DNA of 64,000 nucleotides from Pseudomonas fluorescens (lineage in GTDB: Bacteria; Pseudomonadota; Gammaproteobacteria; Pseudomonadales; Pseudomonadaceae), in NCBI RefSeq assembly GCF_001708445.1, contig NZ_CP015637.1:3845001-3909000 (forward strand). Reading direction: 5' to 3'. Numbering within the stretch: position 1 is the first letter of the stretch; every line of letters starts with the position of its first letter. Positions 1-64,000 of this stretch are shown here, one piece after another. A program made the position numbers and the translations under genes. The notes below the pieces were generated by a model. That model saw only the letters and a list, made by a program, of their open reading frames with translations, ran no database searches and was not told the DNA's origin.

Positions 1-312
1 AGCCATGTGAACTCGCGCTATGTGTGGAGCGACGTGTTCTTCGGGCCGGACAACGATGCGATCCACCTGATCGACAAGCAGACCCTGGAGATCGCCCACA
101 CCCTGCGGCCGATGCCAGGCAAGACCGCGGCCCATGTGGAATTCACCCGGGATGGCCGCTACCTGCTGCTGAGTATCTGGGCCACCGACGGCGCGTTGAT
201 CGTGTATGACAGCCAGACGCTGAAGGAGATCAAGCGCATCCCCATGAACAAACCTTCGGGCAAGTACAACGTGGGGAACAAGGTGGAGTTTGCCGAAGGC
301 ACATCACATTGA
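1..312 (+). CDS. nirN: C-terminus of d1-haem cytochrome (NirN-like), partial
   Basis: The open frame enters from the window edge and ends at a TGA at 310-312. About 103 residues are visible, with beta-propeller blade repeats (IDKQTLEIAHTLRP, then TAAHVEFTRDGRYLLLSIW) and an ending GKYNVGNKVEFAEGTSH. In the cytochrome cd1 family this kind of tail is typical of the NirN/NirS/NirF d1 propeller, and I favour NirN, a periplasmic c-type cytochrome acting late in haem d1 biosynthesis and usually the last gene of the nir operon. The N-terminal c-haem domain lies outside the window, so NirN versus a NirS/NirF paralogue is not settled. Haem-pathway genes follow directly on the opposite strand, which fits a denitrification locus. 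Confidence 0.7.
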   Translation, partial: SHVNSRYVWSDVFFGPDNDAIHLIDKQTLEIAHTLRPMPGKTAAHVEFTRDGRYLLLSIWATDGALIVYDSQTLKEIKRIPMNKPSGKYNVGNKVEFAEGTSH

Positions 313-439
313 GCCATGGTGTTCAAAGACTGCCTCCTCCCACACTTAACCGAGTACAGCAGGCACAACTTCGGTCGGTTCCAGGGCCGCAAAAACCAGA
401 GCAAAAGCAGACTCAGGTCTACCTGATAGATACAGATCC

Positions 440-548
440 AAATGTGGGAGGGGCGGTGCGACGATTCGACTTGCCCCCGATGGCGCCGGGTCAGTTAACC
501 AATAAGTGGCTGACACTCCCTCATCGGGGGCAAGCCCCCTCCCACATT
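440..548. repeat. REP-like inverted repeat pair
   Basis: Between the convergent nirN-like and hemN genes two arms face each other: AAATGTGGGAGGGG at about 440 with CTTGCCCCCGATG near 470-482, and CATCGGGGGCAAG at about 522-534 with CCCCTCCCACATTT ending at about 548. This arrangement of two inverted REP-type units resembles the REPIN doublets found between genes in fluorescent pseudomonads. A related short motif (CGAGTACAGCAGGCACAAC at about 351, CGAGTACACCAGGCACAAC at about 556) lies just outside each side. No gene is supported in 313-598. Confidence 0.6.
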
Positions 549-598
549 TTTTATCGAGTACACCAGGCACAACTCCGATCGCCGCGACAGCACTTAGC

Positions 599-1984
599 TC
601 AAACCGTGCGGGAGAACTGGCCTTTGTGTGCGCCGCCGAGGTAGGCGTCGAAGGCCATGGCTACGCTGCGCACCATCAATTGGCCCTTGGGCAACAGTTG
701 CAGTGCATCGTGCTGGATCAGCAACAGCCCATCTTCCACCTGCTCATCCAGTTGTGTCATGGCCTCGGCAAAATACTCGTTGAACCGAATGCCATGGGCG
801 GCTTCGACCCGGGCGAAATCGACGCGGCCGTCACACATCAGGCCATTGATCACCTCGCGGCGCAGCACGTCATCGGGGTTGAGCCGATAACCGCGCTGTA
901 CCGGGAGCATGCCCGCATCGATTCGCGCGTAGTACTGGGACAGTTCCTTGACGCTCTGGCTGTAGCTGTCACCCACCTTGCCGATGGCGGATACACCCAG
1001 GCCGATCAGGTCGCAATCGGCATGGGTGGAGTAGCCCTGGAAGTTGCGTTGCAGGCTGCCATTGGCGCGGGCCAATGCCAGCTCATCGTCGGGCAAGGCA
1101 AAATGGTCCATGCCGATGTAGACGTAACCGGCCTCGGTAAGGCGGCGGATGGTCAGTTCCAACAGTTCCAGCTTGCGCGTCGGGGGTGGCATGTCTTCGG
1201 GGCGGATCATGCGCTGGGCGCGGATCTGGCTGGGCAGGTGCGCGTAGCTGTAGGCCGCCACCCGGTCAGGGCGCAGGGCGATCAGTTTGCTCAGGGTCAC
1301 ATCGAAACTGGCCACGGTTTGCAGGGGCAAGCCGTAGATCAGGTCGACACTCACGGACTTGAAGCGCGCCTCGCGGGCCGCCGCCACCAGTTGCACGATC
1401 TGCGCTTCGCTTTGCTGGCGATTGACCGCTGCCTGCACGTCGGGGTCGAAGTCCTGAACGCCGAAGCTCAGGCGATTGAAACCCAGGCGACGCAGGGTGT
1501 CGATCCGTTCGACGCTGATGGTGCGTGGGTCCACCTCTATGGAGAACTCATGGGCGTCACTGTCATCCAGGGTGAAATGTTGCCCCAGGCAGTCCATCAG
1601 CTCAGCCAGTTGCGCGTCGTCCAGGTAGGTCGGCGTACCGCCCCCCAGGTGCAACTGGGTCAAGCGCCGGGAGCGCTCGAACAACGCGCCTTGCATCTGG
1701 ATCTCGCGCTTGAGGTAGCCCAGGTACTCCACGGCGCGGTGGGTCTTGCGCGTGATGATCTTGTGGCAGCCGCAGTAGTAGCAAAGGCTCTGGCAGAACG
1801 GGATATGGATATACACCGATAACGCCTTGGGCGCGGCCACCCGGTGGCTGGCGCGCACCGCCTGGTGATAGTCATCCAGGGCAAAGGCACTGTTGAATTG
1901 CGGTGCGGTGGGGTACGAGGTGTAGCGCGGCCCGGGTCGGTCGTATTTGTGTACCAGGGCGCGGTCGAATTCAAAGGCTGTCAT
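599..1984 (-). CDS. hemN: Oxygen-independent coproporphyrinogen III oxidase HemN
   Basis: The 461-residue protein matches the usual length of HemN, a cytoplasmic radical-SAM enzyme that decarboxylates coproporphyrinogen III to protoporphyrinogen IX without oxygen. The N-terminus carries the family start (HKYDRPGPRYTSYPTAPQF), the 4Fe-4S site as CQSLCYYCGC near residue 62, the SAM-binding GGGTP motif near residue 115, and later DLIYGLP and a HemN C-terminal domain. Its start overlaps the stop of the upstream HemN-like gene by 14 bases, so the two are probably translated together. An ANR/DNR-type palindrome upstream of that gene suggests low-oxygen induction of both. It points toward the nirN-like gene, giving haem supply beside denitrification functions. 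Confidence 0.93.
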   Translation of the reverse strand: MTAFEFDRALVHKYDRPGPRYTSYPTAPQFNSAFALDDYHQAVRASHRVAAPKALSVYIHIPFCQSLCYYCGCHKIITRKTHRAVEYLGYLKREIQMQGALFERSRRLTQLHLGGGTPTYLDDAQLAELMDCLGQHFTLDDSDAHEFSIEVDPRTISVERIDTLRRLGFNRLSFGVQDFDPDVQAAVNRQQSEAQIVQLVAAAREARFKSVSVDLIYGLPLQTVASFDVTLSKLIALRPDRVAAYSYAHLPSQIRAQRMIRPEDMPPPTRKLELLELTIRRLTEAGYVYIGMDHFALPDDELALARANGSLQRNFQGYSTHADCDLIGLGVSAIGKVGDSYSQSVKELSQYYARIDAGMLPVQRGYRLNPDDVLRREVINGLMCDGRVDFARVEAAHGIRFNEYFAEAMTQLDEQVEDGLLLIQHDALQLLPKGQLMVRSVAMAFDAYLGGAHKGQFSRTV

Positions 1985-3290
1985 GGTCGATCACCTCGTC
2001 GTTGGCACTGACCGGGGTAGCGAGCACGGCGCGTTCGAACAAGGCGCAGATGCCATCCACGTGCGGCAGGCCGGCCGGCAGCAGCCAAATGAATGTCGGC
2101 GACAGCTCGATCAGGCCGTCGCGGTGCAAGGCTTCCAGCAACGGCCACAGGTTGGCGAAATAGCGCGCGAACACCAGGCCGTAGCGATGCTCCACCGCGC
2201 GGATATCCAACTCAAGGTCACAGGCCAGGCGTTCGGCGACGTGCAGGCGCACCGGGTCGGCGGTCTCGCGAAACCAGCCGCGGTTCGTGGCGAGCTGGCC
2301 ATTACCCAACTGTTCGCGGTACTGGCGAGGATCGGTGGTGTTCTGCGCACACAAGGTGTCGATCTGGCTGATGGCGCCCAGGCCGAAACCGACGTGGTCG
2401 CAATAACCGTGCAGGGTAAAACCTTCGCAGTTACGGCTCAGGCGCCCGCGCTCCTGGGCCTGCTTGAGGTCATCGTCGGCGCGGGCGAACTGGCCCAGGC
2501 CGATGTAGTGATAGCCCGCGGCGGCCAGGTGCTCAAAGCTGCTGCGGCGCATGGCGCTCTTGTCTGCCTCGCTGCAGAACGGCTGGAGGCGCTGGGCTTG
2601 ATAGCGTGAAGGCGCGTGGGCGTAATCGAACACCTGCAAACGGTCCGGCTCCAGGGTGATCAGGCTGGCGAGTTTCTGCTCGAAACTCGCCGGGGTCTGC
2701 CAGGCATGCCCATAACCGAGGTCGATGTTGACCGAGCGAAAACCGAAGGTGCGCGCCGCATCGACCAACGATTCGATGGGCGCCGGGTCCTGGTATCGCG
2801 CCTGGGGCAAAGGCCCTTCGCGATTGGCGTCCGGCACGCCGATGCTGGCGTGGTTGAAGCCCAGCTCGCGCAGCAGGCCCATGGTGGCCCAGTCCATGTG
2901 CCAAGGGTCGAGGTCGATGCGGTAGTCACCCCGGTCGTGGTCGAGGAAGTTGAAGCGCTCATGCAACTGCGCCATCAACGCTTGCAACTGCACCAGCGCC
3001 GGCGTGGTGCCGCGCAGGTGAAAGTGATCAACCGGCTGGCGCGCGCCGAGCTGGCAACCCATCAGTTGGATTTCCTGGGTCAGGCTGTGCAGGTAGTCAT
3101 CGCCGAGGTCGCTCGCCGGCCAGTGCAGGTTCAACGCCAGCGGCCGTTGGCGCTGGCGGCTGTCACGCAAGGCGCGCAACAGGTCCAGGGAGCCGACACC
3201 GGCATGGAAGCGCCGGGTGTCCGTCTGGCAGGCCAGGTCCAACACGCCTTGATCGTGACGAAAGCGGGAGGGATGAAGGTGGGTGCGCAT
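1971..3290 (-). CDS. HemN-like protein lacking the radical-SAM cysteines
   Basis: The protein (about 439 residues from the ATG at 3290, which has GGAG seven bases upstream) aligns with HemN along its length: EIQLMGCQLGARQPVDHFHLRGTTP parallels EIQMQ...LHLGGGTP, and DYAHAPSRYQAQR parallels SYAHLPSQIRAQR. Where HemN has CQSLCYYCGC this protein reads LHWPASDLGDDY, so all Fe-S ligands are gone, and GGGTP has become RGTTP. It should therefore be unable to form the radical-SAM cluster. The gene is intact, without frameshifts, and overlaps hemN by 14 bases. Inference: a pseudo-enzyme, perhaps a haem/porphyrin-binding or HemN partner protein. A longer TTG/ATG start near 3359-3362 would sit inside the ANR box and is less likely. 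Confidence 0.85.
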   Translation of the reverse strand: MRTHLHPSRFRHDQGVLDLACQTDTRRFHAGVGSLDLLRALRDSRQRQRPLALNLHWPASDLGDDYLHSLTQEIQLMGCQLGARQPVDHFHLRGTTPALVQLQALMAQLHERFNFLDHDRGDYRIDLDPWHMDWATMGLLRELGFNHASIGVPDANREGPLPQARYQDPAPIESLVDAARTFGFRSVNIDLGYGHAWQTPASFEQKLASLITLEPDRLQVFDYAHAPSRYQAQRLQPFCSEADKSAMRRSSFEHLAAAGYHYIGLGQFARADDDLKQAQERGRLSRNCEGFTLHGYCDHVGFGLGAISQIDTLCAQNTTDPRQYREQLGNGQLATNRGWFRETADPVRLHVAERLACDLELDIRAVEHRYGLVFARYFANLWPLLEALHRDGLIELSPTFIWLLPAGLPHVDGICALFERAVLATPVSANDEVIDHDSL

Positions 3291-3348
3291 GACAGACTCC
3301 GGTACGGGCGACGGTGAGCCATTGTCCGGTGCGACCTGGTTGCGCACC

Positions 3349-3362
3349 TTGATATGCATCAA
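3349..3362. promoter_or_regulatory. ANR/DNR (FNR-type) box upstream of the HemN-like/hemN operon
   Basis: TTGATATGCATCAA is a perfect TTGAT-N4-ATCAA palindrome. It is centred about 65 bases upstream of the chosen ATG at 3290 and lies in the gap after the stop of the membrane-protein gene. Position and sequence fit activation by ANR or DNR under low oxygen or nitric oxide. DNR and ANR cannot be told apart from sequence. Confidence 0.75.
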
Positions 3363-3380
3363 GGTCGCAGGCCCGTACGT

Positions 3381-3824
3381 CTACCAGCTCAGGTAAAACA
3401 TACTCTTGGCCAGCAGCACGATCGCGACCATGTGCGCGAACAGGCTCAGATGCACCCCGCGGCTATAGCGCGCACTGACGGTGCCCAGGCGCATCCGCGC
3501 CATCGTCACCAGAAAGTGCAGGAGCACACTGGCGGCCAGGATCAGCTTGAGGGTCAGCAATGTGCCAAAGGCAGACGCCAACGGTGCCGACAGCACTGGC
3601 AGGTAACGCAGCCAGACCATGCCGAGCCCGGCACCGAACAGCACCAAGAGCACCCACGGCATCAACACCCGGGCGCGCCGGGCGACACCCTGCTCCACCA
3701 GCACCATCACCCGAATCGGCAGGTGCCGGTGCAGGTGCCCCAGGATCAGCACCTCGAAAAACACCGTGCCGATAAAGATCAGCGCGGCGAACAGGTGGGC
3801 CAATAGCAACAGGAGGTAAAGCAT
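3381..3824 (-). CDS. Small integral membrane protein, CopD-like
   Basis: The 147-residue protein is almost entirely hydrophobic, with about four membrane segments: residues 1-25 (LLLLLAHLFAALIFIGTVFFEV), about 53-73, about 83-110 and about 122-145. Histidines lie in or beside segments (LLAHLFA, LGHLHRHLP, LLHFLV, HLSLFAHMVA), which could bind haem or copper. This resembles CopD/YcnJ-type membrane proteins, but the similarity is general. A perfect ANR/DNR palindrome lies about 64 bases upstream, so it is probably expressed anaerobically with the hemN genes downstream on the same strand. Substrate unknown. Confidence 0.75.
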   Translation of the reverse strand: MLYLLLLLAHLFAALIFIGTVFFEVLILGHLHRHLPIRVMVLVEQGVARRARVLMPWVLLVLFGAGLGMVWLRYLPVLSAPLASAFGTLLTLKLILAASVLLHFLVTMARMRLGTVSARYSRGVHLSLFAHMVAIVLLAKSMFYLSW

Positions 3825-3887
3825 GGAGGCCTCGCAGAGGGACCGGCCGTGGGGAGCCCAGTGTGCGCGAGGGTGAATGACCCGGCC

Positions 3888-3901
3888 TTGATACCGATCA
3901 A
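3888..3901. promoter_or_regulatory. ANR/DNR (FNR-type) box upstream of the CopD-like membrane protein
   Basis: TTGATACCGATCAA is a perfect match to TTGAT-N4-ATCAA, 64 bases upstream of the ATG at 3824. With the second palindrome at 3349 it places two successive leftward units under the same apparent low-oxygen regulator. Confidence 0.75.
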
Positions 3902-3927
3902 GCGTTGCGCCTGCGTGCCGCCCCCAC

Positions 3928-5244
3928 CTACATCAGCGGGATGCTGTAGCTGACGATCAGGCGCGTCTCATCCTTGTCGGGTGTGTCATTGCCGCGCAAT
4001 ACCGCGCTGCGCCAGGTCAGGCCCAGGCCTTTGAACGTCCCCACGGGGATCACGTAGTCGACGCGCAAATCGCGCTCCCACTCACTGTTGTCGCGACGCG
4101 CCGCGCGGATGTTGCTGCCGTGGATATAGGTCACGCTCGACTTCAGCCCCGGAATGCCCAGGCCGGTAAAGTCGTAGGTGTAGTTGCCCACCGTGGCCTG
4201 TTCGCCGGCATTGACGAACTTCAGCGACTGGGCGTTGGTGATCAGGTACAGCGAACGGCCCTGGCCCTGGTTGATATGGGGAAAATCACTTTCGCCAGTG
4301 GTCTTTTGATAGCCCAGGCCCACGGAGTGCCCGTGCAAGCCATAGGTCACCATTGCGCTCCACAGGCGGTTGTCGACCTTGCCGGAATTGACGCCCGCCC
4401 CGTAGTACCCCGAACTGACATAGCCTTCGCCACGCCCGGCGGCGCTGGCATTCTTGCCGTCGGCCGTGCTGTAGAAATAGCGCAGGTCGGTCTTGAGCTG
4501 CCCCACCGGCAACTGCCAGTTATGGATCAGGCCCAGGAAGTGCTGCTGGTAAAAATTCTCCAGGCTGGCGTAGTAGTACTGCACTTGCAGTTGTTTGCTG
4601 ACGGCGTAATCCGCCCCACCGTAGTAGAACTGGTTGCTGAACTTGCCCTTGGCCGGGTCATTGGCCCCGGCGATGGACATGCCCTGGCCGTTGCTGGAGT
4701 TGCGGTCCAGCACCTGCTCCATTTTACCGGCGACCAGGTTGAAGTCCTTGAGGTCCTTGGAGTCGACCTGATAGCCACGGAAGGTCTGCGGCAACAGCCG
4801 GCCGTCTTCGGTCGTCAGCACGGGCAACTTGGGCAGCAGCGTGCCGGCCTTGAACTGGGTCTGTGAGATACGCATCTTGCCGGTGGCGCCGGTCTTGCTG
4901 AAGTCGTTGGCGGCCTTGCCATCGGACAGTGGGAATACGCTGCCGGGGGTGTTGTCTTCACCGGCCTTGCCGGCGCGGCCCGAGGCATCCAGGCGCAGGC
5001 CGTACATGGCTTGCAGGTCAAGGCCCAAGCCTACTGGCCCGTCGGTAAAACCGGACTGGTAGTTGAACATGAACGCCTGGCCCCACTCCTTATCGGAGGG
5101 CGCCTTGGCGTTACGGGTGTCCTGGTTGTAATAGAAGTTGCGCAGGTCGAGGGTGGCTTTGCTGTCATCGATAAAACCCGATGCAGCAGCCTGTTGCGCC
5201 GCGCCGAGGGAAACGGCGAGCGCCAGGCAAGTGGTGTGTTTCAT
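3928..5244 (-). CDS. OprD-family outer-membrane porin
   Basis: The 438-residue protein begins with a signal peptide (MKHTTCLALAVSLGAAQQAAA) followed by GFIDDSKATLDLRNFYYNQDTRN, the typical OprD N-terminus, and continues with alternating beta strands to the C-terminal VSYSIPLM. OprD proteins are monomeric 18-strand channels for small, mostly carboxylate-containing solutes. Length is normal. The start is supported by CCCGGAG upstream. No transporter or catabolic gene adjoins it, so the substrate cannot be named. It is separate from the ANR-box genes: about 100 bases of gap and its own leader. Confidence 0.92.
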   Translation of the reverse strand: MKHTTCLALAVSLGAAQQAAASGFIDDSKATLDLRNFYYNQDTRNAKAPSDKEWGQAFMFNYQSGFTDGPVGLGLDLQAMYGLRLDASGRAGKAGEDNTPGSVFPLSDGKAANDFSKTGATGKMRISQTQFKAGTLLPKLPVLTTEDGRLLPQTFRGYQVDSKDLKDFNLVAGKMEQVLDRNSSNGQGMSIAGANDPAKGKFSNQFYYGGADYAVSKQLQVQYYYASLENFYQQHFLGLIHNWQLPVGQLKTDLRYFYSTADGKNASAAGRGEGYVSSGYYGAGVNSGKVDNRLWSAMVTYGLHGHSVGLGYQKTTGESDFPHINQGQGRSLYLITNAQSLKFVNAGEQATVGNYTYDFTGLGIPGLKSSVTYIHGSNIRAARRDNSEWERDLRVDYVIPVGTFKGLGLTWRSAVLRGNDTPDKDETRLIVSYSIPLM

Positions 5245-5473
5245 GAAGGCTCCGGGAAGTCATTGAGGCAACCCCGTCACAGCCCAACCCTGTTCTTTGT
5301 CGCTCGGGCGGTGCTGCATCCAACGGGTGCGCGCACGGTATAGCGTTGGGCGGCGGGGAAATAGCCGCTAAAACCGTCAATCACTTTTTCCGTTTACGTA
5401 ACAATCCAACCCTCCCGCATTGATCGAGCCCCCGCCTGAAGCCAGTGGCGCCCTGGCAGGCCGGGCCCGCTCC

Positions 5474-6019
5474 TCAGGGCACCGGCAACCACGCGCTGAA
5501 ACCCTTCGGCGACATCAGCGGGCACCAGGCAAAGTCCCACGGCAGGGGCGCCAGCACGGGCGCTTCGCAGCCGACGTGCGCGGAGCCTTTGCAGTCGAAC
5601 ACGCGCACGCCTTGCCAGCCCAGGACCACGCCCTGGGCCTGGCTGTCATCCGTGTTGATCCAGCACGCCGCAGCCGCCGCCATGAAGGTTTCGATGGGCT
5701 CTTCATCAATCTGCCCGCGGTACGCCGAACCCAGCAGCCAGCGGCAGACATTCAGGTGCCACGTCCAGTCCTGGGGAGGCTGGTTGTGATACGCCCAGGT
5801 CATGAAGCTGCGAAACAGGTTCAGCCCCTCCGGCGGGTCGAGCTTGAGCAGCGCCGGGCAGATGTCGAACACGGTGTGCCAATACGGCAACAGGCGTGCA
5901 TCCAGGTGCACGAAACAGCGGGCATTGCTTGGGTATTCAGGCCGCAAGGGTTCAGCACGCAGGCGACGCGATGCCTTGCTGACCAGGCGGCTGGCGCCTG
6001 CAGGCAGGTGATGATTCAT
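5474..6019 (-). CDS. Hypothetical protein
   Basis: The frame encodes about 181 residues from ATG 6019 (a GTG at 6028 is an alternative). It has no signal peptide or membrane segment, and is rich in Trp, Cys and Pro with motifs ARCFVHLDARLLPYWHTVFD, FRSFMTWAYHNQPPQDWTWHLNVCRWLLG and PLPWDFAWCPLMSPKGFSAWLPVP. I do not recognise the family. It faces the same way as the OprD gene and the DUF2946-like gene, with gaps of about 60 to 230 bases, so operon membership is uncertain. Coding is supported by length, high-GC third positions and the absence of a better opposite-strand frame. Confidence 0.65.
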   Translation of the reverse strand: MNHHLPAGASRLVSKASRRLRAEPLRPEYPSNARCFVHLDARLLPYWHTVFDICPALLKLDPPEGLNLFRSFMTWAYHNQPPQDWTWHLNVCRWLLGSAYRGQIDEEPIETFMAAAAACWINTDDSQAQGVVLGWQGVRVFDCKGSAHVGCEAPVLAPLPWDFAWCPLMSPKGFSAWLPVP

Positions 6020-6081
6020 GAAACGCACTCACAGTCGTGACGATCGAACGCCCCCTGTTCACAGGAGGCCCAAGGCATACG

Positions 6082-6465
6082 TCAGAAGGCGGGAGAGGCG
6101 CGGGGGTTGGCCGAGGGCCAGGAATAACGCGGCGGCGCCTTGTTGCGCCGCTCATGGGCCGGGCGCGGGGCTTGCCCGAGGCCCAGCAGCCAGGCGAGGC
6201 CGATCAGGAACACCAGGGCGACGGTGACAGCGTTGTACACCGGGCAGGCAAAGTAGTTCGAGATGTTGCTGGAAGACGGCGCGCCCAGCCCTTTGTCGGA
6301 AAGTGGCGCCGGTTTGCCGTCCACCCCACAGAACGCGCCACCGATCCCATTGAGCTGCTGGCCCATCATCTGGCCATGGCCCAAACCGCACGCGAACAGG
6401 TTCATCAGCACGCAGAAGTACAGGGTCCAGACAATCAGGGAACGGTCGGGGCGGCTCAATTTCAT
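6082..6465 (-). CDS. DUF2946-like, copper-associated membrane protein
   Basis: The 127-residue protein has a first hydrophobic segment (SLIVWTLYFCVLMNLFACGLGHGQ, residues 9-32), a Cys-containing periplasmic loop (GIGGAFCGVDGKPAPLSDKG), a second segment (NAVTVALVFLIGLAWLLGLG) and a C-terminal tail KAPPRYSWPSANPRASP typical of pseudomonad DUF2946 proteins. Members often neighbour copper genes, as here: SCO1 and PCuAC genes start 180 bases away in the opposite direction. The site that I recall as CPVC in relatives reads CPVY here, so one candidate metal ligand may be missing. Confidence 0.75.
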   Translation of the reverse strand: MKLSRPDRSLIVWTLYFCVLMNLFACGLGHGQMMGQQLNGIGGAFCGVDGKPAPLSDKGLGAPSSSNISNYFACPVYNAVTVALVFLIGLAWLLGLGQAPRPAHERRNKAPPRYSWPSANPRASPAF

Positions 6466-6646
6466 GGCGGCGACTCTACCACCAGCGCCGCAAAAGGATG
6501 AAGCGCGGCATGCCCCTGTGGCAGAACGTCGCAGATTACGCGGGCTGGCCAGGGTTGGTAGACTTGGCGCCCTCCTCGTTTACTCCTATTCAAAGCCTGC
6601 CGAGTTGACTTAGCGCAATGCGGGCGTTTCACAGGATGCACCGTTG

Positions 6647-7252
6647 ATGAGTACGTTATTCACCCGCCGCAAGGTCCTGACCGGCATGGGCCTGTTGGGT
6701 CTGGGCCTGCTGGCCGGTTGTGACAACAGCCCCAAGTTGAACTTCAAATACGGCAAGGACTTGAGCGACAAGATCATGGGCCGCACCTTCAAGCTCAAGA
6801 ACACCGAGGGCGACACCGTCACCCTCAGTTCCTACCGTGGCCTGATGCCGGTGGTGTTCTTCGGTTTCACCCAGTGCCCGGCCGTGTGCCCGACCACCCT
6901 CGCCCGCGCCGCCCAGGCCAAGAAGCTGATGGGCCGCGACGGCGAGATCATGCAGGTGATCTTCATCACCCTCGACCCGGAACGCGACACGCCCGAGATT
7001 CTCGACAAATACGTCAAGGCCTTCGACCCCAGCTTCGAAGCGCTCTACGGCACCCCGGAAGAAATCGCCGTGGCCGCCAAGGAGTTCGGGATTTTTTATG
7101 AAAAGATCCCGGCCGGCGACACCTACACCCTGTCCCACACGGCCACCAGTTTCGTGTTCGATACCCGTGGCAACCTGCGCCTGGGCCTGCAGGCATCCCT
7201 TACCGCTAAAGAGTGCGCAGAAGACCTGCTCACCGTCATGGAGGTCTGCTAA
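6647..7252 (+). CDS. SCO1/SenC-family copper chaperone lipoprotein
   Basis: The 201-residue protein has an N-terminal lipoprotein signal (LLGLGLLAGC) and a thioredoxin-like fold with the copper site TQCPAVCP near residue 85 and the distal histidine in LSHTATSF. SCO proteins deliver copper to, or reduce thiols of, the CuA site of cytochrome oxidases and related oxidases. The ATG at 6647 is preferred to the in-frame TTG three bases earlier. The stop TAA overlaps the ATG of the PCuAC gene by one base, so these two periplasmic copper proteins are co-translated and probably cooperate. Confidence 0.93.
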   Translation: MSTLFTRRKVLTGMGLLGLGLLAGCDNSPKLNFKYGKDLSDKIMGRTFKLKNTEGDTVTLSSYRGLMPVVFFGFTQCPAVCPTTLARAAQAKKLMGRDGEIMQVIFITLDPERDTPEILDKYVKAFDPSFEALYGTPEEIAVAAKEFGIFYEKIPAGDTYTLSHTATSFVFDTRGNLRLGLQASLTAKECAEDLLTVMEVC

Positions 7253-7719
7253 TGACTGCCGTTCAACACCTCAAGCGCTTCACCTTTGGCCTGACCCTGC
7301 TGGGCCTCGCCGCCCATGCCAGCGCCCAGGTGCAAGTCACCGACGCCTGGGTACGCGCCACCGTGCCGGGCCAACCGGCCAGCGGCGCGTTCATGACCGT
7401 GACCGCCGACAGCGACAGCAAGCTGCTCAGCGTGGCCTCGCCGGTGGCCAAGGACGTGCAGATCCATGAGATGAGCATGAAGGACGACGTGATGCGCATG
7501 GGCCCGGTGGACTCGGTGGCCCTGCCGGCGGGCCAGGCGGTCAAGCTCGACCCGGACGGTTACCACGTGATGCTGATGGGCCTGACCGGGCAGATCAAGG
7601 AAGGCGACCAGGTGCCGCTGACCTTGACGGTGCAGAATGCCAAGGGCGAGAAGCAGACCGTCGAGGTCCAGGCCAAGGCGCGTGGGCTGGATGGCATGGA
7701 CCATAGCAAGATGCATTGA
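7252..7719 (+). CDS. PCuAC-type periplasmic copper chaperone
   Basis: The 155-residue protein has a signal peptide (HLKRFTFGLTLLGLAAHASAQ), then VTDAWVRATVPGQPASGAFMTV and the copper ligand pattern of PCuAC: HEMSMKDDVMRM with a second His/Met pair in GYHVMLMGL. A His/Met-rich tail (GMDHSKMH) adds a possible extra copper site. PCuAC shuttles Cu(I) to cytochrome oxidase, usually with a SCO protein; the SCO gene directly precedes it with a one-base overlap. Confidence 0.93.
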   Translation: MTAVQHLKRFTFGLTLLGLAAHASAQVQVTDAWVRATVPGQPASGAFMTVTADSDSKLLSVASPVAKDVQIHEMSMKDDVMRMGPVDSVALPAGQAVKLDPDGYHVMLMGLTGQIKEGDQVPLTLTVQNAKGEKQTVEVQAKARGLDGMDHSKMH

Positions 7720-7743
7720 TGGGTTCAGCGGGGTCCATCCGGC

Positions 7744-8670
7744 TTAGCGCACCTCGCAATCAACGTCATTCGATTTGCTGGCGCTGGCCGTGGCGCCCTG
7801 CGGCCCCATGGATTGGCTGAATACGGGCGGTGGGTTGAACGCAATGCCGGGGTTCTTCGGCAACACCGCAGGAGGTTCCCTAACGCTCGACGTGAATCCG
7901 AACTGGCCAGCCTTGAAACCCTGCGTACCGCCCTCGTTAGTCAAATTGATCAGACCGTCGAGCACGTGCACGTATAAACCGGGTGGCAGCACTGACGTAG
8001 CCTTTTGCACCACTGCCGCAAGCGATGCCTTTCCTTGCGCCGCCCATGACTCGACCGATGCCAGCACATTGGCCAGGCGATAAACATAGCGTGCCGAAAC
8101 CGCAGCGACGACGGCGCTGTAAGAGTCGTCAGCGTGTCCGGCCGACGCGGCCAACCCCATGGCCAGGCTTTTCACCCGCGACGAAGCTCGCGTCGCCACC
8201 CCTGCCGTCGGCTGGTAATACACCTCCACGCTGGCCGATTGCAGGTTGATACGGCCTCGGGGCGTCATCAACGTCGAGCGATCCTGGCTGCGCTTACCGA
8301 GCAACCCACTGTCCGAGCGTAACCCGCCCTGTTTCAGGGTGAACACCGCCGCATCGGCGCCAGGCACATTCACGTCGTAGGCAAACGCGTCCACGCTGAG
8401 CACGGTACCCGGTTGCAGGGTCAACAGGCTGTCATCGCGCAGGCGCACTTGCGCATAGCCCTTGCCCTGGGTCGACAAGGTATCGCCGACTTCCACCAAC
8501 GACTGCTCACCCAGTACGCGCAGGCTGCCGTCGAGCTTCTTGACGAACAACGGCCCGCTCAGATGCGTCACCACACCGGCCTGCGGGGCGGCCTGAACCC
8601 AGGTCGCTGCACTCAGCAGCGCCAGCAACAGCCACGCGTTAATTGCAGTACAGCTTTTTAGCGGGTTCAT
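7744..8670 (-). CDS. Secreted FecR-domain protein of a two-partner secretion operon
   Basis: The 308-residue protein has a signal peptide (NAWLLLALLSAATWVQA), then a FecR domain (GVVTHLSGPLFVKKLDGSLRVLGEQSLVEVGDTLSTQGKGYAQVRLRDDSLLTLQPGT, about residues 33-95) and a less conserved C-terminal half ending DVDCEVR. Unlike anti-sigma FecR it lacks the cytoplasmic and transmembrane portions, so it should be periplasmic or exported. Its start overlaps the end of the TpsA gene by 32 bases, making it the last gene of a TpsB-TpsA-FecR operon. The final cysteine could pair with the TpsA cysteines; that is speculation. Confidence 0.8.
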   Translation of the reverse strand: MNPLKSCTAINAWLLLALLSAATWVQAAPQAGVVTHLSGPLFVKKLDGSLRVLGEQSLVEVGDTLSTQGKGYAQVRLRDDSLLTLQPGTVLSVDAFAYDVNVPGADAAVFTLKQGGLRSDSGLLGKRSQDRSTLMTPRGRINLQSASVEVYYQPTAGVATRASSRVKSLAMGLAASAGHADDSYSAVVAAVSARYVYRLANVLASVESWAAQGKASLAAVVQKATSVLPPGLYVHVLDGLINLTNEGGTQGFKAGQFGFTSSVREPPAVLPKNPGIAFNPPPVFSQSMGPQGATASASKSNDVDCEVR

Positions 8671-10534
8671 GTTTATCGCCCTGATCAGTGGAAGCGTCTG
8701 TATTGCCTTCCGCCTTGTTAGCGGGTACTGAGGGGCCCCGGCTTTTTTCAGCCGGAATACCGGAGGAGGCAGTGTCCATAACGCTGGAGGACGACCGGTT
8801 CACGGTCTTGATGACCTCATTCGTTGCCATTTGCACCGGGTTGTTCGGCTCTCTCGCCGTGGGTGGCGACAGCACCTGGCACAACGCCGAGTTCGGCGCC
8901 AACGTACAAATATCGGCGCTGGGCGGCACTGTGACAGGCTTCGGGGGCTCGACAGGCGGCCGGTCGACGTCAGTGATCGTCAAGCGCCCGCCAGCGGTGG
9001 GCACGCCCTCGGTAAACACCCGCCCGCTGCCGCTGGCCGTGCCGGCGCCGTCATGGTTGGCGGCCAGGGTGATATCTCCGCTGAACCGGATCAGCGAATT
9101 GACATGAATGTCGTTACCCGCCTGCGCCGTGAGGCCGACACCGCTGTTGGTGTTGTTGACCCCCGTGTAGAACGTGATGTCGTGGGTGGCTTGCAACAAC
9201 ACATTGGAGGTCGCGTTGGACAGCAGGTCGGCATCGATTTCACTGTCGGCGCCCGGTGCATTGGCGAAAGCCGACACATCGCCCAGTGAAGCCGAAGGGC
9301 CGGACAGGAACGAGGTAACCAGGATATTCGCCGGGTCCAGCTGCCAGAAGCCCGCCGTGCCGAGGGCCGCACGTGTGTCGACCCGCGCGCCGGCCACATC
9401 CAGGAAATGCCCGGACGTCTCGACAAGGCCGCCGTTGCCCGAGGCCGCGCCGCCGCGAGCCGACAGCGTGCCATAGACCCGCGTCGTGTCATTGCCCCAT
9501 ACGATGATCTTGCCGCCATTGCCGCTGGCCAGGGCGTCGGCGGAAATCCGCGCGTCCTGGCTCACATAACTGTGTTTGGCGTTCAGGATGGCCGGGTTCT
9601 TGCCTTGGTAGTCACCGCCAATCAGCACACGGCCACCGCCACGCTGGCCGCTGGCATCGATGCGCGCATTGCCCATCACACCGACCTGCTCGCCCAGCAC
9701 GTGTATGTCACCACCCCCCTCGACGCCCGTGGCGGTGGTGCTGCTACCGGCTTCGAGCAAGGTGGTACGGCTGGACTTGAGCACCACCTTGCCGTTGGCG
9801 CCGACCACGGCACTGTTGGCGTTCAGCGTGCCGCGCTGGTTGACCAGTGCACCGTAGATACCGATGGTACCGCCTTGGGCAATCACGGTGCCCAGGTTCA
9901 GCGCCTGGTCCTTATCCGCCGACACCAGCACGTGCATGCCTGGATTAGTGGAGTCCACCAACTGCACCGAGTGCCCCGCCGCCAGCACCGTCTCGCCCTG
10001 GGGCGTGGTGATGATGCCGGTGTTGTTCACATCCGGCGCGATCAGGTACACCTGGCCCCCCGACGGCGTGGTAATCGCGCCCTGGTTGCTGACCTGGCCA
10101 GCCGGCCCGTCAGCGGAGAAACGCCGGTTGCCCGAGAGGAAGTCCGCGTTGGAAATCGCCAGGCTCGACGCCACCAGGCCGCCGACATCGATCTGCGCCC
10201 CGGCACCGAACACGATGCCGTTGGGGTTGATCAGAAACACCCGCCCGTTGGACTGCAAGGTACCGAGGATCACGCTGGGGTCCTGGCCGGTGATACGGTT
10301 GAGCACGCTGCTGTTGCTGCTCTGTTGTACAAACCGCACCAGCTCGCCCTGGGCGATGGAGAAGCTCGACCAGTTGATGATTGCATTGGGGCTGTTGGTG
10401 ACGGTCAGGGTGTTGCCATCCTGGGTAAACGTCACCTGGCCGTTGACGATCACCGGGTTGACCGGGGCCGCCACCGCACTGGTGGCCATCGCCATCGCCA
10501 GGGACAGCGCCATCAAGGTAGGTTTGATTGTCAT
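8639..10534 (-). CDS. Small filamentous-haemagglutinin-type exoprotein (TpsA)
   Basis: The 631-residue protein (ATG 10534, signal peptide MTIKPTLMALSLAMAMATSAVAA) has a TPS secretion domain at about residues 24-270: FTQDGNTLTVTNSPNAIINWSSFSI, the NPNG motif in RVFLINPNGIVFG and later GGQVYLIAPDVNNTGIIT. A short beta-helix follows, ending near residue 500, then a Pro/Ser-rich tail with a close cysteine pair (ICTLAPNSALC, residues 542-551) and a terminal LYCN. At this size it is very short for a TpsA, where thousands of residues are common. TpsB lies immediately upstream and the FecR-domain gene overlaps its 3' end. Likely a surface-anchored or secreted adhesin; target unknown. Confidence 0.88.
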   Translation of the reverse strand: MTIKPTLMALSLAMAMATSAVAAPVNPVIVNGQVTFTQDGNTLTVTNSPNAIINWSSFSIAQGELVRFVQQSSNSSVLNRITGQDPSVILGTLQSNGRVFLINPNGIVFGAGAQIDVGGLVASSLAISNADFLSGNRRFSADGPAGQVSNQGAITTPSGGQVYLIAPDVNNTGIITTPQGETVLAAGHSVQLVDSTNPGMHVLVSADKDQALNLGTVIAQGGTIGIYGALVNQRGTLNANSAVVGANGKVVLKSSRTTLLEAGSSTTATGVEGGGDIHVLGEQVGVMGNARIDASGQRGGGRVLIGGDYQGKNPAILNAKHSYVSQDARISADALASGNGGKIIVWGNDTTRVYGTLSARGGAASGNGGLVETSGHFLDVAGARVDTRAALGTAGFWQLDPANILVTSFLSGPSASLGDVSAFANAPGADSEIDADLLSNATSNVLLQATHDITFYTGVNNTNSGVGLTAQAGNDIHVNSLIRFSGDITLAANHDGAGTASGSGRVFTEGVPTAGGRLTITDVDRPPVEPPKPVTVPPSADICTLAPNSALCQVLSPPTAREPNNPVQMATNEVIKTVNRSSSSVMDTASSGIPAEKSRGPSVPANKAEGNTDASTDQGDKHEPAKKLYCN

Positions 10535-10541
10535 GGCACCC

Positions 10542-12125
10542 TCAAAAGGCCAGGCTGAGACGGACGTGCAGGCGATCATCGCCGCGCTGGGTATCACTGG
10601 CTTCGGCGTGCAAGGCATGGCCGTAATCCATTTGCAGATTGAGGTTGCGTCGGTAGATCAGGCGCACACCCAGGCCTGCGCTGCTCAGGCTGATGTGTTC
10701 GAACTCACCGGGCAGCGCGTTGTTACGCGTCAGGTAGCCGGCGTCGTAGAACGCCAGGGCGCGGCACTGCCAACTGCCCCCCAGGCACAACGGCGGCGTG
10801 TAGGCTTCGAGGTTGCCGACCACACCCGAGTCGTTGCTCACCTCGCGCTCACGGAAGCCACGCACCGACGCCGCGCCGCCGGCGCCAAACTGCTCGCCGG
10901 GCACCAGGGCATCCTTGGTGTACTGGCCGTTCAACGCCGCGCGCAACTGCCAGGCGGCCGGCAGGATCTGCGTGAGGCTCGTGGCAAAGCGCAATGCCGT
11001 GTAGTCATCCCGTGCATGGGCACGCGCCAGGTCGAAATCACTCTGTTGGCCCTTGGACCCGCCGGGGATGTTGTGCAACAGCGACAGGCCGATATTCGCG
11101 TCGCCATCCAGGCGCACCCAGGTGCCTTGGTAACCCAGGCTGAGGGGGTGCACGGTGATGTCGTTGCCCAGTTGCACATCGAACAGCTCCAGGCTGCTTT
11201 TATAGGCCTTGTAGTCGATGCCATAGACCAGCTTGGATTGGTAATTACCCACCGTCGCCAGGTTGTGGTTGTAGCGCGTGCCGAAGATCGTGCCGCGGCC
11301 GCTGACGGCCAGGTCGAAGATGCCCGCCGTCACCGTACCGCTGTCGACATCCGAGTAACTGGTGAAAAAGTCCAGGGAGTCGCCCAGCACATACAGCGGC
11401 AGGTGGTAGCCCAGGCCGTAGACACTGACACGCTCGGGCTTCTCCACGGTGGTGGTGTATTGCAGGCTCATCACCTGGTCGCGCCCGAACATATTGGCGT
11501 TCTGCAACACGGCACCGACGTAGGTGCGCCCGGTTTCCTTGGAGCCACTGTTGTCCAGGTTCAGCGCAGCGCTCCATGGCGACTCATCGCTGACTTGCAC
11601 GTCGGCGTCCACCGTATCGGCGGCCGCACCAGTCTTGAGTTTCATCACGGTCTGCTTGGCCGGGTTTTCGTTGGCCAGCTTGAGGCTCTTGGACACCGCC
11701 GCCAGGTCAGGCGAGGTGCCCTCTTGCAGCGCCGACAGCGACTGGCGCACGTTGGCCGTGCTGAAATGCTGGTTGCCGGCGACCGTCACCTGGCCAATCC
11801 GCACTTGCACCACGTCCAGCACCACCACACCACCGTTCAACTCCTGCTCAGGCAGGTCGATGCGCACCAGTGGATAGCCTTGTCGGTGGAAGACGTCTTC
11901 AAGCGCCTCCTGGGCCTTGGCCACATCGCTGAAATCGCGCTGGGCCCCCACGAACGGCGCCACACTCTGCGCCAGTGCATCGGCGGGCAGCAGCGTATTA
12001 CCGCGCACCTCAAAGCGGGTGATATCGAAGCGTGGCGACAACGGCTCGCTATCAGCGGCCACTGCGAACGAGGTGCACACCGCCAATGAGGCGGGCACCA
12101 GCAACAGCATGAAACGGTCAATCAT
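10542..12125 (-). CDS. TpsB outer-membrane transporter (ShlB/FhaC/HecB family)
   Basis: The 527-residue protein has a signal peptide (MLLLVPASLAVCTSFAVAA), two POTRA-like segments (FDITRFEVRGNTLLPADALAQ near residue 33; VRIGQVTVAGNQHFSTANVRQSL near residue 107) and a 16-strand barrel region with GAGGAASVRGFRE, the VRGY/F-type motif of the Omp85/TpsB superfamily, and a C-terminal phenylalanine (HVRLSLAF). It should export the TpsA protein encoded 7 bases downstream. Length is typical. Confidence 0.93.
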   Translation of the reverse strand: MIDRFMLLLVPASLAVCTSFAVAADSEPLSPRFDITRFEVRGNTLLPADALAQSVAPFVGAQRDFSDVAKAQEALEDVFHRQGYPLVRIDLPEQELNGGVVVLDVVQVRIGQVTVAGNQHFSTANVRQSLSALQEGTSPDLAAVSKSLKLANENPAKQTVMKLKTGAAADTVDADVQVSDESPWSAALNLDNSGSKETGRTYVGAVLQNANMFGRDQVMSLQYTTTVEKPERVSVYGLGYHLPLYVLGDSLDFFTSYSDVDSGTVTAGIFDLAVSGRGTIFGTRYNHNLATVGNYQSKLVYGIDYKAYKSSLELFDVQLGNDITVHPLSLGYQGTWVRLDGDANIGLSLLHNIPGGSKGQQSDFDLARAHARDDYTALRFATSLTQILPAAWQLRAALNGQYTKDALVPGEQFGAGGAASVRGFREREVSNDSGVVGNLEAYTPPLCLGGSWQCRALAFYDAGYLTRNNALPGEFEHISLSSAGLGVRLIYRRNLNLQMDYGHALHAEASDTQRGDDRLHVRLSLAF

Positions 12126-12267
12126 GGGTTGGCCCTTAGGCAGCGTGAGGTTTAAACGTCTTACGCTGCGTTAAGTGCCAGCAGGGGGTGGGCCCCGGCG
12201 CAGAGTGTAGCCACTACATTGCCACTGCGATAGAGAGAGTCCCCATGTTTTCGAGGGGTTTGCAGGC

Positions 12268-12597
12268 TTAATCCACAATAAACAGCTTGGCCCCAGTGGC
12301 GGTGGATGAACGATGCCCTTCCATGTCATTGCCCACCTGGTAACTCATCCCGGCCGTCAGCGTGAACTGGCGGCCGTCTTCCAACTCCGTGTGCAACTCG
12401 CCTTCGAGGCACAGCAGCACATGCCCGCGCCAGCACCAGTGATCGGCCAGGTAGCCGGGGCTGTATTCGACCCAGCGCACGCGGGTGGTGCCGAAGTGGC
12501 GGGTGCGCCATACCGCATTGCCGGTAACACCGGGGTGAAGTTCGGGTTCGACAGTGGACCAGTCGGTGGTGCCAAACGGGACAGCAGTGAGTTCCAT
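12268..12597 (-). CDS. DHCW-motif cupin-fold protein
   Basis: The 109-residue protein contains DHWCWRGHVLLCLEGELHTELEDG, matching the small DHCW-motif cupin family, followed by the second cupin strand set (GMSYQVGNDMEGHRSSTATGAKLFIVD). Function in the family is unknown. It lies 194 bases downstream of the GNAT gene on the same strand. Confidence 0.85.
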   Translation of the reverse strand: MELTAVPFGTTDWSTVEPELHPGVTGNAVWRTRHFGTTRVRWVEYSPGYLADHWCWRGHVLLCLEGELHTELEDGRQFTLTAGMSYQVGNDMEGHRSSTATGAKLFIVD

Positions 12598-12790
12598 GGT
12601 GGGCTCGGTCGTCAGTTAACGTGGCTCGACCCTATCCAACTGACACCCGGCGCGATAGACACAGATCGCGGGCTTTTGTGGGATACAGGCGCGGGTACTT
12701 GTCATCCCGCCGCGCCGGTTTGCTTGGATGCACGCCAACTGCAACCCCGATGGCGAGTGGTAGACCGCCTGGTCCTGCCCCCACGTAACT

Positions 12791-13225
12791 TCATGCATTT
12801 TCATTGCCCGACCGGGTGAATGAGTAACGGTCGATATCGGTACGTAATTGCCAGCCCTGGCCTTGCCAATACTGGGCCGCAGGGGTGTTGGTCTTGAATA
12901 CATCCAGGTGGCATTTGTAGATGCCCAGTGCCTCCAGTTCGTTGAGGCAGCGCTGGGTCAACGCCTGCGCGATGCCCTGGCGTCGATAGGCCGGCAGCAC
13001 CAGCAGATGTTGCAGGTAACCGCGACGCCCATCATGGCCGCACATCACACAGCCGATCAACCGGCCTTCGCGTTCAGCGACAAAGCTCAGCCCGGGGTTG
13101 CGCGCCAGATAGCGCTCGGTGGCCTCGCGGGAGTCGGCCTCACGCAGGGAGATGCCGGGCGTGTCTTGCATCAGCGCAAGGACGGCGGCGTAATCGGAGG
13201 GCGTCATGGTGCGGATCGTGTGCAT
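12791..13225 (-). CDS. GNAT-family N-acetyltransferase
   Basis: The 144-residue single-domain protein has the GNAT acetyl-CoA site LLVLPAYRRQGIAQALTQRCL (motif A, R/Q-x-x-G-x-A) near residues 75-95 and a C-terminal NTPAAQYWQGQGWQLRTDIDRYSF. It resembles YpeA/RimI-sized acetyltransferases. Substrate unknown. ATG 13225 has AAAGG upstream. Confidence 0.88.
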   Translation of the reverse strand: MHTIRTMTPSDYAAVLALMQDTPGISLREADSREATERYLARNPGLSFVAEREGRLIGCVMCGHDGRRGYLQHLLVLPAYRRQGIAQALTQRCLNELEALGIYKCHLDVFKTNTPAAQYWQGQGWQLRTDIDRYSFTRSGNENA

Positions 13226-13501
13226 GGTGCGAAACCTTTTGGGATCGGGTGTACTCGTGATGGCGACAGGTGAGATAGGACGCTACCGGCTGGAATGAAC
13301 CCTTTCGAGCGGATACCGCCCTCCCCGGACAACAATACCGATGGCCGGGCACGGTGCTGAAAGGTCGGCTTTCGGCCTTTTCAGCTCAGGCAGTCATGGC
13401 TCAGCATCAACCCGCACAAATCTTCTAAACGTCCTGTTCAAAAGCACGGTAATTTAGTCGCCCGCACAGTTCAACGCTGAACCCTACATCTGGAGCCTTC
13501 C

Positions 13502-14338
13502 GTGGATAAACGCAACTGGATTGAGCTGTCCCAGGATGCCGATACCGGGATTGAATCGATTCGTGCCCATTTTCAGGGGCATGCCTACGATCCGCACTGG
13601 CATGACAGTTTTCTGGTGGGGGTCACCGAACAAGGGGTGCAGCAGTTCAATTGCCGACGCGTGCGCCATCTTAGTACGCCGGGCAAGGTATTCATGTTGG
13701 AGCCGGGGGAAATCCACGATGGGCATGCGCCGACCGAGGAAGGGTTTACCTATTCCATGCTCTACCTTGATCCGCACTGGCTTGAACGGGAGTTGCATGG
13801 GTTGTTCGAGCACGCGCCAGCCAACAGTCAACCGGGCTTTGCCGACACCCTGAGCCAGGAACCGGGTTTGGCCACTGCCGTTTATCACGCCTTCCACGTG
13901 CTCCATGAGGGTGACTTGCGCATCGTGCGCCAGAGCGCCATTGATACCTTGTTGGGGTCGCTCACTTGCCACCTTGATTGGCGCAAGCGGCGGGCCTTCG
14001 ACCCGCGTCTGCCGTTGGTGGCCCAGGTCGCGCGTGACTATCTGCATGCCCATGTCTACGAGGACATTGGGCTGGATGATCTGGCTCAAGCCTGTGGGGT
14101 TGATCGCTTTCGCCTGACGCGGGCCTTCAAGGCAGCCTTTGGGCTGGCGCCTCATGCTTATCTGATCCAGCTGCGTCTGGCCAAGGCGCGGCAGCTGCTG
14201 GCGCGGGGCGAGTCGCCGGCGCAGGTGGCCAGTGCGCTCGGATTCTCCGATCAAAGCCATATGGGGCGCTGGTTCCGCCGTGCCTACCAGCTCACGCCAG
14301 CGGACTACCGTAAGCGCTGCTCAAACCTTCCAGACTGA
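13502..14338 (+). CDS. AraC-family regulator, probably of the adjacent LysE exporter
   Basis: The 278-residue protein starts at GTG 13502 after TCTGGAGCC. The N-terminal cupin (residues about 20-100) has ligand-pocket motifs DPHWHDSFLVGVTEQGVQQF and EPGEIHDGHAP; the C-terminal two helix-turn-helix units are IGLDDLAQACGVDRFRLTRAFKAAFG and PAQVASALGFSDQSHMGRWFRRAYQLTP. The gene directly precedes, in the same direction, a LysE/RhtB exporter, a common pairing in Pseudomonas in which the regulator senses an amino acid. Confidence 0.9.
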   Translation: MDKRNWIELSQDADTGIESIRAHFQGHAYDPHWHDSFLVGVTEQGVQQFNCRRVRHLSTPGKVFMLEPGEIHDGHAPTEEGFTYSMLYLDPHWLERELHGLFEHAPANSQPGFADTLSQEPGLATAVYHAFHVLHEGDLRIVRQSAIDTLLGSLTCHLDWRKRRAFDPRLPLVAQVARDYLHAHVYEDIGLDDLAQACGVDRFRLTRAFKAAFGLAPHAYLIQLRLAKARQLLARGESPAQVASALGFSDQSHMGRWFRRAYQLTPADYRKRCSNLPD

Positions 14339-14446
14339 ATCCAGCCGACCCGCGACCATGGGCTCCTATCTGATCAAGGAGTCCATGCCATGTCTTTTCC
14401 GCTGTTCTTTTCTGCGTCTTCGATGCGTCCTCAGGGAGCCTGAGCC

Positions 14447-15040
14447 ATGGAGTCGCTGCTGCCTTTCCTGCTGTTTGCGTTCGTGGCCTCGATCACCCCG
14501 GGGCCAACCAATATTCTGGTGCTGAGCCACAGTTCGCGGTGGGGGCTGGGCGCTACGCTGCCGATCATTTTTGGCGCATGCGTGGCGGCGGCGCTGATTG
14601 TGTTTGCAGTCGGGCTTGGCGTGGGCGAGACGCTGCTGCGGTTTCCCCGCGTGCAACAGACGATGGCCTGGGCCGGGGTGCTCTGGTTGAGTTGGCTGGC
14701 CTGGCAGATCTTTCAAAGCGCGCCGCCGTCCCTGAACCCGCCCCCGCGCGACGAGGGCCTGAGCGTGTTCGGTGCCGCCACCCTGCAATTGCTCAACCCC
14801 AAAGTCTGGATGATGGCGGTGGCGGTGACGAGCGTGTTTGCCGGTGGCGGCGACAAGACCATGCGGCTGCTGGTGTTGTCGCTGGTGTTTCTGTCGGTAT
14901 CCTTGCCGTGCATGACCCTGTGGGCATTGCTCGGCGTAGGCAGTGCTCGGTTTTTTGGTTCACCACAGGCGTTCAAACGCGTGAACTATGCACTGGCTTT
15001 TTTGCTGCTGGTGTCGGCCTGGTTGACGGTGCTGGTGTAG
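14447..15040 (+). CDS. LysE/RhtB-family amino acid exporter
   Basis: The 197-residue inner-membrane protein begins with the family hallmark ASITPGPTNILVLSHSSRWG (residues 14-33), has NPKVWMMAVAV near residue 118 and about six hydrophobic segments. RhtB proteins export amino acids or derivatives. It follows the AraC gene by 108 bases with GGGAGCC upstream of ATG 14447. Substrate not predictable. Confidence 0.92.
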   Translation: MESLLPFLLFAFVASITPGPTNILVLSHSSRWGLGATLPIIFGACVAAALIVFAVGLGVGETLLRFPRVQQTMAWAGVLWLSWLAWQIFQSAPPSLNPPPRDEGLSVFGAATLQLLNPKVWMMAVAVTSVFAGGGDKTMRLLVLSLVFLSVSLPCMTLWALLGVGSARFFGSPQAFKRVNYALAFLLLVSAWLTVLV

Positions 15041-15220
15041 GTCCAGAAATGGGGACGGATCTGTTTTCTCTCCTTGGCTGCCTTCTCGGGAGTTGCCGAA
15101 CAATCATCGCCTGGCAACCCTCCTGAAGGTACAAAACGTTTGGAGCGGGTAGAGAAAGCGCTGTATTGACAGAATGCCCACACAGCCAGATATTTGATGA
15201 CTTTTGAGCACCAATAAATC

Positions 15221-16192
15221 ATGAGTTTCGACGGTCGCATGCTCGCTAACATCAGTGTTCTGGCTGCCATCGTGCATAGCGGCAGCTTTGCGCGGGCTGC
15301 CGAAGCTTTAGGCATGTCGCCCTCAGGGGTCAGCCGTGCGGTGACTCGCCTGGAATCGAGTATTGGCATTCGCTTGTTTGACCGGACGACGCGCTCAGTC
15401 ACCCTGACAGATGAAGGTCGGCAGCTCTACGCGCAAATCAGCCCCCTGCTGGCTGGCATTGGTGATGCCGTCACGCTCGCGACCGGCGCATCCACGGCGG
15501 TGCAAGGGCGTTTGCGGGTCAATGTCGATGCATTCTTTGCAGGCCGAATGCTCGCGCCTCACATCGACAAGTTTTTGCAGCGCCATCCTAACCTTGAACT
15601 CGAACTCACCGTCCGCGATCAGCTCGGCGACCTGGTCGCCGAAGGTTTCGATATCGCGGTGCGGTTCGGTCAGCCACCTTCATCATCGTTGGTGGCCCGC
15701 AGGCTACTCGACACGCGAACGGTCACCGTGGCCTCCCCTGACTACCTCAAGCGACGTGGCCGCCCAAATACACCTGGCGATCTGGCAGGACACTCATGTA
15801 TCCAGATGAAAAGCGCCATGACGGGCCTGCCATTGGATTGGGAGTATGGGTCGGCAGGCGAGAAGATCACCCTGCGTACCAGCGGCCGCTTGCTGGTGAA
15901 TGAGTCCAGCACACTTATCGCGGCCTGCGTTGGCGGTGCAGGCGTGGCGCGGGTCAAGGCCAGTGGGGTCAAGGACCTGCTGGCCGACAACAGCCTGGTT
16001 GAGATACTTCAAGATTGGCAGGGGGAGAGCTTTCACCTGTACGCGCTCTACCCCTCTCGCCACCTGCCTCCTGCAAAGGTCAGCGCATTCATCGATTTCG
16101 TGACAGAGGTATTGGATCTGTCCGAACCTGCGGCGCACAGCTATCGGGCTCGTTCTACAACCCGAGTCAAGGCGGTTACAGACGTCGGTTGA
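15221..16192 (+). CDS. LysR-family transcriptional regulator
   Basis: The 323-residue protein has the N-terminal winged helix (MLANISVLAAIVHSGSFARAAEALGMSPSGVSRAVTRLESSIGIRLFDRTTRSVTLT) and a periplasmic-binding-like effector domain (GRLRVNVDAFFAGRMLAPHIDKFL; DIAVRFGQPPSSSLVARRL), belonging to the CrgA-like group. It precedes an NmrA-like oxidoreductase gene in the same direction at a distance of 175 bases; control of that gene is plausible but not shown. Confidence 0.92.
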   Translation: MSFDGRMLANISVLAAIVHSGSFARAAEALGMSPSGVSRAVTRLESSIGIRLFDRTTRSVTLTDEGRQLYAQISPLLAGIGDAVTLATGASTAVQGRLRVNVDAFFAGRMLAPHIDKFLQRHPNLELELTVRDQLGDLVAEGFDIAVRFGQPPSSSLVARRLLDTRTVTVASPDYLKRRGRPNTPGDLAGHSCIQMKSAMTGLPLDWEYGSAGEKITLRTSGRLLVNESSTLIAACVGGAGVARVKASGVKDLLADNSLVEILQDWQGESFHLYALYPSRHLPPAKVSAFIDFVTEVLDLSEPAAHSYRARSTTRVKAVTDVG

Positions 16193-16367
16193 GAATACGG
16201 AGGCCAGCCCGCCAATTCATGACTTAAGGTCATCACTCAGTTGACTCGATGGCTATTCTGTCATCATGCAGGCTTCGATAATCTGCCCCCGTCAGATCGC
16301 TACTGCACATGGATGTACGTAGATGCAGTGGCGCATCCCCTTCGGACTCATTGATGGCAGGTCAATC

Positions 16368-17231
16368 ATGTACGCAATCACTGGAATCACCGGCAAGGTC
16401 GGCGGCGCACTTGCCCGTGCTCTGCTGGAAAACAAGCAACCCGTTCGCGCCGTGATGCGCGACGCTCACAAAGCTGAATCGTGGGAAGCGTTCGGTTGCG
16501 AGATCGCCATTGCAGAAATGGACGACGCCGCCGCACTGACGCGGGCATTTGAAGGCGCCCAAGGTGTGTTCATCCTGCCACCGTCGGATTTTGATCCCGA
16601 ACCGCACTTCCCCGAGGCCAAAGCGGTGATTGCGGCAGTGAGCGAGGCCATCGCAACGGCACAGCCACAGCGAGTCGTCTGTCTTTCGACCATCGGTGCC
16701 CAAGCCGTGAACACCAACCTGCTAACCCAACGCACGCTCATGGAACAAGCCCTTAGCAAGCTTGATGTTCCCGTGACGTTCCTGCGCCCTGGTTGGTTCA
16801 TGGAGAATGCCTTGTGGGACGTGGCCACGGCACGAGATGAGGGGGTGATCCACAGCTTCCTGCAACCACTCGATAAAACAGTGCCCATGATCGCAACAGC
16901 GGACGTCGGCCGGACGGCCGCTGCACTCATCCAGCAATCCTGGCACGGCCAGCGCATTGTCGAACTGGAGGGGCAGCACGTGAGCCCTGAAGACATTGCC
17001 GCTACATTCAGCCTGATACTGGGCCGTTCTGTTCAAGCTCAGGCAGTGCCGAGAGAGACTTGGGACAACCTCTTTCGCGCACAAGGGATGCAGCACCCGC
17101 TGGCTCGAATCCGCATGCTCGATGGTTTCAATGAGGGGTGGATCTCGTTTGAGGGCGGCAATATCGAACGAATTCAGGGCAGTGTTTCGCTAGTTGCCGT
17201 GTTGACCCAGCTGGTGAACCTTGGCACTTGA
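16368..17231 (+). CDS. NmrA-like NAD(P)-binding oxidoreductase
   Basis: The 287-residue protein from ATG 16368 begins MYAITGITGKVGGALARALL, the atypical-SDR glycine motif (TGxTGxVG), and follows with VRAVMRDAHKAESW and VVCLSTIGAQA. Relatives include NmrA-like regulators and quinone or NAD(P)H-binding oxidoreductases. It lacks the Tyr-x-x-x-Lys of classical SDR enzymes at the expected site (the area reads STIGAQAVNTNLLTQRTLMEQAL), so a sensor or non-classical catalytic role is possible. A longer GTG/TTG-type start upstream is not needed. Confidence 0.85.
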   Translation: MYAITGITGKVGGALARALLENKQPVRAVMRDAHKAESWEAFGCEIAIAEMDDAAALTRAFEGAQGVFILPPSDFDPEPHFPEAKAVIAAVSEAIATAQPQRVVCLSTIGAQAVNTNLLTQRTLMEQALSKLDVPVTFLRPGWFMENALWDVATARDEGVIHSFLQPLDKTVPMIATADVGRTAAALIQQSWHGQRIVELEGQHVSPEDIAATFSLILGRSVQAQAVPRETWDNLFRAQGMQHPLARIRMLDGFNEGWISFEGGNIERIQGSVSLVAVLTQLVNLGT

Positions 17232-17259
17232 CCGTGACACTTATCTGATATGGCGTGGC

Positions 17260-18216
17260 TTACGACCTCCTGGCATCAGGTGCTTTAAGGTCGAACAACA
17301 GCTCATGGGTTGCGCGATCAAAATGCTCGATAAGGAAATCCAGCAATACACGCACGCGGGGAACCCGGTAACGACTGCCGTGCAATAACGCGTAGACGCC
17401 GGCCTCTCGGACACAAAAGTCAGGCAACAGGACTTTCAGTCGTCCCGCACGGATATCGGCTGCGGCATCCCAAATGGTCTTACGTGCGATGCCATGCCCG
17501 GCCAATGCCCATGCGCGCGCGAGTGCGCCATCATTTGTTTCCCATGCCTGGCTCATGGGTACGGTGTGGTTCCATTCTTGCCCGTCCACCACAAAGTGAA
17601 AGGTGTTCAATGGGCCTGCGGAAGTCACCAGCACGATGAACTTGTGGTCAACCAAGTCAGCAGGGGTCTGGGGTTCACCGTAGCGCGCCAGATAGTCAGG
17701 CGAAGCGCACAGTACTCGCCAGTTGGGCGCCAACTGCCTGGCGATCATCGAGCTTTCATGGGGCTGTCCAAACCGGATTGCCAGATCGACATCGTCCTGC
17801 ACCAGGTTCGACACCGAATCCGACAACGTCAGCGCGATGTACAGTTCTGGGTGCAATGAACTGAATGCCTCAAGCCAGTCATTCAAAAGATTGCGGCCAA
17901 AATCGGCAGACGCGGATATCCGTACCTTGCCACGCACCTCTGTTTGACTGGCTTGAAGCCCCGCTTCCGCTTCATCGATAGCCCGCAATGCAACCCAGCA
18001 CTGTTGCAAATAAAACCGACCTTCTTCCGTGAGGCGCAACTGACGCGTTGTGCGATCAAACAACTTGGTGCGCAGCGCCGCCTCAAGCTTGATAAGACGC
18101 GCGCTGGCCGCGGCTGGCGACAGCGCCAGCTTGCGTCCTGCGGCAGACAAGCTGCCGAGTGCCGCCGCCTCGACAAACAAACGCATATCACCCAATCGGT
18201 CAGTGGCCATATTCAA
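17260..18216 (-). CDS. LysR-family transcriptional regulator, divergent from an MFS exporter
   Basis: The 318-residue protein has the DNA-binding domain DMRLFVEAAALGSLSAAGRKLALSPAAASARLIKLEAALRTKLFDRTTR and a CrgA-type effector domain (VDLAIRFGQPHESSMIARQL). It is transcribed divergently from the MFS gene at 18309 with a 92-base intergenic region that should contain its operator; two TNA-rich dyads (GATAGTTCATCAAATGG, CAATTATCAAATCAG) lie there. Likely regulator of that exporter. Confidence 0.92.
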   Translation of the reverse strand: MNMATDRLGDMRLFVEAAALGSLSAAGRKLALSPAAASARLIKLEAALRTKLFDRTTRQLRLTEEGRFYLQQCWVALRAIDEAEAGLQASQTEVRGKVRISASADFGRNLLNDWLEAFSSLHPELYIALTLSDSVSNLVQDDVDLAIRFGQPHESSMIARQLAPNWRVLCASPDYLARYGEPQTPADLVDHKFIVLVTSAGPLNTFHFVVDGQEWNHTVPMSQAWETNDGALARAWALAGHGIARKTIWDAAADIRAGRLKVLLPDFCVREAGVYALLHGSRYRVPRVRVLLDFLIEHFDRATHELLFDLKAPDARRS

Positions 18217-18308
18217 TTCAAATTTGATAGTTCATCAAATGGTAGGCCAATTATCAAATCAGTGGCAATTCATCACACTCATGCCTCCCCTCCCGTTGAG
18301 CACAGGTC

Positions 18309-19523
18309 ATGACCGGCAAATCACACTTTGAAAATGGCTCTTTCACGACTTCAGGTAATACCGAATACCTCACTACCGGGCGTCTCCCACTGGGGGCCCT
18401 GTTGGCGCTGACAATGGGTAGCTTTATCGCCACCGCCAACGAAACGGTACCAGCAGGACTGTTGCCGCAAATCGCCGAGGCATTTGGTGTGTCGCAAGCG
18501 TGGGCCGGTCAGATGGTGACACTCTGTGCACTGGGCTCAGGGTTGGCGGCTATTCCCTTGACGCTCGCGTTGCAGGGTTGGCGTCGGCGCTGGGTGCTAT
18601 TACTGGCCGTCGGGGTGTTTTGCGCCTGTAATGCGGTGACCGCCCTGTCGCCCTGGTTTTCATTGACGCTGGCTGCTCGCTTCATGGTGGGTATTGCAAC
18701 CGGTCTGGCCTGGAGCCTGCTGGCCGGCTACGCCAGACGGTTGGTTATCCCACAACTGCACGGTCGCGCTATGGCGCTGGCCATGCTCGGCATCCCTTTG
18801 GCTCTTGCCCTGGGCGTACCGCTGGGTGCCTGGCTCGGCAAACTGCTGGGATGGCGTTGCGTATTCGGCACGCTCTCAGGACTCAGCCTTTTGCTGATGG
18901 CCTGGATATATCTGAAAGTGCCTGATTATCCCGGACAACGCTCCGATCAACGCCTGCCGCTACGCAAGGTCTTGCAAACCCCGGGCGTGCGGCCCGTGCT
19001 GGCGGTGGTCATGCTCTGGATCCTGGCCCATTACACCCTCTATACCTATATTGCTGCGTTCCTGGCTTCTGTTGGATTGGCCGATCAGGTAGATCGGGGC
19101 CTCCTTTTATTCGGTATGGCAGCCTTGTTCGGTCTATGGATGATCGGCACGCTGATTGATGGCAGGCTTCGGAGCCTGGTATTGCTCAGCCTGACAGCAT
19201 TCACCCTGGTTGCGTTTACCCTTGGGTTGGGTGGCCTGCCCGCGAGTGCGATCTATATCAGCATCGTCTTATGGGGGATGAGCTTCGGTGGTGCGCCAAC
19301 CTTATTGCAAACTGCCTTGGCCGATGTTGCCGGTGACGGCGCGGATATTGCGCAATCAATGCTGGTCACCGTCTTTAACCTGGCGTTTGCAGGCAGTGGT
19401 GTGATCGGCGGCGTTCTCTTGGAAACCTGGGGAGCAAGCGCTATTCCCTGGGTAACGTTGGCGTTGCTGCTGCCGGGGCTGCTGATTGTCTCGATAGCCA
19501 AGAGGCATGCTTTCAGGCGTTAA
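18309..19523 (+). CDS. MFS transporter, AraJ/YdhP-type (DHA1) exporter
   Basis: The 404-residue protein has 12 predicted membrane segments beginning at LPLGALLALTMGSFIATANETVPAGLLPQIAEAFGVSQAWAGQ and the family feature RFMVGIATGLAWSLLAGYARRLV near residue 130. DHA1-type exporters expel drugs, sugars or arabinose-like compounds. The divergent LysR gene is the probable regulator. ATG 18309 follows AGCACAGGTC, a weak ribosome site. Confidence 0.9.
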   Translation: MTGKSHFENGSFTTSGNTEYLTTGRLPLGALLALTMGSFIATANETVPAGLLPQIAEAFGVSQAWAGQMVTLCALGSGLAAIPLTLALQGWRRRWVLLLAVGVFCACNAVTALSPWFSLTLAARFMVGIATGLAWSLLAGYARRLVIPQLHGRAMALAMLGIPLALALGVPLGAWLGKLLGWRCVFGTLSGLSLLLMAWIYLKVPDYPGQRSDQRLPLRKVLQTPGVRPVLAVVMLWILAHYTLYTYIAAFLASVGLADQVDRGLLLFGMAALFGLWMIGTLIDGRLRSLVLLSLTAFTLVAFTLGLGGLPASAIYISIVLWGMSFGGAPTLLQTALADVAGDGADIAQSMLVTVFNLAFAGSGVIGGVLLETWGASAIPWVTLALLLPGLLIVSIAKRHAFRR

Positions 19524-19831
19524 CTATTGCTGAAGCGTTGAGGATTTACCCAGGTAGGCAGAGATGGCCATTGAGGTTTCATTTGATTTGGCCTCGATGC
19601 TCACCTTGGTTTGAGGGCGATCCCTTCAATGAACTCCCGCGCTTACCCTCGTGATGACTGCACGTGAACGGTTTCTGCCGATTAAGGCGGTTAGCCATGG
19701 GTCGATTTCTGCACGCTGTGAAAGGCTGCCTTCCGGCCAAGAGCAGACAAAGGGCAAAAAATAAGCTGCCCGTTATTCCTATGCGTACGACAGAATGTGA
19801 CCTTCCCTTATACTCTTAGGCCTTGCACTCC
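19524..19831. other. Gene-free stretch at the edge of the accessory region
   Basis: No supported frame. The sequence is more A+T rich than what precedes and contains short motifs (TTTCTGCCGATTAAGGCGG near 19671; CTGCCTTCCGGCCAAGAGC near 19727) that resemble the dispersed CTGC..GGCC repeats seen at other gene borders between here and 38.3 kb. Confidence 0.4.
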
Positions 19832-20221
19832 ATGGACGACTCTCGTTTCACCCCGCAGCAGGTGGCGTCGCGATCTGGTAATGCTCAGGTGGATAAGGAT
19901 GTGAGGCAATGGTTAGTGGGCCTTCCAATCGCTGAGAGACTCGATTTTTTAAAGCAACTTTGGCCACTGAACTTCCGGTATTCACTCAGACTGCTCCAAG
20001 CAGCACAGCTACCGAGGCAAGAAAACGAATACATGTTCAGGCACTGGCTGCGTGCTGGCCATCACAATACGGCGCAGGAACTCATCAAGCGGTTACAGCC
20101 GATTCTTGGGGAAAGAAAATTCTGGCAGATTGCTTCACAAGAGACGCTTTCACCGACTATGCGCGAATTCATGAATTACTACGGCCTTGGACGCCTGGAC
20201 TCACAACCCGAAGGAAGATAA
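19832..20221 (+). CDS. Hypothetical protein
   Basis: The frame gives 129 residues from ATG 19832 (an in-frame TTG nine bases earlier is less likely). It is soluble, basic and mostly helical by composition (QVDKDVRQWLVGLPIAERLDFLKQLWPLNFRYSLRLLQAAQ; MFRHWLRAGHHNTAQELIKRLQPILGERKFWQ). I do not recognise it. Codon use is less GC-rich than in the core genes. It is followed after 132 bases by another orphan gene in the same direction. Confidence 0.55.
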   Translation: MDDSRFTPQQVASRSGNAQVDKDVRQWLVGLPIAERLDFLKQLWPLNFRYSLRLLQAAQLPRQENEYMFRHWLRAGHHNTAQELIKRLQPILGERKFWQIASQETLSPTMREFMNYYGLGRLDSQPEGR

Positions 20222-20353
20222 ACCTTCAGCCTTCCAGAAAATCTGTTTTCGGCGCCCCGGATGCTACGGCCGTTGGTGGCGACTGTTATCCGCTGGGTTG
20301 ATTTATGCTCTTGGTGATAGGCAAAAAAACGACCATCAGCAATCGGGGGGAAG

Positions 20354-20668
20354 ATGAACGAAGAGTTCAGCTATGTGTGGCTATTGCCGCTGCTTGAGAA
20401 ACCTTTCGAAACGGCAGCACTCGATTTGCCAGATGCGGTAAGCGCTCTTAGTAAAAAATATAAGCTACCTGCCGACATTGCGTTGCAGCCGCTGGTGATC
20501 ACAGCCTTGACGTCGCATTCCGAATATTGGTCAGGACTGGCGCTTAAATGGCTGGAGGATGGCTTTCCTTTAGACATTGCGCTGACCGCGATCTTGGCTC
20601 AGTGCGCCGAGGACAAAACGCTGTCTCAATCCCGCCGTCATAGAGCGCGTAGGCTTGTTGGCCGGTAA
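20354..20668 (+). CDS. Hypothetical protein
   Basis: The 104-residue frame starts at ATG 20354 after GGGGGGAAG, a strong ribosome site. It encodes an acidic then basic soluble protein (FSYVWLLPLLEKPFETAALDLPDAVSALSKKYKLPADIALQPLVITALTSHSEYWSGLALKWLEDGFPLD). No motif recognised. It may form a pair with the orphan at 19832. Confidence 0.55.
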   Translation: MNEEFSYVWLLPLLEKPFETAALDLPDAVSALSKKYKLPADIALQPLVITALTSHSEYWSGLALKWLEDGFPLDIALTAILAQCAEDKTLSQSRRHRARRLVGR

Positions 20669-20850
20669 AAATCATGGGGCTAAATCCTATGTCTGGCTGT
20701 TACCGGCCAAAAACGGTCGTCCGATATAGGTGTTTTGCTTGCCAGCAGGACGTTGGGGGCAACTCGAAAGGAACGCTGAATAGTTAGTGGGGAGTGTCTA
20801 GACGCAGAGGCGAGATTGAAGAAGTACAGCTACCACCTAGGTACGTTCAA

Positions 20851-20955
20851 TTACCGGTGCGGAAGGGAGCGCATGTGCATGCACACGGTTTCCCACTGCC
20901 CAAACCGGAAACGGTTGTACTGGCGAACCAGGACAACTTTCCCATGATCGGTCAT
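20851..20955 (-). CDS. Possible 34-residue basic, aromatic small protein
   Basis: Inside an otherwise gene-free 500-base gap (20669-21170) a short frame reads MTDHGKVVLVRQYNRFRFGQ and continues WETVCMHMRSLPHR. The start extends upstream in frame without a good ribosome site. The composition is unusual for chance translation (Arg/Tyr/Phe clusters), and I have an impression of similar small pseudomonad proteins, which I cannot verify here. Treat as tentative. Confidence 0.35.
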   Translation of the reverse strand: MTDHGKVVLVRQYNRFRFGQWETVCMHMRSLPHR

Positions 20956-21170
20956 GGCGTATTCTCCAACTGATCTCAGCGGGCCGCTGATAGCCTTTAC
21001 ACGCCACGTGCAAAGCGAGCAGTTGAGTGCCAGGCAGGAAGGAGAGTCCTTTGGTGGTAGCTGCAGGCGCAACGCTATCAGCGGATGTATGGAAAGGCTA
21101 CTCGTAAACCCATGATGTTCGCCCCTTCGACCATATCCCCCGAAGCACATCCAGCCTGAGTTACCTCTCT

Positions 21171-23324
21171 TTACGACATCATCTTGTCGAAGTGGGCTTC
21201 GAATTTCGTTTTGACGAACACATCCTTGAACCGATCTATGAAGGTCGCCGGATCAATCTCGCCAAAGTCAGTGAGGTTAACCGAGTCAGTGTGTGACTCG
21301 CGATTGATATAACGGTAAAACGCCCTGAACTCCGGCTTGTCCTCACTGAGCTCCATCAACGCTTGGCGCAGGGTGGGCGCCTGGTGCACAAAGCTAAAGT
21401 AGTACTCCAGAATGTTGCGCATCATGTTCGGCATCACATTAGGAGACGTTCTGCCTTGCAATGCATCCTTGATGGTCTGCCAGAAGGCTTGGTAGTCGTT
21501 CTGGATTTCCCGTTCCGCCATGGGCACGACGGAGCTGTATTCAGACTTGGTGATCCGGAACATAGCAACGGCTTTTTCCCCATCCTCCTTCAACAGCTTG
21601 GCCATCTCGTGGAAGAAAAACAGGTTGTGCGTCAGGATGATCACCTGCTTGAACCGATCTCTTGGGATGAGCACCTGGCGTCTGATCAGCGAAGCGATAT
21701 CGTATACATAGTTATGGGAAAGGCTCGATATCGGATCGTCGATGACGATGATCCGATCACGCTTGAGCATTCCACTCGCGGTGTCCATCTCGCCATTGCA
21801 AACCTCAAGGAAGTAGAGGAACGAGATCAGTGTTTTCTCACCCTCGCTCAGCGTTCTGAACACCCCTTCGGTCTGGCCCGGGCGCTCAAGACGATACTGG
21901 GGTACCGAGCCCTCCTCCCTGATCAGCATAAACCCCTTCAGCCCCAGCACCCGCAGCCAATTGTTGATGTTCTCGACCGACTGATCGATGTTCGTAATGG
22001 CAGCTCTGGACTGAGTAACAACCCCGCGCAGCTCTTGAATTCGCTCCCGAAGCGACTGAACCTCATCTTTGGCGGTCTGGCGCTGACGGCCTTGCGCCTT
22101 GTCGACCTTCTCGAATACCTGGAAAGCTGCATTGCAGGAAGCTCTGTACCATCGCCAGAAGCGTTCCTTGATATTATCTTCATGCTGTTTTCTGTTCCTG
22201 ATGCGCTCATTGATAGCGTCGATTTTCAGCTGTTCAGCCGCGATCTCGCGGTTCAACTCAGCAACCAGTGCTTCAGTGGATTCCAGCTTAGTGACAAGAG
22301 ATGGACTGGCGATCTTCTCGCCAATGGCTTGCAGGTTCTTCTCGAACACCGCGTGTAGGCGAGTGATATGCAGCCTAATGGCTTGAAGCTTATAACCAGG
22401 GGCCTCGCATCGTTGCAGAAGCTGATCCATCGCACCCCGGTACTGATATTCGAGTTGCCTGAGCGCACCCAGGCGCTCCTCATAGGTCTTGTCGAAGACC
22501 TTATGGATCTCAGCGTAGAAATCTTGCGGCAAAGGTTGCTGACATAGCGGGCATTTGTCTTCCGCCTCAGCCCGATACCGGAGTGCGTGTTTAACCCAGT
22601 CCGAGTTTCCCAACTGCTGAATAAACGCAGAAAGGTAGGAGTTGCTCGATCCGGTGATGACCTCCTGCAGCATCGGATCAACTTCCAGCTTATGCGCCTG
22701 GAAAGAAATGGGCGCGATGTTTGGCACTTCCTGATCGTTAGTCTCACTAAGCGCTGCCGCTTCCCCTAGCATTCCCTGGGCGGTATCGGTGGTAGCCACA
22801 AGCGGAACCCGCCGGACAGCGTCCAGCAGCCGTTCTCTGGTGTTGAGCGACCTGAAGCAGTAAGCCAGAGCGGTGCCATCGAACTCCCGCTTGGGCTTCC
22901 AGACACTGTCCAGGAGCCCTTCATGAGCGGCGTCCTGGGCCTTCTTGCAATTAACGCCCTTCTCCATCTCAACATCGTGGGCGATCATCAGCTCAACGAT
23001 TGACGCCTCTGCTGCTGCCAAGGCGGCCTCAGCCTCAATGTTGCCCTCATTGAGAGTGAAAACTCCCGGCTGAGAAGAGGCTTCATGGAAGTTCTTCTCC
23101 ATGAACACATGGTTGTAAACCAGTACCTCCCGGCCAACCTTCACCGGTTCCACACCACAAACGTTATAGCAGGCCTGACCAGGAGACTGGAGGAAGTTGC
23201 CGATGGTGGTTTTGCCCGTACCATTCTGGCCGTAGAACAAGTTCACGCGCTTGAGCGGGGCAATGGACACCGCAGCGTCAGGCGAGTAGCTGGAGACGTT
23301 ACGGACCAGAATTTTTTCGAGCAT
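21171..23324 (-). CDS. AAA_13/RloC-like SMC-type ATPase, possible defence gene
   Basis: The 717-residue protein has an N-terminal ABC-type ATPase half with Walker A GQNGTGKTT (residues 32-40), a central coiled coil carrying a zinc-hook-like CPLCQQPL near residue 260, and a C-terminal half with signature LSEGEKTLISFLYFLEV (about 490), Walker B RIIVIDDPISSLSHN (about 535) and H-loop ILTHNLFFFHEM (about 575). This is the AAA_13 layout shared with RloC and PrrC anticodon nucleases. The tail after the ATPase is only about 130 residues (MRNILEYYF; YRYINRESHTDSVNLTD) and I cannot confirm a nuclease triad. No restriction genes adjoin. Role inferred only. Confidence 0.85.
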   Translation of the reverse strand: MLEKILVRNVSSYSPDAAVSIAPLKRVNLFYGQNGTGKTTIGNFLQSPGQACYNVCGVEPVKVGREVLVYNHVFMEKNFHEASSQPGVFTLNEGNIEAEAALAAAEASIVELMIAHDVEMEKGVNCKKAQDAAHEGLLDSVWKPKREFDGTALAYCFRSLNTRERLLDAVRRVPLVATTDTAQGMLGEAAALSETNDQEVPNIAPISFQAHKLEVDPMLQEVITGSSNSYLSAFIQQLGNSDWVKHALRYRAEAEDKCPLCQQPLPQDFYAEIHKVFDKTYEERLGALRQLEYQYRGAMDQLLQRCEAPGYKLQAIRLHITRLHAVFEKNLQAIGEKIASPSLVTKLESTEALVAELNREIAAEQLKIDAINERIRNRKQHEDNIKERFWRWYRASCNAAFQVFEKVDKAQGRQRQTAKDEVQSLRERIQELRGVVTQSRAAITNIDQSVENINNWLRVLGLKGFMLIREEGSVPQYRLERPGQTEGVFRTLSEGEKTLISFLYFLEVCNGEMDTASGMLKRDRIIVIDDPISSLSHNYVYDIASLIRRQVLIPRDRFKQVIILTHNLFFFHEMAKLLKEDGEKAVAMFRITKSEYSSVVPMAEREIQNDYQAFWQTIKDALQGRTSPNVMPNMMRNILEYYFSFVHQAPTLRQALMELSEDKPEFRAFYRYINRESHTDSVNLTDFGEIDPATFIDRFKDVFVKTKFEAHFDKMMS

Positions 23325-23461
23325 TGGGCAATCCTTGGCATGAGCAAATCCAGCTCAAAGATAAGCGGAACATTTCCGACTTCATAGTGCCATTACGGTT
23401 TTTGATCAATCCTACCGGTGCGGCTCCATGCGAAGGGCAGTTCTGGGTCGATAGCTGCCAC

Positions 23462-23680
23462 TCAGTGAAGGTGGAAAAGCCTCAAGATCAAGCGTGAGGC
23501 TTTATCACCGTCGGCCTCATATAGACCGTGTAATCCGGCCTGATCGGTGAGTTTGTGTAGATTGAAGTGGTTGTAAAACGCTTGGCCCAGTCGCTGATGC
23601 TCGAAGCTTCCTTGACTCCAAAGCCGGACGAACTCCTCATAAGCGGCGCGTTCGATCTGCAACGAGGAATCATGTCCCAT
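23462..23680 (-). CDS. Small conserved hypothetical protein
   Basis: The 72-residue frame (MGHDSSLQIERAAYEEFVRL; AFYNHFNLHKLTDQAGLHGLYEADGDKASRLILRLFHLH) resembles short pseudomonad proteins with the same FYNHFNLHKL..LYEADGDKA layout, to my recollection. Soluble, acidic, about half helix. It lies 137 bases upstream of the AAA ATPase gene in the same direction; a link is unproven. Confidence 0.65.
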   Translation of the reverse strand: MGHDSSLQIERAAYEEFVRLWSQGSFEHQRLGQAFYNHFNLHKLTDQAGLHGLYEADGDKASRLILRLFHLH

Positions 23681-23755
23681 GTCAGGTTCCTATCATTAGA
23701 GGGACTCAAGCGTACTAGCTGCCTATCAGCCCTTCCAGCTCGGCCTTTCCAATCA

Positions 23756-23787
23756 GAAAGTCAGCTATCGGCCAAGAGCTGCCACTC
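23756..23787. repeat. Dispersed CTGC/GGCC repeat copy
   Basis: AGTCAGCTATCGGCCAAGAG followed by CTGCCACTCAG occurs between two leftward genes. Similar segments occur near 23455, 24672, 30690, 35112, 35756, 38091 and 38272, always between genes of the accessory region. The function is unknown; they may be relics of one spreading short element. Confidence 0.4.
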
Positions 23788-23797
23788 AGCTCGCCGT

Positions 23798-24511
23798 TCA
23801 GACCGTTCTACACGTTAACCAGGCCCCCCAGAAAAGACTGCTGAAAAAACGGGTAGCGTCCCCAAAACCCGCATCATGCAAAAGCTTCTGAACAGCCGCC
23901 TCAGAATGTGGAGGGTCAGCGCCTTGAAGAATTTTCCCAAGTTTGACTTTCACTTCATCCGGACTGGCTCCGTGCTGCCGCCAACGTTGCCCCCAGGCGG
24001 CGAGGAGCAACGGCTGGCTGGCATAGGCATATTGATTGCCGGCGACAATCAGCGGAGCCCCCGGTTTCAGGCGAGCCCGAATGGATCGCAGAATGTCTCC
24101 CTTGGCATCATCCCCATCGAGATGATGGAGTACACCGATCAACGTGGCTGCGTCGTAGGACTCATCTGCGACCAAGTCTTCAACGTGCCCAAGGTGCACG
24201 TCCGTTCTTTCAAGCATGTTGTTGACGGCTAACTGCTGTTTCGCGGTTTCCAGCATCGATTCAGATGGATCAACGGCGGTGAAGCGCCAGCCTGGCTCAA
24301 GCCTGGCCATCGCGATGATCTCCTGCGCCGTACCGCCAGCGCCGACTACCAGTATTTTTGCCGAGCGCCTATTTCCAAGGCTTGCCGCGAGCATGCACGC
24401 CACCAGGTCCTGACAGGCGTCATAACCTGCCAGCGCGATACGGCTCTGTCGTCCGTATTCACTAGCCCGAACATGATCAAACTTTTCAACTGAGTTAATG
24501 GGTGATTTCAA
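23798..24511 (-). CDS. Class I SAM-dependent methyltransferase
   Basis: The 237-residue protein has motif I KILVVGAGGTAQE (residues 52-64), the acidic residue of motif II in FTAVDPSESMLETAKQQL, and later VEDLVADESYDAATLIGVLHHL, all typical of a Rossmann methyltransferase of the UbiE/tRNA-carboxymethyl type. Substrate unknown. Neighbours offer no pathway; it borders the relaxase remnant. Confidence 0.88.
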   Translation of the reverse strand: MKSPINSVEKFDHVRASEYGRQSRIALAGYDACQDLVACMLAASLGNRRSAKILVVGAGGTAQEIIAMARLEPGWRFTAVDPSESMLETAKQQLAVNNMLERTDVHLGHVEDLVADESYDAATLIGVLHHLDGDDAKGDILRSIRARLKPGAPLIVAGNQYAYASQPLLLAAWGQRWRQHGASPDEVKVKLGKILQGADPPHSEAAVQKLLHDAGFGDATRFFSSLFWGAWLTCRTV

Positions 24512-24771
24512 GGCGGTTCTCCCTGTCCTTGAATCAACTTAGGTCATAAAGAACGATAATAAAAATTCATTAATTTTATGAGCTACATTCCCACAAGGAA
24601 TGCCAGCGCGCTCAGGTATCGTCCAAGCGACGGTCAGCCAAGGGGCGGAGCAGTCGTTCGCGACAGGTAACAATCGGCCAAAAGCGGTCATCACGGCCCT
24701 ACAAAAACTGGAACGACTCGCTGCACCGAACACTGTTCTTAGAAATAGAGAAATTCGAGAGCGGAGAATGG

Positions 24772-25075
24772 GGCGTGCAGCGGGTGATCCTCGCCCGGAA
24801 TTTGCCGGGAACTCTGCGCAATCGGGAGCTGGCGCAGCCAGCCAGGGAGATTGCCATCGAAACCGGCCTGGAGCACCGCCCGAAGTCGGATGGGCTGCGC
24901 GTGGCCGGCATCTACTGGCGTCGCGTCATGCTCGGCCAGTAGGCGTGGGGTTCTCGCTGGTGTGGTGGAAGCCGGCGATCGGGCAACGGTTAGGGCAGCA
25001 GCTCGCCGAGACGGTGCGCGGCAGCAGAGTTTCATCGAAAATCGGACGCCAGCGGGGACCATCAGTGAGATGGCT
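24772..25075 (+). pseudogene. Decayed C-terminus of a DUF3363-type conjugative relaxase
   Basis: One frame (about 24772-24942) reads VILARNLPGTLRNRELAQPA, then REIAIETGLEHRP, SDGLRVAGIYWRRVML and stops; a second frame (from about 24947) resumes GFSLVWWKPAIGQRLGQQLAETVRG and IGRQRGPSV. From memory this matches the end of VirD2/TraI-like relaxases with DUF3363 found in Tn4371-type integrative elements, where the two halves are joined by about ten residues (roughly LASGRYAMLDDG) missing here. The N-terminal relaxase domain is absent, so only the end remains. It marks past insertion or recombination of a conjugative element. Confidence 0.7.
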
Positions 25076-25463
25076 TTCCATCCTTTGAGAGCAGTTCTCT
25101 TGCCATTTCGATTGCCTGCTCACGTGAAGCAGCAAGAAGCAGAGGGTAACCCCAGAACTTGGCAAAAACGACCGCAAATGCCTTGTAACCAAGACGTTTT
25201 GCGGAGTGGGTTTCAACCAGGATCATTGCCAGAACCAACTTTCGCAATTCAACCTTGTGCTTTTTCATCCAGAGCGCGGTGCGCTTCTTTTCTTCCGGCG
25301 AGTGCTCATGGTCTTCTGCAGGTACGGTATCGGTCAAAAGTACGAAGGGTTCCCCGCGCTGCAAATTGGCCTCGAATTCGTCGAAGTCCTTCTGGTGATC
25401 ATGTCCGGGTTCTTGCGTAAGGTTCATCCAGACCAATGGGAAGTCAGAACTATTCATCGACAT
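25062..25463 (-). CDS. Hypothetical protein of the siderophore-receptor operon
   Basis: The protein has about 133 residues from ATG 25463 (an upstream in-frame start at 25553 would lie deep in the preceding gene). It is soluble, charged, with EPGHDHQKDFDEFEANLQRGEPFVLLTDT and HSPEEKKRTALWMKKHKVELRKLVLAMILVE. No recognised domain. It overlaps the end of the membrane-protein gene upstream by 14 bases and its own 3' end runs into the relaxase remnant. Probably the last gene of the receptor operon. Confidence 0.7.
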   Translation of the reverse strand: MSMNSSDFPLVWMNLTQEPGHDHQKDFDEFEANLQRGEPFVLLTDTVPAEDHEHSPEEKKRTALWMKKHKVELRKLVLAMILVETHSAKRLGYKAFAVVFAKFWGYPLLLAASREQAIEMARELLSKDGKPSH

Positions 25464-25905
25464 GGCCGTTTCCTTTGCTTTTGATGCAACGCCAGGTGGC
25501 CGCAATGGCGAATACACCGGGTAACGTAATGAAGAACGCTGCCGAAAAGGCAACGTGCCAACCGTCGCGCAACCCGTCGGAGATTCCCCCGAGGGTATTC
25601 AGGACGACAAGCAGACTGCCGAGGACCAGGGCAACCCCCTGAGCCTTACGCGTTCCGATCAGTGCGAGAAGCACCGTCACGATCCAAGACCCATAGAATG
25701 CCGAAAACATCCAAAGCACACCGGGCTCAAAAGTAATCGCCGGTGTCGCTCCGTGCGCTCTCACAAAGTCGTTTACGTAGAAAAATAACTGGAAGGTGAC
25801 AAAAAGTACGGCACCAGCGGCTGTCGTCAACCAGAACAAGGCCACTTTGTTTGGGTTGTTCATGGCCGGGTCTTGGGCGGGTTGTAGAGTAGATTGAAGG
25901 GACAT
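25450..25905 (-). CDS. Four-helix membrane protein of the siderophore-receptor operon
   Basis: The protein (151 residues from ATG 25905; ATG 25863 is an alternative) has four hydrophobic segments: FWLTTAAGAVLFVTFQLFFYV, GVLWMFSAFYGSWIVTVLLALIG, GVALVLGSLLVVLNTLGG and VAFSAAFFITLPGVFAIAA. No motif identifies it. It lies 75 bases downstream of the TonB receptor on the same strand and overlaps the next gene. Possibly an inner-membrane partner in iron or siderophore handling. Confidence 0.75.
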   Translation of the reverse strand: MSLQSTLQPAQDPAMNNPNKVALFWLTTAAGAVLFVTFQLFFYVNDFVRAHGATPAITFEPGVLWMFSAFYGSWIVTVLLALIGTRKAQGVALVLGSLLVVLNTLGGISDGLRDGWHVAFSAAFFITLPGVFAIAATWRCIKSKGNGHVDE

Positions 25906-25980
25906 AGGAGCTTTCTCGATAATCAATGGCTGTTGTATGTCTGGGGATTTCTAACGGCTGAAGCGTTCGCCTGCGGTAAA

Positions 25981-28293
25981 TCAATACCTATAGTCCAGCG
26001 TCACCATCAAGTTGCGCGGTGCGCCGTAACCTACGGTGTCAAAATCGCCCTTCTGCAACGCGTACTTCTTATCGAACACGTTGTTGACGTTGACTGCCGC
26101 GGTGATCTTCTTCGTGATGGCGTAGCGCCCTAAAAGTGATACCAGGGCATATGAACCCTGTTCCCCGCCCAGCGAACTGGTGCCGGTGTTGGGTGCCTGG
26201 TAGAAGCGGCTTTGCCATTTGACGCCTGCGCCTAGCGTCAACTTGCTCCACCCTCCGGGCAATTGGTAGGTGCTGAAGAGCTGGGCCGTGGTGCGCGGTA
26301 TTTGTGAATTCAAGCGGACGCCATTGCCATCTTGCGCAGTGAAATGGGCGATACCCGCATAGATGTTCCAACCACGCGCCATCTCGCCCTGCAAGTCCAA
26401 CTCGATCCCGCGCGACTTCGTCCCATCCGCGCCTATGTAGGCTTGCGCACCACCTGGTGTATAGGTACCTGCGACCATCTGTGCAGCGTTATCCAGCTCG
26501 GTATGGAACAAGGCTACCGACGCATTCAGACGCCCGTCCATGTAGGCGCCTTTAAGGCCGATTTCCTTGGTTTTTCCCTTTGACGGCGTGAGCACGTTGC
26601 CCTTGCTGTCGCGATAGTCGGTTTGCGGATTGAATATGCCCGTGTAGCTCACGTAGGCTGAATAGGTCTTGTCGATGTCGTAAACCAAGCCGGCATACGG
26701 GGTGAATTCACTGCTCTTCTTGTAGTGCAACGACGAGCCACCGACGACATCGTCGATTTCGTAGTTGCTGAAGCGGCCGCCGACAATGAGTTTCAGAGGC
26801 TCGGCCAGCGAGAACCGGGCTGCGCTATAGACACCACTCTGCTTGATTCGAGTGCGGGTCGGTATCGAAGCCATGGCATCGAAGTTGGGGCGGGGATAGG
26901 CTGGGCTCAGTTCATAGACATTGACCGGCGTAAAGCCTGGATAAAACGGAGCGATATCCTCCTGGCTGGCGGTGCGGCGCGAACTCGTCGCCCCCACCAC
27001 CAGGTCATGCTGGCGGCCAAGCAGTTCGAAGGGGCCGCTCGCCATCACGTCGAAGGTGTTTTGACGGCTGCGACCTTCGGACGCCAGTGCCACCGGAAGA
27101 GCCCCGTTGGGAAAGGAGCCCAGTCCCGTGGCGCGATCGGGGCGGCCGACCAGGCCGAGCAGTTCGGCATCGAATTCCGTGCGGTATTGATTAGCGACGG
27201 CCCGGAGATTCCAGCCGTTGTCAAAGCGGTGCTCGATCTCGGCAAACGCCGTCTTAAGGGTGTTGTCCCAATGGCTCCAGTTCTGCGCGTAGTTTTTGGA
27301 GCGTGAATACTCCGCCTGCGTGCCGTCGCTGAACCATAGCGGTAAACCACCCCAGGTCGAGCCCTTCGGCGTGATGTCCTGGTAGTCATAGCCCAGGCTC
27401 ACCGTCGTATCGGGTGTCAGATCTGCCTCGATGATGCCGTAGAACGCCTTCCTCTGTGGCTTGTACCCATCGATGTACGAGTTTCCTTCCTGGGACGTCC
27501 CGACCATGCGGGCGCGGATACGGCCATCCTCGGTCAACGGAGTCGATACGTCGGCCATTTCCCGATGGGTATCCCAGCTCCCCGCTCCAAGCGAGGCGGA
27601 CGCCGAGAATTCACGGGTCGGTCGTTTGCGCACCAGGTTGATGGCGGCCGAGGGATTGCCGGTGCCGGTCAGCAATCCGGAGCCGCCCCGCACTACCTCG
27701 ATACGATCATAGAACGAGGTATCGATAGAACCGATGCCGCTTCCATTGACGATGTTGCCGAGGACGGTGGGTATGCCGTCGTACTGGACGTTGTTGATCA
27801 AGAAACCACGCGAGTAGAAACTCGTCCGCTCGCTGTCGGACTGGTATGAAGAGACGCCCGTGGTGTTCTCCAGCACGCCCTGAACCGAATTCAATTGCTG
27901 GTCGTCCATGCGCTGGCGGGTGATCACCGTCACCGACTGCGGTGTTTCCCGCAGCGACAGCGGCAGGTGCGTCGCCGCCGACGTCTGGCCCGTGGTGTAG
28001 GAGCCAGTACCTTCGGTGGTCGCCGTATCCATGGGGCCCGTTATGGTGATGGCCGGCAAGGCTATCTCGTCTTGAGACGTCCCCCCTGCCCTGGTTTGAA
28101 TCTGCCGTGGCTCGGCGGCAAATGCGCCCTGCGCGCTAATGAGAACTGCCGCCGCAACTGCCGAGCCCAGCACGGTGCGGGGCGCGCTCCTGATTGCGCC
28201 CTTGTACGAACCATCCAGATGAGGATGGCCAGCGGGCTCTGCGCGCCTATCAATTGGCCAACGGGACTTCCCAACAGTTGCAATGATGAACAT
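25981..28293 (-). CDS. TonB-dependent siderophore receptor (no STN domain)
   Basis: The 770-residue protein starts at ATG 28293, with a long leader (hydrophobic VLGSAVAAAVLISAQGAFA near residue 50), a plug domain (LSLRETPQSVTVITRQRMDDQQLNSVQGVLENTTGVSSYQSD; FYSRGFLINNVQYDGIP; DRIEVVRGGSGLLTGTGNPSAAINLVRKRP) and a 22-strand barrel ending VTLDYRY. It matches FpvA/FoxA/FhuE-like ferric siderophore receptors. It lacks the N-terminal signalling domain, so regulation is not by surface signalling; instead an AraC/PchR-like gene lies directly upstream on the same strand. Confidence 0.92.
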   Translation of the reverse strand: MFIIATVGKSRWPIDRRAEPAGHPHLDGSYKGAIRSAPRTVLGSAVAAAVLISAQGAFAAEPRQIQTRAGGTSQDEIALPAITITGPMDTATTEGTGSYTTGQTSAATHLPLSLRETPQSVTVITRQRMDDQQLNSVQGVLENTTGVSSYQSDSERTSFYSRGFLINNVQYDGIPTVLGNIVNGSGIGSIDTSFYDRIEVVRGGSGLLTGTGNPSAAINLVRKRPTREFSASASLGAGSWDTHREMADVSTPLTEDGRIRARMVGTSQEGNSYIDGYKPQRKAFYGIIEADLTPDTTVSLGYDYQDITPKGSTWGGLPLWFSDGTQAEYSRSKNYAQNWSHWDNTLKTAFAEIEHRFDNGWNLRAVANQYRTEFDAELLGLVGRPDRATGLGSFPNGALPVALASEGRSRQNTFDVMASGPFELLGRQHDLVVGATSSRRTASQEDIAPFYPGFTPVNVYELSPAYPRPNFDAMASIPTRTRIKQSGVYSAARFSLAEPLKLIVGGRFSNYEIDDVVGGSSLHYKKSSEFTPYAGLVYDIDKTYSAYVSYTGIFNPQTDYRDSKGNVLTPSKGKTKEIGLKGAYMDGRLNASVALFHTELDNAAQMVAGTYTPGGAQAYIGADGTKSRGIELDLQGEMARGWNIYAGIAHFTAQDGNGVRLNSQIPRTTAQLFSTYQLPGGWSKLTLGAGVKWQSRFYQAPNTGTSSLGGEQGSYALVSLLGRYAITKKITAAVNVNNVFDKKYALQKGDFDTVGYGAPRNLMVTLDYRY

Positions 28294-28600
28294 CAACAAT
28301 ACTCATTTGTATTTAGATGTTTCATTTAACAATAGGCACAGAGGGGAGTGATGGCGAAACCAGGCCAGATTGTTATTCAGTTAGGCCAAGCGTGATTTCA
28401 TTTTGGCGTGCGGATGGTTTTCATTGAAGACCGGGGGTTGCGTGAGCACCTACAGTCGCTGGCATCCGAGGAGGGTTTTGTTCTCGACGAGGAGTTAGCT
28501 TTCACCATCACCACGACGTTGCAAAATGTCGGCAACTCCGCAAGGAAGGACCATCGGCGACGGAAGGCGGCCGGTGGTCCCGAGTCAAGAGTCTGATGCA
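28294..28600. other. Intergenic region upstream of the siderophore receptor
   Basis: The 307 bases between the AraC stop and the receptor ATG hold no convincing gene; an overlapping pair of 60-odd-codon frames lies near 28400-28600 on both strands. The A+T-rich half close to the receptor (28294-28345) has runs such as ACTCATTTGTATTTAGATG and would be the place for promoter, regulator and Fur sites, but I see no clean Fur consensus. Confidence 0.4.
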
Positions 28601-29452
28601 TCAGGGAGAGATTTCATTGGGGAGCATGATGCCGGGCACGGAAGCGAGCTCTGCGCCGCCGATGCGATCCGATAGGTATCGTGCCGGAGGTTTGCCCACG
28701 GCCTTGCGGAACATGGTTACGAACCCGCTGGCGTTTTCGTACCCCAGCTCTATTGCCACCGTTTGCACGCTTTCACCCTTGGTCAAACGTTGAAGCGCAA
28801 GGATCACATGCAGTTGCCGACGCCAGCGCCCAAAGCTCATTCCAATTTCATGCAGCAAAAGACGGCTCATGCTTCGCTCGCTCATACCAATTCGAGTAGC
28901 CCAGTCGGCCTTCGACGTCTTGTCCGTGGGGTCGGCCAGCATCATTTCCACGAGGCGGCGTAATCGGGAATCACGCGGCATGGGCAGATGCAAGTCTTCC
29001 ACGGGGGCCGCCACCAACTCATCGAGCAATGCGGCAATTAACCGGTCTTCTCGCCCCCCCTGCGCATATAACTCAGGAAAACCGGCCACCTTCAGTAGCA
29101 ACTCACGTAGCAATGGCGATACCGAAATCGTGCAACAGGTTTTCGGAAGGTCCGGTGCTGCGTCTGGCTCAACGAACAGGCAATAGCATTCCGTTTCACC
29201 CGCCCCCCGCGCCGCGTGAGGCAAGTCTCCCGGTATCCATATGGCGCACTGCGGCGGCACGATCCAGACACCGTCTTCAATTTCGCAGTTGAGGATGCCG
29301 CGTAGGGAATAGATCAGCTGCGCCTTGCGGTGCTGATGCCTCGCATTTTCCCAGTCCTTTGTTACCGATGTGGCACTCAAGGCCACGACGGGGCGCGAAA
29401 TGCTGTCGACGTCCCAAGGCACAGTTAGATCGGTGATCGCAATGCTAGACAT
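28601..29452 (-). CDS. AraC/PchR-like regulator of the siderophore receptor
   Basis: The 283-residue protein has an N-terminal cupin (HQHRKAQLIYSLRGILNCEIEDGVWIVPPQCAIWIPGDLPHAA, residues 39-81) and two HTH units at the C-terminus (DWATRIGMSERSMSRLLLHEIGMSFGRWRRQ; VQTVAIELGYENASGFVTMFRKAVGKPPARY). This AraC group often sits beside siderophore uptake or MFS genes. The receptor gene starts 307 bases downstream on the same strand, so autoregulation and activation by bound ferric siderophore are plausible. Confidence 0.9.
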   Translation of the reverse strand: MSSIAITDLTVPWDVDSISRPVVALSATSVTKDWENARHQHRKAQLIYSLRGILNCEIEDGVWIVPPQCAIWIPGDLPHAARGAGETECYCLFVEPDAAPDLPKTCCTISVSPLLRELLLKVAGFPELYAQGGREDRLIAALLDELVAAPVEDLHLPMPRDSRLRRLVEMMLADPTDKTSKADWATRIGMSERSMSRLLLHEIGMSFGRWRRQLHVILALQRLTKGESVQTVAIELGYENASGFVTMFRKAVGKPPARYLSDRIGGAELASVPGIMLPNEISP

Positions 29453-30011
29453 GTTGTCTTGTAGAGCCCTAATGGAAGATGTGGATTTGGCCTAAACGGA
29501 AAATACTATGACCAACTTGCTCAATCACATCTAGCATTTCTTCCGCTTGGGGGCTTGGCTCCTCTTGGAATATGTTCGCGGGGCCTGAAAGAGTTTCAGC
29601 GACAGTGACGGTCTATTGAAGGTGCTTAACCCGTTGCTGCTTTGTCAGTGGGTTGATTTGAGGTTTTTGCTTGAGGCAGGCGCGCCTATCCTGTGGCGGG
29701 TGGCCCTTGAGGTGTAAGTTTGGCCATGTGGTCTTCACGATTGAACGAATAAAACAGCCTATCCTGCCCACTCCATAACTCTCCCATCATGCTGCGTACT
29801 CTCCCGCTGGCCGATGGGCAGATTTTGTCTCAGACCAATCAGGAGAGCTACTTTTGCAAAAGGACAGTTCAACCTCGGCCTGATGTAAAAAGCAATTCGC
29901 CGAGAGAAGTTTCGTGTGCCTTGATTCCCGAATGTGGATGAAGAAGACTCCATCCATTATCTGATGGTCGAACCAACGACCGAAGTTGTCGAAGTGGGAT
30001 TACGTTTGAGC
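29453..30011. other. Long gap without a recognised gene
   Basis: The roughly 560 bases contain no frame I can defend. Short frames occur near 29790 (50 codons) and on the minus strand at 29759-30096, with no recognisable motif. The upstream end is A+T rich. A frame continuing into the DUF4304-like gene is open from GTG 29934. Confidence 0.4.
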
Positions 30012-30665
30012 ATGGGGCCGACGATGCAGGGAAAAACGTTCGAAATAGTGCGAATAGATCAAATCCACGAAATTGTTTCGCCAACCGTAGAGTCACTTTT
30101 ACAGCCGTTAGGGTTCGAAGTTCAGGGCCCGCTGTCCTGGCTGCGTAGCGTCAATGCTCCCATTCGCCAACTCTTTCGCCTTGAGCAGCGCAAAGGCGGC
30201 GCGCTGGCGCCGTCATGGGCTCTGTCACTGGACTTCGTTCCCCATCTTTCCGGCAATGAAATCAAATGGCACAGGACGTCAAAATCAGCACGACCTGATC
30301 TGACTTTCGATGTGCGAGATCGAGCGTTTGATATCTCATACAGCTACGGACTTGATGTCATAGCAACCAGCGCTCCCAATATCCTCCGGGCTGCCATTCC
30401 AAAAGCTGAATCGTTTTGGAACGAGGCTCGTTCGATAGCCGACCTGCCTGGTGCTTTCGAGCGGGTCAAGCAGCATTTGTCGACGGGTGGCCTGGGTTTC
30501 TACAACTACATACAACATCCTCTTGCATACGCGTTTGTATTGGCCATGAACGGCAAGCCCGACACTGCCGAAGAAGAGTTTCAACGCTATTCACAGCGTC
30601 TTTCAGAGGCGGCTCGAAAAAAACTCCGCAAGCTATTCATTGATGCAGGCGGTCACCTTGGCTAA
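30012..30665 (+). CDS. DUF4304-like protein
   Basis: From ATG 30012 the protein has about 217 residues (the frame is open back to GTG 29934). The middle part (VESLLQPLGFEVQGPLSWLRS, RLEQRKGGALAPSWALSLDFVPHLSGNEIKWHRT) has the look of DUF4304 proteins, a family of unknown function often found in polymorphic-toxin and phage neighbourhoods. The 3' end, from about codon 156, is duplicated 2.2 kb downstream (see the repeat entries). Start and family are both uncertain. Confidence 0.6.
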   Translation: MGPTMQGKTFEIVRIDQIHEIVSPTVESLLQPLGFEVQGPLSWLRSVNAPIRQLFRLEQRKGGALAPSWALSLDFVPHLSGNEIKWHRTSKSARPDLTFDVRDRAFDISYSYGLDVIATSAPNILRAAIPKAESFWNEARSIADLPGAFERVKQHLSTGGLGFYNYIQHPLAYAFVLAMNGKPDTAEEEFQRYSQRLSEAARKKLRKLFIDAGGHLG

Positions 30666-30687
30666 GCGAGTACGACTTTTTCAACAG
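30479..30687 (+). repeat. Direct repeat copy 1 (3' end of DUF4304-like gene)
   Basis: This 209-base segment recurs at 32685-32893 in the same orientation, an exact offset of 2206 bases with three mismatches that I count (C/T, T/A and T/C in the second copy). It covers the last 62 codons of the DUF4304-like gene, its stop and about 22 bases beyond. Together the copies bracket the cyclase gene. Confidence 0.9.
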
Positions 30688-30705
30688 AATCGGCCAAAAG
30701 CAGTC
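30674..30705 (+). repeat. 32-base dispersed repeat (copy at the cyclase)
   Basis: The segment begins GACTTTTTCAACAG and ends GGCCAAAAGCAGTC and is identical at 38257-38288. Its first 14 bases are also present at the end of the second direct-repeat copy near 32880-32893, and its inverted form is found at 38094-38118. It begins inside the direct repeat, so the repeat end and this element may share an origin. Confidence 0.7.
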
Positions 30706-31015
30706 GGTCGAGGAGGATACAGAAAAGCCAGTTGCTCAAGCGTGTCGTTCGCCAGCGTGGACCCGCTTAGGCGCTGCGAGCCTAGCTAAAATATGCCCGC
30801 CGGCCGAAAACTGCGAAAGGTCGACGAACGTGTCTACAACTGTTCGCAGGCCCATTTTTAACAACTCGAGAGTTGAACCGTTAACGGGTTTGAATCTTTC
30901 ATATAAGCCCCCTCTTTAGCGCTTGAGTCGTAAAGATATCGACAGACGCGCCGATACTTCAAAAGGACTCTCGGTCACTGCACACTGTTTTGGCGATGAG
31001 CAAGGAACACAACAC

Positions 31016-32551
31016 ATGTCTATTCGTCAGAACGCACTCAAAGCATCAGACGTGACCCTTTGCGGTATGGTGCTCCTGGCTGGGGTGGCCATTACGTTCT
31101 TGGTGCTGATACTGTTCTTAGGATCAGAGCAGCGTACAGTTAGCGTCGCTTTTCAACTTGAAATCGACGAAAGATTCAGTCGACTGCAGCGACGCTTTAA
31201 TACTCAGGAATTGAAACTGGACGTGGTGAGGCGCTTCTTTGTCAACGCCGACGATGTCACTGAAAAGGAATTTATTGGGTTCGTTACGCCTCTCGTTGGA
31301 GAGGACGAAGCCTATAGCTGGGTACCCCGGATTCTTGAGAAGGATCTCCAGGCGTTTCGCGCTAAAGCGCTTCTCAACGGCACCAGTGACTTTTCATATC
31401 ATGAAATCAATCCCGTCACCGGCGAAAGAGTCCCCCTCACCCGTCGGCCGGAACACTGGATATTGCTCTATTTATTGAAGCGCGATGACGTAACGATCAT
31501 ACCTGGCATGGACGTCATGAGTCGTCCGGGGCGCCAGGCCTTGATGAGCAAGGCACGAGAAACACGTCAAATAGTGGTGTCGGAACCGTTGAAAATGACC
31601 AATGGACAGGCGGGAATTTTCTTTGTCGCACCTGTATTCCAGGGGTCCTCTGAGGTTCCATTGAACGATGATGATTTGCAGGGTTTCGTGGTCTCCACCG
31701 TACGCCTGGCTTCTTTGATGGAACAAGGGATTCCGTTGCCAAGTCTGCAACGACTGAACGTGACGCTTTCATTAATCGACCCGCAGCATCAAGGGGAAAT
31801 CATCTATCAGAGTGAGGTCACCGCTGCCCCTTCAGCGCTTTATGCGCAGCGGCTGCTGAAAGTTGCCGACCAAAATTACTTAGTCCAGTTCAGACCCAGC
31901 TCAACCTTTCTAGTCGCCAACAGCTACACACTGTCTATCAGCCTGTTTTTTGTGTTCGGAATGGGGTTGACGCTGCTATTGACCTTGATGGTGTACTTAC
32001 TGATTACGCAGCGCGCCCGTGCGCTCTCGCTGGTTGATGAGCGCACGCGCGACTTGCATTTATTGAACATTACCGATCACCTGACCGGTGTCTACAACCG
32101 CCGACACTTCGAAGAGTTGATGGAGCGCCTGCTCGTCGAGGCTATCGCGCAACACCGTCCTCTGTCGCTGATCACGTTTGACGTCGATCACTTCAAACAA
32201 ATTAACGACCGCTGGGGCCATCAGTGTGGTGATAACGTTCTGAAGTCGTTATGCACACAAATATGTTCAGCTACGCGCAAAACCGATCTGCTGTGCAGAA
32301 CTGGCGGAGAAGAATTTGCTCTGATTTGCCCGGATACTGAGCTGAACGATACAAGGCTGCTCGCAGAAAAGCTTCGCACCCTGATAAGTACCGTGCCGTT
32401 TGAAGATATTGGACAGGTGACTTGTAGCTTCGGTGTTGCAACATGGATTCCATTAGAATCGTTTGACTCCTTCATTCGGCGGGCCGATACCGCGATGTAC
32501 AGTGCTAAATCAAATGGTAGAGATCAAGTCCAACTTGCAGATATGAATTAG
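31016..32551 (+). CDS. CHASE-domain diguanylate cyclase
   Basis: The 511-residue protein starts at ATG 31016 after CAAGGAAC. It has a first membrane segment (LCGMVLLAGVAITFLVLILFLG), a periplasmic CHASE domain (RFSRLQRRFNTQELKLDVVRRFFV; SWVPRILEKDLQAFRA), a second membrane segment (SYTLSISLFFVFGMGLTLLLTLMVYLL) and a GGDEF domain: DHLTGVYNRRHFEELM, DVDHFKQINDRWGHQCGD and active site GGEEF. An inhibitory I-site (RKTD) lies five residues before it. It should make c-di-GMP in response to a small periplasmic ligand. No phosphodiesterase is nearby. The gene is bracketed by the 209-base direct repeats. Confidence 0.92.
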   Translation: MSIRQNALKASDVTLCGMVLLAGVAITFLVLILFLGSEQRTVSVAFQLEIDERFSRLQRRFNTQELKLDVVRRFFVNADDVTEKEFIGFVTPLVGEDEAYSWVPRILEKDLQAFRAKALLNGTSDFSYHEINPVTGERVPLTRRPEHWILLYLLKRDDVTIIPGMDVMSRPGRQALMSKARETRQIVVSEPLKMTNGQAGIFFVAPVFQGSSEVPLNDDDLQGFVVSTVRLASLMEQGIPLPSLQRLNVTLSLIDPQHQGEIIYQSEVTAAPSALYAQRLLKVADQNYLVQFRPSSTFLVANSYTLSISLFFVFGMGLTLLLTLMVYLLITQRARALSLVDERTRDLHLLNITDHLTGVYNRRHFEELMERLLVEAIAQHRPLSLITFDVDHFKQINDRWGHQCGDNVLKSLCTQICSATRKTDLLCRTGGEEFALICPDTELNDTRLLAEKLRTLISTVPFEDIGQVTCSFGVATWIPLESFDSFIRRADTAMYSAKSNGRDQVQLADMN

Positions 32552-32658
32552 ATGGGCTACCCGGATGTCACTGCGCAAAAGCCGAAACTCAGCAGAAAAG
32601 GAACGGTGTTGTTTGGTCATCTGACACCTCGATCTGGCGAGCATTTTCGCCTAAATGG

Positions 32659-32871
32659 GTGTCCGGTTTTATTAGACCACTACCGTCGACGGGTGGCCTG
32701 GGTTTCTACAATTACATACAACATCCTCTTGCATACGCGTTTGTATTGGCCATGAACGGCAAGCCCGACACAGCCGAAGAAGAGTTTCAACGCTATTCAC
32801 AGCGTCCTTCAGAGGCGGCTCGAAAAAAACTCCGCAAGCTATTCATTGATGCAGGCGGTCACCTTGGCTAA
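32659..32871 (+). pseudogene. Truncated 3' fragment of the DUF4304-like gene
   Basis: A frame of 70 codons repeats the last 62 residues of the DUF4304-like protein (GGLGFYNYIQHPLAYAFVLA to AGGHLG) after a short unrelated leader. Three base differences cause one amino acid change (QRL to QRP). It is a gene end produced by segmental duplication; whether it is expressed is unknown. Confidence 0.8.
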
Positions 32872-32893
32872 GCGAGTACGACTTTTTCAACAG
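32685..32893 (+). repeat. Direct repeat copy 2
   Basis: Second copy of the 209-base segment at 30479-30687. It ends in TTTTTCAACAG, after which the two copies diverge (GAATCGG in copy 1, CATCAGC in copy 2). Confidence 0.9.
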
Positions 32894-33060
32894 CATCAGC
32901 GGACATTCGTCTTCAGCATCTCGACGCCAGAATTAAAATGTTTGCCCGAGCCAAGTGCGACTTCCTCAGGAGTCATAAACCTATACCGCGTGACGCGATC
33001 CCTTCGACTATCTACACTGCCGCAGACATCAAAACCTTTGGCGCGACCGGGGCAGCACGC

Positions 33061-33876
33061 ATGGACCTTCAACATCGCAACAACGTAAAAGTAATGGGCG
33101 ATGGTCCTTCAACGCTGATCTTTTCCCATGGTTTCGGCTGCGATCAGTCCATGTGGCGTTATCTCGCCGAAGGTTTCACCGATCGCTTTACAGTTGTGCT
33201 GTATGACCTCGTCGGAGCGGGTGAGTCGGACCTCGAAGCCTATGATCGGGAAAAGTACAACTCACTGGCCGGGTACGCCCGGGACCTGAATGAAATCATC
33301 GACCATTACGCCCGTGGGCCGGTGATCGTTGTCGGCCATTCCGTCAGCAGCATGATCGGTACCCTGGCTGACCGCCAAGCGCCCGGAAGCATTGCTGCCC
33401 ATATAATGATCGGCCCTTCACCCTGCTATATCGACACCGACGACTATGTCGGTGGTTTCAAGCTGGAGGACATCCACTCGCTGCTCGACATACTCGACAG
33501 CAACTACCTTGGCTGGTCCAGCACCATGGCCCCGGTGATCATGGGCACACCAGGGCAACCGGCACTGAGCGAAGAGCTGACGAACAGTTTTTGCCGCACC
33601 GAGCCCGATATCGCCAAGCAATTTGCACGAGTGACGTTCATGTCCGACAACCGCCAGGACATCGTCGGGCTGGCGACACCCACGCTGATCCTGCAATCCA
33701 CCGACGACCTGATCGCCCCCCTCGCCGTGGGTGACTACCTGCACGCTGTGCTGCCCAACAGTACGCTCTGCCTGGTGGCCAACGTCGGCCATTGCCCACA
33801 CATGAGCGCGCCCAGTGCATGCTCCGAAGCTATGGAGAACTTCCTGTCACCCTGGATAGGCGAACATGTCAACTGA
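33061..33876 (+). CDS. RsbQ/KAI2-like alpha/beta hydrolase
   Basis: The 271-residue protein is close in length to B. subtilis RsbQ. It begins HRNNVKVMGDGPSTLIFSHGFGCDQSMWRYLAEGF and carries the nucleophile GHSVSS (Ser94), the acid in QSTDDLIAP (Asp215 or 216) and the base in NVGHCPHMSAP (His244). RsbQ and its plant homologues KAI2 and D14 are small-ligand-binding hydrolases used as receptors or activators. Its stop overlaps the start of a PAS histidine kinase by 11 bases, mirroring the RsbQ-RsbP pairing in Bacillus. The frame is open back to 32938, but ATG 33061 fits the family start. Confidence 0.9.
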   Translation: MDLQHRNNVKVMGDGPSTLIFSHGFGCDQSMWRYLAEGFTDRFTVVLYDLVGAGESDLEAYDREKYNSLAGYARDLNEIIDHYARGPVIVVGHSVSSMIGTLADRQAPGSIAAHIMIGPSPCYIDTDDYVGGFKLEDIHSLLDILDSNYLGWSSTMAPVIMGTPGQPALSEELTNSFCRTEPDIAKQFARVTFMSDNRQDIVGLATPTLILQSTDDLIAPLAVGDYLHAVLPNSTLCLVANVGHCPHMSAPSACSEAMENFLSPWIGEHVN

Positions 33877-35035
33877 CCAGCCGTTGCTACCCGATAATCA
33901 GATGCTGTTCGATGAAGCCCCCTGCGGCTTGGTGGTAACGAAGGAAGACGGCACGATTCTTCGCAGCAACCAGACGTTTAGCCATTCGATCGGCCTGGAC
34001 GCCCAGGCACTCATCGGGCGGCGTTTTCAGGACCTGCTGACCATGGGCGGGCGCATCTTCCATCAAACGCATTGGTCGCCGCTGATGCAGATGCAAGGAT
34101 CCGTCGCCGAAGTAAAACTCGATCTGGTTCACCATGACAAACACATCGTGACCATGTTGCTCAACGGCGTCCGACGCGAGCACGCCAGCGGTGCGTTTTA
34201 TGAGCTGGCGCTCTTTGGCACCAAAGATCGCGACAAGTACGAGCGCGAGTTGCTCAACGCACGAAAAGTCGCCGAAGACCTGCTGCGCGAAAAAACCGCC
34301 GCCGAATCGGCCCTCAGGCAGGCCCAAGCCGAGCTTAAAAGCGCCTACGAAGAAGCACAGCTTCGCGCCTCGTTCGCCGAACAAATGGTGGCCATCGTCA
34401 GTCACGATCTGAAAAATCCGCTGACGGCTATCAAAATGGCCTCTGGCATCCTTGCCCGAGAAGAACGCACCACTCGAGAAAGCAAAATGCTGGGCCACAT
34501 CAGCCAGTCGGTAAACCGTGCCGAACGCATGATTGCCGACCTGCTGGACCTGGCATTGGCCAGGGTTGGGCAAGGCATCACGCTTAGCCCTTCAACCGTG
34601 GATTTGCACGCCTTCGTTGGCGCCAGCGTCGATGAATTACGTATGACATTCCCCGAAGCCACGTTGGTGCATCAGACTGTGGGGACAGGCAACGCCTGTC
34701 TGGATGCGGACCGGGTGCAGCAAATCATTGGCAATCTGGTGGCTAACAGCGTGGCTTATGGTGATTTACAACAGCCGATCACGATCACTTCACGCGTTGA
34801 ACAGGATCACGCCGTTGTATCGGTAAAAAACCAGGGGCCGGTTATTCCCGACTCGTTGATGGACGTTTTGTTTGAGCCAATGATTCGGGGTGCAAAGACC
34901 GGCACCGATTCGCGCAGCGTGGGGCTTGGACTCTTTATCGTTCGAGAGATCGTCAGGGCGCATAACGGTGTCGTATCGGTGAATTCAACGCCAGAGAGTG
35001 GCACCACCTTTACCGCGACATTTCCGATGGTTTGA
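33866..35035 (+). CDS. PAS-domain sensor histidine kinase paired with an RsbQ-like hydrolase
   Basis: The 389-residue soluble protein has an N-terminal PAS domain (FDEAPCGLVVTKEDGTILRSNQTFSHSIGLDAQALIGRRFQDLLT, residues 15-58, then GGRIFHQTHWSPLMQMQG), a coiled-coil linker (130-170), a HisKA H-box VSHDLKNPLTAIKMA with His180, and a HATPase domain with N-box QQIIGNLVANSVAYG and G-box SVGLGLFIVREIV. There are no membrane segments, so the signal is intracellular. No response regulator lies nearby. The 11-base overlap with the hydrolase gene argues that the hydrolase acts on or through this kinase. Confidence 0.92.
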   Translation: MSTDQPLLPDNQMLFDEAPCGLVVTKEDGTILRSNQTFSHSIGLDAQALIGRRFQDLLTMGGRIFHQTHWSPLMQMQGSVAEVKLDLVHHDKHIVTMLLNGVRREHASGAFYELALFGTKDRDKYERELLNARKVAEDLLREKTAAESALRQAQAELKSAYEEAQLRASFAEQMVAIVSHDLKNPLTAIKMASGILAREERTTRESKMLGHISQSVNRAERMIADLLDLALARVGQGITLSPSTVDLHAFVGASVDELRMTFPEATLVHQTVGTGNACLDADRVQQIIGNLVANSVAYGDLQQPITITSRVEQDHAVVSVKNQGPVIPDSLMDVLFEPMIRGAKTGTDSRSVGLGLFIVREIVRAHNGVVSVNSTPESGTTFTATFPMV

Positions 35036-35088
35036 TACAGCTCATCCGCCTCAATTTCTTCTCGTATCGCCGTTACCTTTAACGGGTG

Positions 35089-35118
35089 GTTTTCTGCACG
35101 TAGCGACGGGCAGAAAAC
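35089..35118. repeat. Hairpin downstream of the kinase gene
   Basis: GTTTTCTGC (35089-35097) pairs with GCAGAAAAC (35110-35118) around a 12-base loop, 54 bases after the kinase stop. No T run follows directly, so it may be a repeat relic (CAGAAAACGGCC resembles the dispersed family) rather than a terminator. Confidence 0.4.
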
Positions 35119-35265
35119 GGCCAGAAGCTGCCACTCAAAGCGACTCGATAACTCCCACCCAAGCGTGCATCATCATGCTCACCACGATCCCGCCCTGGCA
35201 GCGAAGCCGTAGGCGCAGAACCTGCCCGCTCACAAAAACAAGCATTTTGAAATGGAAGTCATCTC

Positions 35266-35697
35266 ATGTTCGAACGTAACAAACTGGTTCCGGAGTTAAT
35301 GGTCACCAACCTGGATAGCAGCCTGGCTTTTTGGGTTTCTCTTCTGGGGTTCAAAGTAGCTTATCAACGTTCGGATGACGGATTTGCGTACCTTGATTTG
35401 AATGGTGCTCAAGTAATGCTTGAGCAGATTGATCCGGACGCGGGTCAATGGCTGACTGCGCCATTGACCAAACCGTTTGGAAGAGGCATCAACCTACAGA
35501 TTGATGTTGAGGCTGTCGCACCCATCATCCAAAAACTTGTTCAGGCTGGATTTCCACTCTATCGAGAATGCAAAGACACCTGGTATCGGGCTGACAAAAT
35601 AGAAGTAGGTCAGCGCGAATTCATCGTCCAGGATCCCGATGGTTATCTCGTAAGGTTGGTAGAGCGGTTGGGTGAGAGACCGGCTTGCTCAATCTGA
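35266..35697 (+). CDS. VOC-family protein, bleomycin-resistance-like
   Basis: The 143-residue protein has the paired beta-alpha-beta-beta-beta layout of glyoxalase/bleomycin-binding proteins: LVPELMVTNLDSSLAFWVSLLGFKVAYQR, DGFAYLDLNGAQVMLEQ and a second half ending REFIVQDPDGYLVRLVE. Bleomycin-binding members sequester the drug as dimers; other VOC proteins are enzymes. Metal residues typical of glyoxalase I are not obvious. Function otherwise undetermined. Confidence 0.85.
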   Translation: MFERNKLVPELMVTNLDSSLAFWVSLLGFKVAYQRSDDGFAYLDLNGAQVMLEQIDPDAGQWLTAPLTKPFGRGINLQIDVEAVAPIIQKLVQAGFPLYRECKDTWYRADKIEVGQREFIVQDPDGYLVRLVERLGERPACSI

Positions 35698-35992
35698 ACC
35701 TAAGCCAAGCCGACCGTCAGCTTTGGGTCTTTTTCAGCCGGTCGCGACAGGCAAAAATCGGCCAGGAGCAGACATTCGAGACAGGCTAGCTATGGGCTAT
35801 TTTCGGAGTTTGTTGATGGGGCTGGGGGGCTCCCTTGTCTCATTCTCCAAGGTCCCTCTCTAGGAGCCCTCCAACGCCAGTCGTCGCTTCGGCGTAGCTA
35901 GGCTGGCTGATAACGCCCTTTTTTCAGCGCAAAAGGGCCAGCGTGAAAGTGGCTGCACAAACAGCGGCCATCCTATACCAGGCCCGGTCGGC
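35698..35992. other. Gap with a dispersed repeat copy
   Basis: No gene seen. It carries ATCGGCCAGGAGCAGACATTC near 35757, a member of the dispersed CTGC/GGCC-type repeats, and short dyads near 35718-35750. Confidence 0.35.
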
Positions 35993-36709
35993 TTATTGCC
36001 CAGCCTGGCTGACAGGGGTAACGCTGCGGGTGTGATAATCGCCCGACGAGTCCTGGATGCAGTAATTCGGGGACATCGGTTTTTCCTCGCCGGCTTTCAA
36101 CTCAACCACCTCATTGCGGCACGTTGTCTGGAATGTTTGCGACTGGAATGCCTGCCGGACTTCATAGTCGGCGCCTGCGCGTGGCACGAAACTGACGGGT
36201 GCTGATGAGCAACTGGACCCGGATGTGACGAACGCCACAAACACGATCAGCGGCTGCCCGGCCGGGACCACACGTTCATCGAAGTACCTGCGCGTCTCAT
36301 CGATCTTCGCGCTGACCGGGGAGGCCGGCATGCCGATGACATTGTTCTGGTAGTCGGAAGGCCACATGCCGAAGATATCCATGCTCTGACCGCTGGGCTC
36401 GATACGCGAAGGATTCCATCCTTGCGGCCGCTCGCGGGCGGCCAGCGCTTTTCTGTAAGTGTCGTTGAAATACTGTTCGCAACTTTGGCCGGATACGAAA
36501 CCTGCGTATGCCCCTTGCCCGCTGATCAGGCGGATGCGCGCCGTACTGGCGGGGTCGTACTTGGCCATCTCGGCCGGGTTCTGGACATCGGTTTTCTTGA
36601 AGGTGCAGCCGCCGACAGCCAACGGCACGATGAGCAACAGCCCCAGGCGTGCGATGACAGTGCCCAAGCCGGTATGAATTGATGAGCGCTTGCTGGCGTC
36701 CTGCTTCAT
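35993..36709 (-). CDS. Hypothetical lipoprotein
   Basis: The 238-residue protein has a lipoprotein signal (VIARLGLLLIVPLAVGGC, Cys35) and a domain with RIRLISGQGAYAGFVSGQSCEQYFNDTYRKALAARERPQGW, several cysteines (CSSAP, TTCRNE, NYCIQD), and a C-terminal QAGQ. Ribosome site GGGAGAAAAT precedes ATG 36709. Family not recognised. It resembles in layout the lipoprotein at 48505 and the one at 36956, but I see no clear homology. Confidence 0.75.
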   Translation of the reverse strand: MKQDASKRSSIHTGLGTVIARLGLLLIVPLAVGGCTFKKTDVQNPAEMAKYDPASTARIRLISGQGAYAGFVSGQSCEQYFNDTYRKALAARERPQGWNPSRIEPSGQSMDIFGMWPSDYQNNVIGMPASPVSAKIDETRRYFDERVVPAGQPLIVFVAFVTSGSSCSSAPVSFVPRAGADYEVRQAFQSQTFQTTCRNEVVELKAGEEKPMSPNYCIQDSSGDYHTRSVTPVSQAGQ

Positions 36710-36955
36710 TATTTTCTCCCTGTTAGTGGCGCAACCTTGGTGATGGCGGGGTTTGGGCAGGCGTTTGCTTTCAAAGTTCGCGGGTTCGCATTGGATTGGG
36801 GCAAAGAAAGCATGGCGGCGGCCCTCTCTCTCCCGAAGTGTCGCGCGTACAGTCTACCCTGTTATGCTGATTCAGCAATCCGGCGTATAGATAAGATGCT
36901 ATACGGCATTAAGTGACAGGAATGTCGGCTAATTGATAGTTAGGGAAAACTGAGT

Positions 36956-37516
36956 ATGCGTCGCTTAATAGCCAATGGGTTTGTGTTTTTCAGCACTGCG
37001 ATACTCTGTTCCGGCTGCACATCTTATTCGTCCCAGCCGACAATCAACGAACCCGCTGAACCCGAAACACAAGAAATCATCTCCAGCTTCAGTTACGCAA
37101 TAAACTCCCCATGGAAAGACAGTCGCTTCGGCAAGGACGCATACTCAGCGACACTCAAAGTTATTCCCGATGCACAGGATACGGGCCCCAGCCTTGCCGC
37201 CCCGACCCTGCCGGAATTAGAAATAAAGATCTCGGAGTTCTCATCTGGCGGCGCTTGCGGACAAGATTACTTGGCGGGCCTGAGTCTGGGTTTGATCCCC
37301 AGTTGGTGTACGCGGACAAACCTTTTCAAGTTCAATTTTATATTGAATAAGGATCAGCGCTTTTGCAGGCAGAAAACCTACTCGATAAACGCCACGTCGT
37401 TTTCACATCTCACGATGATTCCGTTTGCACTATTCAATACGGACAATCAGCCATTGACGCTCTATCAGGCGGCGCTTAAAGATTTTCTTCGGATAGGTCA
37501 ATGTGCGACGCGTTGA
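36956..37516 (+). CDS. Hypothetical lipoprotein
   Basis: The 186-residue protein has a lipoprotein signal (VFFSTAILCSGC, Cys21) and a secreted domain with paired cysteines (SGGACGQDYLAGLSLGLIPSWCTRTNLFKFNF; KDQRFCRQKTY) and a C-terminal ALKDFLRIGQCATR. The GLSLGLIPSWC motif appears in pseudomonad lipoproteins of unknown function. A+T content is higher than average, consistent with acquired DNA. Confidence 0.7.
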   Translation: MRRLIANGFVFFSTAILCSGCTSYSSQPTINEPAEPETQEIISSFSYAINSPWKDSRFGKDAYSATLKVIPDAQDTGPSLAAPTLPELEIKISEFSSGGACGQDYLAGLSLGLIPSWCTRTNLFKFNFILNKDQRFCRQKTYSINATSFSHLTMIPFALFNTDNQPLTLYQAALKDFLRIGQCATR

Positions 37517-37714
37517 GATGCATGTTAACAGGCTTTGTTTTGCGGCTACGAGGGACTCATTCCAGGCGTTGGGACGTTCAAAATTTATCTCTGGTGAGCG
37601 GCAGCGTTTGGCCGATCTCTGCCTGTCGCAAGGGCCGTAATAGAGAGCGGGTGCCCAGACATTCAAACCATACGAGTAGATAATCGACTGCTACTTCAGC
37701 CATTTCCAGTGCGT

Positions 37715-38005
37715 ATGAACAACGAATCTTCCCAACGCGAATCTACCGGCAGTGCAGCATATAACCTTGCGCAGGCCCACGGTGCCCGGCCCATGTCCGT
37801 TGATGGTTATCATCAAACGGTAGAACTGTGCTGTCGCGTCGCCTGCGGCTGGCTGTTCCGCTACAGGATCATTTGCAGCCTGGACATCCCAGCGCATGAC
37901 CAAGAGTCATTCGCTGGCGCTGTAGGTTGCTTGGTTGCTGACGACGGAGAGATATGTGATCTCTCAGGTCCGATGTTCATGGACATGCTTCATATGCTGG
38001 CATAG
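37715..38005 (+). CDS. Possible small hypothetical protein
   Basis: The 96-residue frame (MNNESSQRESTGSAAYNLAQ; CCRVACGWLFRYRIICSLDIPAHDQESFAGAVGCLVADDG) has no recognised domain and a weak ribosome site. An opposite-strand frame of 70 codons overlaps it. Cysteine-rich centre. Kept with low confidence because nothing else explains 37517-38476. Confidence 0.35.
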   Translation: MNNESSQRESTGSAAYNLAQAHGARPMSVDGYHQTVELCCRVACGWLFRYRIICSLDIPAHDQESFAGAVGCLVADDGEICDLSGPMFMDMLHMLA

Positions 38006-38093
38006 CTCGCGGAACCACCTTGACCGAACTCTGACGTTCACTATGTATGGGTGGGAGTCGACCCAGAGCTGCCGGTGGCGACAGGCAGTCATC

Positions 38094-38278
38094 GGCCGAT
38101 TCTGTTGAAAAAGTCGGCTTTTTCAGAACACAGCAGGATGGGCCCGTGAAAGCGCCTCTTCAGCACGTTTCTACGTGAAATCTCAGCCTGAAAGCTCTGC
38201 GGACATTCAAGATTTCAAACTCCGACGCGTACTTTGATGCCTCAAAAACTGCCGCCGACTTTTTCAACAGAATCGGCC
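38094..38278. repeat. Small element with 25-base inverted repeats (MITE-like)
   Basis: GGCCGATTCTGTTGAAAAAG continuing TCGGC (38094-38118) is the exact reverse complement of 38254-38278. The arms enclose 135 bases with no gene. Arm 1 runs on into a tight hairpin (GAAAAAGTCGGCTTTTTC). Arm 2 is part of the 32-base repeat also present at 30674-30705. This is the shape of a miniature inverted-repeat element or of two opposed copies of one dispersed repeat; target-site duplications were not found. Confidence 0.6.
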
Positions 38279-38288
38279 AAAAGCAGTC
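38257..38288 (+). repeat. 32-base dispersed repeat (second copy)
   Basis: Identical over 32 bases to 30674-30705, 7.6 kb away. It overlaps the right arm of the inverted-repeat element. Confidence 0.7.
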
Positions 38289-38476
38289 ACTCCGAATGCC
38301 TACGAAGTCAGGGGCGATTCAGGTGCCGCCGAAACATAAAAACTGTATGCCCGATAGTCACATCCCCCATGGAACCTTCCCAAAAAATGATGTCAATTTG
38401 ATAGCTCGTTACAACAACAAGATCATCTTGGATCAGTCAGCGTCAGGCTATTTCCTGACACCTTATGGAGAGAGTG

Positions 38477-38902
38477 ATGAGAGCTATCATTGCGATGTTA
38501 TTGATGTTGAGTACCTACGCCCATGCTGGTTGCGGCAACATCAATGACAGCGATCAACGCGCTTATTGCGAAGCCAGAACCAATGGCCAAAGCTGCGGCA
38601 ATATTCGCGACAACGACCTTCGGGCCAGTTGCTCGGCGGAAATGAACGGTCAAAGCTGCGGCAACATCCGTGACAGCGATCAACGCGCTTATTGCGAGGC
38701 CAAAACCAATGGCCAAAGCTGCGGCAATATTCGCGACAACGACCTTCGGGCCAGTTGCTCGGCGGAAATGAACGGTCAAAGCTGCGGCAACATCCGTGAT
38801 AGCGATCAACGCGCTTATTGCGAGGCCAAAACCAATGGCCAAAGCTGCGGCAACATTAAAGACAGCACCTTGCGTAACGAGTGTGATGCCATAAAGCGTT
38901 GA
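38477..38902 (+). CDS. Secreted Cys-rich tandem-repeat protein
   Basis: From ATG 38477 (GGAGAGAG upstream) the 141-residue protein has a signal peptide (MRAIIAMLLMLSTYAHA) and then six 21-residue units: CGNIxDSDQRAYCEAKTNGQ alternating with CGNIRDNDLRASCSAEMNGQ and ending CGNIKDSTLRNECDAIKR. Each unit carries two cysteines spaced by 12 residues, so each may form a disulfide loop. At DNA level the two-unit block of 126 bases is repeated almost exactly. The CxxIxDxDLRxxC theme is known to me from other secreted proteobacterial proteins of unknown function. Confidence 0.85.
   Translation: MRAIIAMLLMLSTYAHAGCGNINDSDQRAYCEARTNGQSCGNIRDNDLRASCSAEMNGQSCGNIRDSDQRAYCEAKTNGQSCGNIRDNDLRASCSAEMNGQSCGNIRDSDQRAYCEAKTNGQSCGNIKDSTLRNECDAIKR
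38585..38850 (+). repeat. 126-base tandem DNA repeat within the Cys-rich gene
   Basis: Blocks starting with GGCCAAAGCTGCGGCAATAT at about 38585 and 38711 are nearly identical (one GACAGC/GATAGC difference), and a third partial block follows at about 38837. The high identity implies recent expansion or homogenisation, so copy number may vary between strains. Confidence 0.85.
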
Positions 38903-38970
38903 TCTCCGAGTCACGCGGGACCAGCCGCTCTTCATCGACGCTGGACCCGCGCACTTGAACTCGTCAGTTG

Positions 38971-39432
38971 TTAAAGCGCCTGACGATTTCTTATCCTCGT
39001 GGCCACCTCTGCCCAATCGATACCGAAGTTCAGATGTACCTCACCACCTGTACGCCTTGGGTCCAGGTTGTGTGAAAACGGGCTGGATGCCTCCCGCCAT
39101 ATCCTTTTCCCTGTCGTGACTTCGAAGCCTAGATTAGGCACCTCGCAATCAAGTGCCTATCGTCAATGCCTTTGGCCGAAAGCGTTTCCGGAGGATAAAA
39201 ATTGGGGTCACACCACTGAGCCCGAGCCAAGATGGACGATTCGCTGCTGATCGTGGTCGTCCAGCCACAACCCTGCCCAGGATCCATCGCCCCCCGTCCT
39301 GAGGAATATTGAGAGCCGCTCGTTTACTCTGGGATCTTCGCAGGCCGTCCATCGAGCAGTATCGGCGGAGTCCGGAACGTGAAAGGCGGTGATAGCGCTG
39401 TTGTTGTATTCAGGTTCGGGATGCAAGTTCAT
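38971..39432 (-). pseudogene. Broken SMI1/KNR4-like gene
   Basis: From ATG 39432 the frame reads MNLHPEPEYNNSAITAFHVP, then TACEDPRVNERLSIFLRTGG, DGSWAGLWLDDHDQQRIVHL and GSGSVV before a stop at 39208. Sequence continues in shifted frames: CDPNFYPPETLSAKG, then GFEVTTGKRIW, HNLDPRRTGGEVHLNFGIDW and a stop at 38971. The first part resembles SMI1/KNR4 proteins, often immunity proteins of polymorphic toxins. At least two frame changes break the gene, so it is probably a relic; a sequencing error is possible. Confidence 0.6.
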
Positions 39433-39484
39433 GTCTTTCCTAATCATTGTCTTTAGCGAGCATCGTAAATGAAGCAGGATTGGC

Positions 39485-40339
39485 TCACGTTTCGTAAGCA
39501 ATGACGTAGCGGTTACCGCAGCGCTTGATATGAGCAAAGCCAAGCGAGCCCAAGTGCATGCCAGCAACCATCAAGTTGTCTGAACTGGCAACATCCAGCA
39601 CTCTCGTTCGCGTGGCCGCCGATAGCAGCGGGTCCTGGTCGAATACAATCGTGACATCGGGGCGGGCAATCTGAATCTGAGGAAAGTGAACGATATCGCC
39701 CCACACCAGCAGGTTGCCCACCCCGGACTCGAAGCAGTATCCGCAGTGCCCGACGGTATGCCCAGGCAACGGCATCGCGCTGATGCCTGGCAATACATCA
39801 TTGACGGTGAACGGGCGCAGGTTTTTCCGGTACCGCTCGAACACCCTTCGTGCAAACAGGAAGTTACCACGGGCGCGTTCACTGGCCTGGCCAAGATGGC
39901 CATCGTCCTCCCAGAACATTAGCTCTCGCTCGTGCACAACCAACTCAGCATTGACGAACGCCATCTCTCCCACTGCGTTCAACAAGCCACCGATGTGGTC
40001 GGGGTGCGCGTGGGTCAGCAGAATCGTGTCTATTTCGCCGGGCTTCACGCCAGCCACTGCAAGATTGGCCAGTAACTCGCCGCCCCATTGTTTGAAGCCT
40101 CCGGCCCCGGCGTCGATCAGAATCGTACGACCACGCCCACGCACCAGATAACAATTGATATGGATTGAGGCTGGATTGCTGATCCCGGCGGCTAACTGAA
40201 GCCGGGCCGCTTCCGTTGGTGTGATGTTGGCTAGAAAATCCAGGCTAGCACCCAGGTAGCCGTCGCTGATGGCTGTGATTGAATAATCGCCAATTTGCTG
40301 GCTGGGGAGTCTCCCACGAGGTAGGTCCACGTGACTCAT
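39485..40339 (-). CDS. Metallo-beta-lactamase-fold hydrolase
   Basis: The 284-residue protein has the metal-binding HxHxDH motif THAHPDHIGG (about residues 109-118), the second-site PGHTVGHCGY and WGDIVHFPQ, and an N-terminal INCYLVRGRGRTILIDAGAGG. This is the quorum-quenching/hydroxyacylglutathione-hydrolase-like branch with an unknown substrate. Its ATG (40339) overlaps the stop of the upstream gene in ATGA, so the two are co-translated; a divergent LysR gene is the likely regulator. Confidence 0.88.
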   Translation of the reverse strand: MSHVDLPRGRLPSQQIGDYSITAISDGYLGASLDFLANITPTEAARLQLAAGISNPASIHINCYLVRGRGRTILIDAGAGGFKQWGGELLANLAVAGVKPGEIDTILLTHAHPDHIGGLLNAVGEMAFVNAELVVHERELMFWEDDGHLGQASERARGNFLFARRVFERYRKNLRPFTVNDVLPGISAMPLPGHTVGHCGYCFESGVGNLLVWGDIVHFPQIQIARPDVTIVFDQDPLLSAATRTRVLDVASSDNLMVAGMHLGSLGFAHIKRCGNRYVIAYET

Positions 40340-40848
40340 GACTGTAACTGCGCAGTCATTGCACGATAGACATTCAGTCCCGGCAGATCGATGGCCCTGG
40401 CCTGAGCGCAATCCAGTTTGGCCAGCCAGCGGTGTGCAGGGGTACCGTCCAAAGCGACGGCGTGTAGCGCTATAGGTGTAAGGCCTGACTCAATAAGTAC
40501 TTGAGGGCCTTGTTCACTGACCAACAGGAATTCGTCCGCGCCCACGGCAACTGCCCGGTCCAGGCCGGCGTAGAGGTTGCGTCTCCAATCAGTGATGTGC
40601 GACTGCCAACGGGAAAAGTTGCCGCCCCCTTTTTGGCGGTACTCATCGCTCTGCAATACGGCCAGCGTGTCGACTGAATGCAGGGCCAAGTAGGCCGGAC
40701 AATCGCCGCTCAAGGCTTTGAATCGCTGTGAGGAGCTAAAACCACTCACCGAGATCAACGCGGGCAGTTTTTCCAGGCTGTAAAACGCATTCCACTCGGC
40801 TTCGCTGGCGGGATCGGCGTAGTTGCATTCGACTGTGTAAATCATCAT
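40336..40848 (-). CDS. DUF4286-like protein
   Basis: The 170-residue protein is a possible two-repeat ferredoxin-like fold: MIYTVECNYADPASEAEWNAFYSLEKLPALISVSGFSSSQRFKAL, with a conserved ALHSVDTLAVLQSDEYRQKGGGNFSRWQ, close to the DUF4286/EthD-like families. Overlaps the downstream metallo-hydrolase gene by four bases (ATGA). Divergent from the LysR gene at 40972. Role unknown, perhaps one step of an aromatic or ester degradation pathway. Confidence 0.75.
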   Translation of the reverse strand: MMIYTVECNYADPASEAEWNAFYSLEKLPALISVSGFSSSQRFKALSGDCPAYLALHSVDTLAVLQSDEYRQKGGGNFSRWQSHITDWRRNLYAGLDRAVAVGADEFLLVSEQGPQVLIESGLTPIALHAVALDGTPAHRWLAKLDCAQARAIDLPGLNVYRAMTAQLQS

Positions 40849-40971
40849 GGCACTTCACTTATTGATGTTTCATCATGCTAGCGGCACCCCAAGCAGCCAT
40901 AAAACGACTTTTCGGCACCCATCAGTGACTAAACATCAAGGTTGGTGCTTTGACTTGAACCAGGAAAGCCC

Positions 40972-41859
40972 ATGCGTCGAAAGCTCCCGAGTAACGCTGC
41001 CTTGATAGCCTTTGAAACAGCAGCCCGCCATGGCAGTTTTGCCCGTGCCGCAAACGAGTTGGCCCTGACCGAAGGCGCCATCAGTCGGCAGATAGGCCGC
41101 CTGGAAGCCTTTCTCGGCGTCACCCTATTCGAGCGCGTTGGCAACCGCGTACGGCTCTTACCTAATGGTGAGCGCTACGCTGCCCAAGTGCGCGAACTCC
41201 TCGACCGACTCGACAGGGACAGCCAGTACCTGATGGGACAGCCCAGCGACGGCGCAAGCCTTGATATCGCCGTCAGCCCAACGTTTGCCCTGCGCTGGCT
41301 AATTCCCAGGCTGTCTGGCTTTTGCGCGCAACACCCGAATATCTGCGTGCACCTGTCGGAACGCATGGAGCCATTCGTACTTGCCGGGAGTGGCTTTGAT
41401 GCCGCCATCCATTTTGAGCATCCGGCCTGGACAGGCATGCACACGCATCGCCTGTTGAACGAAGTATTAATTCCGGTTTGTCACCCTGCTCTCCTGAATC
41501 CCGGTGAGCAGGCAACGGCTCTGGATTCACTGCCGCGATTACACCGACGACAGAACCCGGATGCGTGGCAGCGCTATGCCCAGGAAACCGGGATTGTCCT
41601 GAGCAACCCAGCGATGGGCGCACGCTACGATTTGCACGCGATGTTGATCGAGGCTGCACTGGCGGGGCTCGGCGTGGCACTCGTACCGCGTCTGTACGTG
41701 GAAGCAGAGTTGGCGCAAGGCCGGCTGGTTGCGCCATGGCCCCAGGAGAAGAACATCGCCAAGACGTTTTGCCTCGTGTTACCCGAACCCCTTGAGCTAA
41801 GCCGCGCTCCCATCCAGGCCTTTGCGCATTGGCTGTTGGAGCAAGCGCAGGTGAAATAG
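40972..41859 (+). CDS. LysR-family (GcvA-like) regulator
   Basis: The 295-residue protein begins RRKLPSNAALIAFETAARHGSFARAANELALTEGAISRQIGRLEAFLGVTLFERVGNRVRL, the GcvA-like winged-helix start, followed by an effector domain with LDIAVSPTFALRWLIPRLSGFCAQHPNICV. Divergently transcribed from the DUF4286/metallo-hydrolase operon with 123 bases between, the usual LysR arrangement. Confidence 0.92.
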   Translation: MRRKLPSNAALIAFETAARHGSFARAANELALTEGAISRQIGRLEAFLGVTLFERVGNRVRLLPNGERYAAQVRELLDRLDRDSQYLMGQPSDGASLDIAVSPTFALRWLIPRLSGFCAQHPNICVHLSERMEPFVLAGSGFDAAIHFEHPAWTGMHTHRLLNEVLIPVCHPALLNPGEQATALDSLPRLHRRQNPDAWQRYAQETGIVLSNPAMGARYDLHAMLIEAALAGLGVALVPRLYVEAELAQGRLVAPWPQEKNIAKTFCLVLPEPLELSRAPIQAFAHWLLEQAQVK

Positions 41860-41965
41860 AGGCATACACATATCGAGTCCTTGTCTGGCGACTGCGCTTG
41901 CTTGCCGATCCGGTCGCCAAGGTGACGATTACCAATCGATAACTTTCGCAAGCAAGCGCAAGGCC

Positions 41966-44389
41966 TTACCAGTTGTAGCTCAACGACCCGGTCACATTTC
42001 GGCGATACCCGTATTTGCAGCTGTCGCCGGTGTAGCCACACTGAGAAACATAGGTTTCGTCGGTCAGGTTGGACGCATTGAGTGCGAGCTTCGCCCCTGC
42101 ATAGGATGAAGACAGCTTGCCCAGATCGTAGCTTAGGCTGGCGTCAAACAGCGTGTAGTGGGGAATGCCTTCGCTGTTTTGCGAGTCGATATAGCTGGGG
42201 CCGACATAGCGTACCCCTCCTCCTATCGCCAAGCCCGATAGCGCACCACTCTGAACGGTGTATTGCGACCACAGCGAGGCCAGTTGTTCAGGGGTATTGC
42301 CAGGTTGATTGCCTTTTTCATCGGCGGTATTGCTGCGGGTAATTTCAAGGTGTGAATAGCTGTAGTTGGCCATCAACTCCAGAGCATCGGACAACTGCGC
42401 CTTGCTTTCCAGTTCGATACCACGCGACTGGATTTCTCCGGTCGCCACCGAGAAACGATTGTTGGCGGGATCGGCAGTCAGCACGTTTTGCCGCGTCAGG
42501 TCGAACAGCGAGACGGTCACATAGCTGTCACTCCCCTTGGGCTGGAATTTGATCCCGACTTCGTACTGGCGACCGGTTTCGGGTTCGAAGGCACTGCCGT
42601 CACGCGCCACCGCCGTGATGTTAGGGAAAAACGACTCGGAATAGCTCGCATAGGGCGCCACGCCGTTGTCTGCCAGGTACATCACCCCGGTCCGCCACGT
42701 GAAGGCGTGATCGCGCTGCTTGAGGTCTGCCGCCGTATCGGTGGCGTAATGGATCGTTTTCGAGCGTGCCCAGTCTTGGCGACCACCGAGATTGAAGACC
42801 CAGTGGTCGTCAAATTTGAGCTGTTCCGAGAGATACACACCCACCTGGTCAAGCTGGCGACGCTGGTTGATGTCGTAGAAGGCGTCCAGGTCGCTGTAGT
42901 CCTGGTGATAGACCGGCGCATAGATATCCAGTGGATCAACCACGTTGCCGCCCCCCAACTGGTTGGTGCTGGCGTGCTGCAAATCGATCCCGACCAAGGT
43001 TGTATGTTCGAAACGGCCGACGTTCCACTGGGCTTGGAAGTGGTTATCGAGCAGCGCATTCTTCACCTCTTCGTGGCCCAGATAACCGAAGCGGCCCACT
43101 GTGCGCTGGTCGTCATCCAGGCCATATTGGTAAATCGTGCGCTGTTCCTGATAGGAACGGCTGTAACGGGCGTTTTGGCGGAATGTCCAGATATCATTGA
43201 GGTGATGCTCAAACTGATACCCCAGTGACCACTGTTCTACGTCATATTTGTCGAAGTCAGGGTCGCCGACAAAACGATCCGTGGCGATCCGTCCGTAACG
43301 CGAGCTATCGAGGGTGCCTACCCGTGGCAAGGCGTAGTAGCCCAGCACATTGCGGTCTTTTTGAAATGACGCCAGAACCGTCAGCGAGGTGTCTTCCGAG
43401 GGCCGCCAACTGATTGCCGGGGCGATGAATTGACGGTCATCACGGGCGTAGTCGATTTGCGTACCGCTCTCTCGCCACAACCCGGTGAGGCGATAACTCA
43501 AGACGCCATCGTCGCTAAGCGGCCCGCCGAAGTCCGCCGCCAATTGCTTGCGATCAAAACTGCCTGCCTGCACCACCAGTTCATGAAGCGGCTCATCGGT
43601 GGGACGCTTGCTGATCACGTTGACCATGCCGCCCGGTGAGCTCTGACCGTAGAGCACCGACGATGGCCCGCGCAGGACTTCCACTCGCTCCAGTCCATAG
43701 ACTTCACCCACGGCACGGCTCTGGTTGGCAAAGCTGTACTGGCGCAGGCCATCACGATAGATCCCACCGCCCGTTGTCGCGTCAAAGCCACGAATACTGA
43801 TCGTGTCGCGCCGGGTATCGACGCCGTTGGCTTCACCATTGACCCCCGCCGTATAGCGCAGCACCTGCCCGATGCTTTGTGGCTGCTGGGCATCGATCTG
43901 CTTACGGGTGACCACGCTGATCGATTGAGGCGTTTCCATGATCGACGTATCGGTCTTGTTGGCACTCATGGTTCGGCTGGCGACCAGGCCATCGTTGCGG
44001 CCCAGCGAGGTGTCGTACGCAGTGCCACTGATTGCGGTCGGCGCCAACTCCAGCACGTCGCTGCTGCTCGGTACCAGCAGCAGGCTACCGTCATCCTGGC
44101 GCTGATAGGTCAGCCCCGAGCCGAGCAAGAGCTGCGTCAAGCCGGCCTCAGTACTGAAATCGCCTTGCAGCCCCTGGGTATTCTTGCCAGCCGTCAGCGT
44201 TGAGCTACCCGCCATGGTGATCCCCGCCTGTGCGCCAAACCGTGACAGCGCGGCATCCAGGGGGCCTGCGTCGATGCTGTAATGCTGCGAACTACCGGCG
44301 GCAAAGACAGGAAGGCTGCAAAGCGGTTGCACGCTGAGCAACAACAGTCCAAGCGTACGGGCACGCAGGGCGCGGGAAGGTGAAGTCAT
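41966..44389 (-). CDS. TonB-dependent siderophore receptor with STN signalling domain
   Basis: The 807-residue protein has a signal peptide ending VFAAG, an N-terminal STN domain (YSIDAGPLDAALSRFGAQAGITMAGSS to DDGSLLLV, residues 37-107), a plug (METPQSISVVTRKQIDAQQPQSIGQVLRYTAGVN; LERVEVLRGPSSVLYGQSSPGGMVNVISKRP) and a barrel ending GSLSYNW. The STN domain signals to FecR, and fecR and fecI lie directly upstream on the same strand, so this is a complete surface-signalling system. Siderophore identity cannot be read; xenosiderophore uptake is likely. Confidence 0.95.
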   Translation of the reverse strand: MTSPSRALRARTLGLLLLSVQPLCSLPVFAAGSSQHYSIDAGPLDAALSRFGAQAGITMAGSSTLTAGKNTQGLQGDFSTEAGLTQLLLGSGLTYQRQDDGSLLLVPSSSDVLELAPTAISGTAYDTSLGRNDGLVASRTMSANKTDTSIMETPQSISVVTRKQIDAQQPQSIGQVLRYTAGVNGEANGVDTRRDTISIRGFDATTGGGIYRDGLRQYSFANQSRAVGEVYGLERVEVLRGPSSVLYGQSSPGGMVNVISKRPTDEPLHELVVQAGSFDRKQLAADFGGPLSDDGVLSYRLTGLWRESGTQIDYARDDRQFIAPAISWRPSEDTSLTVLASFQKDRNVLGYYALPRVGTLDSSRYGRIATDRFVGDPDFDKYDVEQWSLGYQFEHHLNDIWTFRQNARYSRSYQEQRTIYQYGLDDDQRTVGRFGYLGHEEVKNALLDNHFQAQWNVGRFEHTTLVGIDLQHASTNQLGGGNVVDPLDIYAPVYHQDYSDLDAFYDINQRRQLDQVGVYLSEQLKFDDHWVFNLGGRQDWARSKTIHYATDTAADLKQRDHAFTWRTGVMYLADNGVAPYASYSESFFPNITAVARDGSAFEPETGRQYEVGIKFQPKGSDSYVTVSLFDLTRQNVLTADPANNRFSVATGEIQSRGIELESKAQLSDALELMANYSYSHLEITRSNTADEKGNQPGNTPEQLASLWSQYTVQSGALSGLAIGGGVRYVGPSYIDSQNSEGIPHYTLFDASLSYDLGKLSSSYAGAKLALNASNLTDETYVSQCGYTGDSCKYGYRRNVTGSLSYNW

Positions 44390-44411
44390 ACGGGGCTCCT
44401 AAGGGGTTAAG

Positions 44412-44432
44412 ACCCACCTCTGGCGGGTGGGT
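44412..44432 (-). terminator. Hairpin between fecR and the receptor gene
   Basis: ACCCACC (44412-44418) pairs with GGTGGGT (44426-44432) in the 98-base gap between the fecR stop and the receptor ATG. It may separate fecIR from the receptor unit or act as an attenuator. There is no T tract, so the call is weak. Confidence 0.35.
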
Positions 44433-44487
44433 GATCCCTATAGGCCAAGCGAGTTTGAAAAAACTATCGCGCAGCGGAAAAAATAAT

Positions 44488-45450
44488 TCAGGCGGGTACG
44501 ATCGAAACCCAATAGCGGGTCATGCGCTCGATACGCACCGGCAGCGTGCGAGCGACCAGCGTCAATGCTGCATCGGTGTCATCCAGCGAAAAACTGCCGG
44601 TGAGGCGTAACCCTGACACCTGCTCATGGCAACGTAAAACACCGGGACGGTAACGCGAGAGTTCCGCCACCAGGGCATCCAGGCGCAGGCGATCCGCCGG
44701 CAGCACTCCGCGCAGCCAAGCCTGGGAGACCAGGAGATCGGCGCGGTTTGGCACGCCAATCCCGAAGCGGTCCACGCGTGCCTGCCATCCAGCCTCGAAC
44801 GAGGATGGCGCTTGTTGGCCTCGTGAGTGCACCTGCACCTGGCCTTCCAGTACCGTCACCTGCGTGCCCTGCCGATCATGGCGCACCTGCAAATACGCGT
44901 CGCGACTCTGCAGGATCGCGTCCGGTGTGATCAGTTGCAGCGAGCGCGACTCTGCCCGAACACGCAAGGCCAACTCACCCTCGATCATCTGGATGCGCCG
45001 CAATTGGTCGGTAAAATCCAGGTTCACGGCGCTGGCCGTGTTCAGCCACAGCGAGCTGCCATCAACCAGGGTCCACTGGTGACGCTCGCCCGTTCCTGTG
45101 CGGTAGTTCGCCAGTGCGGCGCGCACCGGCGTGGAGCCCGCGCCTTGCCAGGCAACCCCGCCAACCGCCCCCAGGATCAACAGGCGCTTGAGTACCTGCC
45201 GACGTTTCTGCATGTCCGGCCCGGCCGATTCCAGTGCCCTGCGCGCGGTGGCATCGCGCAAAAGATTTGCGCCAGGCTGCTGCAACAACGGCAAGCTGGC
45301 GACACGTTGCCAGGCATGTTCATGCTCATCGCTCGCCTCGCGCCAACACCGCAATGCCTCCAGATCAGGCGCATTCATCAGCCCGGACTGCATCCTGACA
45401 AGCCAATCAATGGCGGTATCGCGCACCTGCGGACTAATGTCGGACCTCAT
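44488..45450 (-). CDS. fecR: FecR-family anti-sigma factor
   Basis: The 320-residue protein from ATG 45450 has a cytoplasmic DUF4880 region (DTAIDWLVRMQSGLMNAPDLEALRCWREASDEHEHAWQRV), a membrane segment (VLKRLLILGAVGGVAWQGAG, about residues 85-104) and a periplasmic FecR domain (YRTGTGERHQWTLVDGSSLWLNTASAVNLDF) with a C-terminal STN-like segment (LTGSFSLDDTDAALTLVARTLPV). It should relay receptor occupancy to the sigma factor. Start overlaps the sigma gene stop as ATGA. Confidence 0.93.
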   Translation of the reverse strand: MRSDISPQVRDTAIDWLVRMQSGLMNAPDLEALRCWREASDEHEHAWQRVASLPLLQQPGANLLRDATARRALESAGPDMQKRRQVLKRLLILGAVGGVAWQGAGSTPVRAALANYRTGTGERHQWTLVDGSSLWLNTASAVNLDFTDQLRRIQMIEGELALRVRAESRSLQLITPDAILQSRDAYLQVRHDRQGTQVTVLEGQVQVHSRGQQAPSSFEAGWQARVDRFGIGVPNRADLLVSQAWLRGVLPADRLRLDALVAELSRYRPGVLRCHEQVSGLRLTGSFSLDDTDAALTLVARTLPVRIERMTRYWVSIVPA

Positions 45451-45953
45451 TCGAAACGGCTCGCATAGCAAACGCGGAAGGCTTTTCCCATGGCCCTTTG
45501 CACTTGAGCCACGGTCAGCCCCAACTGCGCAGCGATCTGTGGATACGTCAGGCCGTCGAGCTGAGACATGAAGAAAACCTGTCGTATGCGCGCAGGCAGG
45601 CCAATCAGCAACGAGTCGAGTTGCAACAAGGTTTCGATCACCAGATAGCGGGCCTCGGGTGACGATTCCACCCCTTCGGGTCGAGCAGCCAACGCTTCAA
45701 GATAAGCCCGCTCAATCTCCTGGCGGCGCCAGCGATTGATCAGCAGTCCATTGGCAATCGCTGCGAGAAACGCCATGGGCTGGCGCAACTCGCGCACCTG
45801 CTGAGGCGCGCGCAGCACGCGGATGAACGTGTCGTGGGCCAGGTCCTCGGCATCGGCACTCTGCCCCAATCGCCGGTTCAGCCAGCCCTGCAGCCAGCCG
45901 TGATGATTCTCGTACAACTGTTCGACGGACGATATTGGGCTGGCATCCTGCAT
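45447..45953 (-). CDS. fecI: FecI-type extracytoplasmic-function sigma factor
   Basis: The 168-residue protein has sigma region 2 (DAEDLAHDTFIRVLRAP; PMAFLAAIANGLLINRWRRQEIERAYLEAL) and region 4 (LPARIRQVFFMSQLDGLTYPQIAAQLGLTVAQVQRAMGKAF). It heads the fecI-fecR-receptor cassette and a Fur-box-like sequence lies just upstream, so expression should rise under iron limitation. Confidence 0.95.
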   Translation of the reverse strand: MQDASPISSVEQLYENHHGWLQGWLNRRLGQSADAEDLAHDTFIRVLRAPQQVRELRQPMAFLAAIANGLLINRWRRQEIERAYLEALAARPEGVESSPEARYLVIETLLQLDSLLIGLPARIRQVFFMSQLDGLTYPQIAAQLGLTVAQVQRAMGKAFRVCYASRFE

Positions 45954-45971
45954 GTGAGGCTCGCGAGGCGT

Positions 45972-45990
45972 GAATGATAACGCTTCTCAT
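45972..45990. promoter_or_regulatory. Candidate Fur box upstream of fecI
   Basis: GAATGATAACGCTTCTCAT, read on the minus strand as ATGAGAAGCGTTATCATTC, resembles the 19-base Fur consensus with GAGAA and TTATCATT halves. It lies about 20 to 40 bases upstream of the fecI ATG at 45953, as expected for iron repression of an iron-uptake sigma factor. Confidence 0.65.
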
Positions 45991-46204
45991 CTTATTGGTC
46001 CGGCGGAGGGTTGTACAGCGTTTACACATGTTTCGCGGTGGAATTCTCCGCCAATCAAACTACGACCCGGTGACCTTGCGGTGCGTGTGGGCAGGAAATT
46101 CCGTGTCGTTTCGCTGACTCCCCAGCCTCAACGCCACCGCGGGCGGCTCGAAACTGTCCCGTTCGAATTGATCAACCGGGGCCCCGCCTCAGTTGTCCGA
46201 ATTT

Positions 46205-46361
46205 GATTATATCTTGGCAGCATACTCAATATCGGCAATCCCCAGCAGTCCCTACCATCCTCATCAAGGCCATTGCCGACGGCGAGACTCAACCGATCAT
46301 GCGGCGCTGGCTGGACGGGAAACGCGGATATCCGCACCCGTTTCAGTTCAAACAACCAGGG
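46205..46361 (+). other. Unassigned open fragment upstream of the small secreted protein
   Basis: A frame without a start runs from about 46205 to the TGA at 46359-46361 and ends ADGETQPIMRRWLDGKRGYP then HPFQFKQPG. Composition and the abrupt beginning suggest the end of a lost gene. I cannot name it. The rest of 45991-46204 holds no supported gene. Confidence 0.35.
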
Positions 46362-46370
46362 TGAGATGAA

Positions 46371-46517
46371 ATGAAGCAACTTCTTATTTGGGCGCTTTTC
46401 GGCACGATCGTGTCGACTCCACTGGCCGCGCAGGCATCGGATGGGGCTGATGCGTTGGTGCGCTGGCATGAGCAATTCAAGCAAGAGCAAAAAAAGCTCA
46501 CTGAGCGCCAGGAGTGA
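46371..46517 (+). CDS. 48-residue secreted peptide
   Basis: ATG 46371, preceded by AGGGTGAGATGAA, encodes MKQLLIWALFGTIVSTPLAA then QASDGADALVRWHEQFKQEQ and KKLTERQE. Signal peptide followed by a short, strongly charged helix of about 25 residues. Such small periplasmic or secreted peptides are common beside metal or envelope genes in Pseudomonas; role unknown. The fragment ending 10 bases upstream on the same strand may be the end of a former first gene. Confidence 0.65.
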   Translation: MKQLLIWALFGTIVSTPLAAQASDGADALVRWHEQFKQEQKKLTERQE

Positions 46518-46729
46518 TCATGGCTTCGGTTCCAAGCCGGCAGTTCTCAGCCATCCGGCTTGATCTATGTGCCGGGAGCTGTCGTTCAGGCGGCAACTAT
46601 ATGGCCATGGCCGGCACCGCGCACGTCGGTGAGTCCGCTGGTCTATACACTTGAGCAAGTACGGCTAGGCGCAGGCATGTGGGTATAGTCGATCCTATCG
46701 TCCAGCGCACATCCCGGAGTTTCCAACCC

Positions 46730-47599
46730 GTGTCTGACTTGCCAGGCAACGCCGCCTACACAAAACGCTTCGACGCCGTACTCGCCTATATCGACGCGAA
46801 TCTTGAAGGCGACTTGTCGGTGAAGACGCTGAGCCAAGTGGCGTATTTTTCGGCGTTTCACTTCCATCGGCAGTTCACCGCGTTTGTGGGCATGCCTGTT
46901 GCGCGCTATGTGCAGCTGATGCGTCTACGACGCGCGGCGCATGACTTGTCTTCCCGCGCTGACTATTCGGTGCTGGAGGCCGCATCGGGGGCGGGCTTTG
47001 AAAGTCCAGAAGCCTTTTCCAGGGCGTTCAGGCGAGCGTTCGGCATGGCGCCGAGCGCATTCAGAAAGCGGCCGAATTGGCAGGTCTGGCGTGGGGTGTT
47101 CAGCGTCCCTCATTTTTCCAGGAGCATCATCATGCAGGTACGAATAGTTGAGTTTCATTCCGTCAGGGTTGCTGCATTAGAGCACCTCGGCGACCCAGAG
47201 CGCGTGGATGAAAGCGTGCAGTCATTCATCGCCTGGCGCATGCAGAGCGGGCAATCGCCGGTAGCTTCCAGTCGCAGCTTCGGTATTCCTTTCGGCAATC
47301 CTGATACCACCCCGGCCGATGAGTTCCGGTTTGCCATTTGCGGCGAGATCCACGCGCCGCTGGCAGCAAATGCGTTCGGCGTCACTGAACGCGTCATCCC
47401 GGGTGGCCGCTGTGTGGTGGTGCGTCATGTGGGTTCGCCGGATCACATCGCAGAGTCGATCTATCCGATCTATCGTGACTGGCTCCCTGGCAGCGGCGAA
47501 GAGCTTCGAGACCAGCCGTTGTTTTTCGAGTACCTGAGCATCTTCCCCGAAACACCGCAGGATCAATGGCAGACCGATATTTATGTGCCATTGCAATAG
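46730..47599 (+). CDS. AraC-GyrI-like (SbmC) fusion regulator
   Basis: The 289-residue protein from GTG 46730 (CGGAG upstream) has an AraC HTH domain at the N-terminus (AVLAYIDANLEGDLSVKTLSQVAYFSAFHFHRQFTAFVGMPVARYVQLMRLRRA, residues about 15-68) and a GyrI-like effector domain from about residue 135 (VRIVEFHSVRVAALEHLGDPERVDESVQSFIAWR; EYLSIFPETPQDQWQTDIYVPLQ), the Rob/SbmC layout. GyrI domains bind hydrophobic small molecules or drugs. Likely a drug-responsive regulator. Longer in-frame starts exist upstream. Confidence 0.88.
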   Translation: MSDLPGNAAYTKRFDAVLAYIDANLEGDLSVKTLSQVAYFSAFHFHRQFTAFVGMPVARYVQLMRLRRAAHDLSSRADYSVLEAASGAGFESPEAFSRAFRRAFGMAPSAFRKRPNWQVWRGVFSVPHFSRSIIMQVRIVEFHSVRVAALEHLGDPERVDESVQSFIAWRMQSGQSPVASSRSFGIPFGNPDTTPADEFRFAICGEIHAPLAANAFGVTERVIPGGRCVVVRHVGSPDHIAESIYPIYRDWLPGSGEELRDQPLFFEYLSIFPETPQDQWQTDIYVPLQ

Positions 47600-47708
47600 C
47601 AGCGCTTTACCGCCGGTAGAGTGAAGAATGCCCATCCAAGGCCGCGATGGCGGTGTTATTGGTGCACCGCTATGATGTGGCCTTTCGCTAAACGCCTCAG
47701 GAAAGACC

Positions 47709-48200
47709 ATGCCCGCCCTCACCTTCCGCAACGCCCTGCCCGCCGACGCCGCCCGTTGCTTTGATATCGAAATCAGCGCCTATGAGGGCGACGAAGCCGC
47801 GACGCTGGAGAAGATCGCCACGCGTATTGCGCAATACCCGCAAGGTTTTTTGATCCTGGAGGCCGCTGGCGAGGTGGTGGGTTTTATCAATTGTGGCTGC
47901 GCCCATCAGGTGGTGATGTCGGACGAGGCGTTCAAGGAGCTGGTGGGCCATTCGCCCGAAGCGCCGAATGTGGTGATCATGTCGGTGGTGGTCGACCCGG
48001 CGCATCAGGGCAAGGGCTATTCCACGCTGCTGATGACCGAATTTGTGCAACGTATGCGGGCCATGGGCAAGCAGACCATTCACCTGATGTGCAAGGAGCG
48101 CCATGTGTCGTTGTACACGCGCATGGGCTACCGCTATGTGCAACCTTCGCCCTCGGATCACGGCGGGATGGCGTGGCATGAGATGGTGATGGCTTTTTAA
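47709..48200 (+). CDS. GNAT-family N-acetyltransferase
   Basis: The 163-residue protein has MSVVVDPAHQGKGYSTLLMTEFVQRM (acetyl-CoA motif, R/Q-x-x-G-x-G) and an ending RHVSLYTRMGYRYVQPSPSDHGGMAWHEMVMAF, matching arylalkylamine/serotonin-type N-acetyltransferases in bacteria. AGGAAAG precedes ATG 47709. Substrate unknown. Confidence 0.88.
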   Translation: MPALTFRNALPADAARCFDIEISAYEGDEAATLEKIATRIAQYPQGFLILEAAGEVVGFINCGCAHQVVMSDEAFKELVGHSPEAPNVVIMSVVVDPAHQGKGYSTLLMTEFVQRMRAMGKQTIHLMCKERHVSLYTRMGYRYVQPSPSDHGGMAWHEMVMAF

Positions 48201-48307
48201 TGGAGCCCCGTGAAACCAATCCCGTTTGCAGCCTCCAGCCAGGCACCACGAGTTGACTCGGAATGCCTTGATGTCCAGGACTCGGATTAGCAGCCGGGTG
48301 TTTCTGT

Positions 48308-48500
48308 CTAAAGCGCTGTGATCGTCAGGGCTTTACCGAACAACCGGTTCTCATGGGTTTCGCCCTGGAAGGTATACGTCGGCGAACCGAGCAGCTCGTA
48401 CCCGCGCCGAGGGTAGAACCCCAGCGCCCGCTCATTACCCACCCACACCGTCGCCCACACTAACGTCGCGCCCCCCAGCCGCCCAAGGCTGGGTAGTAAG
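48308..48500 (-). pseudogene. C-terminal remnant of a GNAT acetyltransferase
   Basis: The minus-strand frame ending at TAG 48308-48310 reads LVWATVWVGNERALGFYPRR, then GYELLGSPTYTFQGETHENR and LFGKALTI. The VxxxNxRALxFYxxxGY pattern and the HENR ending are typical of GNAT C-termini. There is no acetyl-CoA motif and no start; the upstream lipoprotein gene ends at 48505. Hence a truncated relic. Confidence 0.6.
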
Positions 48501-48504
48501 GTTT

Positions 48505-49062
48505 TTACGGGTTAGAGATTAACGTCCCCGTACCGGCAGGCGGGTAGATGATTTCCTGGGTATCCAGGTTCCGGATGCTGGAATAGGTGTGGTACTGGGT
48601 ACTGTAGTTGGGCCCGACCCCCTGGGTGCTTGCACTCAGGCGGTAGGTCACCACATAACGCTGCCCGGCCTTGAACTCCACGTCGTCGGCGCCTTCATTA
48701 CAGAACGCACCGCCAGTGCCCAGGGCATTCATCGACACGTTGCACCAGCGCAGCGAATGTTTGCCAGGGCTGAGCTTCAGTGCCTGTTCGCCGGTCACGT
48801 TGAGGATCGAGTGACGGCCAGCGCCGGGCAAGGGCACACCATCGACTTCGAACGCCAAGGCCAGGCGGTGAAATGGCACGCCCAGTTCACGTTCGCGCCA
48901 GGTATCGAAGTACACCAGCGCGGGGTTGGGGGCGCCGTTGGACAGGTCGACGGGGTGAAGTTTTTCCGGGGCCCAGTCGCCCTGGTAGTTTTTGTAGTGG
49001 TAGTCGGAGCAGGCGCCGAGCAGTGGCAAGGTCAATACGGCGGCAAGTTTCAGCAGTTTCAT
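48505..49062 (-). CDS. Hypothetical lipoprotein
   Basis: The 185-residue protein has a lipoprotein signal (LAAVLTLPLLGAC, Cys18) and a domain with LVYFDTWRERELGVPFHRLALAFEVDGVPLPGAG, cysteines in LRWCNVSMNALGTGGAFCNEG and a C-terminal YHTYSSIRNLDTQEIIYPPAGTGTLISNP. Unknown function. It resembles pseudomonad envelope lipoproteins of similar size. Confidence 0.75.
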   Translation of the reverse strand: MKLLKLAAVLTLPLLGACSDYHYKNYQGDWAPEKLHPVDLSNGAPNPALVYFDTWRERELGVPFHRLALAFEVDGVPLPGAGRHSILNVTGEQALKLSPGKHSLRWCNVSMNALGTGGAFCNEGADDVEFKAGQRYVVTYRLSASTQGVGPNYSTQYHTYSSIRNLDTQEIIYPPAGTGTLISNP

Positions 49063-49214
49063 CGGGTAACGGTCCTTGTGGGCGATGAGAGCCTATCGAC
49101 AGCACTTTTGTTTTCTTGAATAACCATCGCGCCCAAACACTGACAACCATGGCGGTGCCTCGCCGGGCTGTGTAATCATCGCCTCTCGATCTCTCGAGGG
49201 ATGGAGCCACCGCC

Positions 49215-50108
49215 ATGTCGCTGAACACCACCACCCACCCGGCGCAAGCACCGCGCTTCTGGCGTGACGAGCGTCTGCCGTTCATCGAAGCGCGGACCAT
49301 TGCCGACGGGCGCAAGGTCACCTACACCCGCCACTCCCACGAGCATTTTTCCATCGGTGCGATCACCACCGGGCGCAGCTATTACCACTATGGCGCGCAG
49401 ACCTTCCAGATCAGCGCCGGCACCGTGGTATTGATGAACCCCGGCGATGTGCACGCGTGCAACCCGATCCATGACCAGCCCTGGTCGTATCACATGCTCT
49501 ACCTCGACACCCCGTGGCTGACCGACCTGCAATACCAACTGGGGTTCAGTACCGACCAGGGGTATCGCCCGTTCAGTGCGCCGCACACCCGCGACCCGGT
49601 GCTGTACAAGGGCCTGATCGAGCTGTACCAGGTGCTGCTGGATGAGCAGGCCGAATTGCTGCACAAACAGAGCGTGCTGGTGAGTTACTTCACGGAAGTG
49701 CAACAGCGCCTGAACCCTTCGCCGGCCCCCGTGCGGGAGGTCAACCACAAGCTGGAGCGGGCCGCCGAGTACATCCGCACGCACTGCACCGAGGCCTTGA
49801 AACTGGAAGACATCTGCCTGGCCGCCGAGCTGTCGCCGTCTTATCTGATCCGCGCGTTCAAGCAGTATTACGGGCTGACGCCCCATGCCTTCCTGGTGAA
49901 CCGGCGCATCCAGTTTGCCCGTACCCAATTGCGCAAGGGTGAGTTGATCGCCGATGTGGCCTTGGCTGCCGGCTTTGCCGACCAGGCGCATTTCCAGCGC
50001 ACCTTCAAACAGCATTTCGCGGCCACGCCCGGGCAGTACCGCGACTTGCTCAAGCCATCAGCAAATAACCCACACTGGCCACCAGCAACGCGGCCATTGA
50101 GCGGTTGA
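49215..50108 (+). CDS. AraC-family regulator, convergent with a LysE exporter
   Basis: The 297-residue protein has a cupin (YTRHSHEHFSIGAITTGRSYYHYGAQTF; VVLMNPGDVHACNP) and C-terminal HTH pair (LKLEDICLAAELSPSYLIRAFKQYYGLTPHAF; IADVALAAGFADQAHFQRTFKQHFAATP). It belongs to the same group as the AraC at 13502. Its last 59 bases overlap, in the opposite direction, the 3' end of the LysE gene. Confidence 0.9.
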   Translation: MSLNTTTHPAQAPRFWRDERLPFIEARTIADGRKVTYTRHSHEHFSIGAITTGRSYYHYGAQTFQISAGTVVLMNPGDVHACNPIHDQPWSYHMLYLDTPWLTDLQYQLGFSTDQGYRPFSAPHTRDPVLYKGLIELYQVLLDEQAELLHKQSVLVSYFTEVQQRLNPSPAPVREVNHKLERAAEYIRTHCTEALKLEDICLAAELSPSYLIRAFKQYYGLTPHAFLVNRRIQFARTQLRKGELIADVALAAGFADQAHFQRTFKQHFAATPGQYRDLLKPSANNPHWPPATRPLSG

Positions 50109-50637
50109 ACAGGCGCACGCCGTGCGGGTTGCCGAGGTAGCGGCGCAAGAACGTACCGGCATAGGCCCAGCACGCTACCGACAGGTAGCAGATCACCAGG
50201 TAGAGCCCGGCAAACAACCACACTTGCCGGGCGTCGCCATCGGCGACAAACAAGCCCATCCCCGCCACGCAGGCCAGCCAGGCTTTCGGGTTGAGCCATT
50301 GCATGATCGCGCCATAGAGCATCGACGGCGCGGTGGCCGAGCCGTCGGCGTCCAGCCGGCCATCGTCCACCGCCAGCTTCCACGCCATGTACAACAGGAA
50401 GGCTACCCCGCCCCACTGGATCAACTGAGTCAGGATCGGCCAGCGCACCAGGACTTCATGCAGCCCCAGGCCGATCAGCACCAGTAGCAACGTAAAACCT
50501 GTGGCGGCGCCGAACACGTGTTTCTGGCTGGCGGCAAACCCGAAGCGCGCGCCTGAACTGAGCGCAACCACATTGACCGGGCCCGGGGTGATGGAGGTAG
50601 CCAGAGCGAAGGCCGCCATGGAAATGATCAAGCTCAT
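50050..50637 (-). CDS. LysE/RhtB-family exporter
   Basis: The 195-residue membrane protein has the family start FALATSITPGPVNVVALSSGARFG and NPKAWLACVAGMGLF near residue 116. It overlaps the AraC gene tail by 59 bases and starts 191 bases from the TetR gene in the divergent direction. Substrate unknown. Confidence 0.92.
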   Translation of the reverse strand: MSLIISMAAFALATSITPGPVNVVALSSGARFGFAASQKHVFGAATGFTLLLVLIGLGLHEVLVRWPILTQLIQWGGVAFLLYMAWKLAVDDGRLDADGSATAPSMLYGAIMQWLNPKAWLACVAGMGLFVADGDARQVWLFAGLYLVICYLSVACWAYAGTFLRRYLGNPHGVRLFNRSMAALLVASVGYLLMA

Positions 50638-50828
50638 TGCAGTTCCTTTTTGTCATGCCAAGCGAAGATGACTTCACGGTAAAGGGCCAGGCCAACGCGG
50701 TATTGAACAAAATGACCCTGGCGCCTCAAATGCGCCCCGGTTGGGCTTCCTTGACGGTAAATAGACCCTGTACCCTGTCGCCGCGCCCCCACTGTGCGCC
50801 GACCGATCCCAGCCACGTCAGGATGCCA

Positions 50829-51416
50829 ATGCCAAACCCGATTCCTCGACGGCGCGATGCCGCCGTCACCCGCGACGCCATTTTGCTGTCTGCGCGCAAG
50901 GTGTTCGCCCGCTCGGGCTATGACGCCGCTACCGTGCACGACATCGCCGTCGGCGCGGGCCTGACCACGGCGCTGGTCGACCGCTACTTCAGTTCCAAGG
51001 AGCAGTTGTTCGCCGACGTTGTCGCCGACACCCTGGCCCGCCCGCTTATTCCCGCCGACGGTCATCTGCGTGCGGACAACCTCGGGCGCACCCTGGCGAC
51101 GGCACTGGTGAGCATCAGCGACGACAGCAGCGCGTCGCTGGAAGGTTGGCTGCTCCTGCTGCATTCGGCGTCGAGCCCACGCGTAGCGGCGATTGGCCGC
51201 GCGCAGCTGGAAAACAGTCAACAGCCGAGCATGGCCGCGACGCTCAAGGGCGCGCACGCGCAAGAACGCGCGGCGCTGGCGATGGCGCTGGTGGCGGGCT
51301 TTCAGGTGATGCGCCAGCAACTGGCGTTGTCGGCACTGGTCAAGGCTGACCCGCAGGTGTTGATTGACTTGCTGACACCGCTCTTTCAGCAGTTGGTAGA
51401 CGCACCCTCGACGTGA
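50829..51416 (+). CDS. TetR-family regulator
   Basis: The protein of 195 residues starts at ATG 50829, preceded by AGGA; ATG 50823 and a start near 50637 are alternatives. The N-terminal HTH is VTRDAILLSARKVFARSGYDAATVHDIAVGAGLTTALVDRYFSSKEQLFADV. The rest is a ligand domain without recognisable features. It is divergent from the LysE exporter gene, which it could control. Confidence 0.9.
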   Translation: MPNPIPRRRDAAVTRDAILLSARKVFARSGYDAATVHDIAVGAGLTTALVDRYFSSKEQLFADVVADTLARPLIPADGHLRADNLGRTLATALVSISDDSSASLEGWLLLLHSASSPRVAAIGRAQLENSQQPSMAATLKGAHAQERAALAMALVAGFQVMRQQLALSALVKADPQVLIDLLTPLFQQLVDAPST

Positions 51417-51470
51417 CGGACGTGCGGCCATTCAACTGGAGTGAGCATGGGGACCGGGCTGCACACTGGC

Positions 51471-52175
51471 TTACTCGCCGGTCATGCGCGCCAGGCTGTT
51501 GCTCAAATGCAGCAGCATCGCCGCGCGTGCCGCGTCAGGGTCCTGGCGGCGGATGGCGTTGAGGATCGCCTCATGTTCCAGGTTGGCCAACTGCCCCAGC
51601 TTCATCAAGTCCGCATCGCCGCGCTCCTGGGCATTGATGCGCGCGCGTGGAATCACTGAATTGCCCAGGTGCTGGATCACGTCGGTGAAGTAGGTGTTGC
51701 CGGTGGCCTGGGCGATCAATTGGTGAAAACGCACATCGGGCTCGACGCTGCTGCTGTCCTGGTTGCCGAGTGAGTCCTGGTAATCGTCGAGGGCCTGGCG
51801 CATCTGCTGCAATTGCGCGTCGCTGCGGCGCAAGGCGGCCAGGGCGGCGGCCTGGGTTTCCAGGCCCATGCGCAATTCGAGGATGCCGCGCACGCTGACG
51901 GCGGTGTCATGGGTCAGGTGCAGGCCCTGGCGCTCGTCGCGCGCCAGCACAAATGTGCCCACGCCATGCCGGGTTTCCACCAGCCCGGCCGCCTGCAGTT
52001 TCGACAATGCCTCGCGCACGACCGTGCGGCTGACGCCGTACTCGCCGACGATGGCGGATTCGGAGGGCAACCTCTCGCCCGGCAGCATTTGGCCAAGGAG
52101 GATGCGCTGGGTCAGCGCGGTGACGATGTCATGGGCCAGGCCCTGGGAGCGCTTGCGAGGGGGGTTGTTGAGCAT
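51471..52175 (-). CDS. GntR/FadR-family repressor of glucarate catabolism
   Basis: The 234-residue protein has an N-terminal winged helix (ILLGQMLPGERLPSESAIVGEYGVSRTVVREALSKLQAAGLVETRHGVGTFVL, residues about 26-77) and an FCD ligand domain (ELRMGLETQAAALAALRR; DVRFHQLIAQATGN; LEHEAILNAIRRQDPDAARAAMLLHL) with metal-binding His residues. Divergent from gudP-gudD; palindromic sites with TTGT-N3-ACAA in the shared region match FadR-type operators. Likely induced by glucarate or a product. Confidence 0.9.
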   Translation of the reverse strand: MLNNPPRKRSQGLAHDIVTALTQRILLGQMLPGERLPSESAIVGEYGVSRTVVREALSKLQAAGLVETRHGVGTFVLARDERQGLHLTHDTAVSVRGILELRMGLETQAAALAALRRSDAQLQQMRQALDDYQDSLGNQDSSSVEPDVRFHQLIAQATGNTYFTDVIQHLGNSVIPRARINAQERGDADLMKLGQLANLEHEAILNAIRRQDPDAARAAMLLHLSNSLARMTGE

Positions 52176-52230
52176 CGGTCATTCCATGCATGGGACTCGG
52201 CCAATACTAACACCCTCGATCGCCACCAAC

Positions 52231-52241
52231 TTGTATGACAA
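52231..52241. promoter_or_regulatory. FadR-type operator-like palindrome
   Basis: TTGTATGACAA fits the FadR-subfamily consensus TNGTNNNACNA exactly. It lies 56 bases before the regulator start, inside the divergent region, consistent with repressor binding and autoregulation. Confidence 0.6.
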
Positions 52242-52409
52242 CAAACAAACTTATCCTTTGCGATGCTGCGTTTTTTTACCGGACCGACTTGCCTGCGGGG
52301 AAAGTCCCGCAGCGCATACCTCCCGCAATATCGATGTTATTCGAGGGAAACCGGCTTCCACACAGCGTGCAGACAACTGAAATTTACGTTGCCACATCGA
52401 AAATCCAAG

Positions 52410-52439
52410 TTGTATGATGTCTATCAAGTTGTCAGACCT
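52410..52439. promoter_or_regulatory. Pair of FadR-type half-matches near gudP
   Basis: TTGTATGATGT (52410-52420) and TTGTCAGACCT (52429-52439) repeat the operator theme of the site at 52231 with one or two mismatches. They lie about 60-90 bases upstream of the gudP start and may be the site that controls gudP-gudD. Confidence 0.45.
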
Positions 52440-52496
52440 CTCCGACAACCCCTGAACCCATCCCCGCACAACAATAATCAGTGGGAGTTCTACCTC

Positions 52497-53846
52497 GTGA
52501 CCCCTTCCAGCCCTGCGACAGCTGCGCCTGCCCTCGACCCCGTCCTGGCCCGCGCGATCAAGAAAGTGAAGAGCCATGCGCTCCCACTGTTCGTGATCAT
52601 GTTCATCGTCAACTACATCGATCGCGTCAATATCGGCTTCGTGCGCACCCACATGGAACACGACCTGGGCATCGGCGCGGCCGCCTATGGTTTCGGTGCC
52701 GGCTTGTTCTTTATCGGCTATGCCTTGTTCGAAGTCCCCTCCAACCTGCTGCTGCAAAAAGTCGGCGCGCGTATCTGGCTGACCCGCATCATGTTCACCT
52801 GGGGCATCACCGCAACCCTGATGGCCTTTATCCAGAACGAAACCCACTTCTACATCCTGCGTTTTCTGCTGGGGGTGGCCGAGGCCGGGTTCTTTCCGGG
52901 GGTGATCTACTACTTCACCCGCTGGTTGCCTGGGGTTGAGCGCGGCAAGGCGATTGCGATCTTCCTCAGCGGCTCGGCCCTGGCTTCGCTGATCTCCGGC
53001 CCGCTGTCCGGCGTGCTGCTGCAAATCACCGGGCTGGGCCTGCATGGCTGGCAATGGATGTACATCATCGAAGGCATGGCCTCGGTGCTGCTGTGCTTTT
53101 TCGTGTGGTTCTGGCTCGACTCCAAGCCCCACGATGCCAAGTGGCTCGGCCGTGAGGAACAGGACGCACTGGTGGGCGAAATCGAGCGCGAACAACGCGA
53201 GCGTGACGCCGCCACCACGGTCAAGCCGAGCCTGGGCAAGCTGCTCAAGGACCGCCAGATCATGCTGTTCTGCGCGCTGTATTTCTGCATCCAGCTGACC
53301 ATCTATGCCGCCACCTTCTGGCTGCCGAGCATCATCAAGAAAATGGGCGACCTGAGTGATATCCAGGTGGGCTTCTACAACTCCATCCCCTGGCTGATCT
53401 CGATCATCGCCATGTACTCATTCGCGGCGCTGGCCGGCAAGTACAAGCACCAGCAGGCGTGGGTAGCCACGGCGCTGTTGATTGCAGCGGCGGGCATGTT
53501 TTTCTCCACCACCGGCGGACCGATCTTTGCGTTTGTCGCCATCTGTTTTGCGGCGATTGGCTTCAAGTCGGCGTCGTCACTGTTCTGGCCGATCCCCCAG
53601 GGTTACCTGGATGCACGCATCGCGGCGGCAGTGATTGCGTTGATCAACTCGATTGGCAACCTTGGCGGGTTTGTCGCGCCCACGACCTTCGGTTTCCTGG
53701 AACAGACCACCGGGTCGATCCAGGGCGGTTTATATGGGCTGGCCGGCACCTCGATCCTCGCGGCGATCCTGGTGTTTTTCGCCAAGACCCTGCCAGGCGC
53801 CCACACCCCCAGCGTGCCGCACCCCGCCCCCGTCTTGAGCAAATAA
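52497..53846 (+). CDS. gudP: Glucarate/galactarate-type MFS transporter
   Basis: The protein (449 residues from GTG 52497, GTGGGAG upstream) belongs to the anion:cation symporter branch of the MFS: VKSHALPLFVIMFIVNYIDRVNIGFVRTHMEHDLGIGAAAYGFGAGLFFIGYALFEVPSNLLLQKVGARIWLTRIMFTWG and 12 membrane segments. It lies 12 bases upstream of the dehydratase gene and is controlled by the divergent GntR protein, so it should import glucarate. Confidence 0.88.
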   Translation: MTPSSPATAAPALDPVLARAIKKVKSHALPLFVIMFIVNYIDRVNIGFVRTHMEHDLGIGAAAYGFGAGLFFIGYALFEVPSNLLLQKVGARIWLTRIMFTWGITATLMAFIQNETHFYILRFLLGVAEAGFFPGVIYYFTRWLPGVERGKAIAIFLSGSALASLISGPLSGVLLQITGLGLHGWQWMYIIEGMASVLLCFFVWFWLDSKPHDAKWLGREEQDALVGEIEREQRERDAATTVKPSLGKLLKDRQIMLFCALYFCIQLTIYAATFWLPSIIKKMGDLSDIQVGFYNSIPWLISIIAMYSFAALAGKYKHQQAWVATALLIAAAGMFFSTTGGPIFAFVAICFAAIGFKSASSLFWPIPQGYLDARIAAAVIALINSIGNLGGFVAPTTFGFLEQTTGSIQGGLYGLAGTSILAAILVFFAKTLPGAHTPSVPHPAPVLSK

Positions 53847-53858
53847 GGAAGCGTTTTC

Positions 53859-55208
53859 ATGAACACAGAACATCAGCACCACGCCCGCCACGCTCCGGTC
53901 GTCACCCACCTGGACGTGATCCCGGTGGCCGGCCATGACAGCATGCTGCTCAACCTCAGCGGCGCCCATGGGCCGTTTTTCACGCGCAACATCGTGATCC
54001 TCAAGGACAGCGCCGGGCATATCGGCGTGGGCGAAGTACCGGGGGGCGAACGCATCCGCGAAACCCTGGAAGACGCGCGCAGCCTGGTGATCGGCAAGCC
54101 GATCGGCCAGTACCAGGCTATCCTCAATGCCATGCGCCGCACCTTTGCCGCCCGCGACAGCGGTGGGCGCGGCCTGCAAACCTTTGACCTGCGCATCACC
54201 ATCCATGCCGTTACCGCCATGGAAGCCGCACTGCTCGACCTGCTCGGCCAGTTCCTCGAAGTGCCGGTAGCGGCGTTGCTGGGCGAAGGCCAGCAACGCG
54301 ATGCAGTGAAGATGCTCGGCTACCTGTTCTACATCGGCGACCGCCACCAGACCGACCTGGCCTACCGCAGCGAAGCCGACGCGGACGACTGGTTCCGCCT
54401 GCGTCACGAACCGGCCATGACCCCGGATGCCATCGTGCGCCTGGCCGAAGCCGCCCAGGCCCAGTACGGCTTCAACGACTTCAAGCTCAAGGGCGGCGTG
54501 CTGCGTGGCGCCGAAGAAATCGAAGCGGTCACCGCGCTGGCCGAGCGCTTCCCCGACGCACGCATCACCCTCGACCCAAATGGCGCCTGGTCCCTCAAGG
54601 AAGCCATCGCCCTGTGCCGCGACCAGCATCACGTGCTGGCCTATGCCGAAGACCCCTGCGGCGCGGAAAACGGCTACTCGGGGCGCGAAGTCATGGCCGA
54701 ATTCCGCCGCGCCACCGGCCTGCCGACCGCCACCAATATGATCGCCACCGACTGGCGCGAGATGGGCCACGCGATCCAGCTGCAATCGGTGGACATCCCC
54801 CTCGCCGACCCGCACTTCTGGACGATGCAAGGCTCGGTGCGCGTGGCGCAGATGTGCCATGAATGGGGCCTGACCTGGGGCTCGCACTCCAACAATCACT
54901 TCGATATTTCCCTGGCGATGTTCACCCAGGTGGCCGCCGCCGCACCGGGCGATATCACCGCGATCGACACCCACTGGATCTGGCAGGACGGCCAACGACT
55001 GACCAAGGCGCCGCTACAGATTGTCGACGGCCATATCCAGGTGCCCGCCAAGCCGGGCCTGGGGGTGGAGATCGACATGGACGCCGTGGCCCACGCCCAC
55101 GAACGCTACAAGGGCATGGGCCTGGGCGCGCGCAATGACAGCGTCGCCATGCAGTTCCTGATTCCCGGCTGGAGCTTCGATAACAAACGCCCCTGCCTGG
55201 TGCGCTGA
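53859..55208 (+). CDS. gudD: Glucarate dehydratase
   Basis: The 449-residue enolase-superfamily enzyme has the second-site lysine motif DFKLKGG near residue 209, metal ligands in [17 protein letters not shown] and the NMIATDW loop, and the catalytic histidine in [25 protein letters not shown]. It converts D-glucarate (and L-idarate) to 5-keto-4-deoxyglucarate. ATG 53859 with AAGGAAGCG. Length and end (NKRPCLVR) match GudD. Confidence 0.95.
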
Positions 55209-55244
55209 GCCGATGCCAGCGAAAAAGTGACAGCCCGAGTGGCG

Positions 55245-56126
55245 TCAACCGTTGATCAACGAGAAGTGCGCGCCCACCCCGGCGCGCACGCCCTCGGCCA
55301 CCGCCAACGCCACGGAACCGGCGGCCAGTGACGCATCGCCACAGGCAAACACGCCGGCCACGGAGGTCTGGCGGGTTTCGTCAGTGTGCAGGTAAGGACC
55401 GGTGGGGCCGTCGACGCGCCCGCAGCCCAGTTGTTCGGCCAACGGGCTGAGCCGGGTCCGCGACATTGTGAACACCCCATCCAACTGCACGATTCGGCCG
55501 TCAGCCAGTTCCAGGTCGGCACGCTCACCGCTGATGCGCGTCACGGCTGCGCTTTCCACGCTGACACCGCGCCGGTCCAACTGCGCCTGTTGCTCGGCAT
55601 TCGGCGTGAACACGCCATTGGTGAACAAGGTGGTGCTGCCCCAGTCCGGCAACATCAGGGCATGGTGCATCGCCAGCGGCGAGGTGGCCAACACGCCGAT
55701 GCGCCCTTGGCCCAGCTCATAGCCATGGCAATAAGGGCAATGGAACACCCGCTTGCCCCAGCGCTCCTGCAAGCCGTCAATGCCGGGCAATTCATCCACC
55801 ACTCCGGTGGCCAGGATCAGCCGCTTGGCCTGGAACTGCCCATTGCATTGGGTGCGCACGCTGAAACCGCCCTGCTCCGCCTCCGCCTGGACCACGCTGT
55901 CCTGCACCCAGGTGACCGTCGGGTACTCCATCAACTGGCTGCGACCTTCGGCGGCGATAATCCCGGGCGCCTGGCCGTCCTGGCCGAGAAAGCCGTGGGA
56001 GGTCGCCGCAAACCGATTGCGCCGCAGCCCCGCATCAATCACCAGCACCTTGCGCCGCGCCCGCGCCAGTTGCAGGCCCGCTGACAGGCCGGCGTAGCTG
56101 CCGCCCACGATAATGACGTCGTGCAT
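55245..56126 (-). CDS. FAD/NAD(P)-dependent thioredoxin-reductase-like oxidoreductase
   Basis: The 293-residue protein has the FAD GxGxxG-type start DVIIVGGSYAGLSAGLQLARARRKVLVID, a redox pair in HCPYCHGYE (near residue 130), and an ending VAGVFACGDASLAAGSVALAVAEGVRAGVGAHFS. It resembles single thioredoxin-reductase-like flavoproteins without an obvious partner. It is divergent from an Rrf2 regulator gene with 143 bases between. Confidence 0.9.
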   Translation of the reverse strand: MHDVIIVGGSYAGLSAGLQLARARRKVLVIDAGLRRNRFAATSHGFLGQDGQAPGIIAAEGRSQLMEYPTVTWVQDSVVQAEAEQGGFSVRTQCNGQFQAKRLILATGVVDELPGIDGLQERWGKRVFHCPYCHGYELGQGRIGVLATSPLAMHHALMLPDWGSTTLFTNGVFTPNAEQQAQLDRRGVSVESAAVTRISGERADLELADGRIVQLDGVFTMSRTRLSPLAEQLGCGRVDGPTGPYLHTDETRQTSVAGVFACGDASLAAGSVALAVAEGVRAGVGAHFSLING

Positions 56127-56174
56127 CATGGAAGTGACCCCGTGTTGGCGCGCGCGGTGGTCCGTGCGCTTTCA

Positions 56175-56250
56175 CGACACACCATAAGTTACGTAAAAAT
56201 ACCGCGTCAAGTGTCTCGCAACTTTTTAGGTTACGAACGATACTCCCGAG
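56175..56250. promoter_or_regulatory. Shared operator region of the flavoprotein and Rrf2 genes
   Basis: The divergent region contains CATAAGTTACGTAAAAATAC near 56182 and TTTTTAGGTTACGAACG near 56224: a repeated GTTACG motif, each with an adjacent A- or T-run, that could be the Rrf2 site. No single perfect palindrome is visible. Confidence 0.4.
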
Positions 56251-56272
56251 CGAATCGACTTGAGGGTTTTTG

Positions 56273-56710
56273 ATGAGAAATGACACCCGCCTCTCGCGCA
56301 TGCTGCATGTGCTGATCCATATGGGCCGCCATGAAGCGCGCGCCACCTCGGAGACCATCGCGCAGATGCTCGGCACCAACCCGGTGGTGGTGCGACGCAC
56401 GCTGGGGCTGCTCAAGGAAAAGGGTTATGTGCGTTCGGAAAAAGGCCATCAGGGTGGCTGGACCCTGGGCAAGCCCTTGAGTGAAATCACCTTGCTGGAT
56501 ATTCACAACGCGCTGGGCACGCCGTCGATCTTTGCCATCGGCCTATCCACCGATCACCCGCAATGCCTGGTGGAGCAGGCGGTAAACGCGGCGCTGACCG
56601 ACGCGTTCGACCAGGCCCAGGCCTTGTTGCTGGCGCGCTTGGGCGATGTGACATTGGCGCAACTGGCAGATGACTTTGACGAGCGCTACCGCATCGCCAT
56701 GGCGCCCTGA
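56273..56710 (+). CDS. Rrf2-family regulator (YwnA-type, no Fe-S cysteine triad)
   Basis: The 145-residue protein from ATG 56273 has the Rrf2 HTH (LSRMLHVLIHMGRHEARATSETIAQMLGTNPVVVRRTLGLLKEKGYVRSEKGHQGGWTLGKPLSEITLLDI). The three conserved cysteines of IscR/NsrR are absent; only one Cys (HPQCLVEQAV) remains, as in YwnA. It probably controls the divergent flavoprotein through thiol chemistry rather than a cluster. Confidence 0.9.
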   Translation: MRNDTRLSRMLHVLIHMGRHEARATSETIAQMLGTNPVVVRRTLGLLKEKGYVRSEKGHQGGWTLGKPLSEITLLDIHNALGTPSIFAIGLSTDHPQCLVEQAVNAALTDAFDQAQALLLARLGDVTLAQLADDFDERYRIAMAP

Positions 56711-56715
56711 TCGCG

Positions 56716-58161
56716 TTATAACCCGCGCTTGCGCAACCACTGCAGGAACCCCTTCTTCGCCGGCACCACCGGCGACTCCTGGGTCATGACCTGCGCAGCA
56801 TGGATGCGGAAATCCAGCAGTGCTTTCATCGCTTCGCCGATGTCATGCCGCGCATCCAGGCACGGCTTGAGGTATTCCTTTTCGATACGGTACAGGGTGC
56901 AGAAGGTCTTGGCGGAGAAGTCCGCCGGGGTGGCCTCGTCGGACAAGATCCCGGCTTCGCCAATCACTTCCCCCGGCCCCATGCGCCCGGCCTCGAACTT
57001 GTGCCCGCCCTTGACCAGCATCACCGAGACCACGCCGGATTCCACGATAAACAAATGGTCGCTGACCTCCCCCGCCGGCAGGATCATTTCACCGGCACGG
57101 TAGCTGTGCAGGGTCATGTTCTGGCTGAAGGTGTCTTTCTCTTCCTGGCGCAACGTGGAGAAAATCGACGAGCGCTCCAGCAACGCCCGCGCACCGGACA
57201 CCGCCGGCGGCGCGCTGCTTTCAGTGGCGGATAACAGCCCCACGCCCGCCGCCTGCAAATGCCGGAAGGCCAGGTCATACAGCTGGTTACGCACCTCGCG
57301 CTTGAGCGGCATGGCCGGCACGAACCCGCTGATTTCGTACTCCACGCCCCCACTGGCCGAGGTCTTGAACGCCACGCTCGGCGCGGGCTTTGCCAGCAGC
57401 GGCCGGCAACCTTGCATCGCGCGCTCCAGCGCCTCGATCACCGTTTGCGGGCGTGCATGAGGGCTGACTTGCAGGCACACCGACAAGCCGAACATATCCG
57501 CCGGGCGCGAAAAGTTAATGATCTTGGCCTTGGCCGCCAGGGAGTTGGGAATCACCGCCATGCTGCCCTGGGAGGTTTGCAGCCGCGTGGCGCGCCAATC
57601 GATGTCAGTGACACGGCCTTCGGTGCCGTCGATGGAGATCCAGTCATCCAGCTGGTAGGGCTTGGTGGTATTGAGCACGATCCCGGAAAATACATCACTC
57701 AAGGTGCTTTGCAAGGCCAGGCCGACAATGATCGCCACCGCGCCGGAAGTCGCCAGCACGCCCTTGACCGGGAGGTCGAGCACATAGGCCATGGCGGCGA
57801 TGATCGCGATCAAGAAGATCACCGCGCCCATCAAGTCCTGCAACAACCGCCCGGTATGCCCGACGCGCTGCATCATCAAGGTGCCGAGCAACACCGTGAG
57901 GGTCCGCGCGGCGAACAGCCACCAGCCGATCTGCAACGCGGTGGCCGCCAGGTGCAAGGCCGTGTTGTCGGCATAAGGCGCCAACTGCATGGGGTTCATG
58001 CCGTCGTTGAACAGCACGGCGCTGAATACCGCGAAGATCACCAGCCGCGCCGCCAGCTTCCAATTGGCCAGGTTGGCGGAAATCAGGCGCCATACGGCGA
58101 TGTCGATAAAGATCAGCGCCAGCGCGCATAACATCGGGTGATCAGCGATAAATGAGGGCAT
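56716..58161 (-). CDS. MscS-like mechanosensitive channel with cyclic-nucleotide domain
   Basis: The 481-residue protein from ATG 58161 has four N-terminal hydrophobic segments, the MscS pore core (LPVKGVLATSGAVAIIVGLALQSTLSDVFSGIVLNTTKPYQLDDWISIDG, about residues 130-180), a beta domain and C-terminal cNMP-binding domain (IFSTLRQEEKDTFSQNMTLHSYRAGEMILPAGEVSDHLFIVESGVVSVMLV; GPGEVIGEAGILSDE). Such MscS-CNBD proteins (bCNG family) may gate by cyclic nucleotide or tension. Length is usual for that family. Confidence 0.92.
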   Translation of the reverse strand: MPSFIADHPMLCALALIFIDIAVWRLISANLANWKLAARLVIFAVFSAVLFNDGMNPMQLAPYADNTALHLAATALQIGWWLFAARTLTVLLGTLMMQRVGHTGRLLQDLMGAVIFLIAIIAAMAYVLDLPVKGVLATSGAVAIIVGLALQSTLSDVFSGIVLNTTKPYQLDDWISIDGTEGRVTDIDWRATRLQTSQGSMAVIPNSLAAKAKIINFSRPADMFGLSVCLQVSPHARPQTVIEALERAMQGCRPLLAKPAPSVAFKTSASGGVEYEISGFVPAMPLKREVRNQLYDLAFRHLQAAGVGLLSATESSAPPAVSGARALLERSSIFSTLRQEEKDTFSQNMTLHSYRAGEMILPAGEVSDHLFIVESGVVSVMLVKGGHKFEAGRMGPGEVIGEAGILSDEATPADFSAKTFCTLYRIEKEYLKPCLDARHDIGEAMKALLDFRIHAAQVMTQESPVVPAKKGFLQWLRKRGL

Positions 58162-58230
58162 CCAGGCGACTCCAGGGTGAATGACGGGAAGATCGCATGA
58201 AATGGGGATGCGGGGTATAGCGCAGAACAA

Positions 58231-58261
58231 AATGTGAGGGCGAGCACGCTCGCTCCCACAT
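58231..58261. repeat. REP-like palindrome
   Basis: AATGTGAGGGCGAGCACGCT followed by CGCTCCCACAT forms a palindrome between two leftward genes. The spelling (GTGGGAGCGAGCGTGCTCGC on the other strand) is a familiar Pseudomonas REP unit. Confidence 0.7.
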
Positions 58262-58289
58262 CAGGTTTGGCGTCACCTTTGAGTCAGTG

Positions 58290-59150
58290 CTACATCCGCC
58301 CGAACTTACCCGATTGGAAATCGGCAAACGCCTGGTGAATCTCCTGCTCGGTGTTCATCACAAAGGGACCATGCCCAACGATCGGCTCGTCGATGGGTTC
58401 GCCACTGAGCAGCAGCACCTTGGCGTCGTCATTGGCCTCCAGGGTCAGTTGGGTACCGTCACGCTCGAACACTGCCAATTGCCCCTGGCGCGCAAGCTCT
58501 TCGCCATTGACCAGCACCGTACCGCGCAGGATCACCAGGGCGGTGTTGCGTCCGGCATGCAGGTCCAGGCTAAGCGCCTTGCCAGCATGCAGGCGCAGGT
58601 CCCACACATCGATGGGCGTGAAGGTGCGCGCCGGGCCTTGGGTGCCCGCAAACTCACCGGCGATCAGGCGCAATTGCCCGGCCTGGTTGGCCAACGGCAA
58701 CAGCGGAATATCACCGTCGAGAATCGTCTGGTAGCCGGCGTCGGCCATCTTGTCCTTGGCTGGCAGGTTGACCCACAGTTGCACCATCTCCAGTGCCCCG
58801 CCGCTGCGGGCGAAGGCTTCAGAGTGGAATTCCTCGTGGAGGATGCCCTTGGCGGCGGTCATCCATTGCACGTCGCCCGGGCCGATCTTGCCCCCGGCAC
58901 CGGTGGAATCACGGTGTTCGACTTCGCCGTCATACACGATGGTCACGGTTTCAAAACCGCGATGCGGGTGTTGGCCGACGCCGCGACGTTGCTCAGTGGG
59001 GGTGAAATCGGCCGGGCCGGCGTGGTCCAGTAACAGGAATGGGCTGATGTGTTTGCCCAGGGTGTCGTAGGAAAACAGCGTACGCACCGGAAAGCCATCG
59101 CCGACCCAATGGGTGCGGGGGCTGGTGTAGATGCCGATCAGTTTCTTCAT
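58290..59150 (-). CDS. Pirin-family protein
   Basis: The 286-residue bicupin has the pirin iron-binding motif GVGQHPHRGFETVTIVYDGEVEHRDS (near residue 57) with His and Glu ligands, and later GDVQWMTAAKGILHEE. Pirins act as quercetinases or redox-sensing regulators. Normal length. ATG 59150 follows AGGACCACC. Confidence 0.9.
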   Translation of the reverse strand: MKKLIGIYTSPRTHWVGDGFPVRTLFSYDTLGKHISPFLLLDHAGPADFTPTEQRRGVGQHPHRGFETVTIVYDGEVEHRDSTGAGGKIGPGDVQWMTAAKGILHEEFHSEAFARSGGALEMVQLWVNLPAKDKMADAGYQTILDGDIPLLPLANQAGQLRLIAGEFAGTQGPARTFTPIDVWDLRLHAGKALSLDLHAGRNTALVILRGTVLVNGEELARQGQLAVFERDGTQLTLEANDDAKVLLLSGEPIDEPIVGHGPFVMNTEQEIHQAFADFQSGKFGRM

Positions 59151-59520
59151 GGTGGTCCTCCAAAGTGCCTACACCATAAGTCGGCATAAGCTGGAGTACT
59201 AGCCGGTGAAAGCAGCTTGGTTCGTTCTACGTATAGGACAATCCGCTGACCCGGCGCTCACGTGCCAATGGGGAAGCCCTATACGCCGCCAACACCTGGC
59301 ACGCTTGGCCCCGCCCAATCGGCGCGCTACTGCCGTCACATAAATAGCTCAACGACAAGCCGCCAAACCCCATCCCCCTCTTAGCCAACCGTTGGCATTG
59401 TCACGCTCACCACCACAATCCGCCGCGTGATATTGCGCAGGGCTCAGGTGAAACCGACGGTCTGCATCGCACGTCGGGAAGGCGCCGGGGCATCCGACAG
59501 GGAAATAGTCCGAGGGCTGG

Positions 59521-59661
59521 TCATCCCTGGCCTATGTGCTGATTGGCGGAGTCCTGGTGGGCACCGTGTTGACCCTGTTGTTTTTGCCGGCGCTGTGCAG
59601 CCTGGTGCTGGGGCGGGAGAAGCAGATAAGTGTCGAAACCTCCCACTTGACGGCCGGATAG
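59521..59661 (+). pseudogene. C-terminal remnant of an RND efflux pump
   Basis: The frame reads SSLAYVLIGGVLVGTVLTLLFLPALCSLV then GREKQIS, matching the last membrane helix of AcrB/MexB/HAE1-type pumps (the V..GTxLTLLxLPAL pattern). No start or remainder of the about 1000-residue pump is present, so this is a relic. Confidence 0.6.
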
Positions 59662-59701
59662 CCTTCCGGGACACCGCTCTCCAAGGCTATACCGCCCCCC
59701 C

Positions 59702-59832
59702 TGTGGCGAGCGAGCTTGCTCGCGTTGGGCCGCGAAGCGGCCCCAGTCCAGGCGATGGGGATGTTCAGGTCAATCGCGTTGTTTGCTTCAGGGCTGCTGC
59801 GCAGCCCAACGCAAGCAAGCTCACTCGCCACA
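59702..59832. repeat. REPIN: two facing REP units
   Basis: TGTGGCGAGCGAGCTTGCTC plus GCGTTGGGCCGCGAAGCGGCCCCAG (from 59702) faces, at its right end, GGGCTGCTGCGCAGCCCAACGCAAGCAAGC and TCACTCGCCACA (ending 59832). The arms are near-complementary with about 45 bases between, a REP doublet. It fills the gap between the RND remnant and the peptidase gene. Confidence 0.8.
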
Positions 59833-59897
59833 AAGGGAGATGCGATTATCGGCTAAGAGGGGCTCACCCACACTGAACGGATGAGCGCCTATCCCGG

Positions 59898-61127
59898 TCA
59901 GCGCTTTGAAAGCTCCATGATCATCCGGCTCAGCAAGTAGACCCGCGGCGCGACACTTTCCACTTCCGCATATTCTTCAGGCGTATGAATGTTGCCGCCG
60001 ACAATCCCAAAGCCATCCAACGTCGGTGTCCCGACCCCGGCCGACAAACTCGCATCCGCCGCGCCACCACTGCCTTCAATCGTCAACTGCTTGCCCAATT
60101 CCGCATAAATGCCTTGGGCAATCGCCACCAACTTGTCTGACTCCGGTGTCTGCGGCATCGGTGGCAAGCCGCGTTGCAAGCTGGTCTTCACTTGCGTCTC
60201 GGGAATCAACTTGTTGGCCGACACCCGCGCCAGATCTTTTTCGATCCGATCGAACTCTTCGGGTAACGCCGCGCGCACGTCGGCCTTGGCGATGGCTTGA
60301 TCGGGGATGACATTAGTGCGATCCCCGGCCTTGATCACAGTGAAGTTGATGGTGGTTTTCTTCTCTTCATCCCCCAGCTTGCCCAGTTGCAGGATCTGGT
60401 GCGCGGCTTCCATGGCGGCGTTGCGCCCCAGTTCCGGAGCGACGCCGGCGTGGGCGGCCTTGCCTTTGACTTCGACCACCGCGGTGGCGCTGCCCTTGCG
60501 CCATACCACCAAACCGTCCGCCGGACGGCCGGGTTCCAGGTTCAGGGTGACGTCGTGGGCCTTGGCGGTATTGCGGATCAGCTCGGAGGCGGCGTCGGAG
60601 CCGGTTTCTTCGCTGGCGTCGAGCAGGAAGGTGATTTGCGCATAGTCCTTGAAGCCTTGGTTTTTCAGGACCTTGAGTGCGTAGATACCGGCGACGATGC
60701 CGCCCTTGTCATCCATCACGCCGGGGCCATAAGCGCGGCCGTCCTTGATGTGGAACGGGCGCTCGGCAGCGGAGCCTTCCTTGAATACGGTGTCCATGTG
60801 GGCCATCAGCAGGATCCTGGCCTTGCCGGTGCCCTTAAGGGTGGCAATCACATGGCTGCTGTTGGCGGCCGCATCCGGCACGCGCTCGATACTGAAGCCC
60901 AACTGCTGGAGTTCATCGACGGCAATGTCACTGACCTGGGTCAGGCCCGGCCCGTAGCCGGAGCCCGAGTCGATATTCACCAGGCGCTCGAGCAGTTTCA
61001 GGGCGTCGGCCTTGTACTGTTCGGCGTCTGCCTGGATCTGTTTATGGGGTTCGGCGCTGTAGGCCGGGAGCGTGAAGGACAAGGCCAGGGTCGCGGCCAG
61101 AAGGGTACGGGGGAAGGTAAAAAGCAT
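59898..61127 (-). CDS. M20 peptidase, glutamate carboxypeptidase (CPG2) type
   Basis: The 409-residue protein has a signal peptide (LLAATLALSFTLPAYSA) and zinc-site motifs MAHMDTVF (first ligand His with the catalytic Asp), YGPGVMDDKGGIVAGIYAL, DASEETGS (catalytic Glu), NLEPG and the final IHTPEEYAEVESV. CPG2-type enzymes cleave C-terminal glutamate from folates and peptides; the secreted form suggests periplasmic use. Predicted start ATG 61127 with AAGGACCG. Confidence 0.92.
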   Translation of the reverse strand: MLFTFPRTLLAATLALSFTLPAYSAEPHKQIQADAEQYKADALKLLERLVNIDSGSGYGPGLTQVSDIAVDELQQLGFSIERVPDAAANSSHVIATLKGTGKARILLMAHMDTVFKEGSAAERPFHIKDGRAYGPGVMDDKGGIVAGIYALKVLKNQGFKDYAQITFLLDASEETGSDAASELIRNTAKAHDVTLNLEPGRPADGLVVWRKGSATAVVEVKGKAAHAGVAPELGRNAAMEAAHQILQLGKLGDEEKKTTINFTVIKAGDRTNVIPDQAIAKADVRAALPEEFDRIEKDLARVSANKLIPETQVKTSLQRGLPPMPQTPESDKLVAIAQGIYAELGKQLTIEGSGGAADASLSAGVGTPTLDGFGIVGGNIHTPEEYAEVESVAPRVYLLSRMIMELSKR

Positions 61128-61174
61128 GCAACGGTCCTTGTTTTTATAGGGAGGTCACGCCACACCCTACCCCA

Positions 61175-62233
61175 CTAGACCGACCGCAACCAAGCCCCCT
61201 GCACCGCACTGACGCAGTTGCGCCCGCGGCTCTTGGCTTCGTACAACGCCAGGTCAGCATCATTGAGCCAACTGGTGGAGTCGGCATGCGTGAGTTGATA
61301 AGGGGCCAGGCCGATGCTCAAGCTGGCGCGCAAGGTCGGGTCCTGGGCGTAGGCCAGCGCGTTGAAGCGATCACGCAGGGCGTCCATCACTTCGGTGGCA
61401 CGGTTGAGCGGCATGCCCGGCAGAATCACGCAGAACTCATCACCGCCGTAGCGCCCGGCCAGGTCGGCGACACGCAGGTTCTGGCGCAGCACCTTGCTGA
61501 GCTGGCGCAGGACGATATCGCCAGTGACATGGCCGTAGGTGTCGTTGATCACCTTGAAATGATCGATGTCGATCAACGCAATGGCCGCGCCCTGCTGCTC
61601 GCGCCGGCAGCGCTGAAACTCGATTTCCAGATGGTCCTTCCAGGCGCCGTGGTTGAGCAGGCCAGACAGGCTGTCGGTGCGGCTCAGGGCCAGCAGTTCG
61701 CGCTTATGCCGTGCAAGGTTCAAGGCCTGGCGGTAGCAGATCCAGCCCAGGGCCAGCGGGTAAAGCATGAGGATCGGCAGGCACGCATAGAGCTGTGCCG
61801 GCGTGGTCAAGGCAATGAACGCGGGCGTGAATATCAGCAGTGATACGCCAATCCCCAGCCCCTGTGCCACCCAGCCCATCAGCATGAAACGCGGGCCGCC
61901 GATGGCGACGTTGTTCATGGTCATCATCGACAGGGTGGTGACGCTGGGCAGCGGGTTGAAGTGCATGGCACCGACCCAGAAGCCGCCGCAAAAGGAGTCG
62001 AACAGAAGGTTGCGGCGTTCACTGCGCAGGGCCTGGGGCGCGCGCAATGTGGACTGAAAGGCCAGGTGCGGCCATACGAAGGCGTTGAGGATCATCCAGA
62101 CCCACACCCATAGGGGCGGGTTCACTGGATACATGCCAAACGCCACGCACACAAAGCCGAGCGTCAGCCCCAGGGTGCGGGATTTATACAAGCGTGTAGC
62201 GAGCGGAAGTCCCTTTCCTCCGGCGGCCGGCAT
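61175..62233 (-). CDS. MASE2-domain diguanylate cyclase
   Basis: The 352-residue protein has a MASE2 membrane sensor (residues about 20-175, PPLWVWVWMILNAFVWPHLAFQ and several hydrophobic segments) and a GGDEF domain: SRTDSLSGLLNHGAWKDHLE, DIDHFKVINDTYGHVTGD and active site RYGGDEF. An RxxD I-site (RVAD) lies five residues before GGDEF. This is the AdrA/DgcC-like layout. Confidence 0.93.
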   Translation of the reverse strand: MPAAGGKGLPLATRLYKSRTLGLTLGFVCVAFGMYPVNPPLWVWVWMILNAFVWPHLAFQSTLRAPQALRSERRNLLFDSFCGGFWVGAMHFNPLPSVTTLSMMTMNNVAIGGPRFMLMGWVAQGLGIGVSLLIFTPAFIALTTPAQLYACLPILMLYPLALGWICYRQALNLARHKRELLALSRTDSLSGLLNHGAWKDHLEIEFQRCRREQQGAAIALIDIDHFKVINDTYGHVTGDIVLRQLSKVLRQNLRVADLAGRYGGDEFCVILPGMPLNRATEVMDALRDRFNALAYAQDPTLRASLSIGLAPYQLTHADSTSWLNDADLALYEAKSRGRNCVSAVQGAWLRSV

Positions 62234-62304
62234 GCTCTGATGATCCTATATGAATGCCTGGAGTCTATCAGGGCGGCGGCAATACGCCACTACCGCTTAT
62301 AAGC

Positions 62305-62946
62305 TTACAGCCCTGCCGGGGAAAAACCCCGCGCCAGCATCAACGCCACCCCCAGCAACAGCGCAGCCGTGACCCGTTGTAACAGCACCCGCCGCCGGGG
62401 GTTTTCCAGCACGTGCCGGATACGCTGGCCGAAATAGCAGTACAGGCAACCGCTGGCACATTGCAGCAGCAGGAAGGTCAGCCCGAGGATGGCGATGTCC
62501 GTCGTCGAGCGGTGCCCCCCTGCCCCGGCGAATTGTGGGAACACGGCGCTGAACATAATGAGGGTCTTGGGGTTGGAAAACCCCGTCAGCAAGCCCTTGC
62601 CGAACAGGCCGCGCGCGCCCTCGACACTGCCGGCGGTGTCGATTGGCAGGCCGCTGCTGGTCCACTGCTTGTAGGCCAGGTAGAGGATATAGGCCACACC
62701 GACAATCTGGATGCCCTGGGTAATCGCCAGGTTGCCCTTGATCAGTTCGGAAAACCCCACGGCAAAGATCAGGATCGAGATCAGGTACGACACGCTGGCA
62801 CCGACCTGCGCCGGGATCGAATTGCGCAACCCGCCCTTCAAGCCCAGGCTCAGCAGCAACAGGGTCATGGGGCCTGGGCTGAACGTCAGGGTGGTGCAAA
62901 ACAGCAGAAAGTAGAGAAACGAAGATAGCGTCAATGCGCTCGTCAT
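62305..62946 (-). CDS. LysE/RhtB-family exporter, divergent from a MocR regulator
   Basis: The 213-residue membrane protein has the start FCTTLTFSPGPMTLLLLSLGLKGG and FSNPKTLIMFSAVFPQFAG near residue 130, typical of RhtB. ATG 62946 is 145 bases from the MocR gene start in the opposite direction. A longer in-frame start exists upstream within the regulator gene and is rejected. Confidence 0.92.
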   Translation of the reverse strand: MTSALTLSSFLYFLLFCTTLTFSPGPMTLLLLSLGLKGGLRNSIPAQVGASVSYLISILIFAVGFSELIKGNLAITQGIQIVGVAYILYLAYKQWTSSGLPIDTAGSVEGARGLFGKGLLTGFSNPKTLIMFSAVFPQFAGAGGHRSTTDIAILGLTFLLLQCASGCLYCYFGQRIRHVLENPRRRVLLQRVTAALLLGVALMLARGFSPAGL

Positions 62947-63090
62947 GGCCCTGGCTCCTGGGATCAGACAGCCGCAGATGGGCCGGATGCCGCGCAGTCT
63001 AGGACAGCGGCATTGCGCAAGGCAGGTAAAGTAATGCCTAATTCGCCCAAACTTCACCGGTAAAATGACCGGCAAAGACAAGGAAGCCTT

Positions 63091-64000
63091 ATGTTGGTAA
63101 CCCCCATCGCTTTTGTCGACGGCACCCCCAAGGTGCAGCAGATTGTCGACGCGTTCAGCCAGTCCATCGAGCAAGGCGAATGGGCACCCGGCAGCAAATT
63201 GCCGTCGGTACGTGAGTTGACCGAGACCCTGGGCGTCAGCAAATTCACCCTCAACGAAGCGCTGGATCGCCTGCGCGGGCGCAACCTGCTGACGTCCAGC
63301 CAAGGCCGCGGTTTCTTCGTGGCGATGGACACCGCCCGCCCCGCCTCGGCGGCCTGGGTCGACCTGCTGCCCCAGGACCTGCTCAGTGTGTTGCGACGGC
63401 CCTTGGTCAGCGCCGGCAGCGACCTGCGCCCCGGCAGCGGCCACTTACCGGAAAGCTGGCTGGACAGCGAGGCGATTCGCCAGGCGATGCGCAGCGTCGT
63501 ACGTGCGCCATCGCTGCGTATCGCCGGGCTGGGCACGCCGGCCGGGCTGTTGCCGTTGCGCCAGGCGCTGCAACATAAGCTGCACGGCGAGGGCTTGTCG
63601 GTACCGGTGGAGCAAATCATCACCACCCCCAACACCGTGCAAGGCCTGGACATGCTGATGCGCCTGCTCGCGCGCCCCGGCGACACGGTGCTGCTGGACG
63701 CACCGTGCTACTTCAACTTCCACGCCAACCTGGCCCTGCACGGGGTCAAGGTGTTGACGATCCAACGTCGTCCCGACGGTTTCGACTTCGCCGCCCTCGA
63801 ACAGCTGCTGGCCGAGCACCGCCCCAGCCTGTACCTGACCACCAGCGTGCTGCACAACCCCACCGGGCATTCCTTCAGCCCTGGCCAGGCGTTTCGCCTG
63901 CTGCAACTGACCCAGCGCTACCACTGCCATATCATCGAGGATGACCTCTACGGCGACCTTCACCCCAACCCGCCGCCCCGCCTGGCCGCCCTCGCCGGGC
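63091..64000 (+). CDS. MocR-type (GntR/aminotransferase) regulator, partial
   Basis: The frame runs off the window end after about 303 residues. The N-terminal GntR HTH is QIVDAFSQSIEQGEWAPGSKLPSVRELTETLGVSKFTLNEALDRLRGRNLL, followed by a PLP-fold domain (ITTPNTVQGLDMLMRLLARPGDTVLLDAPCYFNF; LHNPTGHSFSPGQAFRLLQL; IIEDDLYGDL). The PLP lysine lies beyond the window. GAAGCCTT precedes ATG 63091. It likely controls the divergent LysE exporter. Confidence 0.93.
   Translation, partial: MLVTPIAFVDGTPKVQQIVDAFSQSIEQGEWAPGSKLPSVRELTETLGVSKFTLNEALDRLRGRNLLTSSQGRGFFVAMDTARPASAAWVDLLPQDLLSVLRRPLVSAGSDLRPGSGHLPESWLDSEAIRQAMRSVVRAPSLRIAGLGTPAGLLPLRQALQHKLHGEGLSVPVEQIITTPNTVQGLDMLMRLLARPGDTVLLDAPCYFNFHANLALHGVKVLTIQRRPDGFDFAALEQLLAEHRPSLYLTTSVLHNPTGHSFSPGQAFRLLQLTQRYHCHIIEDDLYGDLHPNPPPRLAALAG

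Follow-up and report, generated by a model that had tools for sequence, protein, structure and literature searches.

An RsbQ-family hydrolase paired with a soluble PAS histidine kinase in Pseudomonas fluorescens: a further member of the published RsbQ-PAS modules

Introduction

Two overlapping genes of Pseudomonas fluorescens, one for an alpha/beta hydrolase and one for a histidine kinase, raise the question of whether their products form a single signalling system and, if so, whether that system is new. The genes lie in a stretch of 64,000 nucleotides (G000:C1:3845001-3909000 of a 6.64-Mb genome), called the window below, whose first letter is position 1 in all window coordinates. A sequence-only reading of this DNA had described an RsbQ/KAI2-like hydrolase coupled to a PAS histidine kinase and ranked the pair as the best candidate for a poorly described signalling system. 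The latter description does not hold, since Nadezhdin, Brody and Price (2011; PMC3183031, cited throughout for its main text) had already defined a hydrolase-PAS module with phosphatase, diguanylate-cyclase and, in Gram-negative bacteria, histidine-kinase outputs. Its occurrence with histidine kinases and cyclases is restated in the text of a 2025 paper (PMC12143880). The locus is a further member of this published kind, not a new system. We describe the two proteins, the conservation of their pairing, the PAS residues that define the class and a lineage of related kinases that stand apart from any hydrolase.

The hydrolase and the kinase

The upstream gene (33061..33876, forward strand) encodes a 271-residue alpha/beta hydrolase matching Pfam Abhydrolase_1/6; no NCBIfam cut-off was reached. 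Its ORF starts with ATG at 33061, and a longer in-frame start is also present at 32938. The catalytic residues are Ser94 within a GHSVS motif (codon 33340..33342), Asp216 (33706..33708) and His244 (33790..33792), each invariant in the six sequences compared. In structure-chain alignments the triad falls on S95-D217-H246 of KAI2 (numbering from the text of PMC3548789) and the histidine on H247 of RsbQ, and the ORF and these alignments together confirm the Ser/Asp/His triad and the length given in the sequence-only reading.

The hydrolase scored 256 bits against B. subtilis RsbQ (1wom, E 2.6e-75), 242 against Olei00960, 191 against KAI2 (E 2.5e-55) and about 171 against D14, and among the best 60 of 129 matches, solved chains from beyond RsbQ, KAI2, D14 and their set reached at most 42.7 bits. 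A 41-row tree split the hydrolase, RsbQ and KAI2 from six paralogues of its own genome, which form long branches, with an SH-aLRT of 99. The proposed kinship is therefore upheld, with RsbQ closest, KAI2/D14 following and other esterases far away; a clustering with ordinary esterases, named beforehand as the outcome that would speak against it, was not found. The protein shares its family and triad with the plant butenolide receptors KAI2 and D14. Residue 118, however, is Gly, as in RsbQ and the D14-type DAD2, and not Ser as in KAI2 (S119). The plant KAI2/D14 proteins signal through other partners.

The hydrolase stop overlaps the kinase start by exactly 11 bases (33866..33876), as first read, and this overlap recurs in relatives. 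The kinase gene (33866..35035, forward strand, ATG start) encodes 389 residues. An N-terminal RsbP-type PAS domain (about residues 10-119; 33893..34222), identified by Pfam, alignment and the structural model, is followed by a continuous predicted helix (residues 120-197; 34223..34456; DSSP on the model) that leads to the dimerisation domain, by a HisKA domain (residues 172-230; 34379..34555) containing the phospho-acceptor His180 (34403-34405), and by a HATPase_c domain (residues 280-388; 34703..35029). HisKA (53.3 bits) and HATPase_c (81 bits) were both above the Pfam cut-offs; the PAS_4 match was weak (24.3 bits against a cut-off of 23.1). The motif residues H180 and N294 and a GLG box are present.

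The kinase has no membrane segment: its maximum 19-residue Kyte-Doolittle mean is 1.21, against 2.84 in the neighbouring CHASE-GGDEF protein. Pfam found no SpoIIE/PP2C output domain in it and HisKA and HATPase_c instead. Domains and hydropathy thus agree with the earlier view that the output is a soluble PAS histidine kinase rather than a phosphatase.

The model of the kinase (mean pLDDT 87.5, pTM 0.58) gives the order PAS, helix 120-197 and kinase core, with pLDDT of 66-96 by blocks along the helix, and places the F-alpha helix of the PAS domain at residues 60-77. Its top Foldseek match was 4gcz (E 2.0e-22), a PAS/LOV-linked soluble histidine kinase; because identity is 19%, TM-scores are about 0.35 and the rmsd is 25 Å, the likeness is one of domain order only. 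The two also differ in their input, a light-sensing domain in 4gcz and a PAS domain that is, by homology, hydrolase-dependent in the window kinase. The structure alignment took the window kinase and 44 of 50 kinase references.

Conservation of the pair and exchange of its output

We surveyed 398 genomes of one genus, which we take to be Pseudomonas because the hydrolase has its closest named relatives there, with cut-offs of E <=1e-30 for the hydrolase and E <=1e-10 for the PAS domain. The hydrolase was found in 138 genomes, the PAS domain in 134 and both in 124. A PAS gene lay directly downstream on the same strand at 133 of the 149 hydrolase places, or 131 of 147 loci, since the hydrolase is split in two pieces in each of two genomes (G286 and G334). 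Fifteen further loci (L134-L148) have a PAS-diguanylate cyclase downstream, recognised by GGDEF in the translation, with Pfam run on L134 only; one locus has neither partner (L203, a second, solo hydrolase copy in G189). RsbQ of L134-L148 is 41-46% identical and is paired with the PAS-diguanylate cyclase instead of a kinase.

A scan of named genomes confirmed at least 586 relatives. The best 80 of these were kept, which biases the set to close relatives, and in 79 the hydrolase adjoins a PAS protein, L116 being the sole exception. Besides Pseudomonas, these named loci include records from Burkholderiales, Rhodanobacter, Alteromonas, Microvirga and Myxococcota, from a Verrucomicrobiaceae bin (Verrucomicrobiota), from an Actinomycetota bin and from Rhodocytophaga (Bacteroidota). 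The pair is conserved far outside the strain, and the lack of conservation named as a refuting result in the sequence-only reading was not found.

The hydrolase also occurs on plasmids (117 records by DNA search, 74 by protein search), and six of the seven plasmid loci scored for the pair carry it (L041-L044, L191 and L192, but not L045). Across 13 plasmid regions, annotation makes the partner a kinase in L041, L043, L197, L200 and L201 and a kinase with a receiver in L042, L192, L198 and L199. The partner in L202 is labelled 'ATP-binding protein', L044 has a SpoIIE phosphatase and L191 a GGDEF protein; L045 has none. A receiver domain is fused to the PAS protein in 27 of 130 paired loci. The outputs found under the one module are thus kinase, kinase with fused receiver, diguanylate cyclase and PP2C.

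The two genes overlap from start to stop by some length in 76 of the 110 scorable paired loci and by the same 11 bases in 40, a count that favours 11 because, in these 110 of 130 loci with a scorable ATG/GTG, the start nearest an 11-base overlap was chosen. Hydrolase or kinase frames are split at G286:C4:7833-8629, G334:C14:370084-370894, G359:C1:4448071-4448730, L034 and L036; the pair may be decaying in a few genomes, or these may be assembly errors.

An ordinary metabolic esterase could also adjoin a kinase by chance, and the few solo hydrolase copies (L045, L116 and L203) are what such a neighbour might look like. Because the pairing is conserved, here across phyla, and given the frequent overlap and the clear split of the hydrolase from the paralogues of its own genome, we consider this explanation extremely improbable. 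The two halves are nonetheless separable, since these solo hydrolases exist alongside kinases without a hydrolase, found at 11 places and described below.

Class residues of the PAS domain

Nadezhdin et al. (PMC3183031) aligned 24 RsbQ-partnered PAS domains with 24 close homologues without RsbQ, used a PSI-BLAST similarity to RsbP-PAS below 3e-18 as a criterion, found in 36 of 45 proteins that a coiled coil of 21 residues or more joins the PAS domain to the output, and tested nine RsbP residues (C10, L13, L48, Q53, F55, C56, Y59, E72 and P86). Window numbering is that of RsbP plus ten. The RsbP numbers come from the text of that paper and from the Paenibacillus protein of L191, counted by eye, and the shift is anchored because C10, F55, Y59, P62, E72 and P86 of L191 carry the same numbers.

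At the nine positions the window PAS has C20, V23, L58, R63, F65, H66, H69, E82 and T96. It is identical to RsbP at four of them (C, L, F and E) and shares P72 as well; V23 is hydrophobic, and T96 replaces P86. If, as we infer, the 'basic' and 'aromatic' key letters of PMC3183031 belong to these positions, R63 and H69 would agree with them. L48, F55, Y59 and E72 are null positions in RsbP (PMC3183031), and their window counterparts are L, F, H and E. Across the paired domains position 65 is F or Y in 130 of 130, position 69 carries H in 129 and Y in one, and position 82 is E in 128 of 130, with G in L043 and L044. At position 96, 27 of the 29 rows from the genus survey have Thr, and 45 of the 79 named rows have Pro. 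The DIT motif is absent from the end of the PAS domain, where the window reads LFGTKDRDKYERE.

An RsbQ homologue immediately upstream of a PAS protein with a histidine-kinase output places the locus within the module. With the kinase modules of 2011 (PMC3183031) it shares the gene order, the N-terminal RsbP-type PAS, the Gram-negative host, a predicted helical linker without the DIT motif and what appear to be most class residues, whereas Thr stands at the P86 equivalent; Pseudomonas is not named in the main text of that paper, figures excluded. The combination of an RsbQ homologue with an RsbP-type PAS is also that of B. subtilis RsbQ-RsbP, the energy-stress branch of the sigma-B response, which differs in having a PP2C phosphatase as its output where the window has a histidine kinase.

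The PAS domain might instead be an independent haem or gas sensor acting via His66, with the hydrolase as an accessory. His66 sits where Dos and FixL have their haem ligands in a published alignment (PMC3183031), and all 29 paired domains from the genus survey and 52 of the 79 named ones have His at position 66. Against this, every one of the 15 PAS-GGDEF partners from Pseudomonas has Leu there, and some named paired domains have Tyr, Gln, Leu, Trp or Ser. In RsbP the C56A substitution at the equivalent position had a modest effect only, and His is reported there in two of 24 (PMC3183031). We judge a haem sensor very unlikely.

A kinase lineage without the hydrolase

Eleven PAS places (L150-L160) had no adjoining hydrolase: ten lie in genomes without a hydrolase at E <=1e-30, an absence that refers to a survey scoring up to 6 candidates per genome, among the rows listed, and one is a second copy in G265. 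One of them (L154 in G275) is, in addition, missing the beginning of its PAS domain. Position 82 is N in six and D in five of the 11 and never E; position 69 is Y in nine, H in one and N in one. Since RsbP itself has Tyr at the equivalent of position 69, only position 82 departs from both the paired kinases and RsbP.

The ten hydrolase-free kinases long enough for a tree formed one group (99/98), whose nearest rows were the hydrolase-paired L112 and L149 and the unsafe L129 (80/98). Its placement inside the paired kinases hinges on the root, a midpoint on L191, which is a PAS-GGDEF protein and not a kinase; L129 and L043 are very long branches. The tree left out the GGDEF partners L134-L148, the PP2C partner L044, partners longer than 470 residues and the short L034, L036 and L154, and 4 identical rows were also dropped, so that 88 of 92 were kept. 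A second tree without L191, L129, L043 and the PAS columns recovered the group with an SH-aLRT of 93, counted only against 12 non-Pseudomonas rows, and by itself bears on the grouping rather than the nesting. Because the hydrolase-free kinases share one origin, the change at position 82 is one event, not eleven.

Close homologues without RsbQ were already known in 2011, and position 72 of RsbP was then singled out in comparing paired with unpaired PAS domains (PMC3183031). In general literature searches we did not meet a Pseudomonas kinase lineage seemingly derived from paired kinases.

A family of large ORFs lies beside seven of the 11 hydrolase-free kinases (L150 3620-6361, L151, L155-L158 and L160) and beside one paired locus (L086). 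The ORF exceeds 900 residues in six and has 451 in L155, where the locus end cuts it. It had no Pfam match in L150 and L151 and no NCBIfam match in L150; it may be a cyclic-glucan synthase.

Neighbourhood of the pair

Receiver domains, those of hybrid proteins included, were found at 114 places in the genome and at none inside the window. The nearest, at C1:3910297, is about 30 kb past the kinase end, and on the other side the nearest is about 60 kb away, so the sequence-only reading was right that no response regulator is nearby: none lies within 30 kb of the pair in its own genome. When the 130 paired loci were viewed together with about 1.5 to 4 kb of flanking sequence, a minority had receiver domains on other ORFs. 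In a P. putida locus (L076), about 110 bases separate the pair from a stand-alone receiver-domain ORF (3359-3889) on its upstream side, whose cluster is represented at three of the 80 loci, all from Pseudomonas; the ORF is a possible phosphotransfer partner in that genome.

Just upstream of the pair in the window, a 216-base direct repeat (98% identity; 30479-30694 and 32685-32900) flanks the CHASE-GGDEF gene (30923-32551), and an ORF with no Pfam or NCBIfam match (29934-30665) has its 3' end within the first copy; the repeat suggests a duplication or insertion. Neither ARAGORN nor Rfam at its gathering thresholds gave an RNA gene in the window, and a scan for promoters and terminators gave signals not above those of shuffled sequence.

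Two other candidates were set aside. When neighbouring ORFs were clustered in search of a third conserved gene, the largest clusters were the kinase set, which takes in other kinases as well (67 loci), the hydrolase (47 of 81 loci) and an antisense cluster of 30 loci that we took for shadow frames by strand and position alone; the next cluster had 7 loci only. The longest-ORF filter behind these clusters loses many true genes, as the hydrolase itself was recovered in only 47 of the 81 loci. A natural hydrolase-PAS fusion was suspected in Pelagibacterium because the hydrolase match lay under a kinase annotation, but the annotated kinase starts where the hydrolase match ends.

Discussion

The two genes very probably encode an RsbQ-PAS bipartite sensing module with a histidine-kinase output and direct contact between hydrolase and PAS domain. 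In the window this reading draws on both protein families, the gene order, the triad, what appear to be most PAS class residues and one predicted helix from PAS to kinase; the course of signalling is modelled on RsbQ-RsbP. By that homology the hydrolase would bind a small molecule in its Ser-Asp-His pocket and would dock on the F-alpha helix of the PAS domain, where F65 and H69 of the window correspond to F55 and Y59 of RsbP. The PAS domain would then relay the change along the helix and thereby regulate autophosphorylation at His180, and the phosphoryl group would go to a response regulator encoded elsewhere. In B. subtilis, RsbP binds RsbQ through its PAS domain, F55A breaks binding, and E72 is needed for signalling and not for RsbQ binding (PMC3183031); an AlphaFold2 model described in the text of PMC12143880 places two RsbQ between the PAS domains and linkers of an RsbP dimer. 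The hydrolase, which would supply or read a ligand, probably switches on the sensor kinase.

Supplying and reading correspond to two published models that differ at this step only. In Model 1 (PMC3183031) the hydrolase makes a small molecule that the PAS cavity senses; in Model 2 the hydrolase pocket itself senses, and turnover ends the signal. A complete triad, the need for the triad in B. subtilis signalling (PMC3183031), and a Gly at residue 118, shared with RsbQ and DAD2, whose catalytic histidine has a geometry that favours activity, and in contrast to Ser in KAI2 (PMC3548789), are all in keeping with Model 1, whereas as of 2011 RsbP-PAS had been found without any ligand or cofactor (PMC3183031). 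We regard Model 1 as possible, and a receptor-type action as in Model 2 as somewhat more likely, because the same protein family gave rise to the plant receptors KAI2 and D14. That RsbQ perceives butenolides is reported in the title of a paper cited by a review (PMC13192556), which has one related sentence of its own.

A bolder form of the receptor reading would make the pair a bacterial counterpart of the plant butenolide receptors, by which soil pseudomonads would answer a butenolide from plants, smoke or neighbours with a phosphorelay, with one Pseudomonas kinase lineage freed from the hydrolase and carrying Asn or Asp in place of Glu82. We think this unlikely; if it were true, PAS position 82 would be the point at which docking of the hydrolase is coupled to the output.

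The locus itself changes no concept. Its kinship with plant hormone receptors makes it more interesting. As a compact, soluble two-gene example from Pseudomonas, with natural variants in which the output is swapped or the hydrolase is missing, it is a convenient test bed for the RsbQ-PAS module.
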